Origin: Amycolatopsis sp. FDAARGOS 1241
GTDB taxonomy: Bacteria; Actinomycetota; Actinomycetes; Mycobacteriales; Pseudonocardiaceae
Direction: 5' to 3'
Assembly: GCF_016889705.1 (NCBI RefSeq)
Contig: NZ_CP069526.1
Span: forward strand, 7,699,001 to 7,763,000
Length of the DNA stretch: 64,000 nt
The stretch's first letter is position 1, and each line of letters starts with the position of its first letter. Both the position numbers and the translations under genes were made by a program. The notes under the pieces are model-generated. The model was not told the origin of the DNA. It saw only the letters and a program-made list of their open reading frames with translations, and ran no database searches. Below are positions 1-64,000 of the stretch, one piece after another.

Positions 1-285
1 ACCACGATGTGGGCCGGAAACGTCGAGGTCGACGCCCACACCCGGCTGGTCACCCAGGTGCGGGCCGACGCGCGGGCCCAGTTCCACAAGTCTGTGCAGG
101 CCATCGGTGCCGACGGCGCGATCGTGTCGCGGATGGCGCTCGACACCTGGCAGCTCGGCGAGGTGGCCGTGGCGGGGGTGTCGAGCGTGTTCGGCACGGC
201 CATCGCGCGCTTCCACCGGGGGCGCGCCGCACCCACGTCCGCGCTCACCATCCTGCCGCTGAACCGGATGAAGGAGGCCCAGTGA
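1..285 (+). CDS. YbjQ-like heavy-metal-binding domain protein, 3' end
   Basis: Only the C-terminal 94 codons are in the window; the reading frame is open to the first base, so the true start lies upstream. The visible part contains an alpha/beta stretch with GADGAIV and a closing FGTAIARF segment. This matches the layout of the YbjQ/DUF74-type repeats in the next gene (LGADGIVAV, AVGTAVK), so I place it in the same family. The stop overlaps the next start in a GTGA, which implies translational coupling. Metal binding is only the family name; no function is demonstrated for such actinobacterial members. Confidence 0.6.
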   Translation, partial: TTMWAGNVEVDAHTRLVTQVRADARAQFHKSVQAIGADGAIVSRMALDTWQLGEVAVAGVSSVFGTAIARFHRGRAAPTSALTILPLNRMKEAQ

Positions 286-1100
286 CCACCACGGACCCCG
301 CCGCGCAGCACATCCCCGAGGATGCGATGCGCCGGCTCGCCGAGATGCGGCCGGGACAGACGACGAGCCTGTTCACCTCGGACCTCAGCGTGAACGAGTT
401 TCTGCTCGTGCGCGAAGCCGGGTTCCGCCCGCTGGGGCTGGTGCTCGGGTCGAGCATCTACCACGTCGGTTTCCAAATGGGCCGTTGGAGCAAGAACCAG
501 GAGATGGACCGGCTCTCGGCCGCGATGTACCACGCGCGCGAGCTCGCGATGACGCGCATGGAGGCCGAGGCGGACCTGCTCGGCGCCGACGGGATCGTCG
601 CCGTACGGCTGGAGATCGAGTTCAAGGAGTTCGGCAGCGACCTGGCGGAGTTCATCGCCGTCGGCACCGCCGTGAAGGCCGACGAACCCGGCGAGTGGCG
701 CAACAACACCGGCAAACCGTTCACGTCCGACCTGTCCGGCCAGGACTTCTGGACGCTCGTGCAGGCCGGGTACGCGCCGCTGGGCATGGTGATGGGCACG
801 TGCGTCTACCACATCGCGCACCAGCGGTTTCGCCAGGCGATGAGCAACATCGGCCAGAACGTGGAGATCCCGCAGTACACCGAGGCGCTCTACGACGCGC
901 GGGAGCTGGCGATGTCGCGCATGCAGGCCGAAGCCGAGCAGTTGCACGCCGAGGGCATCGTCGGGGTGCAGCTGCTGTCACTGCCGCACCGCTGGGGCGG
1001 GCACACGACGGAGTTCTTCGCGATCGGCACCGCCGTGAAGCCACTGCGCCCCGACCACCGCATCACCAAGCCGCAGCTCGTGCTGCCGCTCACCGACTGA
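282..1100 (+). CDS. YbjQ-like protein with two tandem domains
   Basis: 272 residues, cytoplasmic, no signal peptide. Two homologous halves are visible: about residues 28-130 and 145-258. Each opens with FTSDLS, contains Y-x-ARELAM-x-RM-x-AEA and G-x-x-GIV-x-V, and closes with FIAVGTAVK or FFAIGTAVK. This is the pattern of the YbjQ (DUF74) putative heavy-metal-binding family, here duplicated in one chain. GTG at 282 is chosen because it overlaps the previous stop (GTGA) and follows an AAGGAGG ribosome site. The next gene overlaps by ATGA, so the three genes form one unit. Biochemical role is unknown. Confidence 0.75.
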   Translation: MTTTDPAAQHIPEDAMRRLAEMRPGQTTSLFTSDLSVNEFLLVREAGFRPLGLVLGSSIYHVGFQMGRWSKNQEMDRLSAAMYHARELAMTRMEAEADLLGADGIVAVRLEIEFKEFGSDLAEFIAVGTAVKADEPGEWRNNTGKPFTSDLSGQDFWTLVQAGYAPLGMVMGTCVYHIAHQRFRQAMSNIGQNVEIPQYTEALYDARELAMSRMQAEAEQLHAEGIVGVQLLSLPHRWGGHTTEFFAIGTAVKPLRPDHRITKPQLVLPLTD

Positions 1101-1516
1101 TGGCCGGGTCAGAGCTGGGCCCGGCCGGCGAGTTCCACCTGCTGGTGGCCGCGCTGCGCGCCGACCGCGCCGACGTCGAGTCCTACTCCCGCGTGCTGTC
1201 GGAGACGCTGGGTGACGCGCTGCCGCCGGGCATGGTCGAAATCGACCGGCGGCGCAGCTTCGCCGACCGCGTCGCCGGCCGGACGGGTCAGCCGATCGAG
1301 GTGCGCGTGTCGACGCCGCACCAGCTGCTGGTGCTCACGGCCGCCCGCTCCGGCGGCGTGACGGCCGAGATCCGCCAGGTCGTCCGCGGCGTTGTCATCA
1401 GCCGCCGGGAAGCCGGCGTCGAGGAGTGGGTCACCGTGCTCGCCGAGGAGCTGCAAGCTCTGGCCTCGCGCGACGCGAAGGCTCGCGAAGCTCTTTCGCG
1501 GCTGCTGGGTGGTTGA
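1100..1516 (+). CDS. conserved hypothetical protein
   Basis: 138 residues; no membrane segment, signal peptide or recognisable catalytic motif. The middle holds alternating hydrophobic beta-like stretches (PIEVRVSTPHQLLVLTAA) followed by an amphipathic C-terminal helix (ELQALASRDAKAREALSRLL). ATG at 1100 overlaps the stop of the YbjQ-like gene (ATGA), so it is almost certainly co-translated with it and likely acts with those proteins. It could be a partner or stability factor for them. I do not recognise the family. It is the last gene of the run. Confidence 0.6.
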   Translation: MAGSELGPAGEFHLLVAALRADRADVESYSRVLSETLGDALPPGMVEIDRRRSFADRVAGRTGQPIEVRVSTPHQLLVLTAARSGGVTAEIRQVVRGVVISRREAGVEEWVTVLAEELQALASRDAKAREALSRLLGG

Positions 1517-1562
1517 ACCGCGCGTCCTTGACCTGCCCGGTTTGCCCGGTTAGAACTCGGGA

Positions 1563-1979
1563 ATGGACTGGACACTCGAGGTCGTCATCGTTCCCGTGTC
1601 CGATGTGGACCGCGCCAAGGCGTTCTACGCCGACGGCTGCGGCTTCCACGTCGACCACGACACCGTCGTCGGACCCGGCAACCGCGTCGTGCAGCTCACC
1701 CCACCCGGCTCCGGTTGCTCGATCGTCATCGGCGAAGGCGTGGTGCCGCCCATGCCGCCCGGCTCGTTGAAGGGCTTGCAGCTCGTCGTCGCCGATCTGC
1801 CGCAGGCGCGCGAAACGCTCGTGGCCGCCGGGATCGACGTCAGCGAGATCCAGCTCCTCGGGCCCGACCCCGGCACGGGCCGGCCCGAGGACCTGGACAA
1901 CATCGGCTTCATCCACTTCACCGACCCCGACGGCAACGCGTGGGCGGTGCAGCAGATCTCCGCCCGGGGAAAGGCCTAA
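1563..1979 (+). CDS. VOC family (glyoxalase/bleomycin-resistance fold) protein
   Basis: 138 residues forming one vicinal-oxygen-chelate module: an N-terminal VPVSDVDRAKAFYAD strand-helix and a C-terminal FIHFTDPDGNAWAVQQ strand pair, the hallmark ends of glyoxalase-I-like domains. Members either bind a metal to rearrange small substrates or sequester compounds; the substrate cannot be read here. The start is ATG at 1563 with no strong ribosome site, and transcription may be close to leaderless. It converges on the SDR gene, with the two stop codons overlapping by 4 bp. No partner gene suggests a pathway. Confidence 0.8.
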   Translation: MDWTLEVVIVPVSDVDRAKAFYADGCGFHVDHDTVVGPGNRVVQLTPPGSGCSIVIGEGVVPPMPPGSLKGLQLVVADLPQARETLVAAGIDVSEIQLLGPDPGTGRPEDLDNIGFIHFTDPDGNAWAVQQISARGKA

Positions 1980-2731
1980 TCGACCAGTGCGCCGCAGCTG
2001 ATGTTGGCCGTGGCGGCGGTCATGGTGCGGGCGCGGTCGGACGCGACGAACGCCGCGACGGCGCCCACGTCGGCCAAGGTGGCGGTGCGGCCCAGCATCG
2101 TGGATTTCGCCAGTTCGGCGCTGAGTTGTTCAGCGGCGGGGAAGTCGGACGGCAGGGTTTCGGGGACACCGCCCGTCCGCAGCGTCACGGTGCGGACGCC
2201 GTAGCGGCCCAGCTCCGCGGCGAGCTGACGGCGCATGGCCTCCAGCGCGTGGAATGCCACCTGCAGGCCGCCGACGGAGTGCTCGCGCACCGGATCGCCG
2301 TCGCCGCCGAACACGAGGATCACGCCGGAACCCTGGCGCTTCATGTGGCGGCCGGCGGCGCGCGCGGTGAGGAACGTGGTGCGCACTGCCGTGACGACGG
2401 GCTGTTCGTAATCGGCCAAGGACATCTCCAGCAGCGGGGTGCCCTGAACGTCGCCGTGGGAGATGACGTTCACCGAGACGTCGAGGCTGCCGCCCGCGGC
2501 GACCACGGCGTCGGCGTGCGCGTCGACGGCCTGCTCGTCGAGCGCGTCCAGCTCGGCGACCTCGGCACGGCCACCCGCCGCCCGGATGTCGTCGGCGACC
2601 TTCTCCAGCCTGGCGCGGGTGCGGCCGGCGAGGAAGACGCGCGCGCCCTCCTCCGCGAACGCGCGCGCGATGGCGCCGCCGATCGCTCCGCCACCGCCGT
2701 AGACGACTGCGTTCTTGCCTTCGAGCAGCAT
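1976..2731 (-). CDS. atypical SDR-fold protein lacking the Tyr-Lys catalytic pair
   Basis: 251 residues with a Rossmann fold. The N-terminal dinucleotide motif is VVYGGGGAIGGAIA, and typical SDR spacing follows (RARLEKVADDIRAAGG, then a closing Ala-rich cofactor strand). Where classical SDRs have YxxxK, this protein reads GGLQVAFHALEAMRRQLAAELG: the Tyr position is Leu and the Lys position is Phe, while the following helix is conserved. It is therefore either a divergent reductase that uses other residues or a non-catalytic binding protein. It follows the cyclohydrolase gene by 71 bp on the same strand, and the three minus-strand genes probably form one operon. Confidence 0.75.
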   Translation of the reverse strand: MLLEGKNAVVYGGGGAIGGAIARAFAEEGARVFLAGRTRARLEKVADDIRAAGGRAEVAELDALDEQAVDAHADAVVAAGGSLDVSVNVISHGDVQGTPLLEMSLADYEQPVVTAVRTTFLTARAAGRHMKRQGSGVILVFGGDGDPVREHSVGGLQVAFHALEAMRRQLAAELGRYGVRTVTLRTGGVPETLPSDFPAAEQLSAELAKSTMLGRTATLADVGAVAAFVASDRARTMTAATANISCGALVD

Positions 2732-2802
2732 GGGCTCTCCGTTCGTCGGGTCTTTGCCTTCGCCCGTGCGTCGAACGTGGGAGCCGCCGATCGACAGCCG
2801 GC

Positions 2803-3402
2803 TCAGGCGAATGTGCCGGCGGGCAGGATCGCGTGGCCGTGGCGCTCTTTGGCCTGCAGGTAGCGCACGGTGTGCTCACCGGGGTGGTCGACGACCAGCT
2901 CCTCGCGCTTCACGACGATGCCCTCGGCCTCCAGCGCGGCGACCTTGGCCGGGTTGTTCGTCAGCAGCCGCACCCTTTCCAGCTGCAGCACGGACAACAG
3001 GCGTGCGGCGTGCTCGTACGTCCGCGAATCGGCTGCCACGTTCAGGTGCGCGTAGCTCTCGTAGGTGTCGAGCCCGAGCAGCTGGCTGACCTCGTACCCG
3101 CGTGCCTTGACGCCCAGCCCCGCACCCCGGCCCTCCTGGTCGAGGTAGATCAGCACGCCGGCCCCCTCCTCGCGGATGAGCTCCAGCGACTTGTGCAGCT
3201 GCTCGCGGCAGTCGCAGTCGTTCGACGCGAAGATCTCGCCGTACAGGCACCGGGAGTGCACGCGCACGAGGCAGTCGTCCGAGACGTCACCGAACACGGC
3301 GGCGGCGGGCGGGTTCGGCCCGGGGACGTCATCGAGCACGTAGACGGTGAACGCACCGTCCGTACCGTGCAGCTCGTGCGTCCGCACGCCTTCAGAGGTC
3401 AC
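2803..3402 (-). CDS. ribA: GTP cyclohydrolase II (RibA-type)
   Basis: 199 residues, the usual size of a stand-alone RibA. GTP cyclohydrolase II opens GTP to 2,5-diamino-6-ribosylamino-pyrimidinone 5'-phosphate, formate and pyrophosphate, the first step to riboflavin and some flavin- or pyrimidine-derived metabolites. The zinc ligands are visible as Cys52, Cys63 and Cys65 in HSRCLYGEIFASNDCDC. The GTP loop DQEGRGAGLG and the C-terminal LLTNNPAKVAALEAEGI segment are intact. No DHBP-synthase domain is attached and no other rib gene is near, so it may be a paralogue for a specialised pathway. GTG start at 3402, five bases after the PfkB-like stop: clearly one transcript. Confidence 0.88.
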   Translation of the reverse strand: MTSEGVRTHELHGTDGAFTVYVLDDVPGPNPPAAAVFGDVSDDCLVRVHSRCLYGEIFASNDCDCREQLHKSLELIREEGAGVLIYLDQEGRGAGLGVKARGYEVSQLLGLDTYESYAHLNVAADSRTYEHAARLLSVLQLERVRLLTNNPAKVAALEAEGIVVKREELVVDHPGEHTVRYLQAKERHGHAILPAGTFA

Positions 3403-3407
3403 GACGC

Positions 3408-4859
3408 TTACTCCAGGCTCTGTCGCTCCCGAACCCGGTCGACCTCGAAGATGGCGGGCGCCGAGTCGGTGAACTCTTCGATCGAAGGATTGGTGGTCAT
3501 TGCGGCAACGGCGTAATCCAGCGCATTTTCAGTGAAGTCGCGACCTACGTCCAAGAGTTTGCGTATCAGCGCTGCCGAAAATCGTTCACGCGAAGCCGGG
3601 GTGTCGTTGAGCGGAACGTCGGGGGCTTCGATGTCCCGGCTCAAGGTGACTGTGCGGAGCCTACACCGGAAGTCTTCGACGACACAGACCGCGTGCACGC
3701 CGAGGTTCAACAGCTGCTGAGCGACCGCGTCGACGTCCGAGGGACCGTCCGGATCGGACAGCAGCCGCCGCAGCTCCCACTCGCGCCCGACGACGTAGTC
3801 GACGCCGCCGAGGTAGCGGTAGACGCCCTGCGGGGCCGAGATCGGGGGCGAAGGTTGCAGCAGTACCAACGGTTTGTGGCGCTGAGCGCCCGCGGTCGCC
3901 AGTGACCACTTCACGACCTCGACGGCGGGCTCGAAGGTCACCAGCAGCGCGTCGGCGCCGGCGAGCGCGTCGCGGATCGGGCGGCTGTGGAGATCCGCTA
4001 TGGACAGTCCGACCTGCGTGTCGTTCATCCAGCCCACGTAGCTGGCATCACCACTCTGGGTGACGAGCACGGCCGTGGTGGGGGTCTTCGCGCCGGGCGT
4101 CTCCTGCACGAGATCGGTCGGCAGGCCCTCTTCGTCGAGATAGGAAACGATCGCGCGCGCGAGGTCGTCGCCGCCGACGGCCGCGATCAGCCGCGAATCG
4201 AGTTCCTGCCGGTGCAACGCCACGGCGAGGTTGAGGCCCTTGCCGCCGGGGTGGCGGCGGAACGAGGTCGCCTGCGTCGACCGGCCGGGACCGGGCACGG
4301 AGTCGACGACCCACACGTGGTCCATCACCGCGCCGCCCACGACGACGACGGACTTCGCGCCCTCGGGCCGGGGCCGGCTCAGCCGCGCGGGCGCGGCCTG
4401 CGGCGCGCCCGCGCACAGTTCGGCCAGCCGTGCGAGCGTTTGCGCCTCCTGCGAACCGCGGAGGCTGCGCACGGACATCACCGGCGGCGCGGGCACGGCG
4501 TCGAGCAGCGCGTGGAGGCGCACCCAGTTGCGGGACAGGGCGGACCGGCGCTCGCCGAGATCGTCGGCGTAGAGGCCCGCCAGCTCCGGCGCGTCGCCCG
4601 CGTGTTCGCCCAGCACGCCGAGTGCGAGCACGGCGTCGGCGACGATCCGGTCCGTGGGCGGCAGGCGGCGCACGGCGTCGGCGACCACGCGCACGATCGC
4701 CTCTTCCACGGGGGTGCCGCCGGAGACGACGGCCTGCACGGCCGGGAGCGCGACCAGCCTGCTGACGTCGACCTCGGTCGAGCCGAGGCGTTCGACTGTG
4801 AGGCCGCTCCGCTTGCGCAACCCGAGGAAGGCACCGAGGATCCCGTCGACCGTCGCCAT
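3408..4859 (-). CDS. PfkB/ribokinase-fold protein with N-terminal helical domain and altered catalytic loop
   Basis: 483 residues. Residues 1-165 form an all-helical module I do not recognise (LRKRSGLTVERLGS, then RIVADAVLALGVLGEHAG and an RNWVRLHALLDA helix). Residues 169-480 show the PfkB sugar-kinase fold: VVGGAVMDHVWVVDSVPGPG, then the substrate-binding HPGGKGLNLAVALHRQ. The C-terminal signature, normally DTxGAGDxF, reads NDTPASRERFSAAL, so the anion-hole GAG is ASR and the catalytic Asp is Glu. True kinase activity is doubtful; ligand sensing is possible. ATG 4859 is preferred (a GTG directly precedes it; GAGGGG lies 12 bases upstream). First gene of a unit with GTP cyclohydrolase II and an SDR. 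Confidence 0.75.
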   Translation of the reverse strand: MATVDGILGAFLGLRKRSGLTVERLGSTEVDVSRLVALPAVQAVVSGGTPVEEAIVRVVADAVRRLPPTDRIVADAVLALGVLGEHAGDAPELAGLYADDLGERRSALSRNWVRLHALLDAVPAPPVMSVRSLRGSQEAQTLARLAELCAGAPQAAPARLSRPRPEGAKSVVVVGGAVMDHVWVVDSVPGPGRSTQATSFRRHPGGKGLNLAVALHRQELDSRLIAAVGGDDLARAIVSYLDEEGLPTDLVQETPGAKTPTTAVLVTQSGDASYVGWMNDTQVGLSIADLHSRPIRDALAGADALLVTFEPAVEVVKWSLATAGAQRHKPLVLLQPSPPISAPQGVYRYLGGVDYVVGREWELRRLLSDPDGPSDVDAVAQQLLNLGVHAVCVVEDFRCRLRTVTLSRDIEAPDVPLNDTPASRERFSAALIRKLLDVGRDFTENALDYAVAAMTTNPSIEEFTDSAPAIFEVDRVRERQSLE

Positions 4860-5163
4860 CACGTCAGCGTATCCCCTCGGACGGCAATTGCCTCCCCCGC
4901 CTCTGGCATTTGCATTCGGGCCGCGAAAGTCACCCTGATGCCGCATCGCTCACCGCGCGGAGCGGCATTTACCCGTCGAGCACCCGCACGAAACTGGACC
5001 ATTCGGGGCCCGCCCTCTCCTCGTCCGGCGGCCGTCGGTGACCCTGCGTCACAACGCGCCGGAAAATCAGTCCAACCCCAACTGGCGAACCTCTTCTGGC
5101 AATTGACGCTTAGCTCGGGCAAGTGTCATCCTGGCGCTGCTCATCGACGTTCGGGAGGTCGTC
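4860..5163. other. divergent intergenic region
   Basis: Separates the minus-strand PfkB-like gene from the plus-strand lipoprotein gene and must hold both promoters. It contains an inverted repeat ATGCCGC...GCGGCAT near 4937-4968 and a plus-strand TTGACG at 5103-5108 that could be a -35 box, though no convincing -10 follows. No coding sequence is supported. Confidence 0.4.
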
Positions 5164-6444
5164 ATGAAGCCCAGGTCCGATCCGCCGGCACAACCGGCCC
5201 GGCTGGTCCAAGTCCCCGCCTTTCCCATCATGCGGCGTTTCTCCCCGAGAAGCACGCGAGCACGCCGGAGAGGTTACCTCCGGACGGCAATTGCCGTCGG
5301 AGGTCTGTCACTTCTCCTTGCCGGGTGCGCGATCCCCGCCCGCAGCTTCACCCCGACCGGTGGCGACCGCGTGGTCGTGGTCGTCAGCGGCACGGCGAAC
5401 GAGCCCAAGCCGTTCGCCACCGCCGCCACCCTCAAGATCCTCCGCGATGCCGCGAACAGCACCGACGTGTCGGCGCAGGGCTCAGGGAAGAGCAGCGTCG
5501 CGCTCGTGTCGGCGGCGGACGGTGGCGACGTGCCGTCGGTGGTCCTCACGCCGCGGCGCGCGGACGGGGCCCTCGAGCACGGCCTGAACCGGCCGGCGCT
5601 GATCGACAAGAACGTGCAGCTGGCCGCCGACGTCATCGGCGCGACGGCCGCGCACCGCGCCGGGCTCGACCTGCTCGGCGGCATCGACCAGGCCGTGCGC
5701 GGGATCGACCCGGGCACGCTGGTCGTCGACAGCAGCGGGCTGTCCACGGCCGGTGCGTTCGACCTGCGCCAGGTTGGCTGGACCGCCGACCCGGCGGCGA
5801 TCGCGAAGCAGCTGAAGACGGCGGGGCAGCTGCCGCACCTGGGCGGCTGGCACGTGCTGTTCACCGGGCTCGGCGCCGTGGCGGGCGCGCAGCCGCCGCT
5901 GCCGACGCCCGCGCGCGACAAGCTGGGCGCGTACTGGCGGGCCATCTGCCAGGCGGCGGGCGCGGCTTCGTGCGACGTCGACCAGTCGCGGGTGCCGGCG
6001 CGCCGGCCCGAGGCGACGATCGCGACACCCGCGGTGCCGGTGCCGGGCGTGCAGTCGGTGGTCGGCCCGAGCGGGCGGATCAGCACCACCGTCGCCGACA
6101 GCGCGCTCGGATTCGCCGGCGATTCCGCGGACCTGTCCCCGGCGGCCCGTGACCTGCTGCGGTCATTGGCCGAAGGCATCAGCGCACGGCTGGCCGACCG
6201 GCCCGACGCGCCGGTGACGGTCCGCGGCTACGCGGCCGACCCGCCGGGCTCCACCGCGGCGGGCCGTCAGGAGCTCGCCACGCTGCGGGCCCAGGCCGTG
6301 GCGGGGGCGCTCAAGGCGTCCGGTGTCACCAACCCCCTCGACGCCGCCGGGATCGGCACCCAGCCCGGCGCGACGGCCGTCGTCGGCGGCCGGTTCGACG
6401 AACAGACGGCGACCCGGATGCGCCGGGTCGAGATCACGTACTGA
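5164..6444 (+). CDS. OmpA-domain lipoprotein
   Basis: 426 residues. After a 40-residue Arg-rich leader, a hydrophobic stretch ends in the lipobox LLLAGC, so the protein is predicted to be exported and lipid-anchored on the outer face of the membrane. Residues about 70-290 are unassigned. The C-terminal 115 residues (LGFAGDSADLSPAARDLLRSL, then VTVRGYAAD, then RAQAVAGALKASGV) follow the OmpA/MotB peptidoglycan-associating layout. ATG 5164 has GGGAGG six bases upstream; the internal Met at PIMRRF is an alternative nearer the signal anchor. The membrane-protein gene follows 13 bp later and is likely co-transcribed. Confidence 0.75.
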   Translation: MKPRSDPPAQPARLVQVPAFPIMRRFSPRSTRARRRGYLRTAIAVGGLSLLLAGCAIPARSFTPTGGDRVVVVVSGTANEPKPFATAATLKILRDAANSTDVSAQGSGKSSVALVSAADGGDVPSVVLTPRRADGALEHGLNRPALIDKNVQLAADVIGATAAHRAGLDLLGGIDQAVRGIDPGTLVVDSSGLSTAGAFDLRQVGWTADPAAIAKQLKTAGQLPHLGGWHVLFTGLGAVAGAQPPLPTPARDKLGAYWRAICQAAGAASCDVDQSRVPARRPEATIATPAVPVPGVQSVVGPSGRISTTVADSALGFAGDSADLSPAARDLLRSLAEGISARLADRPDAPVTVRGYAADPPGSTAAGRQELATLRAQAVAGALKASGVTNPLDAAGIGTQPGATAVVGGRFDEQTATRMRRVEITY

Positions 6445-6457
6445 GGAGGCAAGGCTC

Positions 6458-7303
6458 ATGACCAGCACCGATCAAACGCGCAACCTGCCCACGCCGCGGC
6501 CTCCCGCGGAACGGCGCATCGGCAGCACCACCGCCGCGCAGGACCGGCTCCTGGCCCGGATCCACGAACTGGGGTACCACACCGCGCGAGTCCTCGACGA
6601 GCACGTGGTCGGGCCGCACGGGCAGAACCTCACCGTGGCCGAGGCCCAGGCCAAGGCCGACCTGATCGACGACCTCATCGAGCTGGAGCAGGTGCGCGGC
6701 AGCCTGCGCCACCGCCGCGTCAACCGGCTGACGAGGGTGCTGACCCTGCTCGCGGTGACGATCGTCGACCTGCCGATCATGTTGTGGCTGGCCAGCTCCG
6801 TGTTCAACGTGGACTGGAGTGATCCGTGGGGCCTGCCGCTCGCGATCAGCGTGGTGATCTCTATCCTCGCCACGGGCGGCGCGGCGACCGCGCTGCACCA
6901 CCTCGGGCACAACATGCGCCAGCACAAGAACCACCGCCGCCAGCTGATCTGGCGGGACCTGTCGACGGGCGCGAAGCTGAGCCTGGTCACGGTGGGGCTG
7001 CTGGTCGCGCTCATGGGTGTGGTGATGTTCGTCCGCGTGTACACCGAGGGTGTCCTCAGTGGACTGTCGGACCTGGCCGTGCTGCTGGCGGTGCTCGTGG
7101 CACTCGTCATGGTGGTCTCGGCGACGCTCGTCTTCTGGACGGCCTTCCGCGACGGTTCCCTGGAGCAGGACGACCTGCGCCACTACAGCGAAACCGTCCG
7201 GCCGTACCTGCAGGCGAAGCGCCGCTACGAAGACGAGGCCCACGAGCTGCGCTGCCAGTACGACTTGCTGCGCGGCCGAAACGCCCCGACCCCGGCCGAC
7301 TGA
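6458..7303 (+). CDS. four-pass membrane protein of unknown function
   Basis: 281 residues. A charged cytoplasmic N-terminus with a coiled-coil-like segment (TVAEAQAKADLIDDLIELEQ) precedes two hydrophobic hairpins: residues about 95-115 and 125-145, then about 175-195 and 205-230. A charged tail with RRYEDEAHELRCQYDLL follows. No transporter or enzyme signature is seen. ATG 6458 follows a perfect GAGGAGGC ribosome site just after the stop of the OmpA-like lipoprotein gene, so the two products probably work together at the envelope. A hairpin plus T-run terminator lies just after the stop. Confidence 0.7.
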   Translation: MTSTDQTRNLPTPRPPAERRIGSTTAAQDRLLARIHELGYHTARVLDEHVVGPHGQNLTVAEAQAKADLIDDLIELEQVRGSLRHRRVNRLTRVLTLLAVTIVDLPIMLWLASSVFNVDWSDPWGLPLAISVVISILATGGAATALHHLGHNMRQHKNHRRQLIWRDLSTGAKLSLVTVGLLVALMGVVMFVRVYTEGVLSGLSDLAVLLAVLVALVMVVSATLVFWTAFRDGSLEQDDLRHYSETVRPYLQAKRRYEDEAHELRCQYDLLRGRNAPTPAD

Positions 7304-7341
7304 GGACGGCGGTGTCCGCCACCCCGGCGGACACCGCACGG

Positions 7342-7374
7342 CCCGCGGACTCGAGAACCGAGCCGCGGGTTTTT
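7342..7374 (+). terminator. intrinsic terminator
   Basis: CCCGCGG (7342-7348) pairs with CCGCGGG (7363-7369), reinforced by TCG/CGA inside, and is followed by TTTTT. It ends the lipoprotein/membrane-protein unit and sits between two convergent genes. Confidence 0.85.
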
Positions 7375-7391
7375 CCACGTCCGGCGGAGTT

Positions 7392-8258
7392 TCAGGGACG
7401 CGTGACGCCCATCGGGTTGGGGATCGGCAGGCCGCCCGCGTCGACGACCGCGCGGCTGAGCGGTTCGGCGAGGGCGAGCACTCGTTCGACGGCGTCCGGG
7501 CCGAGGGCGTCGAGCTGCTCGGCGGCCAAGTGGTCGGTCTGTTCCTCCACTTCGCGGCGGACTTCGGCCCCACTGGGAGTCAGGCTGCCGTCGGGGGTGA
7601 TGAGACCACGCGAGCGCAGGCTTTCGGAAGCGGCGGCCCATTCGTCGTCGGTCCAGCCGCGGGCCCGCTGCACGACTTCGCGGGTCGTGGCACCGGCCGC
7701 GATGTGGGTGAGCGCGGCGTCCAGTCCGGTGAGGCCGGCGGAAACGGCGGCGAGCACGTGGCCGTCGCCGCGGTGTTCACGCAGCGTGCAGGTCGCGAGC
7801 CACAGGCGGGCGAGCGGGCGCTCCGGCGGTGCCACGGTGGCCCAGGCCGCCGCGAGCGGGCGGCCGTCGAAATGGCAGCCGGTGGCCGCGCGTTCCAGCA
7901 ACTCCACCAGCTCGAGGACGCCCTCGTCGCTCTGCCCGGGCGAGGGCAGCACCCGGGTCAGTGCGGCCTCCACGGCGGCGATCCGCGTCCGCAGCACGGC
8001 TTCGGGACCGGCGAACGCCCACGCGTCCGGCAGGGCCCGCGCGACCATCGGCGGCGCGAAACCGTAGAACATCGCGGTGACCGGGCCCGGGCCGATCGGG
8101 CCCAGCGGCGCCGCGCGGCCCGCGAAGTAACCCATCCACCAGCCGCGCAGGCCCACGGCCTTGGCGGCCTCCGCCGGCTCGGGCGCGAAGTAGACCACGG
8201 CGTGCAGCGGCTCCAGCGCCGCCCAGAACCGCCTGGCCAGGCTCGGGTTCGGCTCCAT
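7392..8258 (-). CDS. SCO6745-family protein
   Basis: 288 residues, soluble. The N-terminus (LARRFWAALEPLHAVVYFAPE), the GWWMGYFAGRAAPLG segment and the C-terminal winged-helix-like part (RSRGLITPDGSLTPSGAEVR) match the actinobacterial SCO6745 family, which is annotated as helix-turn-helix-like but has no established role. The C-terminal third resembles a MarR-type recognition domain fused to an alpha-helical N-terminal half. ATG 8258 is the first start of the frame. It stands alone on the minus strand between two hairpin terminators, and no operon partner hints at a target. Confidence 0.75.
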   Translation of the reverse strand: MEPNPSLARRFWAALEPLHAVVYFAPEPAEAAKAVGLRGWWMGYFAGRAAPLGPIGPGPVTAMFYGFAPPMVARALPDAWAFAGPEAVLRTRIAAVEAALTRVLPSPGQSDEGVLELVELLERAATGCHFDGRPLAAAWATVAPPERPLARLWLATCTLREHRGDGHVLAAVSAGLTGLDAALTHIAAGATTREVVQRARGWTDDEWAAASESLRSRGLITPDGSLTPSGAEVRREVEEQTDHLAAEQLDALGPDAVERVLALAEPLSRAVVDAGGLPIPNPMGVTRP

Positions 8259-8272
8259 GACCCCAGCATGGC

Positions 8273-8307
8273 GCAGGCTCCTCCACTCGGCGAGTGGAGG
8301 AGCCTGC
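8273..8307 (-). terminator. strong hairpin terminator
   Basis: A perfect 15-bp stem, GCAGGCTCCTCCACT with AGTGGAGGAGCCTGC, around a CGGCG loop. It lies just downstream of the serine protease stop on the minus strand and before the SCO6745-type gene. No T-run follows, as is common in high-GC actinobacteria. Confidence 0.75.
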
Positions 8308-8321
8308 GGCGAAGCGGACGA

Positions 8322-9338
8322 TCAGGCGAGCTCGAGCCCGTAGGACTGAAGCTCGAGAGTCAGCGGGTAGAAGTAGCTGGTCCGGGTGTCACCACCGGAG
8401 AGGGTGCCGAGGCCCTTCGAGCCGTCGTAGGCCGGGCCGCCCGAGTCGCCGTGGTCGGTGTGAGCGGTGGTGCCGAACTCGTGGTTGAGCACCCCCACGT
8501 CGAAGTTCACGGATTCGTCGACCGAGGTGACCTCGCCGCTGCCGCCACCGGTGGTCTGGCCCTGCTTCTGCATCTGCTCGCCGACGGTCGGCGTGCCGGC
8601 GCTGGTGATCTGCTGGCCGGTGTTGATCGCACCCTCACCGGAGCCGTTCGGCCGGGTCAGCAGACCGGAGTCCGCGCCGGGGCAGTCGCTCTCGACGATC
8701 TGGGCGCCGGAGACGTCGCCGCCCGACCACGTGCCGCCCTCGTTGGTGCAGTGGCCGGCGGTGAGCATCATCGGCTCGCCGCCCTTGGTCACGTTGAAGC
8801 CCAGCGAGCAGATGACCTGGTCGTTGGTGATCGAGTCGCCGTCGGCGATGTAGGTCGACAGCTTGCCGGCGCGGTGCTCGACGCGCGCCGCGTCGCCCAG
8901 CTTCGCGGCGGCCGCGGTGACCTTGTCGGCGGTGGCCTTCGATGCGGCGTCGTAGATCTTCACGACGACCTGGTTGTTCTTGGTGTCGATCCCCCACGCG
9001 GTCTGGGGCACGTTCTTCACCGCGTCCATGGTGTTCTTGGCGCCGGTCAGCGCGGCGAAGCTGTGCTTGACCAGCTTGGTGGCGTACCCGGCGGCCTCGG
9101 CCTTCTGCTGCGCGGCCGCGTCGGTGACGTTGACGACGGCCTTGCCGCGGTCGAGGTAGATGCCGCCGTTCGACAGGCCGAGGCTGTCGGCCACCTGCGT
9201 GGCCTGGGTGATCGCCTGCGCCTGCATCTGGGCGAAAGCCAGCGGGCTGGCCGAAGCGGCGTTGATGCAGAGGCCGGCGGTGAGCGCTGCCGCGGAGAAC
9301 ACGGTGAAGCCCGCGGTGAACGTTTTCCGGGAAGTCAT
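8322..9338 (-). CDS. secreted trypsin-like serine protease (S1, streptogrisin/alpha-lytic type)
   Basis: 338 residues with three parts: a Sec signal peptide (MTSRKTFTAGF to NAASAS), a pro-region of about 130 residues (MQAQAITQATQVADSLGL to KIYDAASKATADKV), and a mature protease domain starting near AGKLSTYIADGDSI. The catalytic triad is His in LTAGHC, Asp in CPGADSGLL and Ser in HGDSGGPAYD, with paired cysteines around the His and Asp. Such enzymes are exported as zymogens whose pro-region folds the protease before self-cleavage. ATG 9338 has GGAGGAAAG upstream; an earlier in-frame start at 9410 would put charged residues before the signal peptide. A palindrome at 9448-9462 recurs upstream of the snapalysin gene. 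Confidence 0.9.
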   Translation of the reverse strand: MTSRKTFTAGFTVFSAAALTAGLCINAASASPLAFAQMQAQAITQATQVADSLGLSNGGIYLDRGKAVVNVTDAAAQQKAEAAGYATKLVKHSFAALTGAKNTMDAVKNVPQTAWGIDTKNNQVVVKIYDAASKATADKVTAAAAKLGDAARVEHRAGKLSTYIADGDSITNDQVICSLGFNVTKGGEPMMLTAGHCTNEGGTWSGGDVSGAQIVESDCPGADSGLLTRPNGSGEGAINTGQQITSAGTPTVGEQMQKQGQTTGGGSGEVTSVDESVNFDVGVLNHEFGTTAHTDHGDSGGPAYDGSKGLGTLSGGDTRTSYFYPLTLELQSYGLELA

Positions 9339-9447
9339 CGAACTTTCCTCCAGGGGTGCTGGACGGATCCTGCGCGAGCGGCTCGCGCAAAGCCGGTGGG
9401 ACTTCCTCACTTTTGTTGCCGGGCAACCAACGCACTACCGACTAAGG

Positions 9448-9462
9448 TTGGTTAATAACCAA
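9448..9462. promoter_or_regulatory. 15-bp palindrome upstream of S1 protease
   Basis: TTGGTTAATAACCAA is a perfect 7-1-7 inverted repeat centred 117 bases upstream of the protease start. TTGGTAAATAACCAC, 13 of 15 bases identical, lies at 27846-27860, 105 bases upstream of the snapalysin start. Half-site copies (AACCAA, TTGGTT) flank it. It is probably the binding site of a regulator shared by secreted proteases. Confidence 0.55.
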
Positions 9463-9607
9463 GTCGAATCGGCAAACGGTCAGCACGCCGCCGTCAGCAG
9501 ACGCCCGTTACGCCGAATGGAGGCACCCGTGCCCCGGTCGTCGGGATGACTTACCCGCCCGCCACCGCGAGGCAATCGCGGAACCGGCTTCCGGTTAAGG
9601 TCCGCGG

Positions 9608-10042
9608 GTGCCCGGCACCGAACTGACCACCGTGTTCACCGTGGCGGCACCGCCGGCGGACGTCGCCGCGCACCTCGCGGAGCCCGAGAACTACGTCGGG
9701 TTGTCCCCGCTCGTCGTCCAGGTGCGCGACATCGTGCGCGAAGCGGGGCTCACGCGGTACACCGCCGTGGAGCGGTTCCGCTTCCTCGGGTTCCTGCGCC
9801 ACGACAACCCGATCGCCGTGACGATCCGCACCACCGGCTCGTCGGCGGTGCACGGCGAGGTCGTCTCCCCCGGCGGCGTGCGCATGGGCTACCGGTTCGA
9901 CCTCGAGCCCGACGGCGCGGGCACGCGGGTCACCGACACGCTGCGGCTGCACACGCCGCCGGGCCTGTTGCGCTTCGCGGCGTCACGGGCCCGCGCGGTG
10001 CAACTCGCCCGCGCGGGCGTGCTCGCCGACCGGCTCGGCTGA
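9608..10042 (+). CDS. SRPBCC-family (START-like) protein
   Basis: 144 residues in the polyketide-cyclase/START layout: an N-terminal strand (ELTTVFTVAAPPADVAAHLAEPENY), then alternating strands, and a long C-terminal helix (LLRFAASRARAVQLARAGVLA). The fold makes a hydrophobic cavity used for binding lipids or for cyclase or hydrolase reactions; no ligand can be inferred. GTG at 9608 is the first possible start and has no clear ribosome site, so the message may be leaderless. It converges with the GNAT gene across a small GAGTCC/GGACTC hairpin. No operon partner. Confidence 0.75.
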   Translation: MPGTELTTVFTVAAPPADVAAHLAEPENYVGLSPLVVQVRDIVREAGLTRYTAVERFRFLGFLRHDNPIAVTIRTTGSSAVHGEVVSPGGVRMGYRFDLEPDGAGTRVTDTLRLHTPPGLLRFAASRARAVQLARAGVLADRLG

Positions 10043-10057
10043 GTCCGCAAAGGACTC
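10041..10057. terminator. small hairpin between convergent genes
   Basis: GAGTCC (10041-10046) pairs with GGACTC (10052-10057) around GCAAA. It overlaps the SRPBCC stop and precedes the GNAT stop on the other strand, so it may serve both genes. The stem is short and has no T-run. Confidence 0.4.
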
Positions 10058-10071
10058 CCCGGGGTGGAGCA

Positions 10072-10383
10072 TCACTGCGCGGCGGAAGTGCCCTCCGGCC
10101 AGCGCACGTGGTCCTCGTACCCGGTGTGCTTGCGCAAGTACGCCGCGATGAACGGGCACACCGGCACGATCTCGCCACCACGCGCCACGACGTCGTCGAG
10201 CGCGTGCTGCGCCAGCGTCGTGCCGAGCCCGCGGCCGCCGAACGCCTTGTCGATCTCGGTGTGCGTGAACACCGTCTGGTCGCCGCGCAGCAGGTACTGC
10301 GTGAAGCCGGCCAGCTGCCCGTCCGCGTAGACCTCGTAGCGGTGCTTCTCGTCGTTGCGGACCACGCGGGTCTCGTCGCTCAT
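10072..10383 (-). CDS. small GNAT-fold N-acetyltransferase (YjdJ-like)
   Basis: 103 residues, the reduced GNAT domain found in YjdJ/COG2388 proteins. The acetyl-CoA-binding loop is visible as IDKAFGGRGLGTTLAQHAL (Q/RxxGxG/A variant GGRGLG). It is followed by the conserved VPVCPFIAAYLRKHTGY segment, whose CPF-x-x-x-Y pattern is typical of this subfamily. The acceptor is unknown; members are small cytoplasmic acetyltransferases of uncertain target. ATG 10383 has GAGGAGAG just upstream. Single gene, convergent with the SRPBCC gene and divergent from geosmin synthase across 278 bp that must contain both promoters. Confidence 0.85.
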   Translation of the reverse strand: MSDETRVVRNDEKHRYEVYADGQLAGFTQYLLRGDQTVFTHTEIDKAFGGRGLGTTLAQHALDDVVARGGEIVPVCPFIAAYLRKHTGYEDHVRWPEGTSAAQ

Positions 10384-10529
10384 TCGTCTCTCCTCGAAGT
10401 CGGGGCATGCGGGTCAACGCCGCCAACACTGCCGTACTTCCCGGCGCACGGCTCACGTCGGTTCACGGATGTCGGCTTGATCTTCACCGAAGACTGACGG
10501 TCCGGCGCCCGGAATCGACCCTGGGGTGA

Positions 10530-12884
<2,355 letters not shown>

Positions 12885-12995
12885 CGCGCGAGTCCGGGAA
12901 CGTTGTGCCACCACCCTGCCCAGGCCGGGGCTCGACGGGGTGCATCCGGCCACGCTTACGGGCGTTTCGGACGACAGCGGGTGATACTCGGTGAC

Positions 12996-13784
12996 GTGAA
13001 AGGCTTGAACCTGCACTTCCTCGGCCACGCGACGACGCGGGTGGAACTCGGCGGCCGGGTGGTGCTGACCGACCCGGTGCTGACCAGGCGGGTGGGCCCG
13101 CTGACGCGGGTGGCGCCGGTGCCGGACCCGGCGGCGTGGCGGGGAGCCGACGTCGTCCTGGTGTCCCACCTGCACGGGGATCACCTGCACCTGCCGTCGC
13201 TGCGGCTGCTGGGTGACGCCGAGCTGGTGGTACCGAAGGGCTCGGCGAGCTGGCTGCGGAAACGCGGGTTCACCAACCTCACCGAAATCGCGCCGGGTGA
13301 GACGATCGTCGACGGCGACCTGCACGTCACCGCGACCGAAGCCGTCCACTCCGGGCACCGCTGGGGACCGCGGCTCACGCACGGGCCGCAGAGCCCGGCG
13401 CTCGGCCACCTGCTCGAGGCGGGCGACGCGCGGGTGTACTCCGCTGGCGACACCGATCTGTTCGACGGCATGATCGATCTCGGGCCGGTCGACGTCGCCC
13501 TGCTGCCGGTCTGGGGCTGGGGACCGAACCTGGGGCCCGGGCACCTCACACCGGAACGCGCCGCCGACGCCGCCGGGCTCCTGAAGGCCGCGGCCGTGGT
13601 GCCGGTGCACTGGGGGACGCTCGCCGTCCCGGGCCTCCACTTGACCTCCCGGATGCGCAAGCTGCTGGTCGAACCACCGGAGATCTTCGCCGGGCGGGTC
13701 CGCGCGCTGGGCCTGGCGACGGACGTGCTGCTGACCCGGCCGGGCGCGGCGGTCACGCTGCCCGCGGCCGAGGAACGGGCGTGA
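12996..13784 (+). CDS. metallo-beta-lactamase-fold hydrolase (UlaG-like)
   Basis: 262 residues. The metal site HxHxDH is VSHLHGDHLHL, with further ligands in VHSGHRWG, SAGDTDLFD and VPVHWGT, the arrangement of the UlaG/L-ascorbate-6-phosphate-lactonase-like branch of MBL hydrolases. The opening strand LHFLGHATTRVELGG is also typical. The substrate is unknown. GTG 12996 is preferred; GTG 12981 is possible. It heads a run of seven genes with 4-base overlaps, and its stop shares GTGA with the DedA gene. The grouping with a DedA transporter and a membrane phosphodiesterase hints at lipid or phospho-substrate turnover at the membrane. Confidence 0.82.
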   Translation: MKGLNLHFLGHATTRVELGGRVVLTDPVLTRRVGPLTRVAPVPDPAAWRGADVVLVSHLHGDHLHLPSLRLLGDAELVVPKGSASWLRKRGFTNLTEIAPGETIVDGDLHVTATEAVHSGHRWGPRLTHGPQSPALGHLLEAGDARVYSAGDTDLFDGMIDLGPVDVALLPVWGWGPNLGPGHLTPERAADAAGLLKAAAVVPVHWGTLAVPGLHLTSRMRKLLVEPPEIFAGRVRALGLATDVLLTRPGAAVTLPAAEERA

Positions 13785-14374
13785 ACTGGGCGGACCCGTC
13801 GGCGATCGGCTACCCGGCGCTGTTCGGCGGGGTCCTGCTGGGCTCGGTCATCCCGATCGTGCCGACAGGAGCGCTGGTGGGCGCGGCCGCGGCGGTCGCC
13901 ACCACGACGGACCACCTCTCGCTCCCGGTCGTCATCCTGCTGGCGGTCGCCGGCGCGTACCTCGGCGACGTGCTGACGTTCGCCGTGCCGCGGATGGGCA
14001 GTGAAGCTCTGTTGAGGTGGGTCGAGCGGCGTCAGCAAGCCGAGCGACTCGCGAAGGGCCGGGAGCAGTTCGCGCGGCGCGGGTGGCAGCTCGTGGTGAT
14101 CGGGCGGCTTGTGCCGGCCGGGCGCATCCCCGTGCTGCTCGCGGCAGGCACGCTGGGGTACCCGTGGCGCAAGCTGCTGCCGGCCGGGCTCATGGCCTGC
14201 GTGTTGTGGGCCGTTGCCTATTCTCTGCTCGGCATCCTCAGCGGCGGGATCTTCGACTCACCGCTGATCGCCACGCTGCTCGCCACCGCGCTGGTGCTGC
14301 TGGTCACCGTGCTGATGACGGTGATCGCCAAACTGCGCACGCGGGCCGCGGAACGAACGGGAGGACATCAGTGA
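13781..14374 (+). CDS. DedA-family membrane protein
   Basis: 197 residues with about five hydrophobic segments, including a re-entrant-like first hairpin (PIVPTGALVGAAAAVA). The DedA/SNARE-associated core is present as VVIGRLVPAGRIPVLLAAGTLG, with the Gly/Arg/Pro residues typical of the family. DedA proteins are linked to phospholipid (undecaprenyl phosphate, phosphatidylserine) translocation and membrane homeostasis. GTG 13781 overlaps the MBL stop; its own stop overlaps the next start (GTGA). Translational coupling with a membrane-bound phosphodiesterase suggests work on the same lipid-linked phosphate. Confidence 0.8.
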   Translation: MNWADPSAIGYPALFGGVLLGSVIPIVPTGALVGAAAAVATTTDHLSLPVVILLAVAGAYLGDVLTFAVPRMGSEALLRWVERRQQAERLAKGREQFARRGWQLVVIGRLVPAGRIPVLLAAGTLGYPWRKLLPAGLMACVLWAVAYSLLGILSGGIFDSPLIATLLATALVLLVTVLMTVIAKLRTRAAERTGGHQ

Positions 14375-16524
14375 CGACACCCGCCCCGGGGAAGGGCCGC
14401 CTGCTGGGCGGCGGCCGGGTCATCGCCCGCGTGATCCTCGTCTGGGCCGCCGTGACGGGCGTGCTTCGCCTGCTCGACCTGTGGCTCGACGGGTTCTCGA
14501 TGGCCTCGTGGTGGCAGCCGACGGTGTGCGCGCTGATCCTCGGCCTGCTCACGTCCGTAGTGTGGCCGCTGGTCGTGCGCGTCGCCTGGCCGATCGCGTA
14601 CTTCACGCTCGGCGTCGGCACGTATCTGTTCCTCGGCGCGGCGACGCTGGCGATCCTGCAGGCCGTGCCCGGCGTCGAACTGCACAGCTTCAGCGCGGCG
14701 GTGGTGATCACCGTGGTGATGTCCGCCGTGGGCGCGGTGATCTCGAGCGCGCTCGCCGTGGACGAGGACGAGATCTTCTTCCGCCGCGCGGCCCGCCGGC
14801 GGCGCAAGCACGCGCCCGGCACCGACCTCGCCGCAGAACCGCCCGGGGTGATCTTCCTGCAGATCGACGGGCTGGGTTACGACACCGTGCGCCGCGCCGT
14901 GCGCGACGGGGACATGCCGACGTTCGCCGCCTGGCTGAACGAGGGCACGCACTCGCTCACGCGCTGGCACACCGACTGGAGCTCGCAGACCGGCGCGAGC
15001 GTGTGCGGGATCCTGCACGGGTCGAACCACGACATCCTCGGCTTTCGCTGGTACGAGAAAGACCGCGACCACGTGATGGCGTGCGCGCACCCGAGCGACG
15101 CGGCCGAGATCGAACGCCGCCACAGCAACGGGCGCGGCCTGCTCGCCGGCGACGGCGCGAGCCACGGCAACCTGTTCTCCGGCGACGCCGAGCACGTGAG
15201 CCTCACGATGAGCTCCATCCCGGTCCTCGTGCCGCGCAAGGTCCGCGGTCCGCGCCACGACCGCGTCGGCGCCGGGTACCGCGCGTACTTCGCGAACCCC
15301 GTGAACGTGCTGCGGACGTTCGGCGTCGCACTCGTCGACGTGCTCCGCGAGATCTCGGCTTCAGTGCGGCAGCGCCGCGCCGGCGTCGTGCCGCGGGTCC
15401 CGCGCGGCGGCATCTACCCGCTCGCGCGCCCCGGAACCACGGTGATCGCGCGCGATGTCGTCGTCTCGGCGATCATCGGCGACATGCTCGCGGGCCGGCC
15501 CGTGGTCTACGCCGATTTCCTCGGCTACGACGAGGTCGCCCACCACTCCGGCATCGAGCGCTTCGACACTCTCGAGGTGCTGCGCTCGATCGACCAGCAG
15601 TTCGCGCGGCTGCTGCGCGCGAGCCGGCTGGCGCCGCGGCGCTACCACGTCGTCGGGCTGTCCGACCACGGCCAGACGCAGGGCCAGGCGTTCGTCGACC
15701 GCTTCGGCGAGACGATGGAAGCGCTGGTCGGGCGGCTGTGCGGCGGTTCGCCCGGCGCGGAACACGGCAAGCGCCGGCAGGCCGAAAGCTGGCAGGTCAA
15801 CGCCGCGCTCGCCGAGGCGACCACGACCGATGGCCTGATCGCGCGCCGGCTGCGCGCCCGCGTCGAGGACGCCGAGTGCGCCGGCAACCGGCCGCGCACC
15901 ACCAGCGGGTCACCCGGCGAAGTCACGCGCGTGGCGCCCGGCGTGGTCTGCGTGGTGTCCGGGCACCTGGCGATGGTGTCCTTCACCGAGCACGAAGGGC
16001 GCGTGAACCTCGAGACGATCGAAAGCGAGTACCCGGACCTGCTGCCGACGCTCGTCGACCACGACGGTGTGGGCTTCATGCTCGTGCACAGCTCCGAGTT
16101 CGGGCCCGTGGTGCTCGGCCGCGACGGGCTGAAGCGGCTCGCGACCGGCGTCGTGATCGGCGCGGACCCGCTGACGGAATACGGCCCGTACGCCGACGAG
16201 CTGATCAAGCGCGTCGACGCGTTCCCGCACTGCGCGGACATCATGATCAACAGCCGGTACGACCCGGAGTCGGACCAGTCGTCGCCGTTCGAGCGCCACG
16301 TCGGGTCCCACGGCGCGCTCGGCGGGCCGCAGCAGCGGGGTTTCATCCTGTACCCGCGTGAGCTGCCGGCGCCGGGTGAGCCCGTGGGTGCGGAAGCCGT
16401 GCACCACGTGTTCCGCGACTGGCTGACGTTCCTCGGGCACCCGGAACCCCGTGCCGTGCAAGAGGAAACTCCTGCGCTGGCAGACGTGCCGGAAGCTGCG
16501 GAAGCCTCGGAGGTGGCCTCGTGA
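14371..16524 (+). CDS. membrane-anchored phosphodiesterase/nucleotide pyrophosphatase-type protein
   Basis: 717 residues. Four N-terminal membrane helices (about residues 15-130, phage-holin-like region) precede an alkaline-phosphatase-superfamily domain. Metal and nucleophile residues are visible in order: Asp in FLQIDGLGYDTV, the nucleophile Thr in WSSQTGASVCG, Asp and His in FLGYDEVAHHSG, Asp-His in LSDHGQTQG and His in VSGHLAMVSF. These are the features of type I phosphodiesterases and nucleotide pyrophosphatases. GTG 14371 shares GTGA with the DedA stop and has GGGAGGACA upstream. A Glu/Ala-rich tail follows residue 690. Substrate unknown; lipid-linked or nucleotide phosphodiesters are likely. 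Confidence 0.82.
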   Translation: MTTPAPGKGRLLGGGRVIARVILVWAAVTGVLRLLDLWLDGFSMASWWQPTVCALILGLLTSVVWPLVVRVAWPIAYFTLGVGTYLFLGAATLAILQAVPGVELHSFSAAVVITVVMSAVGAVISSALAVDEDEIFFRRAARRRRKHAPGTDLAAEPPGVIFLQIDGLGYDTVRRAVRDGDMPTFAAWLNEGTHSLTRWHTDWSSQTGASVCGILHGSNHDILGFRWYEKDRDHVMACAHPSDAAEIERRHSNGRGLLAGDGASHGNLFSGDAEHVSLTMSSIPVLVPRKVRGPRHDRVGAGYRAYFANPVNVLRTFGVALVDVLREISASVRQRRAGVVPRVPRGGIYPLARPGTTVIARDVVVSAIIGDMLAGRPVVYADFLGYDEVAHHSGIERFDTLEVLRSIDQQFARLLRASRLAPRRYHVVGLSDHGQTQGQAFVDRFGETMEALVGRLCGGSPGAEHGKRRQAESWQVNAALAEATTTDGLIARRLRARVEDAECAGNRPRTTSGSPGEVTRVAPGVVCVVSGHLAMVSFTEHEGRVNLETIESEYPDLLPTLVDHDGVGFMLVHSSEFGPVVLGRDGLKRLATGVVIGADPLTEYGPYADELIKRVDAFPHCADIMINSRYDPESDQSSPFERHVGSHGALGGPQQRGFILYPRELPAPGEPVGAEAVHHVFRDWLTFLGHPEPRAVQEETPALADVPEAAEASEVAS

Positions 16525-16751
16525 ACCCGGTGGTCTACGGCGCGAGCTGGTGCCCGGACGTGAAGCGCAGCCGTGCGCTGCTCGACTCCGCCGGCGTCGA
16601 GTACGACTACGTGGACGTCGAGGCCGACCCCGAAGCGGAGCAGCTGGTGCGTTCGCTGCAGGACGGCGCGCGGCGCATCCCGACCATCGTGTTCGCCGAC
16701 GGCTCGCACCTCGTGGAGCCCAGCGACGAAGAACTTTCGGCCCGGCTGTGA
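16521..16751 (+). CDS. glutaredoxin-like (mycoredoxin-type) protein with a single active-site Cys
   Basis: 76 residues, one glutaredoxin-fold domain. The active-site region reads GASWCPDVKRS, so only the N-terminal Cys of the usual CxxC remains (CPDV), as in monothiol enzymes. The cis-proline RIPTIVFADGSHLVEPS is present. Mycoredoxins use mycothiol for reduction in actinobacteria, and a monothiol form could do the same through a mixed disulfide. GTG 16521 overlaps the phosphodiesterase stop, and its own stop overlaps the next start, so translation is coupled on both sides. Confidence 0.8.
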   Translation: MNPVVYGASWCPDVKRSRALLDSAGVEYDYVDVEADPEAEQLVRSLQDGARRIPTIVFADGSHLVEPSDEELSARL

Positions 16752-16987
16752 CTCCGCTGGAGCAGCTGCCGCTGGGCACGCGCGTCGTCGTCCGCTACCG
16801 GATCGAGGGCGGCTTCACCGACGCGCTGGGCCCGCTGCGCGATCGCGACGCCACCACGTGCACGGTGGAGACCAAGCGCGGGCTCGTGGTGGTGCCGCTC
16901 GACGCCGTCGTGGCGGCTAAGCCGGTACCACCGCCGCCGGCGCGCCGCGCGCCGAAATCGAGTGGCTCGCCGCCCGCGGACCTGTGA
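16748..16987 (+). CDS. small SH3-like-domain protein
   Basis: 79 residues. About residues 5-58 form a beta-barrel-like segment (LPLGTRVVVRYRIEGGFTDA, RDRDATTCTVETKRGLVVVP) resembling the SH3-like domain found at the N-terminus of Rv0428c-type acetyltransferases, here without any acetyltransferase domain. The tail is Pro/Arg-rich. GTG 16748 overlaps the glutaredoxin-like stop (GTGA). It may bind a partner protein or mRNA; nothing else can be inferred. The resemblance is from memory of the family and has not been tested. Confidence 0.55.
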   Translation: MTPLEQLPLGTRVVVRYRIEGGFTDALGPLRDRDATTCTVETKRGLVVVPLDAVVAAKPVPPPPARRAPKSSGSPPADL

Positions 16988-16997
16988 CGATCGGGGC

Positions 16998-17753
16998 GTG
17001 GCACGCTCCTTCGACGACCTGGTGACCGAAGCCGCGACGGTGTCCGTGGCGGGCTGGGACTTCTCGTGGCTCGACGGCCGCGCGACGGAACAACGTCCGT
17101 CGTGGGGCTACCAGCACCTGATCGGCGAACGGCTCGCCCGTGCCGAGTCCGCTGTGGACATTCAGACCGGCGGCGGTGAGGTGCTCGCGGGCGTGCCCGT
17201 GCTGCCGCCGCTGACCGTCGCGACCGAATCGTGGCCGCCGAACCTGGCCAAGGCGAGCACGCTGCTGCACCCGCGCGGCGCGACCGTGGTGGCCGACACC
17301 GACGAACCGCCGCTGCCGTTCCGGACGGGGTCGTTCGAGCTGATCGTGAGCCGCCACCCCGGCAAGGCGTGGTGGGCGGAGATCGCGCGGGTGCTGCGGC
17401 CCGGTGGCACGTACTTGTCACAGCAGGTCGGCCCGGCGAGCGTGTTCGAACTGGTGGAGCACTTCCTGGGTCCGCAGCCCGCCGAGGTACGTGAGAGCCG
17501 GCACCCCGATCACGCGCGGGCCGACGCCGAACGCGCCGGGCTGGAGGTCGTGGACCTGCGGTTCGAGAAGCTGCACACGGAGTTCTTCGATGTCGGGGCC
17601 GTGATCTACTTCCTGCGCAAGGTGATCTGGCTGGTCCCCGGCTTCACAGTCGAGGCGTACCTGCCGCAGCTGCGGGCGCTGCACGAGCAGTTGCGGCGCG
17701 GCCCCTTCGCCGCCACGACCACGCGGTTCCTGATCGAGGCGCGCAAACCCTGA
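16998..17753 (+). CDS. SAM-dependent methyltransferase-like protein
   Basis: 251 residues of class I methyltransferase fold. Motif I is degenerate (AVDIQTGGGEVLAG in place of VLDxGxGxG), the acidic loop VADTDEPPLPFRTGSFELIVSRH is recognisable, and ARVLRPGGTYLSQQV is the usual post-motif strand. The C-terminal part has VIYFLRKVIWLVPGF. The target is unknown. GTG 16998 lies 10 bp after the previous stop, making it the last gene of the MBL-to-methyltransferase run. It ends head-to-head with the stop of the TetR gene (1-bp gap). Confidence 0.8.
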   Translation: MARSFDDLVTEAATVSVAGWDFSWLDGRATEQRPSWGYQHLIGERLARAESAVDIQTGGGEVLAGVPVLPPLTVATESWPPNLAKASTLLHPRGATVVADTDEPPLPFRTGSFELIVSRHPGKAWWAEIARVLRPGGTYLSQQVGPASVFELVEHFLGPQPAEVRESRHPDHARADAERAGLEVVDLRFEKLHTEFFDVGAVIYFLRKVIWLVPGFTVEAYLPQLRALHEQLRRGPFAATTTRFLIEARKP

Positions 17754-17754
17754 C

Positions 17755-18558
17755 TCAGCCCTCGCGCGCGATCGCGCTTTCGATGCCGTCCAGCAGCAGT
17801 TCGAGCCCGGCTTCGAGGCTGAGCCGCGCTTCACGTTCGAGGTAGGGCTCGGCACCGTCCGGGTCGGACGGCTGGGTCTGGTCCTCGCCGAGCCGGCCGA
17901 CGAGCGGGTAGCGCTCGCTCAGATCGGGTACCAGCTCGCCCAGCACGGCCGCTCGCGAGTGCCACCAGTCCTCTTCGGACCGGCCGGTTTCCCGTGTCGC
18001 CTGGCGCGATTCGGCCGCGATCTGCACCGAGCCCCGCACCGTGTTGAGCAGTGCGCCGACGAGCCGGCGCACCCGCGCGGCCGGCAGGCCCGTGGCGAAC
18101 AGGACGCGCAGCACCAGCTGCTGCAGGCGGAACTCGCCCGGGCCGAGCACCGGGCGCGCGTAGGACACCTGCAGCAGCCACGGATGGCGCAGGTGGAATT
18201 CCCACAGCTCCCGGCCGAGCTCGACGACGGCCGGGCGCCAGCCGGCGGTCAGGTCGTGGTCCTCGCGCAGTTCGGTGAGCGCGTGGTCGTACATGAGGTC
18301 GACGAGTTCGGTCTTGCCGGGCACGTAGGTGTAGAGGGCCATCGCCGTCCGTCCCAGCCGCTCCCCCACGGCCCGCATGGACAGCGCCCCCATGCCCTCG
18401 GCGTCGGCGATCGCGACGGCGGCGGCCACGATCTCGTCGACGCTGAGCGCCTGTTTCGGTCCCGGCGCCGGCTTCTGCAGCCGCTGCGGCGTGACGTCCT
18501 TGCGCCACAACAGCTCCAGCGACCGTCGCGCGTCACCCTGCCCGGCGAACACGACCAC
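17755..18558 (-). CDS. TetR-family regulator with long N-terminal extension
   Basis: 267 residues. A family-typical extension (VVFAGQGDARRSLELLWRK) precedes the DNA-binding helix-turn-helix (SMRAVGERLGRTAMALYTYV), then a TetR_C-type ligand domain (LGRELWEFHLRHPWLLQVS). Such proteins repress a neighbouring gene until a ligand binds. GTG 18558 has GAAGGGG seven bases upstream. An inverted repeat at 18581-18600 overlaps the probable -10 region, which suggests autoregulation. The controlled gene is not obvious; the secreted unknown just upstream is transcribed in the same direction. Confidence 0.85.
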   Translation of the reverse strand: MVVFAGQGDARRSLELLWRKDVTPQRLQKPAPGPKQALSVDEIVAAAVAIADAEGMGALSMRAVGERLGRTAMALYTYVPGKTELVDLMYDHALTELREDHDLTAGWRPAVVELGRELWEFHLRHPWLLQVSYARPVLGPGEFRLQQLVLRVLFATGLPAARVRRLVGALLNTVRGSVQIAAESRQATRETGRSEEDWWHSRAAVLGELVPDLSERYPLVGRLGEDQTQPSDPDGAEPYLEREARLSLEAGLELLLDGIESAIAREG

Positions 18559-18580
18559 GGGAAACCCCTTCGAACGACGA

Positions 18581-18600
18581 CTCCTTACAGGATAAAGGAG
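18581..18600. promoter_or_regulatory. inverted repeat, probable TetR autoregulatory operator
   Basis: CTCCTT (18581-18586) and AAGGAG (18595-18600) are separated by eight bases, 23 to 42 bases upstream of the TetR start. The minus-strand TATCCT inside it could be the -10 box, giving a short leader. Operator over promoter is the usual layout for TetR self-repression. Confidence 0.5.
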
Positions 18601-18613
18601 CCACCGTCCGGGG

Positions 18614-19135
18614 TCAGAAGCCCAGCGCGGTGACCGTGAGGACGTACTTGCCCCGCAGCAGCTCGCCGCGCATCTCCGGCGAGATGGCGTGCGAGGTGGC
18701 CGTGTAGGTGCCCGGCGAAGCGGACTGCACGGCGTACACGAAGTTGCTGACGCTCGGGTCGACCACGAGGCTGACGGTGGGCGTGAGTGTCGGCGCGAAG
18801 CGGTTGACCGCGCGCACGTAGGTGAAGATCGAGTGCACCACGGCGCCGGCCGCGGCCGAGTCCGCGGAGCAGCCCGTGGCGGGCGGGGCAGGGAGGCCGG
18901 CGGTGGCGTCGTCGAACGCCGTGGCCACCGGGTTGGCCGTCGCGTCGGGGTTCGTGCCCATGCCGGCGACGATGGCCTCGACGCGGGTGTCCAGCGCCTG
19001 CGCGACCTGGCCGACGGCGGCGCAGCGCAGCGGCGACGGCGGGATCGGGGCGAGGGACGCCGTGGCGGGCACCGCGGCCGCCACGAGCAGGACCGGCGCG
19101 GCCAGCGCCACGGTCACGGAACGGCGGAGGGACAC
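18614..19135 (-). CDS. secreted protein of unknown function
   Basis: 173 residues. A Sec signal peptide is clear (SLRRSVTVALAAPVLLVAAA, cleavage near ATAS). The mature part has two cysteines (RCAAVGQ, TGCSADS) that may form a disulfide, a helical segment with ALDTRVEAIVAGMG, and a beta-rich C-terminus (TVSLVVDPSVSNFVYAVQSA, GKYVLTVTALGF). GTG 19135 is chosen because GGGAAGGGAAAACCC precedes it and the signal peptide begins there; the longer open frame upstream lacks coding character. Single gene. No family recognised. Confidence 0.65.
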   Translation of the reverse strand: MSLRRSVTVALAAPVLLVAAAVPATASLAPIPPSPLRCAAVGQVAQALDTRVEAIVAGMGTNPDATANPVATAFDDATAGLPAPPATGCSADSAAAGAVVHSIFTYVRAVNRFAPTLTPTVSLVVDPSVSNFVYAVQSASPGTYTATSHAISPEMRGELLRGKYVLTVTALGF

Positions 19136-19259
19136 GGGTTTTCCCTTCCCCGGCTTACCAGGACGAGTCACCCTAGCCAGCGCCGGGCCGGCCACGACAT
19201 TCCCCGGTCGGGCGTCACACCACTGTGTGCCGCCCAACCTGTTGTGGTCCACAGTGGAT

Positions 19260-19454
19260 TCAATCCGCCAGTTCGATCGCCAGCGCCGGGCAGATCTGCG
19301 CCGCCTCGCGCGCCTGCGCGTGCACCTCCTCCGGCGGGTTGTCGTCCAGCAGCACGACGATGCCGTCGTCCTCACGCTGGTCGAACACGTCCGGAGCCGC
19401 GAGCACGCACTGCCCGGCGCCGACGCACCGGTCCTGGTCGATGACCACCTTCAC
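19260..19454 (-). CDS. [3Fe-4S] ferredoxin, P450 redox partner
   Basis: 64 residues, the standard size of actinobacterial P450 ferredoxins. Cluster ligands are Cys10 and Cys16 (DRCVGAGQC) and Cys55 (QICPALAI). Since the fourth Cys position is Gly/Ala, a [3Fe-4S] cluster is expected. It would pass electrons from a ferredoxin reductase, not encoded here, to the neighbouring cytochrome P450, whose stop lies 18 bases upstream. GTG 19454 has AGGACG ahead. The pairing and order are as in the CYP105-type operons. Confidence 0.9.
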   Translation of the reverse strand: MKVVIDQDRCVGAGQCVLAAPDVFDQREDDGIVVLLDDNPPEEVHAQAREAAQICPALAIELAD

Positions 19455-19472
19455 CGTCTGCCGTCCTGTCGT

Positions 19473-20705
19473 TCACCAGGTCACGGGGAGCGAGTGGACC
19501 CCGTAGACCAGCATGTCGTTCTTGAAGTCGAGCTCTTCCAGGCCAACCGCGAGCTTCAGCGTGGGGATCCGCCGGTAGAGCGTGCTGCAGACCGCCTGCA
19601 GCTCGACCCGCGCGAGCGGCTGGCCGAGGCACTGGTGCACGCCGTAGCCGAACGCCACGTGGTGGCGGGCCTTGCGGGTGACGTCGAGCTTGTCCGGGTC
19701 GGGGAACGCTTCGGCGTCGCGGTTGGCGACGTCGGACGCGGCGATCAGGCCCTCGCCCTTGCGGATGTGCTGCCCGGCGACTTCCAGGTCCTCCAGTGCG
19801 ACGCGCCGGCGTCCCGTGTGGACGATCGTGAGGTAGCGCAGCAGCTCCTCCACGGCGTTGGCGATCAACGCCGGGTCGCCGTCGCGCACGAGGTCGAGCT
19901 GGTCCGGGTGCTCCAGCAGCGCGACGGTGCCGAGCGCGATCATGTTCGCCGTGGTCTCGTGGCCGGCCACCAGCAGCAGCTGCCCCATCGACGCGACCTC
20001 GTCGGCCGTCATGGTCCCCTGCGCGACCTGCCCGGTGGCCAGGCGGCTGAGCACGTCGTCACCCGGGTCGGTCAGCTTCTTCTCGACCAGCCCGCGCAGG
20101 TAGGCCAGCAGCTCCTCGACGGCGGCGAGCGATTGCTGCGGCGTGGCCTCCTTGGAGACGAGAACCCTGCTGATGCGGTGGAAGAACGCGCGGTCGGCGT
20201 AGGGCACCCCGAGCAGCTCGCAGATCACCAGCGACGGCAACGGCAGGGCGAAGGCGTCCACGAGGTTCGCGGGCTTGGGCCCGGCCAGCATCTCGTCGAT
20301 CAGTTCGTCGACGATGTGCTGGATGCGCGGGCGCAGGCGTTCGACCTTCTTGACCATGAAGTCGGCCGTCAGCAGGCGCCGCTGGGTGGCGTGCTCGGGG
20401 TCGTCCATGCCGATGAACGACGTGGCGCGCTTGCGGCGCGCGGCGATGCCGGGCGACTGGGGCGGGTAGCCGGGCCGCGAGGTGTCCGCGCTGACGCGGG
20501 GATCGCGCAGCAGGGCGCGGACGTCTTCGTAACGCGTGAACAGCCAGGGGTCGCTGCCGTCCCAGATCTTCACCCGGGACACGGGTTCCTCGGTCAGCCG
20601 CCGCTCGAGCTCCGGCGGCGGGTCGAACGGGCAGCGCCCCCGCGCCATCGGGTACTCGGGCTCGACGACGTCCGGCGCGACCTCCGAGGACAGAGCCTCC
20701 GACAT
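19473..20705 (-). CDS. cytochrome P450 (CYP105-like)
   Basis: 410 residues, soluble class I bacterial P450. The I-helix oxygen-activation motif is LLVAGHETTANMI, the K-helix ExxR is VEELLR, and the heme loop is AFGYGVHQCLGQPLAR with the Cys thiolate ligand. The family resemblance is to CYP105 enzymes, which hydroxylate varied xenobiotics and polyketides; the substrate is unknown. ATG 20705 has TAGGAGGAAG upstream. It forms a unit with the following ferredoxin, and a TetR gene lies upstream on the same strand. An inverted repeat in the intervening gap probably controls it. Confidence 0.92.
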   Translation of the reverse strand: MSEALSSEVAPDVVEPEYPMARGRCPFDPPPELERRLTEEPVSRVKIWDGSDPWLFTRYEDVRALLRDPRVSADTSRPGYPPQSPGIAARRKRATSFIGMDDPEHATQRRLLTADFMVKKVERLRPRIQHIVDELIDEMLAGPKPANLVDAFALPLPSLVICELLGVPYADRAFFHRISRVLVSKEATPQQSLAAVEELLAYLRGLVEKKLTDPGDDVLSRLATGQVAQGTMTADEVASMGQLLLVAGHETTANMIALGTVALLEHPDQLDLVRDGDPALIANAVEELLRYLTIVHTGRRRVALEDLEVAGQHIRKGEGLIAASDVANRDAEAFPDPDKLDVTRKARHHVAFGYGVHQCLGQPLARVELQAVCSTLYRRIPTLKLAVGLEELDFKNDMLVYGVHSLPVTW

Positions 20706-20736
20706 CGGCTTCCTCCTACACAGAGTCACCAAACGA

Positions 20737-20759
20737 GTGTTCGGACACTTATCGAACAC
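20737..20759. promoter_or_regulatory. inverted repeat, probable TetR operator for P450 operon
   Basis: GTGTTCG (20737-20743) and CGAACAC (20753-20759) form a perfect 7-bp inverted repeat with a 9-base spacer. A nested GTGTTCGGACAC and a neighbouring AACACATGTT add further dyad symmetry. It lies 32-54 bases upstream of the P450 start, in the gap after the TetR gene. Confidence 0.6.
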
Positions 20760-20858
20760 ATGTTAGGAAATCTGGTGGAGAGTTGCCCGACTTCCCCGCA
20801 CGAGATCACCGGGACGGCCGAGACCAGGCGGGTGGAAACCGGAGAAAACGCCCGCCGG

Positions 20859-21485
20859 TCAGGCGAAAACGAGAGAAACGAGCTCGTCGACGAACGGCAC
20901 GACGGTGGCCGCACCGCCTCGTTCGGGCGAGTTGTGGAACAGCGCGACGCGGCCGTGGGCGCCGACGAACGCGATCACCCCGGCGCGTTCGGCGGGCACG
21001 CGGAGTGCGATCCCGGCGGCGGCGCAGCGCGCAAACCCTTCGCGCAGCAACTCGATGAGGTCGGGCAGCGGGCCCTGCGGGTACGCCTCGGGTGTGGGCC
21101 GGGTGGAGCCGTTGGCCATCATCAGCCGGTAGTGGCCCGGGTTCTCCATCGCGAACTGGCAGTAGGCGTGGATGAGCGCGCGCACGCGGCCGACGGCGTC
21201 TTCGGGGTCCTCGCTCGCTTCGGCGGCTTCCATCGCGGCGCGCAGGCGGGCGAACTCGTAGTCGAGCAACCCTTTCACGAGCGCGGCGCGGTCGGTGAAG
21301 TGCTGGTAGATGCTCGCGGGCGCGATGCCGACCGCGCGGGCGACGCCGCGGATCGTGAGGCCGTCTTCACCACCGAGCTCGGACAGCAGCCGGCTGGCCG
21401 CGTCGAGGATCTCCCCGCGCAGCCGATCGCCTTCACCCCACCTGTTTCGCGTACGCCCGGTGTTGACCTGGACCTCTTCCGGCAC
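20859..21485 (-). CDS. TetR-family regulator, likely of the P450 operon
   Basis: 208 residues. The N-terminal helix-turn-helix is TIRGVARAVGIAPASIYQHF; the rest is a helical ligand domain with a conserved WHG-like end (LREGFARCAAAGIALRVPAE). GTG 21485 is the only reasonable start; no strong ribosome site precedes it, and a minus-strand TAAGAAT just upstream suggests a very short leader. It lies 153 bp upstream of the P450 gene on the same strand, with dyad repeats between them, so it probably represses the P450/ferredoxin pair and perhaps itself. Confidence 0.85.
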   Translation of the reverse strand: MPEEVQVNTGRTRNRWGEGDRLRGEILDAASRLLSELGGEDGLTIRGVARAVGIAPASIYQHFTDRAALVKGLLDYEFARLRAAMEAAEASEDPEDAVGRVRALIHAYCQFAMENPGHYRLMMANGSTRPTPEAYPQGPLPDLIELLREGFARCAAAGIALRVPAERAGVIAFVGAHGRVALFHNSPERGGAATVVPFVDELVSLVFA

Positions 21486-21601
21486 GTGCCCATTCTTACC
21501 GCTTGACCTGCCCGAGCGTCGGGCGACCCGCCACGTTTCGTCGTCGACCCGTCATCTGTGGTTCACCCCGGCAGGTGGGACAGATCGATATTTTTTACCC
21601 G

Positions 21602-22249
21602 GTGGACGAGCAGGAGTGGCTGGACGACTTCCAGCGGCGTGTGGCCGACATGCGCGCGAAAAGCATGGTGCTGCAAGAAAAACTCAGCGAGGCCGAGGGC
21701 AAGGCCCGTTCGTCGGACGGGCTGGTGTCGGTGACCGTCACCCCCAACGGCGCGCTGAAGGACCTGCACATCGACGACCGGGCGCTGCGCTCGTCCGGCG
21801 GTGCTCAGCTCACCGCCGCGATCATGGAGACCTACGGCAAGGCGCAGCGGCAGGTGTCGCGCGAAGTCGCCGACGCGCTGGAGCCGCTCGCGGGCGGCAC
21901 GGAGATGATGAGCGTGGTCCGGTCCTTCCTGCCGGAGGCCGAAGACGAGCCGGAGGAGCAGGACGCGCCGCGGCAGCCGGGAGAGCCGGAGGACGACGAG
22001 CGTCCGCAGCCTGGGCGCCCGGTTCCGCCGACCGGTGCGGTTCCGCCTGCCCCGCCACGGATTCCGCCTGTCGCGCCGCGCGTTCCCCCTGTCCCGCCGA
22101 GGGTTCCGCCCGTGCCGCCGGTTCCGCCTCGGATGCCGCCCGCGCCGCAGTCCGGCCCGCCCGCCGCTCCGCCGCAGCCGCCGGGACGGCCGTCGGGCCC
22201 GCACCGGCGACGGGTGGACGGCGACGACGACGAGATGCAGCCCTGGTGA
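21602..22249 (+). CDS. YbaB/EbfC-like protein with Pro-rich tail
   Basis: 215 residues. Residues 1-110 resemble the YbaB/EbfC nucleoid-associated fold: a long helix (FQRRVADMRAKSMVLQEKLSEA), then a beta hairpin (LVSVTVTPNGALKDLHIDDRAL) and a second helix. Residues 120-205 are a Glu/Asp patch followed by a repeated IPPVAPRVPPVPPRVPP tail. GTG 21602 is preferred; GTG 21575 is an alternative. GATATT at 21587-21592 sits where a -10 box of a leaderless message would. YbaB-like genes often precede type VII secretion substrates in Pseudonocardiales, as here. Confidence 0.7.
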   Translation: MDEQEWLDDFQRRVADMRAKSMVLQEKLSEAEGKARSSDGLVSVTVTPNGALKDLHIDDRALRSSGGAQLTAAIMETYGKAQRQVSREVADALEPLAGGTEMMSVVRSFLPEAEDEPEEQDAPRQPGEPEDDERPQPGRPVPPTGAVPPAPPRIPPVAPRVPPVPPRVPPVPPVPPRMPPAPQSGPPAAPPQPPGRPSGPHRRRVDGDDDEMQPW

Positions 22250-22274
22250 CGACCCGGGCGAGGGAGATCGACTG

Positions 22275-22592
22275 ATGGACGGCTACACCGTCGACCCGAA
22301 CATCCTGCAGACCTACGCGACCGATCTGGACGACCGCGGCGGCAAGGTGACCGACGCGGCCAACCGCGTGCAGCAGCTGAACGGCGGCGACATCAACGCG
22401 TTCGGCGTCGCCGTGGGCCAGGTGCTCGGGATTCCGACGCGCATCGCGCTCGGCGTGCTGCACGACCAGGTGAAGGGCGCCGCCAAGGCGTACACCGACC
22501 AGGCGAGCAACGTGCGCACCGCGGCGGACAAGTACCGCAGCACCGACACCTCGCAGTCCGACGCCCTCAAGGGATTGGGGCAACCGCTGTGA
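22275..22592 (+). CDS. ESX/type VII secretion-associated protein (EspC/DUF2580-like)
   Basis: 105 residues, all-helical. The layout (MDGYTVDPNILQTYATDLDD, then GVAVGQVLGIPTRIALG and KAYTDQASNVRTAADKY) matches the DUF2580/EspC-like family of short type VII-associated proteins that pair with larger WxG partners. ATG 22275 has AGGGAGA ahead. Its stop overlaps the next start (GTGA), implying stoichiometric co-translation, as expected of a heterodimer. No ESX core component (EccC ATPase, EccB/D/E, MycP) is in the window, so export would rely on machinery elsewhere. Confidence 0.75.
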   Translation: MDGYTVDPNILQTYATDLDDRGGKVTDAANRVQQLNGGDINAFGVAVGQVLGIPTRIALGVLHDQVKGAAKAYTDQASNVRTAADKYRSTDTSQSDALKGLGQPL

Positions 22593-25237
22593 CGACGTCG
22601 TTCGACCCCAACGCCAAGCCCGACTTCGGCGCCGGCGTGGTGATCACCGACTCCAACAAGTTCTCCGGCGCGGGTTTCCTGGACTCGTACACCTTCCTGA
22701 TCAAGAGCTGCGAGGACATCAAGACCGCCGACGACTCCGACAAGGCGGCGCTCGGCGTCTCGATCGGGCTCGGGGTGGTCGCTTCCGCCGTCGACACGGT
22801 GAAGTTCGCGCTCAACCCGCTGGGCAGCCTGATCTCCGCCGGGCTCGGCTGGCTGATCGAGCACGTGAGCTTCCTGCGCGAGCCGCTCGACATGCTGATG
22901 GGCGACCCGGACCAGATCCAGCTGCTGAGCCAGGAGGTCCACACGGTCGCCGAGAGCATCCGGCAGATCGCGGAAGACCAGAAGTCCTCTTTGAACGGTG
23001 ACATCAGCCACTGGGAAGGCTCGGCGGGCGAGACCTTCAAGCAGCGCATGCAGGAGCTCGCGGCCGATCTGGAGAGCAAGGCCCACGGCACCGACATCGT
23101 CGGCTACCTGATCCAGACGAACATGGCCATCATCGCCGCCGTGCGGGGCCTGTTCCGCGACCTCATCACCACCGTCCTCGGCGACATGATCTCCACGATG
23201 CTGATCGCGCTCGCCGCCGCCATCCCGACGTTCGGCGCGTCGATCGTCGCGGGCGTCAGCTGGTGCGTCGCCCAGGCGACGCTCACCGCGACGTCACTGG
23301 GCGCGAAACTCGCCGCGGTCATCGCGCAGGCCACGCGCTCCGCCGGCCGCATCGGCGACGTCGTGAAGGCCCTCAAGACCCGCCCGGGGGTCGGCGGCGC
23401 CGCCGGCAGCGGCAGCAGCGCGGGCAGCAGCGCCGCCCACGCGGGCGACGACATCCCGATGACGAACGTCGGAAACTCCGGCCACGGCGGCACGGGCGGC
23501 GGCTCCGGTGGCGGCACGGGCGGCGGTTCCGGTGGTGGCACCAGCGGCACCCACGCGGGCGACGACGCCGCCACTCCGCCCCCCACCACCGGCGGCTCCG
23601 GCAGCGGCTCAGGCTCAGGCTCTGGCACCGGCGGCACCCACACCGGCGACGATGTCCCTCCGCCGCTCCCGCCTAAGGATGACGCCCCCACCAATACCGG
23701 CGGCGGCTCAGGCTCCGGCACGGGCTCAGGCTCTGGCACCGGCGGCACCCACACCGGCGACGATGTCCCTCCGCCGCTCCCGCCTAAGGATGATGCCCCC
23801 ACCAACACCGGCGGCGGCTCAGGCTCCGGCTCCAGCGCGGGCACCCACGCCGGCGACGAGGCCGCCACTCCGCCCCCAGCCAGCCACACCGGCGACGACG
23901 CTCCCACCAACACCGGCTCCGGCTCCCACGCGGGCGACGACGCGGCGACTCCTCCCCCGGCCAGCCACACCGGGGACGACGTTCCTCCGCCAGTCCCGCC
24001 CAAGGACGACGCCACCACCAACACCGGCAGCGGCTCTGGCGCTGGCTCTGGCGTGGGTACCGGCGGCACCCACGCGGCCGATGACGTCGCCACTCCGCCT
24101 CCCGCCAACACCGCCAACAACGGCAGCTCCGGCAGCTCGGGTTCCGGGTCTGGCAGCACCCACCCCGGCGACGACGTCCCCCCACCGGTCCCACCCAAAG
24201 ACGACGCCCCCACCAACACCGGCGGCGGCTCGAGTTCCGGTTCTGGCGCAGGAACCCACGCCGGCGACGACACCGCCACCCCGCCCCCAGCCACCCACGC
24301 CGGCAACGACGCTCCCCCACCAGTCCCACCCAAACACGACGCCCCCACCAACACCAGCAGCAGCGCAGGCACCCACGCCGGCGACGACACCGCCACCCCG
24401 CCCCCAGCCGGCCACACCGGCAACGACGTCCCCCCACCAGTCCCACCCAAAGACGACGCCCCCACCAACACCGGCAGCGGCTCGAGTTCCGGTTCTGGCG
24501 CAGGAACCCACGCCGGCGACGACACCGCCACCCCGCCCCCAGCCACCCACACCGGCAACGACGCTCCCCCACCAGTCCCACCCAAAGACGACGCCCCCAC
24601 CAACACCGGCAGCGGCTCGAGTTCCGGTTCTGGCGCAGGCACCCACGCCGGCGACGACACCGCCACCCCGCCCCCAGCCACCCACACCGGCAACGACGTC
24701 CCCCCACCAGTCCCACCCAAACACGACGCGCCTTCCTCTCAGCACGGCGACGACACGTCCTCCGCCGCCGGCAACCACGGCGACCACGGCACCCCGCCGG
24801 GCACCCACCACGGTGACGACGCATCGTCCGGCGGCGGCAACCACGGCCACGACGACACGCCGCCCGGGAGCCACCACGGGGACGACGCACCCTCCACCAG
24901 CGGCAGCCACCACAGCGACGACGCCGCACCAACGGCCAACCAGCCGCCCCCGAACAAGACGCCGTGGACGAAGGCGCACGAGGATTGGCTGAAGCAGCAC
25001 CAGCCGGAGGCGTTCGCGAAGTACAAGTACCTCGAGAACCAGCTGAAGGCGAACTACCCGCAGTCCTTCTCGATCCTGAAGCAGTGGATCGCGGACTCCG
25101 ACAGCGCCAAGGAGATGTGGGCGTGGCCGGTGAAGGGCGGGCAGGAGATCGCCAAGCAGATGCTCGACATCCAGAAAACAGCCGAGACCGGCTGGGCCAA
25201 CGCCCAGCAAAACCAACCAGCCGACGGCGGCCACTGA
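22589..25237 (+). CDS. large WxG-type putative type VII substrate with repeat-rich Pro/Thr/Asp/His tract
   Basis: 882 residues. Residues 1-170 are helical with a W142-E-G turn (HWEGSAGETF) as in WxG substrates. Residues 190-260 hold Ala-rich hydrophobic helices (MLIALAAAIPTFGASIVAG). Residues 270-785 are low-complexity: Gly/Ser runs alternating with THAGDDTATPPP, NDVPPPVPPKDDAPTNT and His/Asp-rich HHGDDA units. Residues 786-882 form a folded domain (WTKAHEDWLKQHQPEAFAKY, then a PQSFSILKQWIADSD helix). No toxin or enzyme motif is seen. GTG 22589 overlaps the previous stop. It may be a cell-wall-spanning or surface protein. A strong hairpin ends the operon. Confidence 0.75.
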   Translation: MTTSFDPNAKPDFGAGVVITDSNKFSGAGFLDSYTFLIKSCEDIKTADDSDKAALGVSIGLGVVASAVDTVKFALNPLGSLISAGLGWLIEHVSFLREPLDMLMGDPDQIQLLSQEVHTVAESIRQIAEDQKSSLNGDISHWEGSAGETFKQRMQELAADLESKAHGTDIVGYLIQTNMAIIAAVRGLFRDLITTVLGDMISTMLIALAAAIPTFGASIVAGVSWCVAQATLTATSLGAKLAAVIAQATRSAGRIGDVVKALKTRPGVGGAAGSGSSAGSSAAHAGDDIPMTNVGNSGHGGTGGGSGGGTGGGSGGGTSGTHAGDDAATPPPTTGGSGSGSGSGSGTGGTHTGDDVPPPLPPKDDAPTNTGGGSGSGTGSGSGTGGTHTGDDVPPPLPPKDDAPTNTGGGSGSGSSAGTHAGDEAATPPPASHTGDDAPTNTGSGSHAGDDAATPPPASHTGDDVPPPVPPKDDATTNTGSGSGAGSGVGTGGTHAADDVATPPPANTANNGSSGSSGSGSGSTHPGDDVPPPVPPKDDAPTNTGGGSSSGSGAGTHAGDDTATPPPATHAGNDAPPPVPPKHDAPTNTSSSAGTHAGDDTATPPPAGHTGNDVPPPVPPKDDAPTNTGSGSSSGSGAGTHAGDDTATPPPATHTGNDAPPPVPPKDDAPTNTGSGSSSGSGAGTHAGDDTATPPPATHTGNDVPPPVPPKHDAPSSQHGDDTSSAAGNHGDHGTPPGTHHGDDASSGGGNHGHDDTPPGSHHGDDAPSTSGSHHSDDAAPTANQPPPNKTPWTKAHEDWLKQHQPEAFAKYKYLENQLKANYPQSFSILKQWIADSDSAKEMWAWPVKGGQEIAKQMLDIQKTAETGWANAQQNQPADGGH
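24221..24742 (+). repeat. 135-bp tandem repeats inside the WxG-protein gene
   Basis: Units begin with GGC(G/A)GCGGCTCGAGTTCCGG at 24221, 24473 and 24608, with a 117-bp variant starting at 24356. 135 bp equals 45 codons, so unit gain or loss keeps the frame. Neighbouring units are nearly identical at the DNA level, third positions included, which points to recent duplication. Older, diverged copies reach back to about 23540. Confidence 0.8.
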
Positions 25238-25254
25238 TCCACCACCGCTGACCG

Positions 25255-25292
25255 CCCGTCGGCCGGGGCACAGCCACCCCCGGCCCGACGGG
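25255..25292 (+). terminator. hairpin terminator of the type VII-like operon
   Basis: CCCGTCGGCCGGGG (25255-25268) pairs with CCCCGGCCCGACGGG (25278-25292) with a single bulged base. It lies 18 bases after the stop of the WxG gene. No T-run follows. Confidence 0.65.
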
Positions 25293-26537
25293 CCAGCCGC
25301 CTGCCGCCGGCAACTGGCCGGATGCAGACATTCCCCGGCGAACCGATCTACGCACCGGCTCGCCGGGAAACCGGCCAACTCCATGCCTGGCAAGAAACCG
25401 ACCACGACCTCTGCGCGCCGGCGCGCAAGCCAAGAGTGGAACCAGGCCCAGAACCACCGCCGCCCGCGGGCGAAGAAGCACCGCGACGGCCGGACCGCTC
25501 TCGCCGCGGACGGCCCCGGCCCGGCACCGCACCACAGGCCGCGACTGCCTACAACACAAGCCTCACCCACTCTCGACGTGAACCCGCCCGCGCCCACCGG
25601 CCGACCAAGAAACGCCGCGACAGCCATGACTCCAGCGAGAACCAACCGGAACCACGGCCACCCACAACGCCGTCCGGTCGGCCCAGACTGGCGGTAACTC
25701 CTCGCGACACAAGCCACGTACGAAGCCGTCGCCCACCGGACGACGTGGAAACACCAGCCGCCCACGATTCCGGTGAGCACCAACCCGGACCGGAGCCAGC
25801 ATCACGCGCAGCGCCCGCCGACGGGCCGAAGAAAGACCGCACCCGCCCGCGAACCGGCTCCCTGCTGGTGCACCCAAAACACCGCAGCCCCCCGCAACTC
25901 CGGCGAGCACCGAACGGGGCCAGAGCGAGCCTCACCTGCACCGGCAGCTAACCAGCCACAAAGGACCGAAACTGCCTGCAACGCAAGTCACGCGCGGCCT
26001 TCGTCTGAGCCCGCCGCCCGGTCGAGAACACCGCAACCGCTCGCAGTACAAGCAACTCCCGGACCTGGGTCGAACACGCCCACGCCCACGCCCACCGGCG
26101 GACCAAAAACCACCGCGGGGAACCCGCAAGTCGAGCCAACCGGAACCAGGGCGCCCAGAACACCAGCGTCCACCGAAAAGGACCGCAACCGCCTGCAACG
26201 CAAGCCGCCCCGGCCCGGGCCGCGCGCACCGGCCGGCCTGGAAGCACGGCTGCCGGCCGCAAACTCAAAACAGGGCACGAGCCCCGCCCGGACCAGCACC
26301 GTCAGGCCCGCCAGGCGGCAACGGCAGCTGGGGCTCCCGAGGCGCAAGCGAAGTGTGAATCAGGTCAGCACCGCCTCCACCCGACCCGGATAGGCCCACG
26401 GTTCACAGACCGACCGCGCGCCGCAAGCCCATCCCAGCCAGACAGCCGACCGACCACGAACTGCAGACCCAGCCCAGCCAGACACCCCGCCGACCACGAA
26501 CCGCAAATCCAGCCCGACCGGCCACAGGCGAGAAAGC
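25293..26537. repeat. gene-free C/A-rich tract of degenerate repeats
   Basis: No credible gene: every open frame here, on either strand, is composed of Arg/Pro/Gly-type low-complexity sequence. The plus strand is C/A-rich. Related motifs recur. GAGAACCAACCGG, GAGCACCAACCCGG and GAGCACCGAACGGG lie near 25636, 25773 and 25903, about 130-137 bp apart. ACTGCCTACAACACAAGCC-like copies lie near 25544, 25969 and 26187. (CG)GACCAAGAAACGCCGCGAC-like copies lie near 25470, 25603, 25825 and 26098. A shorter CCCAGCCAGACA repeat sits at 26430-26500. It looks like a decayed tandem array. Confidence 0.6.
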
Positions 26538-27242
26538 TCAGGAAACCAGCTGCGGGTACAGCACCGTCAGATCGCCCGAAAGTCCGGCCCGCACGTAGCG
26601 GCTGAAGTCGTCGGCGACGATTTCGAAGGCGCCCTTCTCGATGCCGTCCAGGGCGACGGCGGCGATGTCGGCCGGGTTGGACTTGGGGTCCGCGATGTCG
26701 GCGGCCATGTCCGTGTCCATGTAGCCGACGTGCAGGGCGGTGACCTGGGTGCCCTGGTCGTACAGCGCCAGGCGCAGGCCGTTGGTCAGCTGCAGGGCCG
26801 CGGCCTTGCCGGCGGAGTACGCGTTCACGTGCGGCGCCGTCACCCACGACAGCGCCGACAGCACGTTCAGCACGGCCCCGCCGCCGTTCGAGGCCAGTAC
26901 CGGGGCGAACGCGCGCGCCGTGGCGAGGGGGCCGAAGTAGTGGGTCTCCATCTCGAGCCGGACGTCGTCGAGGGAGCCGTCGAGGAACGAGGCGCCCGTG
27001 GAGACACCGGCGTTGTTCACGAGCAGCGTCACGTCCGGCGCCTGCGCGGCGGCGGCGAGCACGGACGCCGGGTCCGTGACGTCCAGCGCGAGCGGCACCA
27101 CACCCGGCAAGTCGACCGTCTCCGGCCGGCGCGCGGCGGCGTAGACCTTCGCCGCGCCGCGCTCCAGCAGGGCGGCCGCCAGTTCGCGGCCGAAACCGCG
27201 GTTCGCACCGGTCACCAGCGCCACCGAACCCTTGATCTCCAT
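26538..27242 (-). CDS. short-chain dehydrogenase/reductase
   Basis: 234 residues, classical SDR. The NAD(P)-binding motif is VTGANRGFGRELA, the structural NNAG is LLVNNAGVSTG, the catalytic Ser lies in VLSALSWV and the Tyr-Lys pair in VNAYSAGKAAAL. The reaction is oxidation or reduction of an alcohol or carbonyl; no substrate is implied. ATG 27242 is preferred over GTG 27251 because AGAAGGG lies at the right distance. It diverges from the HxlR regulator gene across 91 bp that contain an inverted repeat, the common layout of an HxlR-controlled SDR. Confidence 0.9.
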   Translation of the reverse strand: MEIKGSVALVTGANRGFGRELAAALLERGAAKVYAAARRPETVDLPGVVPLALDVTDPASVLAAAAQAPDVTLLVNNAGVSTGASFLDGSLDDVRLEMETHYFGPLATARAFAPVLASNGGGAVLNVLSALSWVTAPHVNAYSAGKAAALQLTNGLRLALYDQGTQVTALHVGYMDTDMAADIADPKSNPADIAAVALDGIEKGAFEIVADDFSRYVRAGLSGDLTVLYPQLVS

Positions 27243-27301
27243 CGCTTGCACCCTTCTGACTTTCTATCTGCAAGTTAACCATCGCAGACGCTACGGCGTA
27301 A

Positions 27302-27318
27302 ACTTGCTACAGGCAAGT
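27302..27318. promoter_or_regulatory. inverted repeat between SDR and HxlR genes
   Basis: ACTTGC (27302-27307) and GCAAGT (27313-27318), a perfect 6-bp inverted repeat with a 5-base spacer; a further GCAAGT half-site lies at 27270-27275. It is placed to let HxlR control both divergent genes. Confidence 0.55.
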
Positions 27319-27333
27319 CAGCAAGGAGGAACA

Positions 27334-27825
27334 GTGGGCCGACGCGCAAGCTGGACGGGCACGTCCTGCCCCATCGCCCGGGGGGCCGATGTCCTCGGCG
27401 AACCGTGGACGCTCGTGATCCTCCGCGACGCCCACCTGGGCACCACCCGCTTCGACGAGTTCCGCAGCCACCTCGGCATCGCGGACAACGTGCTGGCCGC
27501 ACGCCTGGCCCGCATGGTCGAAACCGGCCTGCTCACCCGCGTGCCCTACCGCGACGGCGGCGGCCGCACGCGCGAGGAATACCGCCTCACCGAAGCCGGC
27601 GCCGACACGCTGCCCGTGATCCACGCGCTCGGCCGGTGGGGCGACGCCCACACGAACTCCCCCACAGCCGCGGAGCCGATGCAACTGATCCACACCACCT
27701 GCGGCCAGCTCACGCGTCCCGGCGAGCGGTGCGACCACTGCGGCGCCGACCTCACCCGCGCGGACCTCAACCGGCTCGAACTGGGCACCCACCAGGAAGT
27801 TCCACTGGCGGCGCCCGTCGACTGA
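27334..27825 (+). CDS. HxlR-family transcriptional regulator
   Basis: 163 residues. The HxlR winged helix starts with the signature CPIARGADVLGEPWTLVILRD and goes on through FDEFRSHLGIADNVLAARLARM and the wing REEYRLTEAGADTLPVI. Cys in SCPIARG is the redox- or ligand-sensing residue of many family members. A C-terminal extension with TCGQ-x7-CDHCGADL forms a small zinc-ribbon-like motif. GTG 27334 follows AAGGAGGAACA. Divergent from the SDR gene, which is its likely target together with itself. Confidence 0.88.
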   Translation: MGRRASWTGTSCPIARGADVLGEPWTLVILRDAHLGTTRFDEFRSHLGIADNVLAARLARMVETGLLTRVPYRDGGGRTREEYRLTEAGADTLPVIHALGRWGDAHTNSPTAAEPMQLIHTTCGQLTRPGERCDHCGADLTRADLNRLELGTHQEVPLAAPVD

Positions 27826-27845
27826 AAGTCAACCCGCGGAAGGTG

Positions 27846-27860
27846 TTGGTAAATAACCAC
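27846..27860. promoter_or_regulatory. palindrome upstream of snapalysin gene
   Basis: TTGGTAAATAACCAC, 13 of 15 bases identical to the perfect palindrome 5' of the S1 protease gene. It lies 105 bases before the snapalysin start, compared with 110 for the S1 protease. This conserved placement suggests a common regulator. Confidence 0.5.
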
Positions 27861-27964
27861 TTTCCGGACAGTACGAAAGTCGGGTCACAAGCGGGGCCTG
27901 ATTGCCTAGATTCGCTGCAGCGCGCGCAAATCAGGCAAACTCCCCAAACCCGAGGAGCTTTCCG

Positions 27965-28527
27965 ATGTCGAGGAAGTTCTTGCTGTCCGGTGCCGTCGCG
28001 CTCGCCGTCGCGGCCGCCCCGCTCGTCGCCGGCACGGCCACCGCAGCCACCGCCGCCGACCAGGCCGCCGCGGTCACCACGGTGTACTACAGCACTTCAG
28101 GGGCGCCGACGTTCCGCTCGGCGATCAACGCCGGCGCGGCCAACTGGAACGCCGCCGCGAAGAACGTCAAACTGGTCGAACGCTCCTCCGGCGCTTCCCT
28201 GCGCTACGTCGAGGGCAACGACCCGCGCGGCTCCTACGCCCAGTCCGACGGTCACGGCACGGGCACCGTCTTCATCGACTACACCCGCCAGTACGACAAC
28301 ACGCGGATCACCGCCCACGAGACCGGCCACGTGCTCGGCCTGCCCGACCACTACTCCGGCCGTGCTCCGAGCTGATGTCCGGGGGCGGTCCCGGCCCCTC
28401 GTGCACCAACGCCAGGCCCAACGCGCAAAAACGCTCCCGAGTGGACTCCTTGTGGGCCGACGGGTTCCGCACCCTCGGCGCCGGTGGAGCGCAGCAGCGC
28501 ATTTACGAAACCACGATGACCCGCTGA
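27965..28527 (+). pseudogene. snapalysin-type secreted metalloprotease (M7), frameshifted
   Basis: A Sec signal peptide ([20 protein letters not shown] to ATAAT) precedes a small zinc metalloprotease with [15 protein letters not shown], the HExxHxxGxxD site of snapalysins. The frame then stops at 28375. Shifting by one base at about 28360 gives the expected ending: [15 protein letters not shown], then [12 protein letters not shown], to the stop at 28527. One C seems missing from the GGCC at 28359-28362. The lost part contains the second Cys of the family disulfide. It is a recent inactivation or a sequencing error. ATG 27965 has GAGGAG upstream. Confidence 0.8.
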
Positions 28528-28532
28528 GCCGA

Positions 28533-28564
28533 CGGGGCTTCCCGGCGAATCCCGGGGAGCCCCG
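28533..28564. terminator. bidirectional hairpin between convergent genes
   Basis: CGGGGCTTCCCGG (28533-28545) pairs with CCCGGGGAGCCCCG (28551-28564). It lies between the snapalysin stop and the GntR stop, able to end transcription from both sides. Confidence 0.65.
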
Positions 28565-28565
28565 T

Positions 28566-29231
28566 TCACATCCGCGACAGCAACCGGTCGCGCGCCACTT
28601 CCAGGTGCGCGGCCATCGCCTTGCGCGAAGCCGCGGCGCGGCCGGCCATGAGCGCTTCGACGATTTCCCGGTGCTCCGAGATCGTCTGCTCACCGAAGGG
28701 CTGGCTGTAGTTGAGCCGGAAGAAGTGCAGGTGGCAGTGGGTGCGCGCGAACGCCTGCGCCACCGCCGCGTTGCCCGCGATGTGCAGCACCAGCTCGTGC
28801 AGCCGGGCGTCGTGCGCGGTGAGGGCTTTGTAGTCGCGGTACGCGTCGCGGGCCGGCGCCGCCGGGCACGTGGCCAGTTCGGCCTCCAGCGCCGCGACGT
28901 GCGCGTCGGACATCGCCTTCGCGGCCAGCGCGGCGCTCGGCGGCTCCAGCAACAGCCGTAGCGCGTACACGTCGTCGACTTCGCCCCGCGACAGCAGCTC
29001 GGTCACGCGGTAACCCCGCAACGGCAGGCGGCTCACCAGTTCCTCGGATTCCAGGCGCGCCAGCGCTTCCCGCACCGGCGTGCCCGACACCCTCAGCTCG
29101 CGCGCGATCTCGTCGATGTTCACGCGCGCGCCGGGCGCGATGCCGTCGTTCATGATCAGTGCGCGCAGCTGCTCGTACACGCCATCGGCGAGCACCTGCC
29201 GGGCCGGCATCGCCTGGAACCCAGGTGTCAC
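28566..29231 (-). CDS. GntR-family (FadR/FCD type) regulator of the sugar operon
   Basis: 221 residues. The winged helix is GVYEQLRALIMNDGIAPGAR through VSGTPVREALARLESEELV; the C-terminal FCD ligand domain is helical with metal-binding His/Asp residues (DARLHELVLHIAGN, FARTHCHLHFFRL, SEHREIVEAL). FCD regulators respond to small acids or sugars and leave DNA when the ligand is bound. It is the last gene of the carbohydrate operon, its GTG sharing GTGA with the alpha-galactosidase stop; ATG 29210 is an alternative. The palindrome ATCCTATAGGAT after the operon promoter is its probable target. Confidence 0.85.
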   Translation of the reverse strand: MTPGFQAMPARQVLADGVYEQLRALIMNDGIAPGARVNIDEIARELRVSGTPVREALARLESEELVSRLPLRGYRVTELLSRGEVDDVYALRLLLEPPSAALAAKAMSDAHVAALEAELATCPAAPARDAYRDYKALTAHDARLHELVLHIAGNAAVAQAFARTHCHLHFFRLNYSQPFGEQTISEHREIVEALMAGRAAASRKAMAAHLEVARDRLLSRM

Positions 29232-31381
29232 GAGCGATCCACAGTGGACAGATCCAGCAGCAGCGCCTGCCCCGGGTCCAGCACCGGCATCGGCACGCCC
29301 GCCACGCCCAGCACCGCACCCGGTAGCTCCACCGGCCCCGCGAGCGCCCGCGTAAACCATTCCGGCGCGGCCACCTCGCGCAACGATGGCAGCCCGGCCT
29401 CGGCGCGCACCCGCACGCGATAGGTCCGCGCCGGGTCCAGCCCCGGCAACCGCACGCGCCCAGGCTGACCCGCCGCACCCGTCGTCAGCCGGGCCCAGCA
29501 GAACACCGCGCGATCGTCCGACACCACGCCGTGCAAGTACGCGTCGTCGTCGGGCAGATCGGCGCGGACGACCCGGCCGTGGTGCAGCAGCGGCCGCAGT
29601 TCCTTGTACAACCCGGCCCACGCCGTGAACGCTGCCAGCTCCGCCGGCGAGTTGCGCGTGAGGTCCGCTTCGATGCCGGCGTGCCCGAACAATGCCGTGA
29701 CCAGCCGGAACGACAGGTCCGTCTTCCGCGCGGTCGTGTGGCTGCGCTCGGCCCCGACGTGCGAGCCGATCACCTCCGGCGGGATCAGCTGCCCGGTCCA
29801 GCGCTGGATCGCCTGCCGTTCCACCGGGTCGAGGCAGTCCGACGCCCACACGCGGTCGGTCCGGGCCAGGATCCCGAGGTCGACGCGCCCGCCGCCGCTC
29901 GCGCAGCTCTCGATCTCCAGCCGCGGGTGGCGTTCACGCAGTTCGTCGAGCAACCGGTACAGCGCAAGCGTTTGCGCCCGCGTCCCCGCCCGGCCCGTCA
30001 CGCGGTCGACGGCCTCGTGCAGTTCGCGGTTGTGGTCCCACTTCAAGTAGTCGACGCCGTACTCACCCACCAGCGCGTCGAGCGATTCCAGCAAGTACGC
30101 ATACGCTTCGGGCCGGGCGAGGTTCAGCGCGTACTGGTTGCGGGACGACGCTCCCAGCTCCTCCGGACCCAGCACCCACGACGGGTGCTCCCGAGCCAGG
30201 TCGGAGTCCAGGTTCACCATCTCCGGCTCGACCCACAGGCCGAATTCCATCCCCAGCGCGTGCACGCGCTCCACCATGGGTGTCAGCCCGCGCGGCCAGA
30301 CCTCCCGGTCGACGGTCCAGTCGCCGAGGCCCGCGGTGTCGTCGCGGCGGCCGCGGAACCAGCCGTCGTCGAGCACGACCCGCTCCACCCCGACCTTCGC
30401 ACCCAGCTCCGTGAGCTCCAGCAGCCGGTCGAGGTCGTGCTCGAAGTACACGGCCTCCCACGTGTTCAACGTCAACGGCCGCGGCTCGCCGGTGTGCGCC
30501 GCCCGCTCGCGGTGGTAGGCGTGGAAGCGCGCGGCGAGCCCGTCGAGCCCCGCGTCCGACCACGCGAAGCACACCACCGGCGCCACGTACGACTCACCCG
30601 CCGCCAGCCGGACCTCCCCCGGCCGCAGCAGTTCCCCGCCGCCGAGCACGCTCGCGTGCACCCCGGCGCCTTCGGGCAGCCGCTCGGCGAACCACTTCTG
30701 GTCACCGCTCCACGCCACGTGCATCGCCCACACCTCACCGGCGGCGAAGGAGAACCCGGGCTCGCCGACCGTCAGCAGGTACGGCGAGTCCGCGCCCGGT
30801 TTGCCGCGCCGGACCTCACGCACGTGGCCGCCGTACGCGAGCGGAATGCGCTGCGGGCTGCGTTCGCGGCACCACTTACCCGTGAAGTCCAGCACTTCCG
30901 TCGCCCGCCGCGGGAGTGGCAGCGCGGCCACGACCCCGGCGAGGTCGTACCGGCCGTCGCCCTCCCGCCGCGTGACGGTCGTCGCGACCTCCAGCACTCC
31001 CGACGGCGTCAGCCGGTAGGTCAGCTCCACGTCCAGCCCGGACGCCACGTCGGTGAGCTCCAGCGTCACCGTGTTCACGTCGTGGCGAAAACCGCTCAAC
31101 ACTGGCCGCGGCACCGCACCCCGGCCGGCGACGTGGCCCGACACCGCCGGGGTGCCGGACCACGTGTCCGCTTCGGCGGGCCACACGGAGAACGCGCGGG
31201 GCACGTCGGGCGCGTTGTTGAGCACCGCGGCCCCGGCGGTCAGCCGCAGGGCCTCGGCGTCCGCTTCGGACAGTTCGCCGAGATCGGCGCCCCAGTGCAG
31301 CACCCGTGGCACCGGGTGGGCGAGTTCCACGGCGAAACTCGTCCCGCCGGCGCGCAGGCCGACCACCGAAGGGCTGGGCAT
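29228..31381 (-). CDS. GH36 alpha-galactosidase
   Basis: 717 residues, intracellular (no signal peptide). An N-terminal beta-sandwich domain (about 1-310) precedes the TIM barrel. GH36 signatures are LTLNTWEAVYFEHD, LDDGWFRGRRDD, the nucleophile Asp in YLKWDHNRE and the acid/base Asp in WASDCLDP; CASGGGRVDLG is also typical. It releases terminal alpha-galactose from imported oligosaccharides such as raffinose- or galactomannan-type fragments. ATG 31381. It lies 27 bp after the binding-protein gene and overlaps the GntR gene, firmly inside the operon. Confidence 0.93.
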   Translation of the reverse strand: MPSPSVVGLRAGGTSFAVELAHPVPRVLHWGADLGELSEADAEALRLTAGAAVLNNAPDVPRAFSVWPAEADTWSGTPAVSGHVAGRGAVPRPVLSGFRHDVNTVTLELTDVASGLDVELTYRLTPSGVLEVATTVTRREGDGRYDLAGVVAALPLPRRATEVLDFTGKWCRERSPQRIPLAYGGHVREVRRGKPGADSPYLLTVGEPGFSFAAGEVWAMHVAWSGDQKWFAERLPEGAGVHASVLGGGELLRPGEVRLAAGESYVAPVVCFAWSDAGLDGLAARFHAYHRERAAHTGEPRPLTLNTWEAVYFEHDLDRLLELTELGAKVGVERVVLDDGWFRGRRDDTAGLGDWTVDREVWPRGLTPMVERVHALGMEFGLWVEPEMVNLDSDLAREHPSWVLGPEELGASSRNQYALNLARPEAYAYLLESLDALVGEYGVDYLKWDHNRELHEAVDRVTGRAGTRAQTLALYRLLDELRERHPRLEIESCASGGGRVDLGILARTDRVWASDCLDPVERQAIQRWTGQLIPPEVIGSHVGAERSHTTARKTDLSFRLVTALFGHAGIEADLTRNSPAELAAFTAWAGLYKELRPLLHHGRVVRADLPDDDAYLHGVVSDDRAVFCWARLTTGAAGQPGRVRLPGLDPARTYRVRVRAEAGLPSLREVAAPEWFTRALAGPVELPGAVLGVAGVPMPVLDPGQALLLDLSTVDRS

Positions 31382-31408
31382 GTCGTCACTCCTGACTCCC
31401 GGCGCGCC

Positions 31409-32770
31409 CTAGCTCTTGGCGAGCAGGGCAACGCTCTGCTTCTGCATCTCGGGGAACACGTCGTCACCCCGGTTGTGCGCGTAGAACGACTCCAGCAGCG
31501 GCTCTTCCGTGGCCTGCACGGCGGCGCCGTTGGCGTAGACCTCGGCCGGGTAGAGCGTGCCGTTCTTCAGCATCGTGGTGAACACCGACAGGTCCACGCC
31601 CTGTGTCTTCATGGCCGCGGTGGCCGCGTCCATCGAAGCCGGGATCGACGGGAAGAAGGTGCCGGTCTTCGACGCGGCCGTCTGGCACTCCTGCGAACCC
31701 ATGTACGAGACCCACTTCCAGGTCAGGTCGGCGTTCTTGGTGCCGGCCCAGATCGTGTTGCCATTGGAGTTCGACGTCAGCGCCCGGGTCTTGCCGTCCG
31801 GCCCCGCGGGCGGCGCGGCGATCCCGATCTTGACCCCCGGCAGCTTCGCGAAGCTCGGGGCGGACCAGGAACCCGAGAGCTCCATCGCGACCTTGCCCGA
31901 GCCGACGAGATCCGCGTCACTGACAGTGGATTGGCCACCGCCGGTGGTGAAGGTGCCGATCTTCGGCGCCAGGCCGCGGTCGGTGAGCGTGCGGATGTAG
32001 TTCGCGGTCTTGATGAACCGCGGGTCGTCGTAGTTGAACTTCGTCGGCCACTCCGGCTTGTCGCCCAGGCGCCAACCGAGCGCCGAGGAGAACGCGCTGA
32101 AGGTCACCTGGCCGATGAAGTCCTTCGCGGCGAGCTGGCCCATGCCGTAGGTCGCGACGTTGTTCTTGTCGAAGCCCGGCTGGTCACCGCGCACGCCTTT
32201 CTTGTCGACGGTCAGGTGCGCGACCATCTTGTCGAACGTGCCGCCGTCGTCGGGGTTCCAGCTCAGGTTCTGCACGTCGGCGGCGGTGTAACCGGCCTTC
32301 GTGAGCGCGTCGGTGTTGTAATACAACCCGGCCGCGGCCCAGTCGAGCGGCAGGCCGTACTGCTTGCCGTCGGTGTACTTCCACGAATCGACGCCCACGG
32401 AGAACTTCTTGAGGTCGAAGTTGTCCTTCTTGAGATAGTCGTCCAGCGGCAGCAACTGGTGCTGGCTCGCGTACGCCTGCAGGAACTGCACGCTGTCCTG
32501 GAACGCGTCGGGCGCGGTGCCCGCGACGAATCCGGCGGTGAGCTTCGTGAAGTAGTCGGCCACGGTGTACTGCGAGATCTTCACCGTGACACCGGGATTG
32601 GCCTTCTGGAAGTTGTCGGCGCACACCTGGTAGGCGGCGGCCTGGTGGTCGTCCCAGGTCCACCAGTTGACGGTGTTGCCGCCGGCGTTCGACGAGCCGC
32701 CGCCGCATGCGGCCAGCACGGCTCCGAGGGCCGCCACCAGGCCGGCGGCGGCGAGAGTGCGGATCTTCAT
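31409..32770 (-). CDS. sugar ABC transporter solute-binding lipoprotein
   Basis: 453 residues. The signal peptide ends in the lipobox VLAACGGG, so the protein is anchored outside the membrane. The mature part is a family-1 extracellular binding protein (VNWWTWDDHQAAAYQVCAD, AGFVAGTAPDAFQ, then WAAAGLYYNTDALTKAGYT). It would capture oligosaccharides and hand them to the two permeases of the same operon. No ATPase gene is near; in actinobacteria a shared MsiK-type ATPase usually serves such systems. ATG 32770 has GAGGAAA ahead. It is separated from the permease genes by two enzyme genes, an unusual order. Confidence 0.92.
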   Translation of the reverse strand: MKIRTLAAAGLVAALGAVLAACGGGSSNAGGNTVNWWTWDDHQAAAYQVCADNFQKANPGVTVKISQYTVADYFTKLTAGFVAGTAPDAFQDSVQFLQAYASQHQLLPLDDYLKKDNFDLKKFSVGVDSWKYTDGKQYGLPLDWAAAGLYYNTDALTKAGYTAADVQNLSWNPDDGGTFDKMVAHLTVDKKGVRGDQPGFDKNNVATYGMGQLAAKDFIGQVTFSAFSSALGWRLGDKPEWPTKFNYDDPRFIKTANYIRTLTDRGLAPKIGTFTTGGGQSTVSDADLVGSGKVAMELSGSWSAPSFAKLPGVKIGIAAPPAGPDGKTRALTSNSNGNTIWAGTKNADLTWKWVSYMGSQECQTAASKTGTFFPSIPASMDAATAAMKTQGVDLSVFTTMLKNGTLYPAEVYANGAAVQATEEPLLESFYAHNRGDDVFPEMQKQSVALLAKS

Positions 32771-32834
32771 GGGTATTTCCTCGCTTCCGCGCCACGAAGG
32801 CGCTCGTCCACTCCACTGTGGATAAGAAATCTCT

Positions 32835-33806
32835 TCAGCTGCCCGGTTTCAGCAGCGGCTCGAACGCGGCGAGCGCGTTCTCGAGGTCCTGTCCCCCGCC
32901 CGCTTCGTGGCCGTTGTACTCCCACACGTCAAGGTTCTTCGGCCCCCGATAAGCGTTGTAGGCACCGAAAACCGTCGATGGCGGCACGACGTCGTCCATC
33001 AGGCCGACGGAGAAGTGGGCCGGGGCGAGCGCCCGGCTCGCGAAGCCGATTCCGTCGAAGTAGGACAGCACCTCGAACGTCCGCGCGACCTCGTGCCGTT
33101 GTGCGGCGAGGTAGCCGGCGAGTTCGGTGTAGGGCGCTTTCCCCGCGATCAGCGAGGCGCGCCGGAAGTCGCACAGGAACGGGGCTTGCGCGTACAGGGC
33201 CGCGACGTCGGGCACGAGCGCCGCTGCGGCCAGCGCGATGCCACCGCCCTGGCTGTTGCCCGCCACCGCCACCCGGTCGGGGTCGACAACGTCGAGCACC
33301 CGCACGGCTGCCACGGCCCGCGCCGCGTCGGTGAACACGCGGCGGTAGAAGTACGTCTCCCGGCTTTCGATCCCCCGCGTCAGGAACCCGGGGAACGCCG
33401 GCCCGCTGCCGACGGGGTCGCCGGTCGTGCCGCCCGCGTGCGCACCGCCCTGACCCCGCACGTCCACCTGCAGCTGCGCATACCCGGCGGAAGGCCAGAG
33501 CAGCTCCTCGACCGCACTGCCGCGGCCACTGCCGTAGCCGTGGAACTGCACGACCGCGGCCAGCGGGCGCGGCTGTCCCTTCGGCACGCGCAGCCACGCG
33601 TGGATCGGGTGCCCGCCGAAACCGGCGTAGGTCACCTCGAACACGTCGAGCGTCCGCAACGGCGTCTCGACCGGTGTCACCGTCACGGCGAGGTCGTGCT
33701 CGTCCGCATCGGCGAGGGTTTCAAGCCAGAAACCGTCGAAGTCCTCGGGCGCCTGGTACGCGCTCGTGTAGGTGCGCAGCTGCGCGAGCGGCAGGTCGGT
33801 CAGCAT
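32835..33806 (-). CDS. CE7 acetyl esterase (acetylxylan esterase/cephalosporin-C deacetylase family)
   Basis: 323 residues, alpha/beta hydrolase without signal peptide. The CE7 marks are complete: RGQGG ([13 protein letters not shown]), the nucleophile Ser in [13 protein letters not shown], Asp in [11 protein letters not shown] and His in [12 protein letters not shown]7 enzymes are cytoplasmic and remove acetyl groups from imported short xylo- or other oligosaccharides. ATG 33806 overlaps the GH95 stop by 7 bp. With GH95, GH36 and GH27 beside it, the operon is fitted for decorated, acetylated plant-wall oligosaccharides. Confidence 0.92.
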
Positions 33807-36181
33807 CCGCGATCACCGTCCACCTGGGACACTTCGCCGACGGCCAGCCGAAGCTTCGCATTGCCACCGGGCCACCGCACCACGACTTCGTCACCCGGAT
33901 CGCCGGACACTCGCGTCACGGCCGCCGAGACGAACTTCCCCGCGCGCCACTCGACGTCGACCGACAGTCCGCCGCGAGCGCGCAGGCCCCGAGCCGAGCC
34001 GTCGGGCCAGGCCGCCGGGAGCGCGGGCAGCAGGTCGAGCGCCCCGGTGTGGCTCTGCACCACGAGTTCCGCGAGCCCCGCCGGGAAGCCGTAGTTGCCG
34101 TCGAGCTGGCACGGCGGGTGCGTGCTGAACAGGTTGGGCAGCAGGCCGCCCCATTCCGAGCCGTCGACGGGTGCGTCGCGGTGGCGGTCACCGGTGAACG
34201 GCCGCGCCGCCTCCAGCAGCAGCGAACGCGCCGTGTCACCGTCGCCGAGCCGGGCGCGCAAGGCGATCTTCCACGCCCACGACCAGCCCATTGCCCCCGG
34301 TCCGCGGCGGTCCAGCAGCGCGGTCGCCGCGTCGCCGAGTTCGGTGCCCGCCGTGATCTCGCCCAGCGGGTACACGGATACGAGTTGCGACAGGTGCCGG
34401 TGCTTCGGATCGTGCTCGGGGTGGTCCTCCGCCCATTCGGCCAGCCAGCCGCCGGCCGTCACGCGCGGCGGCCGCAGGCGCGGCAGCGCGGCCGTGATCT
34501 CGGCGGTCACCGGGTGGTCGAGGCCCAGCGCGTCCGCGGCCGCCAGGGTGCGGCTGAAGACCGCGCGGATCAGCGCCATGTCCATCGAGACGGACCAGGT
34601 CAGCGATTCGGGTTCGCCCGCTTCGGAGAGGAACAGGTTCTCCGGCGACGTCGACGGGATCGTGTCGAGGAACCCGTCCGGGCCCGCGGTGAGCCAGTCG
34701 AGGCAGAATTCGGCGCAGCCGCGCAGCAGCGGCCAGGCCGTGTCACGCAGGAACTCGCGATCGCGCGTGAAGTCGTAGTGGTCCCAGGCGTGCTGGACGA
34801 GCCACGCCCCGCCCATCTGCCACAGCGCCCACGACGGGTTGCCGTGCCCCATGCCGACGGGCAACGCCCAGCCCCACGGATCGGTGTTGTGGTGCGTGAC
34901 CCAGCCGCGGGCGCCGTACAGCTCACGCGCTACGTCGGCTCCGGTCGCCGAGAGCTTGCCCAGCAGGTCGAACAGCGGACGGTGGCACTCGCCCAGGCCG
35001 GTGGTCTCGGCGGCCCAGTAGTTCATCTCGGTGTTGATGTTCACCGTGTAATTCGACGACCACGCCGGGCGCAGCTCTTCGTTCCAGATGCCCTGCAGGT
35101 TGGCCGGCGGTGCGCCGGGCCGGCTCGAGGCGGCGAGCAAGTACCGGCCGTAGGCGAACAGCACCGTCGTGATGAGCTGTTCGTCCTTTCCGGACAGGAC
35201 GTCGGCGGCGACGTCGTACGTGCCGGTGCGCTCGTGACCGATCTGCAGGCTCGCCGCCGACAGCAGTGGCCGCAGGTCGGCCTCGTGCGCGCGCAGCAAC
35301 CCGTCGGCGCCGGTGATCAACGCGGCGGTGGCGGTTCCAGCCGCCTGGGCCTGATGGCGTTCACGCGAACGCGGCGCCGAGCCGGTCCAGACGTCGGCCG
35401 CGTTGGTGGAGCTGGCAACGGCGATCAGCAGGCACGTGGCGCCGACGACGTCGAGCCGTCCGTCCACCACGGACGCCGAGCCGTCGGTGTCGATCCGCAG
35501 GGACAGCGCGCCGAACGGGTCGTAGCCGGGCAGGGCACGCTCGGCGTACCGCAACGGTTCGGCGACTTCCGATTCGTGCTTCGGCGCGCCGTCCACGGGC
35601 AGTTCGATGCCGAGCGTGATCCCGGTGCGGTCGGCGAGCCGCGCGACCTCGCGCAGCGGCGTGGTCAGCGCCAGGCCGAGATCCACCGGTGTGGATGCCG
35701 TCAGCAACACCACGACAGCGCCCGCAGGCCGGCTCGCCCAGACCGCACGGTCCACAGTAGACCCACCGATCGTGAGCCGTTCCGTGACCACCCCGTTGGC
35801 GAGGTTGAGCGTCCGGCCGTGGCTCGCCCCGTCGGGCAGCGTGAGCCACAGCTCGCCCCACGGCAGGAACTCCTGGCTGTAGGGGCCTTCGAACGACATC
35901 AGCAGCGCTTCGGCTCGCCGGTAGTCCCGTGCCCGCACGGCTTCGCGCACCTCGGCGAGCCGCCGCGGACCGGCGCCGGCGGCGACCACGTCGGCCAGCG
36001 CGGCCCCCGGGCCCGCGGGCGTACCAGACCACACCGTGGCGTCGTTGAGCTGCACGCGGCTGCGCCCGGCACCGCCGAACACCATCGCGCCGAGCCGGCC
36101 GTTGCCGACGGGGCACGCCTCGGTCCACTCGGCTACGGGCGCCGGCCAGAACAGGCAGAGGTCTTCGCTGGTCACTTTCAT
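33800..36181 (-). CDS. GH95 alpha-L-fucosidase / alpha-L-galactosidase family enzyme
   Basis: 793 residues, cytoplasmic. The N-terminal GH95 beta domain opens with [19 protein letters not shown] and GAMVFGG; the catalytic (alpha/alpha)6 part has [20 protein letters not shown] (the two Asn of the catalytic centre), STSPENLF (general acid Glu) and [19 protein letters not shown]95 enzymes cleave alpha-1,2-L-fucose, or in some plant-targeting members alpha-L-galactose, from xyloglucan-type side chains; which one cannot be read here. It follows the permease gene with no gap and overlaps the esterase gene. Confidence 0.92.
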
Positions 36182-36182
36182 C

Positions 36183-37097
36183 TCACTTCAGCCCGGTGAA
36201 CCCGATGGAGTTCACGATCCGCTTGCCGAACACCACGAACACGAGCAGCATCGGCAGCGCGGCGACGAGCGTCGCGGCCATCAGGCCCGACCAGTCGAGC
36301 GCTTCCTGCGGCGACGACTGCTTGAACACCGCCAGCGCGAGCGTCAGCGGACTCGTCGACTGGTCCGTGGACACGAGCAGCGGCCAGAAGTAGTCGTTCC
36401 AGGTGTTGATGAACGTCAGCAGTGCGAGCGTCGCGATCGGCGCCGAGCACATCGGCAGCACGATCCGGAAGCACACGCGCAGCGGCCCGGCACCGTCGAT
36501 GATCGCGGCCTCCTCGATCTCCGTCGAGAGCCCGAGCATGAACTGGCGCAGGAAGAAGATGTTGAACGCCGAGAAGAACGCGTTGGGCAGCACGAGCCCC
36601 GCGAACGAGTTCAGCAGCCCCAGGTCCTTCACCAGCACGAAGTTCGGCAGCAGCGTGAGCACCTGCGGCACCATCAGCGCCGTGAGCAGGATCGAAAACA
36701 CCGCGTTGCGGCCGCGCCACTGCAGCCGCGCGAACGCGTAGGCGGCGATCGAGGAGAAGAACACGGTGCACACGGTGAGCAGGGCCGCGTAGACGATCGA
36801 GTTGCGCAGCGCCATCGTCAGCCCGAGCGACGCGCCGGAACCGCCCTGCGCCACGGCTTCCGCCGGCGACGCGAGCCCCAGCGCGCGCTTGAACGCACCG
36901 AACGTGAAGTCCACGGGGAAGAACGACGACGGGTCGGTGGAGAGCGCGTAGTTGTTGGACAGCGCGGTGCGCAGCATCCAGTAGAACGGGAAGATCGTGA
37001 CCAGCAGGATGAGCACGACGTAGGCCCACGCGATGATGCGCCCCGGCGAGACGTGCTTGCGCGCGCGGGCGGGCGCCGGTCGAGTCAGCGTAACCAT
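36183..37097 (-). CDS. sugar ABC transporter permease (MalG/CUT1 type)
   Basis: 304 residues, six membrane helices. The permease EAA loop reads [20 protein letters not shown], which docks the ATPase, and the N-terminal helix [20 protein letters not shown] is typical of MalG-like proteins. It pairs with the MalF-like permease 10 bp upstream to form the transmembrane pore for the lipoprotein-bound sugar. ATG 37097. The GH95 gene follows directly (1-bp gap). The partner ATPase is absent from the operon and is probably a shared MsiK-like protein. Confidence 0.93.
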
Positions 37098-37107
37098 GTC
37101 CCCTGCC

Positions 37108-38073
37108 CTAGTTCGTGTCGGATTCGTTGGCCCGCGCGAGGCGCAGCTGGGTGAACGTGATGGCGATCAGCAGCACGAACAGCGCCAGGGACATCGTGGC
37201 CGCGTACCCGAAGTCGAACTGTTTGAAGGCCTTGTTGTAGATGTACATCTGCAGCACGTTCGACGCGTTGGCCGGGCCGCCCTGCGTGGTCACGGCGACG
37301 ATGTCGAAGATCTGGAACGCGCTGATCACCGTGAGGATCACGACCATCACCAGGATCGGGCGCAGCAGCGGGAGCGTGAGGCGGCGGATCATCTGGATCT
37401 CGCTCGCGCCGTCGATGCGGCCGGCCTCGTAGACCGTGGGCGGGATCGTCTGCAGGCCCGCGAAGATGAGCACCGAGTTGTAGCCCATGGACTTCCACAC
37501 GTTGATCGCCGCGAGCGTCGGCACGGCCCAGCCGCCGGAGCCGAGGAACAGCACGGGGTGGCCGAAGACCTTGGTGATGAGCACGTTGAGGATGCCCAGG
37601 CTCGGGTCGAGCATCAGCGACCAGGTGAGCGCCGTGACCACGCCGGAGATGAGGAAAGGCAGGATCATCAGGCCGCGCACGGTCGTCGACGCGGCGAGCC
37701 GGTGCAGCACCACGGCCGTGATGAGCGACACGAGCATGCCCAGTGCCACCGACAGCACCACGAAGTAGACCGTGACGAGCAGCGACTGCCAGAACACGCC
37801 GTCGCCGATCAGCTCGGCGAAATTGCCCAGCCCGATCCACTTCGGATCGGTGAGCACGTGGAACTCGGTGAAACTGAGGTAGATGCCGCGCAACGTCGGG
37901 TAGGCGAAGAACACGCCGAACCCGGCGATCGCGGGCAGCACGAGCAGCCACGCGATCTTCGCGTCGTGGCGGTGGGCGGCACCGCCGGGCCGGGTCGGGC
38001 GAGGTCTGTCCACCCGGGACGCCGTGGTGGCGCCTCGCGGGCGAAGGCTGTTTTCGGGCGTGGTCACCACCAC
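37108..38073 (-). CDS. sugar ABC transporter permease (MalF/CUT1 type)
   Basis: 321 residues with six membrane helices after a cytoplasmic Arg-rich start. The first helix is AWLLVLPAIAGFGVFFAYP, and the EAA motif reads YEAGRIDGASEIQMIRRLTL, both typical of MalF-like permeases. GTG 38073 is preceded by AGGA at a suitable distance. It is the second gene of the operon, 19 bp after the GH27 stop, and is followed by the MalG-type permease. Together with the downstream binding protein it forms a CUT1 importer for oligosaccharides. Confidence 0.92.
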   Translation of the reverse strand: MVVTTPENSLRPRGATTASRVDRPRPTRPGGAAHRHDAKIAWLLVLPAIAGFGVFFAYPTLRGIYLSFTEFHVLTDPKWIGLGNFAELIGDGVFWQSLLVTVYFVVLSVALGMLVSLITAVVLHRLAASTTVRGLMILPFLISGVVTALTWSLMLDPSLGILNVLITKVFGHPVLFLGSGGWAVPTLAAINVWKSMGYNSVLIFAGLQTIPPTVYEAGRIDGASEIQMIRRLTLPLLRPILVMVVILTVISAFQIFDIVAVTTQGGPANASNVLQMYIYNKAFKQFDFGYAATMSLALFVLLIAITFTQLRLARANESDTN

Positions 38074-38092
38074 GGCGTCGTCCTGGGTTCCG

Positions 38093-40183
38093 CTAGACGG
38101 TGAGCTGGTCGATGTCGAAAACGCTGTCGCTCGGGTTGCCGAAGACGACCTGGTTGTTGCCGGCCATCAGGTAGATCGGCACCGTGATCGTCTGCGCGGT
38201 GTTCCAGTCGTTGTCGTTCGTGCCCGGCACGGGCAGGCGGAACGAGCTGCCGTTGACCGTGACCACGGCCGAGCGGCTGGTGTCACCGTCGACGTAGCCG
38301 AGCTTCACCAGGTAGGTGCCCTCGGAGACGACCTTGATGTTGTTCATCGTGAGCAGGCCGGATCCACCGACGTACCCGACCTTCTTGCCACCGGAGCAGG
38401 CGCAGTCGTACACGGTCGCGCCGCCGCCGGGGCTGCCGTTCTCCGCCTCGTACACGACCGGGCCCGAGGCCGCGGGTGTCACGTAGGACACCGGCGTGCT
38501 GGCGGCGGAGCGGCGGCCGGTCCGGTCGTAGCCGACCACTGTGAACTCGTACGACGTCGAGGGCTTGAGCCCGCTGACGGTCGTGCTGGTGCCGGTGGCC
38601 GAAGCGACCTTGCGGCCGCCGGCGAACACGTCGTAGCCGCTCACCGGGGCGAGTTTGCTCGCCGAGGCGTCCCAGGCCAGCGAAACGCTGGTGGGCGTCG
38701 ACGCGGTGCCGTGGACGACGGCCGGAGCCGAGACCTGCACGGGGTTCACCGGGGTGAGGCGCAGCAGCTTCGACCCGTGCACGGGCAGGGTCGCAGTGAA
38801 GGAACCGTTGGTGAGGCCCAGTTCCTGGTGCCTCCACAGGTCGCGGGCCTTCGCCGCGCCGGTGAGGCCGAAGTCGCCGAAGTTCGCGGTGACGGACGCC
38901 GGGGCCGAGCCGAGGTTGAACAGCGCGACGGTGTAGCTGCCGTCGGCGTTGCGGGCGTACCAAACCTGCTGGTCACTCTTCTGGCTCACCGGCTTGGCCG
39001 GGTTGCCGGCCTGGTCGACGGCGATGACCTCGTCGTTGGTGAGCAGCTTGGTGCCGTAGTCGTCGAGCTGCGTGAGGTCGTCACCCAGGTAGAGCGGCGC
39101 GGCCTCGATGGCCCACAGCGTCATGTAGCTCTGGCGCTCGGCCTCGGTGATCCCGTCCATCTTGCCGCTGCCGACGTCGAGGGAGTCGAGGTTGTTCCAG
39201 TGGCCCGGACCGGCGTCGGGGATGTACTGGACCACGTCGTTCCAGCGGCCCTTCACCGAGTTGGTCCACGTGACGAGGGTGTCGCAGTAGCACTCGACGT
39301 CGGTGTCCACGCGCCAGCCGTTGGAGTTGTTCCGCCACACGTCCATCTGCGTGTGTGAGAGCGACCACGAGAGCACGAACTGGATCGGGCGCCCGGTCTT
39401 CTTCAGGGCCGCCGACCAGGCCTTCACGTCGGCGGTGTTGTCGTGCGCGTCGCCGCCGCGGAAGGAGCCCGGGCCGACGCCGTCGAGCTTCAGGAAGTCG
39501 ACACCCCAACTCGCGAGCACGTCGGCCTCGGACTGGATGTAGGCCTGGGCGCAGGGCGTGGCGAAGTTGATCTGGTACGACTGGTTGTCCCAGCCGGACG
39601 TCTGGCGCAGGTCGGGGTAGACGATGTCGCGCGTGTGGCAGTCGGTGGTGCCGTAGATCGGCGAGTTGCCGTCGTTGTAGGCCTTGAGGTCCAAGCCGAC
39701 GGCGAGGTAGGAGCCGAGCTTGAGGCCCTTCTTGTGCACGTAGTCCGCGACGTAGGCCATGCCGTCGGGGAACTTCTTCGCGTCCACGACCGGGCGGGCG
39801 TACTGGTCGAAGGAACCGAGCCAGCCGGCGTCGATGTTCACGTACTCGTAGCCGTGCTGCTTGAACTTGGCTGCCAGGATGTCGGCCTGCTGCAGCACGT
39901 GGGCTTCGGTGAGCCAGCTCGCGCCGCCGGTGGGGTTCACCCCGGGGTAGTTCGTGGACTCGAGGCTCCAGCTGCTCCAGCCCAAGTACGGCTTCTGGGC
40001 GAGCTGGGTCGTGTTCTGTGCGGTGGGGTTCTGGGGGGCGGCGTTCTCCGCCGGGGTGGGAGCCGCCGGGGCGGCGGTGGCCGGGATCTGGATCGCCGAA
40101 AGCGTCAGCACCGAGGCGGCGATCCCGGTGAGGACGGCGAACTTCCGCCTCCCGGCTCTGCCCGATGTTGGCCTGACAACCAT
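38093..40183 (-). CDS. secreted GH27 alpha-galactosidase / beta-L-arabinopyranosidase with FN3 and CBM
   Basis: 696 residues. A signal peptide (RRKFAVLTGIAASVLTLSAI) leads to a GH27 barrel (about 60-390; nucleophile Asp in FLKLDGVGPG, second acidic region WRVDTDVECYC, NIDAGWLGS). Then come a beta domain, an FN3 module (about 460-550) and a C-terminal CBM35-like module (VVYEAENGSPGGGATVYDC to the end). It acts outside the cell, stripping alpha-galactose or beta-L-arabinopyranose from polysaccharides. Both activities exist in actinobacterial GH27. ATG 40183 follows CGAAGGAGCG. First gene of the operon. Confidence 0.9.
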   Translation of the reverse strand: MVVRPTSGRAGRRKFAVLTGIAASVLTLSAIQIPATAAPAAPTPAENAAPQNPTAQNTTQLAQKPYLGWSSWSLESTNYPGVNPTGGASWLTEAHVLQQADILAAKFKQHGYEYVNIDAGWLGSFDQYARPVVDAKKFPDGMAYVADYVHKKGLKLGSYLAVGLDLKAYNDGNSPIYGTTDCHTRDIVYPDLRQTSGWDNQSYQINFATPCAQAYIQSEADVLASWGVDFLKLDGVGPGSFRGGDAHDNTADVKAWSAALKKTGRPIQFVLSWSLSHTQMDVWRNNSNGWRVDTDVECYCDTLVTWTNSVKGRWNDVVQYIPDAGPGHWNNLDSLDVGSGKMDGITEAERQSYMTLWAIEAAPLYLGDDLTQLDDYGTKLLTNDEVIAVDQAGNPAKPVSQKSDQQVWYARNADGSYTVALFNLGSAPASVTANFGDFGLTGAAKARDLWRHQELGLTNGSFTATLPVHGSKLLRLTPVNPVQVSAPAVVHGTASTPTSVSLAWDASASKLAPVSGYDVFAGGRKVASATGTSTTVSGLKPSTSYEFTVVGYDRTGRRSAASTPVSYVTPAASGPVVYEAENGSPGGGATVYDCACSGGKKVGYVGGSGLLTMNNIKVVSEGTYLVKLGYVDGDTSRSAVVTVNGSSFRLPVPGTNDNDWNTAQTITVPIYLMAGNNQVVFGNPSDSVFDIDQLTV

Positions 40184-40456
40184 GACCGCTCCTTCGAGGT
40201 CGGACCTTGGCACCGGACGGCCCGCGCGCCGCCCGGCGTTCCTGCTGACGTCAGCCCGGTCGCGCCGGTGCCTCAGTCGCTCTTGGCGTCGGATTCCCCC
40301 CGCAGACATCGGAGGTCCTGACGTGAAATGACGCTCGTTGACGGGCTCGGCTCACCAGCGGGTCCGAGGTCACGGAGGTGACGGCTACCCGTTACCCGAG
40401 GCGGGATCACGAGCTTTCGGTCTGCTGCCACCACAGACACCTCTTCCGAACCGCAG

Positions 40457-40468
40457 ATCCTATAGGAT
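40457..40468. promoter_or_regulatory. 12-bp palindromic operator of the sugar operon
   Basis: ATCCTATAGGAT is a perfect palindrome placed about +6 to +17 from the predicted start of transcription, a classic road-block position. It is the only copy found in the window. The operon's own GntR protein is the likely ligand. Confidence 0.65.
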
Positions 40469-40480
40469 ATGTGAACCGAG

Positions 40481-40509
40481 ATTCTCACCTCGCGTTTCGA
40501 CAGTGTCAA
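40481..40509 (-). promoter_or_regulatory. sigma-70-type promoter of the sugar operon
   Basis: On the minus strand TTGACA (40509-40504) is followed after 17 bases by GAGAAT (40486-40481). The predicted start is near 40474, leaving a leader of about 290 bases before the GH27 start. The rest of the 40184-40686 gap shows no gene. A plus-strand TAGCGT at 40675-40680 may be the -10 of a leaderless message for the AAA ATPase. Confidence 0.65.
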
Positions 40510-40686
40510 CGAGGTCGCGAACAAAGATCTGACGAATCCGCGCTGGAGTCCAGTGGCCGCGAACACGGGCAGAATTAATTTCGCGACTGAGCGTGAGACG
40601 CGCTGGTGAGCGCATCCGCCCCGGACGGCTTCGTAGTCTCGATCGTTATCTGACTTCCTGTCGGTGGGCGGCGCTAGCGTCGGGGT

Positions 40687-41847
40687 GTGCTGAGGACACT
40701 GGCCGTCGAGAACTACCGCTCGCTGCGCGACCTCGTGCTGCCGCTTTCGCAGCTGACCGTGGTGACCGGCGCGAACGGCAGCGGCAAGTCGAGCCTGTAC
40801 CGCGCGTTGCGGCTGCTGGCCGGCGCCGCGCGCAACGGCGCCGTCGCCGCGCTGGCGCGTGAGGGTGGGCTGCCGTCCACGCTGTGGGCAGGCCCGGAGG
40901 CGATCGGGCGCGCGGTGCGGTCCGGGCGGTCGCCGGTGCAGGGCACGGTCCGGAAGCAGGCCGTCGGGCTGCGGCTGGGGTTCGCGGGCGACGACTTCGG
41001 TTACGCGCTGGACCTCGGGCTGCCGATCCCGTCGCCGTCGCTGTTCTCGCTCGACCCCGAGGTCAAGCGCGAGTGCGTGTGGAGCGGCCCGGCGTTGACG
41101 CCGCGGGGCTTGCTGGCCGACCGGGCCGGGCCCACCGTGCGCACGCGCGACGCGAACGGCGCCTGGTCCGACGACCCCCACTCGATCGGGTTGACCGACA
41201 GCGTGCTGAGCGAGTTCGCCGACCCGCGCACCACACCGGAGCTGCTGCTCGTGCGCGAGCGGATCCGTTCGTGGCGCTTCTACGACCAGTTCCGCACGGA
41301 CGCGAGCGCGCCGGCCCGCGAATCGCGCATCGGCACCCGCACCCCCGTCCTCGACCACGACGGCGGGGACCTCGCCGCGGCCCTGTGCACGATCCAGGAA
41401 TCCGGCGACGCGACCGCACTGGCCTCGGCCGTGGACGACGCGTTCCCACGCGCCACCGTCGAGGTGACCGCGACGGACGGGCGCTTCGAGCTGCGCTTCC
41501 ACCAGCACGGCTTGCTGCGTCCGCTGGCCGCCGCTGAACTGTCCGACGGGACGCTGCGCTACCTCCTGTGGGTCGCCGCGCTGCTCTCGCCCCGGCCACC
41601 GGAGCTGCTCGTGCTGAACGAACCCGAGACCAGCCTGCACCCCGACCTGCTGCCGGCGCTGGCCGCGCTGATCACGGCGGCGGCGCGCAAGACGCAGCTC
41701 GTGGTGGTCTCGCATTCGCAGGTTCTCGTGCGGGCCCTGGAAGGCACGGGTGCCACGTTGCTGGAGCTGGAGAAGGACTTCGGCGCGACCGTCCTTTCCG
41801 GACAGGGCCGGCTCGACCGGCCCTCGTGGCACTGGCCGAAACGCTGA
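40687..41847 (+). CDS. AAA-family (OLD/RecF-like) ATPase
   Basis: 386 residues. The first strand-helix LAVENYRSLRDLVLPL and the Walker A at residues 28-35 (GANGSGKS) match SMC/RecF/OLD-type ATPases. The C-terminal half has the signature-like AELSDGTLRYLLW, Walker B VLNEPETSLHP and the H-loop VVVSHSQVLVRAL. No TOPRIM nuclease domain follows, unlike true OLD nucleases. Homologues are common as stand-alone proteins, with defence or repair roles suggested for some. GTG 40687 probably lies at the transcript's 5' end. No operon partner. Confidence 0.8.
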   Translation: MLRTLAVENYRSLRDLVLPLSQLTVVTGANGSGKSSLYRALRLLAGAARNGAVAALAREGGLPSTLWAGPEAIGRAVRSGRSPVQGTVRKQAVGLRLGFAGDDFGYALDLGLPIPSPSLFSLDPEVKRECVWSGPALTPRGLLADRAGPTVRTRDANGAWSDDPHSIGLTDSVLSEFADPRTTPELLLVRERIRSWRFYDQFRTDASAPARESRIGTRTPVLDHDGGDLAAALCTIQESGDATALASAVDDAFPRATVEVTATDGRFELRFHQHGLLRPLAAAELSDGTLRYLLWVAALLSPRPPELLVLNEPETSLHPDLLPALAALITAAARKTQLVVVSHSQVLVRALEGTGATLLELEKDFGATVLSGQGRLDRPSWHWPKR

Positions 41848-42021
41848 CCGAGCCGGGGCGGGCCGCATCGCCCGGGAACAGCGGTCCCTTCCGGGCCAGA
41901 AACCGAACGCCGGTTGCCCGCGGAGGACCTGGCCTGTGGCGACCCCGCACACGACTGTCCTCTCCGGACCCGCCGCCGAAAACCAGTTGCCCACGGGGAG
42001 GTTCGTGGTGACGATTCCGGC

Positions 42022-42120
42022 ATGACCACCACCTCGCTGCTCGCCCCGCCGACCGTCCCGTTCCCGGGCGGCCGGAAGCAGCAGCGCGTGCCGCGGAGGC
42101 GCGACCGGTCGAAGCCGTGA
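42022..42120 (+). CDS. possible 32-codon leader peptide
   Basis: An ATG frame of 32 codons (MTTTSLLAPPTVPFPGG, then a basic tail QQRVPRRRDRSKP) ends in a GTGA overlapping the start of the LysE-type gene. The overlap and basic end would suit a translationally coupled leader, but no ribosome site is clear and composition alone does not prove coding. Confidence 0.3.
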   Translation: MTTTSLLAPPTVPFPGGRKQQRVPRRRDRSKP

Positions 42121-42731
42121 CGGCGCCGCTGGTCGCAGGCGCGCTGGCCGGGTACGGGATCGCCGTGCCGGTGGGTGCGGTCGGGGCCGTGCTGGTCGGG
42201 CTGGCGGCCCGGACGTCGCTGCGGGTGGCCGCGGCGGCGGCACTCGGGGTGGCGACCGCGGACGGCGTCTACGCCGTGGCCGCCGTCGCCGGAGGAGCCG
42301 CGTTGACGCCGGTGGTGGCGCCCGTGCTGGTGCCGTTGCGGTGGGCGTCCGTCGTGGTGCTCACTGCGTTGGCCGCCTACACGGCGGCGACCGCCATCAG
42401 GCGCTACCGAGCCGGCGACCGCGCCCACACCCCCGCGCCCGCGCCGGTCGGCGCGGCCCGCGCGTACGTCAGCTTCCTCGGCCTCACCGTGCTCAACCCC
42501 GCGACTGTCCTCTACTTCGCCGCGCTCGTCGTGGGCGGGACGGCCGCCGGCTCGGGCGCCGTGTTCGCGCTCGCGGCTTTCGCGGCGTCGGCGAGCTGGC
42601 AACTGCTCCTGGCCGCCGGCGGCCTGCTGCTGGGCCGCGTGCTCGACGGTCGCCGCGGCCGGCTGGGGACGGCACTGGTGTCGAGCGCCGTGACGATCGG
42701 CTTGGCCGCCCGGCTCTTGTTCCCGGGCTGA
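42117..42731 (+). CDS. LysE-family amino-acid/metabolite exporter
   Basis: 204 residues with about six Ala/Val-rich membrane helices. The LysE/RhtB pattern is recognisable: an N-terminal G-x-x-PG-like stretch (GYGIAVPVGAVGAVLVGLA), GVATADGVYAVAAVAG and the FLGLTVLNPATVLYFAALV segment with its conserved NP. Such proteins export amino acids or small cations and acids by proton exchange. GTG 42117. It may be coupled to the short upstream frame. The downstream small frame and decarboxylase remnant are separated by about 60 bp. Confidence 0.78.
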   Translation: MTAPLVAGALAGYGIAVPVGAVGAVLVGLAARTSLRVAAAAALGVATADGVYAVAAVAGGAALTPVVAPVLVPLRWASVVVLTALAAYTAATAIRRYRAGDRAHTPAPAPVGAARAYVSFLGLTVLNPATVLYFAALVVGGTAAGSGAVFALAAFAASASWQLLLAAGGLLLGRVLDGRRGRLGTALVSSAVTIGLAARLLFPG

Positions 42732-42793
42732 GCGATTCGCAAGCCCCCGCGCCCCCGGTAGAGACGATCATCCGGAGGTTCGAGCGCCGGGCC

Positions 42794-43000
42794 GTGGTTT
42801 TCGCAGTCGTGCTCCCCGGCGCGCCGCCGTCGCGCAAACCGCGGTGGCACCGGCTCCCGCCGCCACCAAAGTACACAGTGGACGGAAGATGGCCCGACGG
42901 CGGCTACACCACGCCGACCGGCGAAGCACTGGCGCTCGACCTGCGCCACGAGAAGGCCCTGGGCTTCAAGTTCACCTGTGGCCTACCGTCGGGCTCATGA
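42794..43000 (+). CDS. possible small hypothetical protein
   Basis: 68 codons from GTG 42794 ending in an ATGA overlap with the decarboxylase-like start. The sequence has folded-protein character at its end (KYTVDGRWPDGGYTTPTGEA, then LALDLRHEKALGFKFTC), unlike the surrounding out-of-frame text. A GGAGG lies about 14 bases before the start, a little far. No family recognised; it may be a real gene or a remnant of a longer one. Confidence 0.4.
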   Translation: MVFAVVLPGAPPSRKPRWHRLPPPPKYTVDGRWPDGGYTTPTGEALALDLRHEKALGFKFTCGLPSGS

Positions 43001-43395
43001 CCGAAGAAGAGCGGTACGCACTCGGCCTCGAGACGATGAACGCCGTCAACGACGGCAGCGCCCAGAAGGTGCTCGACGGACTCGCGGACGTCGCGCCCGA
43101 GCTCGCACAGCAGATCGTCTCGTGGGGCTTCGGGGAGATCTACTCCCGGCCGGCGCTGGGGCCGCGGGACCGGCAGCTGCTGACGATCGGCATGCTCACC
43201 GCGCTGGGTGGGTGCGAACCGCAGCTCGAGCTGCACATCGGGACGGCGCTGAACGTCGGCCTCACGCCGGAGGAGATCGTCTAGGCGCTCCTGCAGGCGG
43301 CCGGCTACTGCGGTTTCCCCAAGGCGCTCAACGCGACCGCCGTCGCGAAAAAGGTGTTTGCGGAGCGGGGACTGCTGCCGGTGGCGAACGGCTGA
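42997..43395 (+). pseudogene. carboxymuconolactone decarboxylase-family gene with in-frame amber codon
   Basis: The frame from ATG 42997 encodes a CMD-like alpha-helical protein (LGLETMNAVNDGSAQKVLDG, GPRDRQLLTIGMLTALGG, LELHIGTALNVGLTPEEIV). It hits TAG at 43282-43284. Without a break the same frame goes on as ALLQAAGYCGFPKALNATAV, then AKKVFAERGLLPVANG, to the TGA at 43393, the normal family ending. GAG to TAG is a single change. The truncated form lacks the last two helices, so it is probably inactive. Family members act on protocatechuate-derived lactones or as thiol peroxidases. Confidence 0.75.
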
Positions 43396-43486
43396 CGCAC
43401 GCCTCACCTCCAGCGGATGACGTCCGTCCCGGCCGGGCCCGGGCAGCATGGCGGGTCCCCGCCGGAGCGTCGCTGGAGGCGAGCGC

Positions 43487-45302
43487 ATGACCGACACCGC
43501 CGCACTGCAGGACCTGCCCTTCGCCGACACCGCCGACCTCGAAAACGGCCGACGGCCGCGTCGTCTGGGACGCCGGCGCTTGGGCTCCCGTCCTCGCTCA
43601 GCCGCGGCCCGGCACCGTGCACCCGAGCCTGTGGCGCCAGGCCCAGCTCGTCGCGCTGCACGGTCTGTACAAGGTCACCGAAGGCATCTACCAGGTGCGC
43701 GGACTGGACCTGTCCAACCTGACGCTGGTCGAAGGCCGCGACGGCGTCGTCGTCATCGACCCCCTGATCTCGGCCGAAACGGCGGCCGCCGCGCTGCGCC
43801 TGTACCGCGAGCACCGCGGCGAGCGGCCGGTGACGGCCGTGATCTACACCCACAGCCACGTCGACCACTTCGGCGGCGTGCGCGGCGTGGTCGACGGCGC
43901 CGACGTCGAGTCCGGTTGCGTGCCCGTGCTCGCGCCGCAGGGATTCCTCCACCACGCCGTGGTCGAGAACGTCTACGCGGGCACCGCGATGGGCCGGCGC
44001 GCGGCCTACATGTACGGCGCTGCCCTACCGGTCGGACCGGCCGGGCAGCTGGGCGCCGGACTCGGGATGAGCACGTCGACCGGCACGGTCACGCTCATCC
44101 CGCCGACGCTCGATGTCACCCACACCGGCCAGGAGGAGCGCCTCGACGGCGTCCGGATGGTCTTCCAGCTGACGCCGGGCACGGAGGCGCCGGCGGAGAT
44201 GAACTCCTTCTTCCCCGACCACGGCGCCCTCTGCATGGCCGAGAACGCGACCCACACGCTGCACAACCTGCTGACGCTGCGCGGCGCCCTGGTCCGCGAT
44301 CCACACGGCTGGGCGCGCTACCTCACCGAGGCGATCGAGCTGTTCGCCGACGCGACGAGCGTCGAGTTCGCCTCCCACCACTGGCCCACGTGGGGCCGTG
44401 CCGAAGTCACCGCCCTGCTTTCCGAGCAGCGTGACGTCTACGCCTACCAGCACGACCAGACCCTGCGGCTGCTGAACAAGGGTTACGTCGGTGCCGAGAT
44501 CGCGGAGGTGCTCGAACTGCCGCCGGCGCTCGCCCGCGCCTGGCACGCGCGCGGCTACTACGGCTCGCTGAGCCACAACGTCAAAGCCGTCTACCAGCGC
44601 TACCTCGGCTGGTTCGACGGCAACCCGGCGCACCTGTGGCCGCACCCGCCCGAGCAGGCGGCCCGCCGTTACGTCGACGCGATCGGCGGCCCCGAAGCCG
44701 TCCTCACGGTCGCGCGCCGGGCGCTGGCCGACGGCGACCTCCGCTGGGTCGCCGAACTCGCCGGGCACCTCGTGTTCGCGGAGCCCGCCAACGCCGAAGC
44801 CCGCGAGCTGCAGGCGAGGGCGTTCGAACAGCTCGGCTTCGGCGCGGAAAACGCGACGTGGCGCAACTTCTACCTCACCGGCGCCGCCGAACTGCGCGGA
44901 CACGACGTCGGCACCCCGACCTCCCCGGCGTCGCCGGACCTGGTCGCGCAGCTGACCGTCCCGCAGCTCTTCGACAGCCTGGCGATCCAGGTCGACGGCC
45001 CGCGCGCGGCCGACGAACGGATCGTGCTCGACTGGACCGTCGGCGCCGACCCCACCGGGCAGTACTGGTCCCGGCTGAGCAACGGCGTGCTCACGCACGG
45101 GCCTGGTCCGTCCCGTGAACCAGCCGAGGCCCACGTTCGCCTCCGCAAGGCGGCGCTGGTGGCCCTCGTCGCCGGTGGTGTCGCGCCGGCCGAGCTGGCG
45201 AAGTCCGGTCAGCTGGCCGTCGACGGTCCCGCCGCCGTGCTCACCCGGCTGCTGGCGGCGCTCGACCCGCCCGATCCGGACTTCGCGATCGTCACCCCGT
45301 GA
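43487..45302 (+). pseudogene. alkyl sulfatase (SdsA1-like MBL), N-terminal deletion and frameshift
   Basis: ATG 43487 with GGAGG upstream starts the family N-terminus (TAALQDLPFADTADLENG). After about 22 codons the frame is lost; DGRVVWDAGAWAPV then begins in another frame at 43553 and runs to 45302. By comparison with the family about 16 codons are missing at the joint, a deletion not divisible by three. The rest is intact: the metal motif VIYTHSHVDHFGG, TPGTEAPAEMNSFFP, AENATHTLHNLLTLRG, and a C-terminal SCP2-like lobe. A shorter protein could start at GTG 43617. Linear alkyl sulfates are the family substrate. Confidence 0.75.
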
Positions 45303-45330
45303 TCAGCACTCGGTGATCAGCACGCCGTGC

Positions 45331-45999
45331 TCAGCGCCGCCGCGCGACGAGCCCGGCCAGCAGGTTCGTGAGGACCTCGGTGAGGTTCTCGGCGAAGAAG
45401 TCCGCCGCCGGGGCCGCGCCCATCTCCGCGCGCACCACCTCGACGGCGTCCGTCGGGGTGGCGAAGGGCCACAGCCCGGCGACGAGCACGAACACGGCGC
45501 CCGAGAAGTGCGCCGCCCCGCCCGGCGAGAGCTCCGGCACGCACTCACGCACCAGCTTGGCCAGCCGGTCGGTGTTCACGACCGCGCGCTGCTTGAACCT
45601 CCGCGCCGACTCGACGGAGATGTTGCGCTCCAGCACGGCGCCCATCGAGCTGATCAGCTCGCACAGCACCCGGTCGCCCTGCAGCGTGCGGGCGATCGTC
45701 GCGGCGACGCGTTCCTCACGCGCGAAACCGGATCCGCCCTGCGCCGGCACCAGCGCGTCCGCGACGACGGACAGCCAATCCCGCCACACCTCGTCGAGCA
45801 CTTCGAGGAAGATCGCCTCCCGGCTGTCGAAGTAGCGCAGCACGTTGGACTTCGCGAGTCCGACGCGGTCGCTCAGCTCGCGGAGGCTGATCGCGGCGAC
45901 CGGTCGTTCGCGCAGCATCGCCGTGGCCGTCGCGAGGATCGTGGCACGCCGGGCCTCGACCTGTTCCGGGCGCCGGGCGCGCTGGAAACCGGTGCTCAC
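45331..45999 (-). CDS. TetR-family regulator
   Basis: 222 residues. The helix-turn-helix is SLRELSDRVGLAKSNVLRYF, preceded by a basic start (QRARRPEQVEARRATIL) and followed by a helical ligand domain (FLEVLDEVWRDWLSVVADA). GTG 45999. It converges with the alkyl-sulfatase pseudogene and diverges from the second TetR gene across about 75 bp holding GGTTA/TAACC half-sites. Its target may have been the sulfatase or an off-window gene. Confidence 0.85.
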   Translation of the reverse strand: MSTGFQRARRPEQVEARRATILATATAMLRERPVAAISLRELSDRVGLAKSNVLRYFDSREAIFLEVLDEVWRDWLSVVADALVPAQGGSGFAREERVAATIARTLQGDRVLCELISSMGAVLERNISVESARRFKQRAVVNTDRLAKLVRECVPELSPGGAAHFSGAVFVLVAGLWPFATPTDAVEVVRAEMGAAPAADFFAENLTEVLTNLLAGLVARRR

Positions 46000-46073
46000 G
46001 AACCCCGAGGTTAGCAGCCCAGCAGTCTCTTAACCGGGCGGTGAGGACAACCGTTGAACCAGGCTCGGCGGCC

Positions 46074-46607
46074 GTGATCACCCGCGATCCCGCCGCCAAG
46101 CGGCAGCGGCTCCTCGAGGCCGCGTTCGCCGAGTTCGCCGCCCACGGCATCGCGGGCGCGCGGGTGGACCGCATCGCCAAGCGTGCGAAGTGCAGCGCGG
46201 GGTTGGGGTACACGTACTTCGGCGGCAAGGACGACCTGTTCGACGCCGTCTTCGAAGTGGCGACGGGCACGAGCACGCCCCTGACCGCGAACGACCTGCC
46301 CGGTTACGCCGGCAAGCTCTTCGACGCGCAGGAAGCCAACCCGGACACGCAGCGGCTGCTCACCTGGTACCGCCTCGACCGCGGCGGCTCGGTCACCACC
46401 ACGAGCGGGGCGAAGGTCGACACGCTCCGCGAAGCCCAGCGCGCGAGCGAGCTCAGCGACCGTTTCGACCCCGAACAGCTGCGCGCGCTCGTCCACACGC
46501 TGGCGTCGATGTGCTCGGCGCCCACGCAGGAAACACCGGACCTGCCCCGCGAACGCCGCCGTGACCGAAGCCGTGCGCCGGCTCGTGGACTAGCCCGAAA
46601 ACCGTGA
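46074..46607 (+). pseudogene. TetR-family regulator, frameshifted near the 3' end
   Basis: The HTH is ARVDRIAKRAKCSAGLGYTYF followed by GGKDDLFDAVFEVATG, and the ligand domain is typical up to HTLASMCSAPTQ. The current frame ends in an Arg-rich tail (DRSRAPARGLARKP). One frame over, from about 46558, the same DNA reads AVTEAVRRLVD and stops at 46593, the expected ending of this subfamily. So a one-base indel near 46555 has probably replaced the last 11 or so residues. The protein may still work. GTG 46074 is preferred to GTG 46041. Confidence 0.6.
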
Positions 46608-46611
46608 AAAA

Positions 46612-46643
46612 CTCGTGGGCGCCGGTTCCCGAACGCCCACGAG
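46612..46643 (-). terminator. intrinsic terminator (minus strand)
   Basis: CTCGTGGGCG (46612-46621) pairs with CGCCCACGAG (46634-46643); on the minus strand TTTTT follows at once. It ends the PGPGW/NTF2-like gene and may also stop the plus-strand TetR transcript. Confidence 0.85.
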
Positions 46644-46660
46644 CCATGGGTAGAAACGGG

Positions 46661-47434
46661 TCAGGAGATGACCAGGCTGGCGATCTTGCCATCGCGCAGA
46701 TCGATGGTCATCGTGCCCGTGCCGTTGAAGCGGTTGCTCTTCACCCCGAGCGTCAGCACGTAGTTGCCGGCACCCTTGCCCGGCTTGATGCCCTCGACGG
46801 TGAAGTTCGCCCCGACACCGATGTTGTCGGTCTTGTTCCAGCTCGCGACGCCTTCGTGGCCGTGGAACTTGCGCCCCCAGTCCTCGAGGAAGGCATCTTC
46901 GGTGAACGCGTCGACGAAGCTGTCGGTGTCGGCCTTGTTGGTGGCGTCGACGAACTGCCGGATGGCGGTCGGCAGCTGCGGGGAGTCCGAAGTGGTCATA
47001 CCCGGATTCTCCCCCGCGGGTGCCGCCTGCGCCTCCCCCTTGCGCGAATGGACCCGGCGGTAGCTCCAGATCAGCAACGCGAACAGGATCACCGCGGACA
47101 GCTCCAGGCTCGACCCGGTGCTCCACCCGTTGAACGGCACCCAGTCGACCGTGCCCCACACCACGCCGGCGGCCGCCAGCAGCAGCCCGGCGACCACCGA
47201 GCCCGCGATCCGCAGCGGCGAGGCCACGCTGTCCTCCGCGGCCTTCATCGCCCGCACGCGCACCGGATCGACGAACTGCTGCAGGCCAGGGAACTGCGAG
47301 GCCAGCACCAGGAGACCCGCGAGCACCAGCAGCAACCCTGGCCCCGGCAGCACCAGCAGCGCGATCCCGACCAGGAACAGCACGCCGCCCACCACGGCCG
47401 CGACCGCCTGCTTCACCGGTTTGCCGACTTCCAC
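46661..47434 (-). CDS. PGPGW membrane domain fused to an NTF2-like domain
   Basis: 257 residues in one frame. Residues 1-130 form the PGPGW-type small membrane protein (VGIALLVLPGPGLLLVLAGLL, then two more helices, VVAGLLLAAAGVVW and AVILFALLIWSYRRV). Residues 146-257 form an NTF2/SnoaL-like fold (LPTAIRQFVDATNKADTDSF, VDAFTEDAFLEDWGRKFHG, then VLTLGVKSNRFNGTGTMTIDL). An internal ATG at 46999 preceded by GGGGGAGA could start the second domain alone. The combination is unusual; either a true fusion or two genes joined by loss of a stop. Confidence 0.65.
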   Translation of the reverse strand: MEVGKPVKQAVAAVVGGVLFLVGIALLVLPGPGLLLVLAGLLVLASQFPGLQQFVDPVRVRAMKAAEDSVASPLRIAGSVVAGLLLAAAGVVWGTVDWVPFNGWSTGSSLELSAVILFALLIWSYRRVHSRKGEAQAAPAGENPGMTTSDSPQLPTAIRQFVDATNKADTDSFVDAFTEDAFLEDWGRKFHGHEGVASWNKTDNIGVGANFTVEGIKPGKGAGNYVLTLGVKSNRFNGTGTMTIDLRDGKIASLVIS

Positions 47435-47530
47435 GCGGTCCTCCTGTCCGTTTCCGCCAGTCTGCCTGGCTCGCGGACCGCGCGCCCGGAGAAACTCCGG
47501 GGTACCCCTGTCCGGTGTGGACTCCCGGGA

Positions 47531-47950
47531 TCACGCGCCGAGGTGGCCACCCAGCTTGTCGAGCCAGTCACCCGTGCCGCGCTCGCGCCACTCCGGCTCC
47601 TCGTGGCCGTCGAGGAACGTGCCCTGCTCGGTGAGCACGAGCCGCGTCCCCGAGCCGTCCGGGACCAGCTCGACGGTGGTGACCGAGACCGTCGCGAGCC
47701 CAGCACCGCCGCTGAGTGTCGAGGCATACACGATGCGCTCGCCGTCGACGATGTCGTGGTAGTCGGACGTGAACGTGAAGTCACCAGCGCGGTTGGTCTC
47801 GCGGCCGCCGACGCGGAAGTCCAGCGAGTGGTCACCGGCGCCGAACCAGCCGGCCTTCACGGCCGGGTCGGCCCAGGCTGCGAACACCTTCGCGGGCGAG
47901 ACGGGGTAGTGGCGTTCGAGCGTGAACGTGGCGTGCTTGACGTCGGTCAT
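47531..47950 (-). CDS. AHSA1/SRPBCC-domain protein
   Basis: 139 residues of Bet v1/AHSA1 fold: FTLERHYPVSPAKVFAAWAD opens, KAGWFGAGDHSLDFRVGGRE and LTEQGTFLDGHEEPEWRERG are family segments, and a C-terminal helix closes (WLDKLGGHL). Such proteins are often paired with ArsR repressors and are implicated in small-molecule binding or stress responses. ATG 47950 overlaps the ArsR stop (ATGA), so both are translated from one message, with the repressor gene first. Confidence 0.88.
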   Translation of the reverse strand: MTDVKHATFTLERHYPVSPAKVFAAWADPAVKAGWFGAGDHSLDFRVGGRETNRAGDFTFTSDYHDIVDGERIVYASTLSGGAGLATVSVTTVELVPDGSGTRLVLTEQGTFLDGHEEPEWRERGTGDWLDKLGGHLGA

Positions 47951-48297
47951 GACGTGCTCCCTTCGTGGTTTTCGGCGGCCAGCAGGTCACCGAGGCGGTC
48001 GAGCCGGCGTTCCCAGCCCGTGCGCTGCTTCCCCAGCCACTGCTCGGCCAGGCGCAGCCCCGCGGGCTCCAGCCGGTACGTGCGGACGCGACCGGCCTTC
48101 TCCGAAGCCACCAGCCCGCACGACTCGAGCACCTTGAGGTGCTGCATCACGGCGGGCAGCGACATCGCGTGCGGCTGCGCCAGTTCCTTCACCGCGGCCG
48201 GTCCCCGGACCAGCCGCGCCACGAGCTCACGCCGGGTGGCGTCGGCCAGGGCCTGGAACACCCGGTCGAGCTGATGGTCAACCATGTGCTTGACCAT
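47947..48297 (-). CDS. ArsR-family repressor
   Basis: 116 residues with the winged helix FQALADATRRELVARLVRG through MSLPAVMQHLKVLESCGLVA and the wing KAGRVRTYRLEPAGL. No metal-binding CxC motif is visible, so it belongs to the metal-free ArsR group typically paired with AHSA1 genes. ATG 48297 is taken; ATG 48285 is a close alternative. An inverted repeat at 48316-48335, just before the start, is the likely autoregulatory operator. Co-translated with the AHSA1 gene. Confidence 0.88.
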   Translation of the reverse strand: MVKHMVDHQLDRVFQALADATRRELVARLVRGPAAVKELAQPHAMSLPAVMQHLKVLESCGLVASEKAGRVRTYRLEPAGLRLAEQWLGKQRTGWERRLDRLGDLLAAENHEGSTS

Positions 48298-48315
48298 GCG
48301 CCGGCTCGACCCAAT

Positions 48316-48335
48316 AGTCAAGTAGATGCTTAACT
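48316..48335. promoter_or_regulatory. probable ArsR operator
   Basis: AGTCAAG (48316-48322) and CTTAACT (48329-48335) form an inverted repeat with one mismatch and a 6-base spacer, 19-38 bases before the ArsR start. The surrounding 30 bases are AT-rich compared with the region and likely hold the promoter. Confidence 0.55.
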
Positions 48336-48450
48336 GAATTTGCCGGGCCGGTTGTCTGTCCGGGGCCCGCCCGGTGGTCGTCTTGGCGAAACCACCTCGA
48401 CCGCGCGGCGAGCGCGCGGTAGGAAACCACCAGAGGGAAGGGACCAGCCG

Positions 48451-48804
48451 ATGCGCTACCTGATGCTGATCTGCGGGACGAGCCACGACGAGTCGAAGCC
48501 GGCCGGCGAACCCATCGACTCGGCCACCGAGGCGTGGGTGAAGGAGATGGACGGCCGCGGCGTGCGCCTGATGGGCCAGCGGCTGCGGCCGGCGAGCTCG
48601 GCGACGACCGTGCGTGTGCAGGACGGCGAGGTACTGCTGACCGACGGGCCGTTCGCGGAGACCAAAGAGCAGATCCTCGGCTTCGACCTGCTGGAGTGCG
48701 CGGACCTCGACGAGGCCCTCGAAGTCGCGGCGAAGCACCCCGCGGCGCAGTGGGGTCCGGTCGAGGTGCGCCCGCTGTGGCCGTTCGGCGGGGAGGAGAA
48801 CTGA
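48451..48804 (+). CDS. YCII/DGPF-domain protein
   Basis: 117 residues, ferredoxin-like fold of the YCII family. The diagnostic DGPF appears in LLTDGPFAETKEQILGF; MRYLMLICGTSHDESK is the family start. DGPF proteins are encoded almost invariably beside ECF42 sigma factors and are thought to feed into their regulation, but their biochemical activity is unsettled. ATG 48451 follows GAGGGAAGGGACCAGCC. Its stop lies inside a CTGA overlapping the presumed start of the sigma-factor gene. Confidence 0.9.
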   Translation: MRYLMLICGTSHDESKPAGEPIDSATEAWVKEMDGRGVRLMGQRLRPASSATTVRVQDGEVLLTDGPFAETKEQILGFDLLECADLDEALEVAAKHPAAQWGPVEVRPLWPFGGEEN

Positions 48805-50078
48805 GCTCGAACGCGGCTGAAGCCACCGAGGCCGCGGTCACGGCCGCCTTCCGCGAGGAGGGCGGCCGGGTGGTGGCCACGCTCATCCGGCTCACCGGCG
48901 ACTGGGACCTCGCCGAGGAGTGCGCCCAGGAAGCTCTCGCGCGGGCGCTGGAACGCTGGCCCCGCGACGGCGTGCCCGCCCGGCCGGCCGCGTGGCTCAC
49001 CACGACCGCGCGCAACCACGCGCTGACGCGGCTCAAGCGCAGCGCCACGGAGTCCGCGAAACTGCGCGAGCTCGCCGCACTGGCGCCCGTCGAGGAACCC
49101 GAAGCCGACCCCAGCGGAGTAGCGGACGACCGGCTGCGGCTCATGTTCACGTGCTGCCACCCGGCGTTGCCGCTCGAAGGCCGCGTCGCGCTGACCCTGC
49201 GCACGCTCGCCGGCCTGACGACGGCGGAGATCGCGCGGGCGTTCCTCGTCAGCGAGTCCACGATGTCGCAACGGCTCGTGCGCACGAAGCGCAAGATCCG
49301 CGAAGCCGGCATCCCCTACCGCGTGCCGCCCGCGCACCTGCTGCCCGAACGCACGGCGGCCGTCCTGGGCGTGTTGTACCTGCTGTTCAACGAGGGTTAC
49401 GCGGCGACCGCCGGCGACTCCGCAGCGCGCCACGACCTGTGCGCGGAAGCGATCCGGCTCACGCGGACCCTGCTGCAGCTGAGGCCGGCGGACCCGGAGA
49501 TCGAGGGCCTGCTGGCGCTGCTGCTGCTCCAGCACTCCCGCCGCGACGCGCGCCTCGACGCCGCCGGCGACCTCGTGCCGCTCGACGAACAGGACCGCAC
49601 CCGCTGGGACCGCGAGGCCATCGGAGAAGGGCTCGCGCTCGTCGACACCGCGCTGCACCGCGGCTCCCCTGGTCCGTACCAGCTGCAGGCCGCGATCGCC
49701 GCGCTCCACGCCGCCGCGGCTTCGGCCGCCGACACCGACTGGACGCAAATCGCGGCCCTGTACGGAGAACTGGCCAAACGCGTGCCGTCCGCGGTCGTGC
49801 AGCTCAACCGCGCGGTGGCCGTCGCGATGGCCGACGGACCGGAAGCCGGCCTCGCCCTCGTCGACACCATTGCGGGTGATCTCGGCGGCTACCACCTGCT
49901 GCCCGCGACCCGCGCGGACCTGTTGCGGCGCCTCGGCCGGCTCGGCGAAGCCGCCGACGCGTACCGCGCGGCCCTCGCGTTGGCCGGCAACGAAGCCGAC
50001 CGCCGGTTCCTCAAGCGGCGCTTGACCGAAACCAGTCCGGAGACAGCCCCGAAAGGTTCGACTCCGTTTGATGGGTGA
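48801..50078 (+). CDS. ECF42-group sigma factor with C-terminal extension
   Basis: 425 residues. Sigma2 (LIRLTGDWDLAEECAQEALA through RPAAWLTTTARNHALTRLKR) and sigma4 (ALTLRTLAGLTTAEIARAF, SESTMSQRLVRTKRKIREAG) are followed by a 200-residue helical, TPR-like extension (LLFNEGYAATAGDSAARHDL, LLQLRPADPEIEGLLALLLL, VQLNRAVAVAMADG). This is the ECF42 plan. The gene lacks ATG/GTG/TTG before sigma2; CTG 48801 overlaps the DGPF stop (CTGA) and follows a perfect GGGGAGGAGAA, so a CTG start is proposed. Forms a unit with the DGPF gene. Confidence 0.82.
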   Translation: MSSNAAEATEAAVTAAFREEGGRVVATLIRLTGDWDLAEECAQEALARALERWPRDGVPARPAAWLTTTARNHALTRLKRSATESAKLRELAALAPVEEPEADPSGVADDRLRLMFTCCHPALPLEGRVALTLRTLAGLTTAEIARAFLVSESTMSQRLVRTKRKIREAGIPYRVPPAHLLPERTAAVLGVLYLLFNEGYAATAGDSAARHDLCAEAIRLTRTLLQLRPADPEIEGLLALLLLQHSRRDARLDAAGDLVPLDEQDRTRWDREAIGEGLALVDTALHRGSPGPYQLQAAIAALHAAAASAADTDWTQIAALYGELAKRVPSAVVQLNRAVAVAMADGPEAGLALVDTIAGDLGGYHLLPATRADLLRRLGRLGEAADAYRAALALAGNEADRRFLKRRLTETSPETAPKGSTPFDG

Positions 50079-50435
50079 CACGCCGCGTTCAGATGCGTGG
50101 GAACACTGCCGTCCTCGGTTTGGCTTCGCGCGATCTGCGTGATCGCCACGGTGGTGCCCCGCGCCCCCGCTCGCGCGGTGTGCCAGGCGTTCGTGAGCGC
50201 GCTCGGCCCCCGCCGAACGCTTCCACCCGGCCCAGCAGCGGTCCGGCCTGCCGGGGGTCCGCACTCTGCGACTCGCATCGGCCTGATCAGTGGGTCCGAC
50301 TGCAACGCGCCCGCGTCGCCGGACCAGCCGATCACCACCGTGCCCGGCACCGGCGACAAGGAAGTCAAACGACACAAGGCCCACCGGAGGAGGTTGCCGG
50401 CCTGACACCATCGCCCGGTGATCGGCTGAACACGC
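50079..50435. other. intergenic region without recognisable gene
   Basis: 357 bases after the sigma-factor stop. Open frames here lack family resemblance and consistent codon bias. Nothing recognised beyond the probable upstream flank of the SUKH-like remnant. Confidence 0.4.
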
Positions 50436-50832
50436 GTGCTCAATCCAGACGGGCGCGGCCTGCGCCTGAGGGCCGGCGCATCCGAAACCCGGCTTGCGGC
50501 CCTCGAACTGGCACTGGGCACCACGGTGCCGTCCCAACTTCGCGATCTGCTGGCGTTCAGCGGCGGCTCAGAAGACCTCGGCGGGCAGTGGGAGCGGCCT
50601 CGCCGGGAGAGCGTGTGGCCACCGAAAACACGCAAGCCTGGCGCTCGACCTCGCTGCCTCGCACTCTGCTCGCCGTCGGCGACGACGGCGCTGGAACCTG
50701 CTTCTGCGTTCACACCCAACTCGACGACCCACCGGGTGGTCCGCTGGTCCTGGATCGGCCAGGACAGCGAGGCCACCTACACCGACCTGCCCACCTTCTG
50801 GCACACCTGCCCACACACCCGGGCCGAACCCG
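50436..50832 (+). pseudogene. SMI1/KNR4 (SUKH) family gene remnant
   Basis: Three pieces of one SUKH-like protein lie in order but in changing frames. Frame 1: RLRAGASETRLAALELALGT and VPSQLRDLLAFSGGS. Frame 2: TSLPRTLLAVGDDGAGTCFC with VHTQLDDPPGGPLV. Frame 1 again: VVRWSWIGQDSEATYTDLPTFWHTC. Each joint needs an indel, so the gene is dead. SUKH proteins often act as immunity proteins against contact-dependent or secreted toxins. No matching toxin gene is seen nearby. Confidence 0.6.
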
Positions 50833-50997
50833 CCGGCGTTCGAACATCGCGGTCTGCCCAGGGAAGTGTCACCCGCCAGCTGACCACGATCCGGCGCCCA
50901 TCGTCCAACTCAAGACAAGTGCGGGGGCGTCGTTCGGAAGAAGCACGATCTGGCACCCGTCACCTGAAACCAGCCGGAAACAGCCCCGGAAACGCAG

Positions 50998-51028
50998 TGA
51001 AGGGCGCCTCGCGCGGAGGCACCCTTCA
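50998..51028 (-). terminator. hairpin terminator after FMN reductase gene
   Basis: TGAAGGGCGCCTC (50998-51010) pairs with GGAGGCACCCTTCA (51015-51028) with one bulge or mismatch. It sits 14 bases past the stop of the minus-strand reductase gene. The 50833-51042 stretch holds no gene. Confidence 0.7.
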
Positions 51029-51042
51029 GCGGTTCAGCCGGC

Positions 51043-51654
51043 TCAGTTCAGTCCTTCGGCGGCCAGCAGCTGCTCGAACGGCAGCGACGTGAGCTCGTCG
51101 GTGACCGTCTTCTCCGGCGTGGCCTTCACCAGCGTCGCGAGCTCGCCGGCCGCGCGCTCGACGCGGCGCTGCAACGCGCCTGTCGCGCTGACGCTGCCCC
51201 AGTCCGACGAAGCGGCGTACACGCCCGTCGCGACGGGGTTGGCGCGGAGGTAGGCGAACAGCGGGCGCAGCGCGAAGTCGAGCACCAGCGAGTGCCGCTC
51301 CGTGCCGCCGGTCGCGGCGAGCAGCACGGGCTTGCCCTCCAGCGCGTCCTTGTCGAGCACGTCGAAGAAGGACTTGAACAGCCCGCTGTAGGACGCGGTG
51401 AACACCGGGGTGACGGCGATCAGGCCGTCGGCGTGCGTCACCGTGTCGATGACTTCCTTCAGGCTCGGGCTGGGGAAACCGGTGAGCAGGTTGTTGGTGA
51501 CGTCCACGGCGGTGTCGCGCAGCTCGATCACCTCGACGACCGTGTCGGGGCCCAGCGCGGCGCGGGTCGCGTCCGCCAGCCGGTCGGCCAGCAGCCGGGT
51601 GGACGACGGCTGGCTCAACCCGGCGGTGACCACGGCGATGGTGCGTGCGGTCAT
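51043..51654 (-). CDS. CE1759-family NAD(P)H-dependent FMN reductase
   Basis: 203 residues, flavodoxin-like fold. The FMN phosphate loop is TAGLSQPSSTRLLADRLA, and VTPVFTASYSGLFKSFFDVL is the isoalloxazine-binding stretch of the NADPH-dependent FMN reductase family. It supplies reduced FMN to the luciferase-like monooxygenase encoded 31 bp upstream on the same strand. ATG 51654. This two-gene set corresponds to the CE1758/CE1759 pair named from Corynebacterium; the substrate of the monooxygenase is unknown. A hairpin follows the stop. Confidence 0.9.
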   Translation of the reverse strand: MTARTIAVVTAGLSQPSSTRLLADRLADATRAALGPDTVVEVIELRDTAVDVTNNLLTGFPSPSLKEVIDTVTHADGLIAVTPVFTASYSGLFKSFFDVLDKDALEGKPVLLAATGGTERHSLVLDFALRPLFAYLRANPVATGVYAASSDWGSVSATGALQRRVERAAGELATLVKATPEKTVTDELTSLPFEQLLAAEGLN

Positions 51655-51685
51655 TTCGTCCTTCTTCCGAACGTTTCCTGGTGGG

Positions 51686-52828
51686 TCAGACGAGAGTTTC
51701 GGTGTGCTCAGGGGCCTCGGCGGTCTCGGGAGTCTCAGCAGCCTTGGCCGCCTCCGCCTCCTGCGCCGCCTTCAGCGACTCGTGGGTCGGCGCGTCGGGC
51801 ACATGCTTCGGGCGCATCGACTCGAGTTCCTTGCGCAGCACCGGCACGACCTGCTCGCCCAGGAGGTCGAGCTGCTCCAGCACGGTCTTCAGCGGCAGGC
51901 CGGCGTGGTCCATGAGGAACAGCTGGCGCTGGTAGTCGCCGAAGCTCTCGCGGAAGGTCAGCGTCTTGTCGATGACTTCCTGCGGGCTCCCGACCGTGAG
52001 CGGGGTCTGGTCGGTGAAGTCCTCCATCGTGGGGCCGTGCCCGTACACCGGCGCGTTGTCGAAGTACGGCCGGAACTCGTTCCACGCGTCCTGCGACTTC
52101 GGCCGGATGAAGGCCTGCCCGCCGAGCCCGACGATGGCCTGGTCGGCCTTGCCGTGCCCGTAGTGCTCGTAGCGCTGGCGGTAGAAGCCGATCAGCTGCT
52201 GGTAGTGCTCCTTCGGCCAGAAGATGTTGTTGGCGAAGAAGCCGTCGCCGAAGTAGGCGGCCAGCTCGGCGATCTCCGGGCTGCGGATCGAGCCGTGCCA
52301 CACGAAGGGCGGCACGCCGTCGAGCGGGCGCGGGGTCGAGGTGAAGCCCTGCAGCGGGGTGCGGAACTTGCCTTCCCAGTCCACGACCTCCTCGCGCCAG
52401 AGCCGGCGCAGCAGCGTGTAGTGCTCGAGGGTGAGCGGGATGCCCTGGCGGATGTCCTGCCCGAACCACGGGTACACGGGGCCGGTGTTGCCGCGGCCCA
52501 GCATCAGGTCCACGCGACCGTCGGCGAGGTGCTGCAGCATCGCGAAGTCCTCGGCGATCTTCACCGGGTCGTTCGTGGTGATCAGCGTCGTCGACGTCGA
52601 GAGCACGATCTTCTTCGTCTGCGCGGCGACGTAACCGAGCATCGTCGTCGGCGAAGAGGGCACGAAGGGCGGGTTGTGGTGCTCACCGGTCGCGAACACG
52701 TCCAGGCCGACCTCTTCGGCCTTGAGCGCGATCCGGACCATCGCCTTGATGCGCTCGTGCTCCGACGGCGTGGTGCCGTTGGTGGGGTCGGTCGTTACGT
52801 CGCCCACCGTGAAGATTCCGAACTGCAT
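51686..52828 (-). CDS. CE1758-family FMN-dependent luciferase-like monooxygenase
   Basis: 380 residues, bacterial-luciferase TIM barrel. Typical segments are MQFGIFTVGDVTTDPTNGTT, VFATGEHHNPPFVPSSPTTM, AEDFAMLQHLADGRVDLMLG and WHGSIRSPEIAELAAYFGDG. It uses reduced FMN and oxygen to oxidise an unknown organic substrate. The C-terminus carries a 40-residue Ala/Glu/Thr-rich extension (EAEAAKAAETPETAEAPEHT), not part of the barrel and probably disordered. ATG 52828 is the start. Operon with the FMN reductase; the 307-bp gap to parE, where both promoters must lie, contains CCACTTGCGTGG (52880-52891) with CCAC/GTGG dyad symmetry. Confidence 0.9.
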   Translation of the reverse strand: MQFGIFTVGDVTTDPTNGTTPSEHERIKAMVRIALKAEEVGLDVFATGEHHNPPFVPSSPTTMLGYVAAQTKKIVLSTSTTLITTNDPVKIAEDFAMLQHLADGRVDLMLGRGNTGPVYPWFGQDIRQGIPLTLEHYTLLRRLWREEVVDWEGKFRTPLQGFTSTPRPLDGVPPFVWHGSIRSPEIAELAAYFGDGFFANNIFWPKEHYQQLIGFYRQRYEHYGHGKADQAIVGLGGQAFIRPKSQDAWNEFRPYFDNAPVYGHGPTMEDFTDQTPLTVGSPQEVIDKTLTFRESFGDYQRQLFLMDHAGLPLKTVLEQLDLLGEQVVPVLRKELESMRPKHVPDAPTHESLKAAQEAEAAKAAETPETAEAPEHTETLV

Positions 52829-53135
52829 GACCGCTCCTCAGCCGGGTCGTTCGTGGTGCTGCCTTACTTGCCTGCACAACCACTTGCGTGGAAGATGTAT
52901 TCCTCGGTGACGATACCGGTGACCTGGGCCACCCTCCCGCCTGCACCCCTGAACCACGGGAGACTCGCCACACCGGGGCCGGAGCACGCGGAAGCTGTCG
53001 GGGTGTCCGGATATCCTGCAGTACGGTGTCGGCTCGGGGCAGCCCGAACCCCCGCGAACGCCCAGGTGACTGGGCACGCGGGCACCAGCCTGAAACACCG
53101 CCGTGCAGCGAGCCAAGATCCGGGAGAGCGACCTC

Positions 53136-55187
53136 GTGACTGCTGAGACTCTGTACGGGGCCGACGACCTGACACACCTCGAGGGCCTTGAAGCCGTCCG
53201 CAAGCGCCCCGGGATGTACATCGGCTCCACCGACAGCCGTGGCATCAACCACCTGTTCTCGGAGATCGTCGACAACTCCACCGACGAGGGCGTGGCGGGC
53301 CACGCCACCCGCGTCGTCGTGACCCTCCACGCCGACGGCAGCGTGCAGGTCGACGACGACGGCCGCGGCATCCCCACCGGCATCCACGCCAAATCGGGCC
53401 TTTCCGGCGTCGAACTGGTGCTGACCCGGCTGCACGCGGGCGGCAAGTTCGGCGGCTCGGGATACAAGACGTCCGGAGGTCTCCACGGCGTGGGCGCGTC
53501 GGCGGTCAACGCGCTGTCGCACCGCTTCGACATCACCGTGAAGCAGAGCGGCAAGGTGCACCAGATGTCGTTCGCGCACGGCGTGCCCGGCGTGTTCGAC
53601 GGGCCCGGCCCCAAGGCCAAGTTCACCCGCCGCTCCGGCCTCAACCTCGCCGGCAAGATGAAGCGCGGTGAACGCAGCGGCACGTCGATCCGCTACTGGT
53701 ACGACGCGCGCTACTTCGAGACGGGCGCGGCACTCGACGTCGAAGGCGTGCGTGCGAAGCTGCGCAACACCGCGTTCCTCGTGCCGGGCGTCACGTACGT
53801 GCTGCGCACGGCCATCGAGGACACGATCAACGAGGAGACCTTCCACTACCCGCACGGACTCGTGGACATGGTCGATTTCCTCACGCCTTCGGGCGAAAAG
53901 CCGGTGTGCGGCACGCTCGTGATCACCGGTGAGGGCACGTACAAGGAGAACGCCGCCGACGCCAACGGCGTGATGCGGTCCAATGTGGAGCGCCACGCCG
54001 AGGTGGAGGTCGCGCTGCGCTGGGGCACCGGCTACGAGCGCACCGTGGAGTGCTTCACCAACACCATCCGCAACGTGCACGGCGGCACGCACCGGCGCGG
54101 CTTCGACCGCGCCGTCACCCGCGCGCTGCAGGATGCGATCGGCAAGACCCGCGGGCTCCTCAAGCCCAAGGAAGATCCGCCCACGCTCGAAGACGTGCTC
54201 GAGGGCATGACCGCCGTGATCCACGTGCGGCTGCCCGAACCGCAGTTCACGTCGCAGACCAAGGACGAGCTGTCCACGGCCGGCATCACCCGCGTGCTCC
54301 AAGGCATCGTCGACAAGCACGTGAAGGCGTGGGTCGAGGACCGCAAGACCAAGTCCGAGGCGAAGGTCGTGCTGCAGAAGGTGGTCGACGCCGCGCGCGT
54401 GCGGCTGACCCAGAAGCAGCAGAAGGACGCCGCGCGGCGCAAGACGGCTCTCGAAGGCGCGGCGATGCCGCCGAAGCTGGTCGACTGCCGCACCACCGGG
54501 GTCTCCCGCAGCGAGCTGTTCCTCGTCGAGGGTGACAGCGCGCTCGGGTCGGCCCGCATGGCGCGCGTGTCGGAGTACCAGGCGCTGCTGCCGCTGCGCG
54601 GCAAGATCCTCAACGTGCAGAAGGCGTCGCTCGGCGACACGCTGAAGAACGCCGAGATCGCGTCGATCGTGCAGGTGCTCGGCGCGGGCACCGGGCGCAC
54701 GTTCGACCTGTCGACGATGCGCTACGGCCGCGTGATCCTGATGGCCGACGCCGACGTCGACGGCTCGCACATCCGCACGCTGCTGATCACCCTGTTCGCG
54801 AAGTACATGCGCCCGGTGATCGAGGACGGCCGGCTGTACGCGGCGATGCCACCCCTGCACAAGCTCGTCACGAAGGGCCGCAACCCGGAGACGCACTTCA
54901 CCTTCACGCAGCGGGAGATGGAGCAGAAGTTCGCCGAGCTGGAGAAGGCGGGCAAGAACATCGTCACCCCGGTGCCGCGGTTCAAGGGCCTCGGCGAGAT
55001 GGACGCCGACGAGCTGTGGGAAACCACCATGAACCCCGCCACCCGCTCCGTGCGCCGCATCACCATGGACGACGCCGAAGCCGCCGAGGGCGCGCTGGAC
55101 CTGCTGATGGGCGAAAAGGTCGAGCCCCGGCGGAACTGGCTCGTCGCCTCGTCGGACCGGGTCGACCGCGAAGCCATCGACGTCTGA
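53136..55187 (+). CDS. parE: type IIA topoisomerase B subunit (ParE-like, topoisomerase IV/second gyrase)
   Basis: 683 residues. The GHKL ATPase has EIVDNSTDEGVAGHA, DDDGRGIPTGIHAKSG and KTSGGLHGVGASAVNALS; the transducer follows; the TOPRIM has LFLVEGDSALGSARMARVSE, PLRGKILNVQKAS and ADADVDGSHIRTLL. EGDSALGSAR, where GyrB has EGDSAGGSAK, marks it as the ParE-like paralogue found beside gyrase in actinobacteria. It would decatenate chromosomes with the A subunit encoded next. GTG 53136 has GGGAGAG seven bases upstream; GTG 53103 is possible. 30 bp from parC. Confidence 0.9.
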   Translation: MTAETLYGADDLTHLEGLEAVRKRPGMYIGSTDSRGINHLFSEIVDNSTDEGVAGHATRVVVTLHADGSVQVDDDGRGIPTGIHAKSGLSGVELVLTRLHAGGKFGGSGYKTSGGLHGVGASAVNALSHRFDITVKQSGKVHQMSFAHGVPGVFDGPGPKAKFTRRSGLNLAGKMKRGERSGTSIRYWYDARYFETGAALDVEGVRAKLRNTAFLVPGVTYVLRTAIEDTINEETFHYPHGLVDMVDFLTPSGEKPVCGTLVITGEGTYKENAADANGVMRSNVERHAEVEVALRWGTGYERTVECFTNTIRNVHGGTHRRGFDRAVTRALQDAIGKTRGLLKPKEDPPTLEDVLEGMTAVIHVRLPEPQFTSQTKDELSTAGITRVLQGIVDKHVKAWVEDRKTKSEAKVVLQKVVDAARVRLTQKQQKDAARRKTALEGAAMPPKLVDCRTTGVSRSELFLVEGDSALGSARMARVSEYQALLPLRGKILNVQKASLGDTLKNAEIASIVQVLGAGTGRTFDLSTMRYGRVILMADADVDGSHIRTLLITLFAKYMRPVIEDGRLYAAMPPLHKLVTKGRNPETHFTFTQREMEQKFAELEKAGKNIVTPVPRFKGLGEMDADELWETTMNPATRSVRRITMDDAEAAEGALDLLMGEKVEPRRNWLVASSDRVDREAIDV

Positions 55188-55217
55188 GTTTTTTCGTAGC
55201 TACCAAGGAGTTCTGCC

Positions 55218-58200
55218 GTGGCACGCCGCAAGGGCACCACCACCAAGGTCGATCCGAGCGCGTTCGACTCCCCCGGTGCGAACGTCTTCGACAACTCGCT
55301 GAAGACCGAGATCGAAGACTCCTACTTGGAGTACGCGTACTCGGTCATCCACTCGCGCGCCCTGCCGGACGCGCGCGACGGGCTGAAGCCGGTGCACCGC
55401 CGGATCCTCTACTCGATGAACGAGAACGGCTACCGCCCGACTCACGCGTACGTGAAGTCTTCCCGCGTCGTCGGCGACTGCTTCGTGCGTGGCGCACTGG
55501 TCTCCACGCCGGCCGGTCTCCGGCCGATCGAGGAGATCGAGATCGGCGACCGCGTGCTCGACAGCCGCGGCACCGCCGTTCCGGTCACCGAGGTTTACGA
55601 GAACCCGGCCTCCGACCTCGTCCGGGTCACCTGGTCGAACGGGCACACGATGCTCGTCACGCCCGGCCAGCGGTTCCGCACCGTGGCTGATGATTCGACC
55701 CTGACCTGGACGGCCGCGCGCGACCTCACCGGCCTGCGGACGGTCGCCTACGGCAACGCACGCAGGGAACAGCGCCAACCGGGTGGCGATCTCTACGCCT
55801 ATCTCCTCGGCCTGATCACGGCCGAGGGGTTCGCGGTGGACCGCAACCGCGAGGCCGACGGCCGCGTCCGCCTCCACATGTGCGACGTCGAGCCGCTCGA
55901 CGCGGTGTACGCGTGGGCGCAGGCCAACGGCGTTGGCGTGACCCGGGGAACGCGTGCCGCGGCGAAGGCGGAATGGCGCGATCAGCACATCCTCACGTTC
56001 GCCCGCCACGATGGTCTGCTCGAGGCGGGGAGTCCGCTCAGCGACGGGAAAACCGTCCCGGCAGCCGTTCTGGCCGATCGCTCGGTGTGGGCGCCCTACC
56101 TTGCCGGCATCTTCGACGGCGACGGCTACGTCCGCAAGAACCACCGGGAGATCGTCTACGTCAGCACGAGCGAAGAGCTCGTTCGGCAGGTTTACGCGAT
56201 GCTTGCGGATCTCGGCATCCACGGTCATCATTGGACCAACACTAAGGCTGAGGGGCACAAAACACTGCTCGGCCTGTCGGTCAGCGGATCCGACGCCGCG
56301 GCACTGGCCCGGATCCTGATGCCGTGGACCAAAATCGGTTACAAGAAGAGTGCACTGGAAAACCTGGCGGAGATCGCCTACGGCTACGGCGGCAAGCAGG
56401 GCAACGACCGGCTGCCCAACAAGGGCGTGATGGCCGAGTTCTCGGCCGCGCACCTCGGCGGCGGCTGGTTCCGCGACACCGAAGGCACCGCATTCCGTGC
56501 TTCGCTGCCGGCAGTGAGCGGCGCGAAAGTCCGCTACGGCAAGGATCGCCACGGCACGGCGCTGGCCGACCGCTCGTTCCCCCTTGCCCGCGCCTATCAG
56601 GACGGCTGGATCGACAAGCTGCGGCGGATCGGGTCGCCCCTCGCCGACCGGCTCGACGCGCTGAACGGGTTCTCCTTCCTGGAAGTCGTGTCGGTCGAAC
56701 CGGTCGCGCCCGACGTCACCTACGATATCCAGGTCGGCACTGACGACCACGAGTTCACAGTCGAGGGATTCGCCGTCCACAACTGCATGGGCAAGTACCA
56801 TCCACACGGCGACGTCGCGATCTACGACGCGATGGTGCGGCTGGCGCAAGACTTTTCGCTGAACGTGCCGTTGATCGACGGACATGGAAATTTTGGCAGC
56901 CCAGACGATGGACCGGCTGCTTCGCGCTACACCGAGACTCGGATGTCGCCCGAAGCGATGCTGCTCGTCGGGGAGCTGGGAGAAGACACGGTCGACTTCC
57001 GGCCCAATTACGACGGTTCCCTCGAAGAGCCGACGGTACTGCCCGCGGCATACCCGAACCTGCTCGTCAACGGCACCTCCGGCATTGCCGTCGGTATGGC
57101 GACCAACATGATCCCGCACAACCTCGGCGAGGTCATCGCGGCGGCGCGGTGGCTGATCACGCACCCCACGGCGACGCTCGACAAGCTGATGGAGTTCGTG
57201 CCCGGGCCCGACCTGCCCACCGGCGGCAAGCTGCTCGGCCTGGACGAGGTGCGCCGCGCGTACGAGACGGGCCGTGGCGTTGTGCGGATGCGCGCGAACG
57301 TCGAGACCGGGCCGCTGGAGGGCAGCCGCGGGCGGCAGGCGATCACCGTGACCGAGCTGCCCTACGGCGTGGGCCCGGAGAAGGTGATCGAGAAGATCAC
57401 CGACGAGGTCAACAAGTCGAAGCGGCTCACCGGCATCGCCGACGTCAAGGACCTCACCGACCGCGAGAACGGCACGCGGCTGGTGATCGAGTGCAAGGTG
57501 GGCGTCAACCCGCAGGCGCTGCTCGCGGACCTGTACCGGCTGACGCCGCTGGAGCAGTCGTTCGGCATCAACAACCTGGTGCTCGTCGACGGCCAGCCGC
57601 AGACGCTCGGGCTCAAGGAGCTGCTGGAAGTCTTCCTGCGGCACCGCTACGACGTGGTCACGCGGCGCACCCGCTACCGGCGCAGGAAGCGTGAAGAGCG
57701 GCTGCACCTGGTCGACGGCCTGCTGATCGCGCTGCTGAACATCGACAAGGTCATCAAGCTCATCCGCGAGAGCGAAAACGCGCAGGCCGCGAAGGACGGC
57801 TTGATGACGCGCTTCAAGCTTTCGGAGGTCCAGGCGACCTACATCCTGGACACGCCGCTGCGCCGGCTGACCAAGTACGACCGGCTGGAGCTGGAGTCGG
57901 AGCAGGAGCGGCTGCGCGAGGAGATCGCGGAGCTGACGAAGATCCTCGACGACGAGTCGGTGCTGAAGAAGCTCGTGTCGAGCGAGCTGGCGAAGATCGC
58001 GAAGGACTTCCCGACCGAGCGCCGCACCGCGCTGATCGACGGGGACCTCAAGGAGGTGCTGGCGGCGTCCAAGCCGTCCGGGCCGCTGGAGGTCGCCGAC
58101 GACCCGTGCCAGGTCATCCTGTCGGCCACCGGTCTCATCGCCCGCACGGCGGCGGAGTCGGAGGAGGCGACGGAGACGCGGCGGCGCAACGGCCGCGTGA

Positions 58201-59009
58201 AGCACGACGCCGTCGCCTCGGTGGTGCACACCACCGCGCGCGGGCAGGTGCTGCTGGTGACCAGCCGCGGCCGCGCGTTCAAGACCGACGTGCTGCCGTT
58301 GCCGGTGCTGCCGGAGCAGGCGGGCACGGTCTCGCTGCGCGGCGGCATGGCGGCGCGCGAGCTGGTGCCGCTGGAGAAGGGTGAGCGCGTGGTCGGCCTC
58401 GCCCCGCTCGGCGAGCAGGCGGCCGGGTCGCCGGGCCTGGCGATCGGCACGCGCGCCGGGGTGGTGAAGGTGGTCGCTCCGGAGTGGCCCGTGCGATCCG
58501 ACGAGTTCGAGATCATCACCCTCAAGGGCGACGACGAGATCATCGGCGCCACCTGGCTGACGGACGGCAACGAGACCTTGGCGTTCGTGTCGTCGGACGC
58601 TTCGCTGCTGCGGTACGCCTCGTCGCTGGTGCGGCCGCAGGGCCTGAAGGGCGGCGGCATGGCGGGCATCAACCTGTCCGCGGGGGCGTCGGCGGTGTTC
58701 TTCGGCGCCGTCCGCACGGACGACGACGAGCACGGCGAACCTCTGGTCGTCACCGCCACGGGGCAGTCGGTGAAGGTCACGCCGTTCAGCGAGTACCCCG
58801 CGAAGGGCCGCGCCACCGGCGGCGTGCGAGCGCACCGCTTCCTCAAGGGCGAGTCCTCCGTCAGCGTCGCCTGGATCGGCCCCCGCCCGGCCGGCGCCGC
58901 CCGCAACGGCGACCCCGTCGAACTCCCGGAGGTCGACCTCCGCCGCGACGGCTCGGGCCACGCCCACCCCGGCCCAGACGTCGTGGGTCACACCATCGAA
59001 CGAGACTGA
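55218..59009 (+). CDS. parC: type IIA topoisomerase A subunit (ParC-like) precursor with intein
   Basis: 1263-residue precursor; 828 residues after removal of a 435-residue intein (88-522). The extein starts with SLKTEIEDSYLEYAYSVIHS and the spliced joint SSRVVGD/CMGKYHPHGD. The catalytic Tyr is Tyr571 of the precursor (136 after splicing) in AASRYTETRMSPEAM. The tower/coiled-coil region (about 820-960) and a C-terminal beta-pinwheel with GyrA-box-like repeats (LLVTSRGRAFKTDVLPLPVL, LAIGTRAGVVKVV) follow. With the ParE-like subunit it forms a DNA-passing enzyme. GTG 55218 follows AAGGAG. A perfect terminator ends the operon. Confidence 0.9.
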   Translation: MARRKGTTTKVDPSAFDSPGANVFDNSLKTEIEDSYLEYAYSVIHSRALPDARDGLKPVHRRILYSMNENGYRPTHAYVKSSRVVGDCFVRGALVSTPAGLRPIEEIEIGDRVLDSRGTAVPVTEVYENPASDLVRVTWSNGHTMLVTPGQRFRTVADDSTLTWTAARDLTGLRTVAYGNARREQRQPGGDLYAYLLGLITAEGFAVDRNREADGRVRLHMCDVEPLDAVYAWAQANGVGVTRGTRAAAKAEWRDQHILTFARHDGLLEAGSPLSDGKTVPAAVLADRSVWAPYLAGIFDGDGYVRKNHREIVYVSTSEELVRQVYAMLADLGIHGHHWTNTKAEGHKTLLGLSVSGSDAAALARILMPWTKIGYKKSALENLAEIAYGYGGKQGNDRLPNKGVMAEFSAAHLGGGWFRDTEGTAFRASLPAVSGAKVRYGKDRHGTALADRSFPLARAYQDGWIDKLRRIGSPLADRLDALNGFSFLEVVSVEPVAPDVTYDIQVGTDDHEFTVEGFAVHNCMGKYHPHGDVAIYDAMVRLAQDFSLNVPLIDGHGNFGSPDDGPAASRYTETRMSPEAMLLVGELGEDTVDFRPNYDGSLEEPTVLPAAYPNLLVNGTSGIAVGMATNMIPHNLGEVIAAARWLITHPTATLDKLMEFVPGPDLPTGGKLLGLDEVRRAYETGRGVVRMRANVETGPLEGSRGRQAITVTELPYGVGPEKVIEKITDEVNKSKRLTGIADVKDLTDRENGTRLVIECKVGVNPQALLADLYRLTPLEQSFGINNLVLVDGQPQTLGLKELLEVFLRHRYDVVTRRTRYRRRKREERLHLVDGLLIALLNIDKVIKLIRESENAQAAKDGLMTRFKLSEVQATYILDTPLRRLTKYDRLELESEQERLREEIAELTKILDDESVLKKLVSSELAKIAKDFPTERRTALIDGDLKEVLAASKPSGPLEVADDPCQVILSATGLIARTAAESEEATETRRRNGRVKHDAVASVVHTTARGQVLLVTSRGRAFKTDVLPLPVLPEQAGTVSLRGGMAARELVPLEKGERVVGLAPLGEQAAGSPGLAIGTRAGVVKVVAPEWPVRSDEFEIITLKGDDEIIGATWLTDGNETLAFVSSDASLLRYASSLVRPQGLKGGGMAGINLSAGASAVFFGAVRTDDDEHGEPLVVTATGQSVKVTPFSEYPAKGRATGGVRAHRFLKGESSVSVAWIGPRPAGAARNGDPVELPEVDLRRDGSGHAHPGPDVVGHTIERD
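55479..56783 (+). mobile_element. ParC intein with LAGLIDADG homing endonuclease
   Basis: 435 codons in frame within parC. It starts at Cys1 (CFVRGALVSTPAGLRPIEEI), ends FAVHN, and is followed by Cys as +1 residue. Block B is VTPGQRF: the usual TxxH reads T61PGQ64, so the conserved His is Gln. Block F is DDHEFTVEGF. The two endonuclease motifs are YLLGLITAEGF (about 108-118) and YLAGIFDGDGYV (about 207-218), with an acidic residue in each. Base composition is less GC-biased in places (56230-56350). The site precedes MGKYHPHGD, not the catalytic Tyr used by mycobacterial GyrA inteins. Confidence 0.92.
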
Positions 59010-59028
59010 GCCCGCCCCACACACAACC

Positions 59029-59063
59029 GGGGCACCTGCCCGACAAGGCAGGTGCCCCTTTTT
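59029..59063 (+). terminator. intrinsic terminator of parE-parC
   Basis: A perfect 12-bp stem GGGGCACCTGCC / GGCAGGTGCCCC with loop CGACAA, followed by TTTTTC. It begins 19 bases after the parC stop. Confidence 0.92.
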
Positions 59064-59318
59064 CTTCGCCCATCGATCGTGCGACGCGCGATATCTCGCC
59101 ACACACATCTTCAGCCCATGGCCACTATCCACACGGGACCAGGGAACGCAACGGCATGCCACGCCAGCACCCCACTCTCGCCCACCTGGACAACCACCGC
59201 CAACAACGCACCCCACCACGCCACCCAGCCCCCGCCCCACGTTCCCGATCCACCACCCAACAACCCGACGGACCCCGGACCCAGCCCCCGCCGTGCACCC
59301 CGACCCCCGCCTTCCGCG

Positions 59319-59376
59319 CGGTCTGGATCACCATGTCAAGGCACGCTTTCCAGCCTTGAGAAGGTGACCCAGACCG
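59319..59376. repeat. long imperfect inverted repeat
   Basis: CGGTCTGGATCACC (59319-59332) pairs with GGTGACCCAGACCG (59363-59376) with one mismatch, and inside it CAAGGC (59337-59342) pairs with GCCTTG (59353-59358) around a 10-base loop. The 58-base element could fold as a cruciform or RNA hairpin. It is too far from the neighbouring stop codons to be their obvious terminator. Confidence 0.6.
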
Positions 59377-59542
59377 TCGTCACGATAAAAATCGGGGTGC
59401 CCTCCGCACCACCCCGGGCGCAACGTCGCGCCCCAGCGCGACGAGCCGCCCGCACCGCCGCCAGAAGCACCATCCGAAGCACCCACCCCGAAGCACCCCA
59501 GCCGAAAGACCCGGCTCGCACGATCCCCCGGACCGCACGAGA

Positions 59543-59576
59543 AGGCCGCCCCAGGGCGAACGCCCCGAGGCGGCCT
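59543..59576 (-). terminator. hairpin terminator after ThuA-lectin gene
   Basis: AGGCCGCC (59543-59550) pairs with GGCGGCCT (59569-59576) and inside GGGCG pairs with CGCCC. It lies 44 bases past the stop on the minus strand. No T-run. Confidence 0.65.
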
Positions 59577-59619
59577 CCCGGGCCGGGTCCGCCGCCGCGT
59601 CAAGGCGACCCTGCGCGGG

Positions 59620-60924
59620 TCACGCGACGTGGAACGACTGCGCCGCGCCGCCGTTGCACGTGGCCTGCACGAGCTGTGTGCTGTCCGCGGTGGACGAACC
59701 CGGCACCGTCAGGCACTTACCGCTGTGCCGGGCGACGAAGTGGTAGTACCCGCTTCCCTCCGACACCGGCTGCCACTGCTGGTTGCCGCCGCCGCTGTAG
59801 GACCACAGCTGCAGGCCCGCGTTGTCCGCAGTGGACACGTCTGTCACGTCGATGACCTCGGCCGCGTTGCCGCGGTTGTTGATCCGGACGTAGCCGTCGC
59901 TCGTCGGCTGGAACTGGAACTGCTGGGCGTTGGTGGCGTTGCAGGTGTACTGCTGGATCACCGTGCCGTTGGCCGTCCCGGCGGCGCGCGCGTCGACGCA
60001 CTTGCCATTCCCCTCGTTCACCACGGGGTACCACGCGGTGGGCGAGATCCCGCCGGACGGCGGTGGGGTGCCACCGTCACCGGTCGCACCGCCCAGCCAG
60101 CGCAGGCCGTCGAGCACGAAGCGGTTCTGGTCGGGGCTCGCGAACGTCGACGACAGCGCCGTGTTCGTGGCGTAGTTCATCTTGTTGTGGCCGAAGTTCG
60201 CGTACAGCATCTTGTAGTTCTTGTTCGTCCACATGATCGGGTAGTACCCGCTGTACCAGGTCTGCGACGGGTCGTCGCCCACCGGGAACGTCGACGGGTC
60301 GAGTGAGGCGAGAATCGAGATGTTCGGGTTCTGCCGCAGGTCGTTCTGCCACGAGTACCACTCGCTCACCGACGACTGGATCGTCGCCGGCAGGTTCACC
60401 GTCGACGGGTGCGTGCGGTTCTCGATCTTGAGCGTCTCCGCGGTCGGGCCCCACGAGTTGGACACGAACCGGCCGGTGCCGAGGAATTCGTTGTGGAACC
60501 AGTTCGCATAGGACGGTGACGAGCTGTCGTTGTACGCCGTCACGTGGAACCCGAAGAACGCGCCGCCCGCGTCCATGTACCGCTGGAAACCCTGGAACTG
60601 CGCCTGTGACTGCGGCTGGTCGTCGAGGAACATCACGACCTGCGCCTGTGAGGGCGTGAGCGAGGTGAGCTGGTTCCAGTTGGTGGTGGCCGTGAACGTG
60701 TAACCGTTGGCCGCCGCCTGCTGCTGGAACCACGGGCGGGCTTCGTTCTCGAAGCTGATGTGCGCGGCGTCGTACGTGCCGCTGTAGAACGCGAGCACCT
60801 TGAACGGCGTGGCCGCCGCGGCGGGCTGCGTCAGCGCCGGGGAACCGTAGGCGAGGCCGAGGCACGCGGCGAAGAACGCCAGCGCTTTCCCGACCAGCCC
60901 GAACCGGCGTCGTGGGGCGGACAT
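59620..60924 (-). CDS. secreted ThuA-domain protein with ricin-B lectin module
   Basis: 434 residues. A signal peptide (KALAFFAACLGLAYGSPALT, cut near AAAA) precedes a ThuA-like flavodoxin-fold domain (FKVLAFYSGTYDAAHISFEN, VVMFLDDQPQSQAQF, AFFGFHVTAYNDSS, LYANFGHNKMNYA). A Gly/Pro linker and a ricin-type beta-trefoil (about 310-434) follow, with QxW-like repeats (NAQQFQFQP, NQQWQPVS, AAQSFHVA) and GKCVDARAAGTANGT. ThuA domains occur in sugar metabolism and may be hydrolase-like; the lectin would bind glycans outside the cell. ATG 60924 has GGAAGGATC ahead. 43 bp after the GH3 gene, likely one operon. Confidence 0.85.
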   Translation of the reverse strand: MSAPRRRFGLVGKALAFFAACLGLAYGSPALTQPAAAATPFKVLAFYSGTYDAAHISFENEARPWFQQQAAANGYTFTATTNWNQLTSLTPSQAQVVMFLDDQPQSQAQFQGFQRYMDAGGAFFGFHVTAYNDSSSPSYANWFHNEFLGTGRFVSNSWGPTAETLKIENRTHPSTVNLPATIQSSVSEWYSWQNDLRQNPNISILASLDPSTFPVGDDPSQTWYSGYYPIMWTNKNYKMLYANFGHNKMNYATNTALSSTFASPDQNRFVLDGLRWLGGATGDGGTPPPSGGISPTAWYPVVNEGNGKCVDARAAGTANGTVIQQYTCNATNAQQFQFQPTSDGYVRINNRGNAAEVIDVTDVSTADNAGLQLWSYSGGGNQQWQPVSEGSGYYHFVARHSGKCLTVPGSSTADSTQLVQATCNGGAAQSFHVA

Positions 60925-60967
60925 GGCAGATCCTTCCGGGGGTGGGGGGAGGGAGAGGAAGGGTGGA

Positions 60968-62812
60968 TCACCACGAGCCGCGGTGCTGGTACCGCAGCCC
61001 GTAGCCGAAGGGGAACAACGCGGGCTTCCCGTCACCGACGTTGATCGGCTGCTGGTCGGCGCTGCGCATCCAGGTGACCGGCAGCTTGCCGGTCGGGTTG
61101 TAGTCGCCGAAGAGCACGTCGGCCACGCCCTGGCCTTCGCTGCCCGGCAGCCACGACTCGATCAGTCCGGCCCAGTCCGGCAACTGCTTCGCGATGTCCA
61201 GCGGCCGGCCTGACACGAGCACGACCACCGTCGGCACGCCCGCGTCGTGCAGCTTCTGCAACGTCGCGAGGTCCGTGGCGTCCAGCCCCATATCCCCCGG
61301 CCGGTCGCCCTTGGTCTCCGCGTACGGCGTCTCCCCCACCACGGCGACGGCCACGTCGTACGACTTGTCGATGCCGCTGCCGTCCTTGCTGAACGTGACG
61401 GTCGACGAGTTCTTCACCGTGTTCTCGATGCCCTGCAGGATCGTCGTGCCCGGGATCACCGGCCCGGACGTGCCCTGCCAGCCGACGGTCCAGCCGCCGG
61501 CCTGATTGCCGATGTCGTCGGCGCTCTTGCCGGCGACGAAGATCTTGTTGTGCCCCTTGGCCAGCGGCAGCACGTCGTTCGAGTTCTTCAGCAGTACCTG
61601 CGATTCCCGCACGGCCTGGCGCGCCAGGTCACGGTGGGCCTTGCTGCCGATGGTCGAGAGGTACCGGCGGTCGGTGAGCGGGTGCTCGAAGAGGCCGAGC
61701 TGGAACTTCTTCGTGAGGATGCGGCGGTTCGCGTCGTCGATGCGCGACATCGGCACCTTGCCCTGCTGCACAAGGGTGCGCAGGGTGTCGATGAACTTCT
61801 GCCACTCGTACGGCACCATCACCATGTCGATGCCGGCGTTGATCGACGCCTCGACCTCGTCGGGCGTGAAGCCGGTCTGCCCGTCGATCTTGTCGACGCC
61901 GTTGTAGTCCGACACGACGATGCCGTCGAAACCGAGTTCCTTCTTGAGGACGTCGGTGATGAGGTAGGAGTTGGCGTGCAGCTTCACGTCGTTCCAGCTC
62001 GAGTAGCTCACCATCACCGAGCCGACGCCGCGCTGCACCGCCTCCTTGAACGGCGGCAGGTGGATCTGACGAAGTTCCTGCTCGCTGAGCTGCGTGTTGC
62101 CCTCGTTGACGCCGCCGGTCGTGCCGCCGTCGCCCACGTAGTGCTTGGCCGTCGCCAGCACCGACGCGGGCCCGCCGAGTGACCGCCCCTGCAGGCCGGT
62201 GATGACCGACGTCATCTCCGTGGCCAGCTGCGGCACCTCGCCGAACGACTCGTACGTGCGCCCCCACCGGTCGTTGCGCGCGACGCACAGGCACGGCGCG
62301 AAGTCCCAGTCGATGCCCGTGCCGGACACCTCTTCGGCCGTGGCGCGCCCGATCTTCTCCACGAGCTTCGGATCGCGTGCCGCGCCGAGCCCGATGTTGT
62401 GCGGGAACACGGTCGCGCCGTACACGCCGTTGTGGCCGTGCACCGCGTCGACGCCGTAGATGAGCGGGATGCCCAGTGGCGTCGCCAGCGCCGCCTTCTG
62501 GAACCCGTCGTACATGTCGGCCCAGGTCTGCGGCGTGTTCGGGGTGGGCTGCGAGCTGCCACCCGACAGCAGCGACCCGAGCCGCGCGTTCGTCACGTCC
62601 GCCGGCGACTGCACGCCGAGGCGCTCGGCCTGCATCATCTGCCCGAGCTTGTCGTCGAGGCTCATGCGCTTCAGCAGATCCGCGACGCGCACCGTCACGG
62701 GCCTTCGCGGATCCTTGTACGCCGGGCTGTTCCCGGCCAGCGCGGGCGTGTGCGCGCTCACCACGAGCGCCGCGGCCAGCACCCCGAGCGTGATCGAACG
62801 AGCGACGCGCAT
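60968..62812 (-). CDS. secreted GH3 beta-glucosidase
   Basis: 614 residues. The signal peptide is RSITLGVLAAALVVSAHTPA (cleavage near ALAGN). The GH3 N-domain has LLKRMSLDDKLGQMMQAERL, GVDAVHGHNGVYGATVFPHN, ATAKHYVGDGGTTGGVNEGN and the nucleophile Asp in IVVSDYNGVDKID; the C-domain has RESQVLLKNSNDVLPL and VVLVSGRPLDIAKQ. It would hydrolyse beta-linked gluco- or xylo-oligosaccharides outside the cell. ATG 62812 has CGAGGAGAAA upstream; a TATTAA at about 62858 on the minus strand may be its -10 box. First gene of a two-gene unit with the ThuA-lectin gene. Confidence 0.9.
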   Translation of the reverse strand: MRVARSITLGVLAAALVVSAHTPALAGNSPAYKDPRRPVTVRVADLLKRMSLDDKLGQMMQAERLGVQSPADVTNARLGSLLSGGSSQPTPNTPQTWADMYDGFQKAALATPLGIPLIYGVDAVHGHNGVYGATVFPHNIGLGAARDPKLVEKIGRATAEEVSGTGIDWDFAPCLCVARNDRWGRTYESFGEVPQLATEMTSVITGLQGRSLGGPASVLATAKHYVGDGGTTGGVNEGNTQLSEQELRQIHLPPFKEAVQRGVGSVMVSYSSWNDVKLHANSYLITDVLKKELGFDGIVVSDYNGVDKIDGQTGFTPDEVEASINAGIDMVMVPYEWQKFIDTLRTLVQQGKVPMSRIDDANRRILTKKFQLGLFEHPLTDRRYLSTIGSKAHRDLARQAVRESQVLLKNSNDVLPLAKGHNKIFVAGKSADDIGNQAGGWTVGWQGTSGPVIPGTTILQGIENTVKNSSTVTFSKDGSGIDKSYDVAVAVVGETPYAETKGDRPGDMGLDATDLATLQKLHDAGVPTVVVLVSGRPLDIAKQLPDWAGLIESWLPGSEGQGVADVLFGDYNPTGKLPVTWMRSADQQPINVGDGKPALFPFGYGLRYQHRGSW

Positions 62813-62933
62813 CCGGTTTCTCCTCGTCGAGCCACCAAACTTCACGCCTTGAATTAATACACAGTTCGCGTAAGTGGTCCAGACCTCGCGGACAAACCGG
62901 GTACCGGTCACCGGGATCGCGGTGCGACGAAAA

Positions 62934-62987
62934 GGCCGGGCACGACCTGCCCCGAGCCGCGAGACTCAGGAGGGGTCGTGCCCGGCC
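62934..62987 (-). terminator. intrinsic terminator after the DsbA-like gene
   Basis: A perfect 14-bp stem GGCCGGGCACGACC (62934-62947) / GGTCGTGCCCGGCC (62974-62987); on the minus strand TTTTCG follows. It ends the thiol-oxidoreductase unit. Confidence 0.85.
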
Positions 62988-63010
62988 GGAGGAACTACCG
63001 GATCAGGCGC

Positions 63011-63817
63011 TCAGCTCTGCGTGCCGTTCAGCACGGCCGACAGCCAGTCGCCGGAGGCCGAGATGGCCTTGCCGTTGACCGCGACGGTCGGGGTGCCGAA
63101 GCCGCGCTGCCCGCCCGGGAAGTCCTGGGCCAGGTTGGGGTCGTTCTCCGCCTGCTGGAACGCCGTCTGGATCTGCGCGTCGTAAGTCCCCGCGTTCACG
63201 GTCTGCGCGAACTTCGGGTCGGTGATGCCAAGGTCCTGGCCGAGCTTGATCAGCTGCGCCTTGTCGTACCCGCGGCCGCCCTCTTCCGGCTGGTTCTTGA
63301 ACAGCGAGTCGTGGAACGCGGTGAACTTCTGCGACGCGACGGCCGCCAGTGCCGCGTTGGCCGAGTCGAGCGAGTAGCCCGGCGGATCGGAGCGGTCGTT
63401 GAGCAGGGTGACCATGTGGTACCGCACGGTCAGCTGGCCGTTGTTGACCGCCTGCTCGATCTTCGCGCCGTAGGTGTCCTGCAGCTGCTTGCAGTACGGG
63501 CAGAGGAAGTCGGCGTAGATGTCGACCGTCTTCGGGGCGCCGGGCTTGCCGACGGAGACGGCCACGCCGTCGAGCTTCTCCACCACACCGGGGCCGAGCG
63601 TCGTCGACGTGCTCGCCGCGATGGCCGACCCCTCGGTCGAGTTCTTGTTCGAGTTGATCCACACGACCCCGCCGATGACGACGGCCGCCACCACCACTAC
63701 CGCCACCACGACGGCGATGATCTTGTTGCGGTCGCTCGCGGCGCCCCGCGCCTGTGCCACGGACTTCGCGGCCTGCGCCTGGCGCTGGCGCTTCCGCGCT
63801 GCTTCACCCACGGTCAC
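63011..63817 (-). CDS. membrane-anchored DsbA-like thiol oxidoreductase
   Basis: 268 residues. A basic cytoplasmic start, one membrane helix (IIAVVVAVVVVAAVVIGGVVW) and an extracytoplasmic DsbA/thioredoxin-fold domain with the active site in IYADFLCPYCKQLQDTYG (CPYC) and the cis-Pro loop FGTPTVAVNGKAI. It is expected to introduce or exchange disulfides in exported proteins, many of which (proteases, glycosidases, lectin) are encoded in this window. GTG 63817 follows GAAGGGAAAGA and shares GTGA with the stop of the upstream membrane-protein gene, its likely redox partner. A strong terminator follows. Confidence 0.9.
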   Translation of the reverse strand: MTVGEAARKRQRQAQAAKSVAQARGAASDRNKIIAVVVAVVVVAAVVIGGVVWINSNKNSTEGSAIAASTSTTLGPGVVEKLDGVAVSVGKPGAPKTVDIYADFLCPYCKQLQDTYGAKIEQAVNNGQLTVRYHMVTLLNDRSDPPGYSLDSANAALAAVASQKFTAFHDSLFKNQPEEGGRGYDKAQLIKLGQDLGITDPKFAQTVNAGTYDAQIQTAFQQAENDPNLAQDFPGGQRGFGTPTVAVNGKAISASGDWLSAVLNGTQS

Positions 63818-64000
63818 TCTTTCCCTTCAGCGATGCTCGCCCGGTTCGCGAGCGGCGCGGAGCTCCCGGGCCCCGCGCTCGTGTCGTCTGTCGTGCGCTG
63901 CCGGCCCCAGCCGAGCCAGCCGTCGACCGAGAACAGCGTGCGCGGGCGCACCAGCAGCCAGACGGCCAGCAGGGCGAACCCGGTGTCGCGCAAGATCTCC
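63814..64000 (-). CDS. membrane-protein gene, 3' end (possible DoxX/MauE-type redox partner)
   Basis: Only the C-terminal 61 codons are in the window; the gene runs off the right edge. Visible are one hydrophobic helix (EILRDTGFALLAVWLLVRP), then RTLFSVDGWLGWGRQ and a Ser/Ala-rich tail. The stop overlaps the DsbA-like start (GTGA). In actinobacteria DoxX/MauE- or VKOR-type membrane proteins often stand here and recycle the DsbA partner; the visible helix is closer to DoxX/MauE ends, but the fragment is too short to decide. Confidence 0.55.
   Translation of the reverse strand, partial: EILRDTGFALLAVWLLVRPRTLFSVDGWLGWGRQRTTDDTSAGPGSSAPLANRASIAEGKE

Follow-up and report, generated by a model that had tools for sequence, protein, structure and literature searches.

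A ParC intein family of Actinomycetota with glutamine at the position of the block B histidine

We analyzed a 64-kb stretch (here called the window, to which all coordinates refer unless stated otherwise) of the 9.8-Mb genome of Amycolatopsis sp. FDAARGOS 1241. In the window, parE lies directly upstream of parC with a gap of 30 bases, and the parC frame encodes a ParC/GyrA-type protein of 1,263 amino acids that includes an intein (Table 1). Pfam DNA_topoisoIV matches this protein in two stretches with 483 bits, over the cut-off. A search of the whole genome with a topoisomerase A-subunit model found two genes, parC and one other that was taken as gyrA, and the reading frame is open throughout this sole ParC found in the host genome. 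The two genes listed on the reverse strand beyond parC are ordinary sugar-use genes.

Table 1. Features of the parE–parC locus and of the intein within parC (window coordinates)
Feature	Position	Strand	Remarks
parE (topoisomerase IV subunit B)	53103..55187	+	Pfam DNA_gyraseB, DNA_gyraseB_C, Toprim, HATPase_c
parC ORF	55218..59009	+	intein included
ParC N-extein, residues 1–87	55218..55478	+	ends VVGD, Asp at -1
Full-length intein, 435 aa, Cys1 to Asn435	55479..56783	+	in-frame insert, VVGD/C...HN/CMGKYHPHGD
Cys1, first nucleophile	55479..55481	+	invariant in both family alignments
Block B TPGQ, T61–Q64	55659..55670	+	
Gln64 codon at B:10	55668..55670	+	His in other inteins
Arg81, candidate compensating basic residue	55719..55721	+	
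LAGLIDADG motif 1, LLGLITAEG, residue 109	55803..55829	+	
LAGLIDADG motif 2, LAGIFDGDG, residue 208	56100..56126	+	Pfam LAGLIDADG_3
Block F TYDIQVGTDDHEF; Asp416 = F:4, His424 = F:13	56718..56756	+	both invariant in both alignments
Block G His434–Asn435	56778..56783	+	invariant in both alignments
ParC C-extein	56784..59009	+	
Cys +1 (TGC)	56784..56786	+	Val in 60/62 intein-free alleles
Catalytic Tyr of ParC	56928..56930	+	adjoins other known intein site (RY/T)
ThuA-domain protein with ricin-type lectin domain	59620..61035	-	next to glycoside hydrolase gene
Family 3 glycoside hydrolase	60968..62911	-	next to ThuA-domain gene

A sequence-only reading of this DNA had proposed a full-length intein in ParC, running from Cys1 to His-Asn and followed by a +1 Cys, with two LAGLIDADG motifs. 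Our analysis confirmed this anatomy, and both motifs retain their acid. The Pfam models LAGLIDADG_3 (51.5 bits), Hom_end and Hint_2 and the intein C-terminal region model TIGR01443 scored over their cut-offs in the intein, Pfam Intein_splicing remained below its own (16 vs. 35.8 bits), and the window intein was not listed in the host-genome search with the N-terminal region model TIGR01445. The latter had a weak match elsewhere in the host genome (C1:6453312-6453533, 27.3 bits).

The residues D416, H424, H434, N435, Cys1 and Cys+1 do not vary in either of the two family alignments, of 23 and of 13 sequences. The intein thus has the Cys/Ser at position 1, the F:4 Asp, F:13 His, G:6 His and G:7 Asn, and the Cys/Ser/Thr at +1 that characterize class 1, and departs from that class in block B, where Thr at B:7 and His at B:10 are expected: Thr61 is invariant, but Gln64 takes the place of the His. 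Class 2 inteins have no nucleophile at position 1, where Cys1 is present here. Cys at F:4, described in PMC3196547 as part of the class 3 signature, is replaced by Asp416. The two motifs, each with its catalytic acid and located in a nested domain, are those of a LAGLIDADG homing intein. By profile, the splicing half of the family matches the solved inteins gp41-1, Spl DnaX, Mxe GyrA and PI-SceI/TliVMA, but the solved structures include no close sequence relative (best E 3e-5) and the aligned gp41-1 has the B:10 His. AlphaFold models built from shallow alignments, with overall mean pLDDT values of 65 and 68, were confident for the endonuclease and weak for the splicing half. The model of the window intein structurally matches PI-PfuI, I-Tsp061I and I-DmoI, and for a short copy (L055) the model aligns with TliVMA and PI-SceI across about 380–460 columns, with low TM-scores. 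As a source for the geometry of Gln64 the models were set aside because of the weak splicing half. Judged by its sequence, the insert in the window ParC is a real homing intein of ordinary architecture.

The mycobacterial GyrA-a intein (Mxe GyrA type) resembles the window intein in being class 1 and in residing in the A subunit of a type II topoisomerase, and differs from it in the site and in block B: the Mxe GyrA intein sits at the catalytic Tyr (RY/T) and has His at B:10. Numbered along the spliced ParC, the catalytic Tyr is at 136 and the intein is inserted after position 87, so that 49 residues separate the two insertion points. The claim of a site other than the catalytic tyrosine therefore stands, whereas the distance of 48 residues given with it was one short.

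The replacement of the block B His by Gln, also suggested by the sequence-only reading, was verified by profile alignment to the solved gp41-1 intein, in which the t-P-G-q columns fall on s-e-e-h and Gln64 hence occupies B:10. As controls, 30 inteins were taken from phylum loci selected with TIGR01445, which is itself biased toward His, and all 30, among the matches listed, had His at B:10; in one of them (L107) the motif reads TENH by eye. A further 18 controls, weak matches to the window intein or its profile that span block B, are free of the TIGR01445 bias, and His was present in 18/18, some of these being Hint domains of other proteins and not proven inteins. The Tyr-site GyrA inteins among the weak matches (L026, L028, L030, L032 and L033) have His. 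An acidic residue at -1 does not require Gln, as five controls with Asp or Glu at -1 bear His, and we ruled out an adaptation of that kind.

We searched for relatives at several taxonomic levels. Among 397 genomes of the order, strong matches (E at most 1.2e-45) were found in 20 genomes and in a further one, G117, whose copy is split over two contigs, while 89 had any match at E 1e-3. The search of a named collection yielded 23 loci, from Amycolatopsis, Kutzneria, Allokutzneria, Micromonospora, Verrucosispora, Actinoplanes and Nucisporomicrobium. The order-search copies and the named loci all share the same ParC site and all have Gln, and the taxa with the Gln intein in ParC cover Pseudonocardiaceae, Micromonosporaceae and a third family of the order. 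The search of 396 genomes across the phylum gave four matches: the window genome, an unrelated ribonucleotide reductase (RNR; G758) and two deep relatives, in which the intein resides in GyrA at VVGE/C and ITGE/C. The block B sequences of the latter are TTGQLY and TPSQKF, and these remote copies retain Gln at B:10 at 40% and 30% identity. At the level of the class (394 genomes), the matches were the host genome and one known from the order search, and searches within the classes of G879 (39 genomes) and G781 (40 genomes) found these genomes themselves and one RNR intein with His.

Altogether, Gln occupies B:10 in 47/47 distinct sequences at the site; the residue at -1 is Asp in 45 and Glu in 2 of them, and Cys is found at +1 in 46/46 that are readable. 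Recurrence of the same site and the same Gln throughout the set excludes chance. In ten of the 47 (L016-L023, L055, L057), acidic residues of the endonuclease motifs are gone, and several such degenerate copies have shrunk, to as few as 265 residues, yet Gln is retained in all of them. In the split copy of G117 (L057 and L058; third family of the order), the endonuclease motifs have decayed in both parts and Gln is found in the first. Within residues 50–79 of 36 unique inteins, only G55, V60, T61, Q64 and W77 never vary, while the neighboring P62, G63, R65 and F66 do; with the GyrA copies added to the alignment, the invariant columns of block B are V60, T61 and Q64. The Gln codon is CAG in 25 and CAA in 11 of the 36 inteins, and the family-member rows are free of internal stops. 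A residue that stays the same while its codon changes synonymously is more readily understood as a functional group than as a defect. The Gln noted in the window is thus no oddity of a single copy but a family trait, fixed in all members of the allelic lineage that were found. Same-site relatives with Gln in ParC and GyrA proved numerous as sequences, the outcome that would remove the novelty if they were also described; in the open literature on ParC/GyrA inteins and His-less block B, searched without InBase, no title or abstract describes the site or the Gln.

Several host genes carry more than one intein. Two are found per ParC in L038, L060, L062, L063 and L066, and in the GyrA of L075, one being the Gln intein and the other, which has the block B His, being inserted at the catalytic Tyr (RY/C...). 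An Amycolatopsis ParC frame of 1,694 codons (L148/L204 in G1126) has the Gln intein and, downstream, intein-like profile matches that are probably a second intein. The RNR gene of the remote relative G758 (L077) contains two inteins, both with the block B His.

The distribution of the element was resolved best within Amycolatopsis. Among 80 genomes of the genus, the joined ParC stretch has an uninterrupted match in 58 and none of that kind in the remaining 22. A profile search run on 24 genomes, those 22 and two others, placed the Gln intein in 15 of the 80; in the other 7 of the 22, ParC breaks near the Tyr. On a tree of 75 extein alleles, computed from a short alignment of 309 bases and including 13 of the 15 intein-bearing genomes, at least 8 gains or losses are needed, against a mean of 12.2 and a minimum of 9 for shuffled data. 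The +1 codon is TGC in 53/53 intein loci, some of which repeat a genome, whereas the +1 residue of the 62 empty alleles parsed (of 65 supplied) is Val in 60, Ala in 1 and Cys in 1. Three substitutions separate GTG from TGC, so that the Cys is most likely brought in by the intein. Two of the empty alleles, those with Cys (L135) and Ala (L134), adjoin intein-bearing lineages on the tree and may be scars of intein loss.

The flanks of the insertion were compared between alleles. The window allele and its nearest empty relative (L118) differ at 51/420 bases 3' of the junction and at 10/180 bases 5' of it, while the empty pair L118 and L112 shows 20 and 5 differences in the same stretches; the excess in the window allele is as a co-conversion tract would give. 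Another comparison (L142 vs. L168) gave 22/300 differences against 23/300 between two empty alleles, with no excess beyond the first 30 bases. The patchiness and the replacement of the +1 residue are indirect signs of a putative homing of the element. As for a carrier, no relative of the intein was confirmed in viral contigs, none of 72,556 plasmid records matched, and phage records gave partial matches only, of about 26%, in 5 records; a phage or plasmid carrier or origin was not seen in these data and was dropped.

The block B His has been called the most conserved residue of inteins (PMC4031507, PMC10663303, PMC3196547), and its exact role, be it bond polarization, acid–base catalysis or the oxyanion, is described as disputed (PMC6333167). 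Inteins without it are said to form a very small subset (PMC6333167). PMC3196547 names two exceptions, the pseudogene Arth_1007 and the Tko CDC21-1 group; PMC4031507 (2014) and PMC7765530 (2020) repeat the same two. The Arth_1007 intein of Arthrobacter FB24 resembles ours in having no B:10 His and differs in having Asn there, in being a putative class 3 intein with tiny exteins and in having been shown inactive (PMC3196547). Closer in kind are Tko CDC21-1 and its archaeal orthologues, natural class 1 inteins without the His, from which it follows that His is the commonest B:10 residue of class 1 and not strictly a defining one. Tko CDC21-1 has Thr in its place (PMC5874633), Leu at -1, and as compensator Lys58, which lies outside the motifs and 23 residues past B:10 (PMC4031507). 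The window lineage, with Gln64 and Asp or Glu at -1, does not share this signature, and it resides in a different host protein and a different domain of life.

What the absence of His means for splicing allows several readings. That the insert is decaying and does not splice, ParC being not made or not needed in these strains, would have a precedent in Arth_1007, the sole exception named beside Tko CDC21-1 and a pseudogene (PMC3196547). However, the exteins read on here, as opposed to only 66 extein residues in Arth_1007, the remaining catalytic residues do not vary among the aligned copies, and comparison with L034, L035 and L005 gives the window copy a dN/dS of 0.08–0.22 in the N-terminal splicing part, making such decay very improbable. 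Among pairs with a degenerate endonuclease the values are mixed (0.16–0.55 in Hint-N, often no lower than in the endonuclease part), and we dropped dN/dS as proof of purifying selection on the splicing part of those copies. A slow or conditional reaction that regulates the supply of topoisomerase IV, as the sequence-only reading had suggested, would have some backing in the literature: every intein tested up to 2011 needed its B:10 His (PMC3196547), as did many tested later (PMC6333167), so the absence of the residue could slow the first step, and other inteins are known to splice conditionally (PMC10663303). Yet no sensor-like feature was seen among the motifs examined, and patchy presence within one genus (15/80), with probable losses, suits a mobile element and not a retained switch. 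In the sequence data examined here we found nothing in favor of a regulatory role, which we consider improbable, if less so than decay.

A more serious contender gives Gln the part of a structural placeholder and has bond strain, together with Thr61, Asp416 and Arg81 as a compensating basic residue, mainly drive the first acyl shift. Here Tko CDC21-1, with its Lys outside the motifs, is a precedent (PMC4031507), and the M86 Ssp DnaB intein is reported to splice without His when the -1 residue is bulky (PMC6333167); a basic residue is found at position 81 in 36/36 of the family and in 5/24 alignable controls. Against this, a placeholder should drift, and Gln never varies even where P62, G63 and R65 do, while the -1 residue, Asp or Glu in 47/47, is not among the large residues named for steric bypass. 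We regard this reading as possible, at roughly one chance in three by our judgment. Our preferred reading, to which we assign a probability of about 0.7, is that of an active homing intein with class 1 anatomy at a second conserved ParC/GyrA site, belonging to a lineage in which B:10 is fixed as Gln.

Conservation and the intact host gene make splicing of the window intein likely, and most likely the first step would be imidazole-free with splicing active. In such a mechanism, Cys1 would attack the carbonyl of Asp(-1), while the amide of Gln64, with Thr61 and Asp416, might orient and polarize the strained scissile bond or stabilize the oxyanion; Gln64 would do so without acid–base catalysis. 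The acyl group would then pass to Cys+1, and His424 and His434 would promote cyclization of Asn435, sealing ParC. The LAGLIDADG endonuclease would spread the element into intein-free alleles, with repair carrying the +1 Cys codon along. A conserved basic residue at 81 may assist the first step. It is Arg in 35 and Lys in 1 of the 36 unique inteins, lies 17 residues past B:10 and is the sole basic residue never lost around and after block B; of the 30 controls, 6 lack the conserved Trp, and among the 24 in which it can be aligned, 5 have a basic residue equally far from it. Arg81 recalls Lys58 of Tko CDC21-1, but at another distance. As a substitute for His it is a candidate, suggested by a correlation among related sequences, and may instead serve the fold; the roles proposed for Gln64 and Arg81 alike are what we infer from the alignments. 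Two other helpers were rejected: His56 (NGHTMLVTPGQ) as a stand-in for the B:10 His, since His is present there in 30/36, and the position corresponding to Lys58 of Tko CDC21-1 (here residue 87), which is not conserved (R 9, L 20, others 7 of 36).

More tentatively, and at slightly less than even odds, the family may be an intein type with a catalysis of its own: an old ParC/GyrA-site lineage across Actinomycetota that would perform the N–S acyl shift via the Gln amide, perhaps with Arg or Lys, co-convert its own +1 Cys and leave a scar after loss.

The entire lineage breaks with the best-kept catalytic rule of inteins and is a natural test of how splicing chemistry starts: dozens of natural inteins with an uncharged, nontitratable Gln separate hydrogen bonding from proton transfer. 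It offers ready-made test proteins, including short copies of 265–334 residues in which the endonuclease has decayed, and it may yield inteins for protein engineering with a different response to pH or zinc. The swap from Val to Cys at +1 is a marker for the gain and loss of inteins in a core enzyme.
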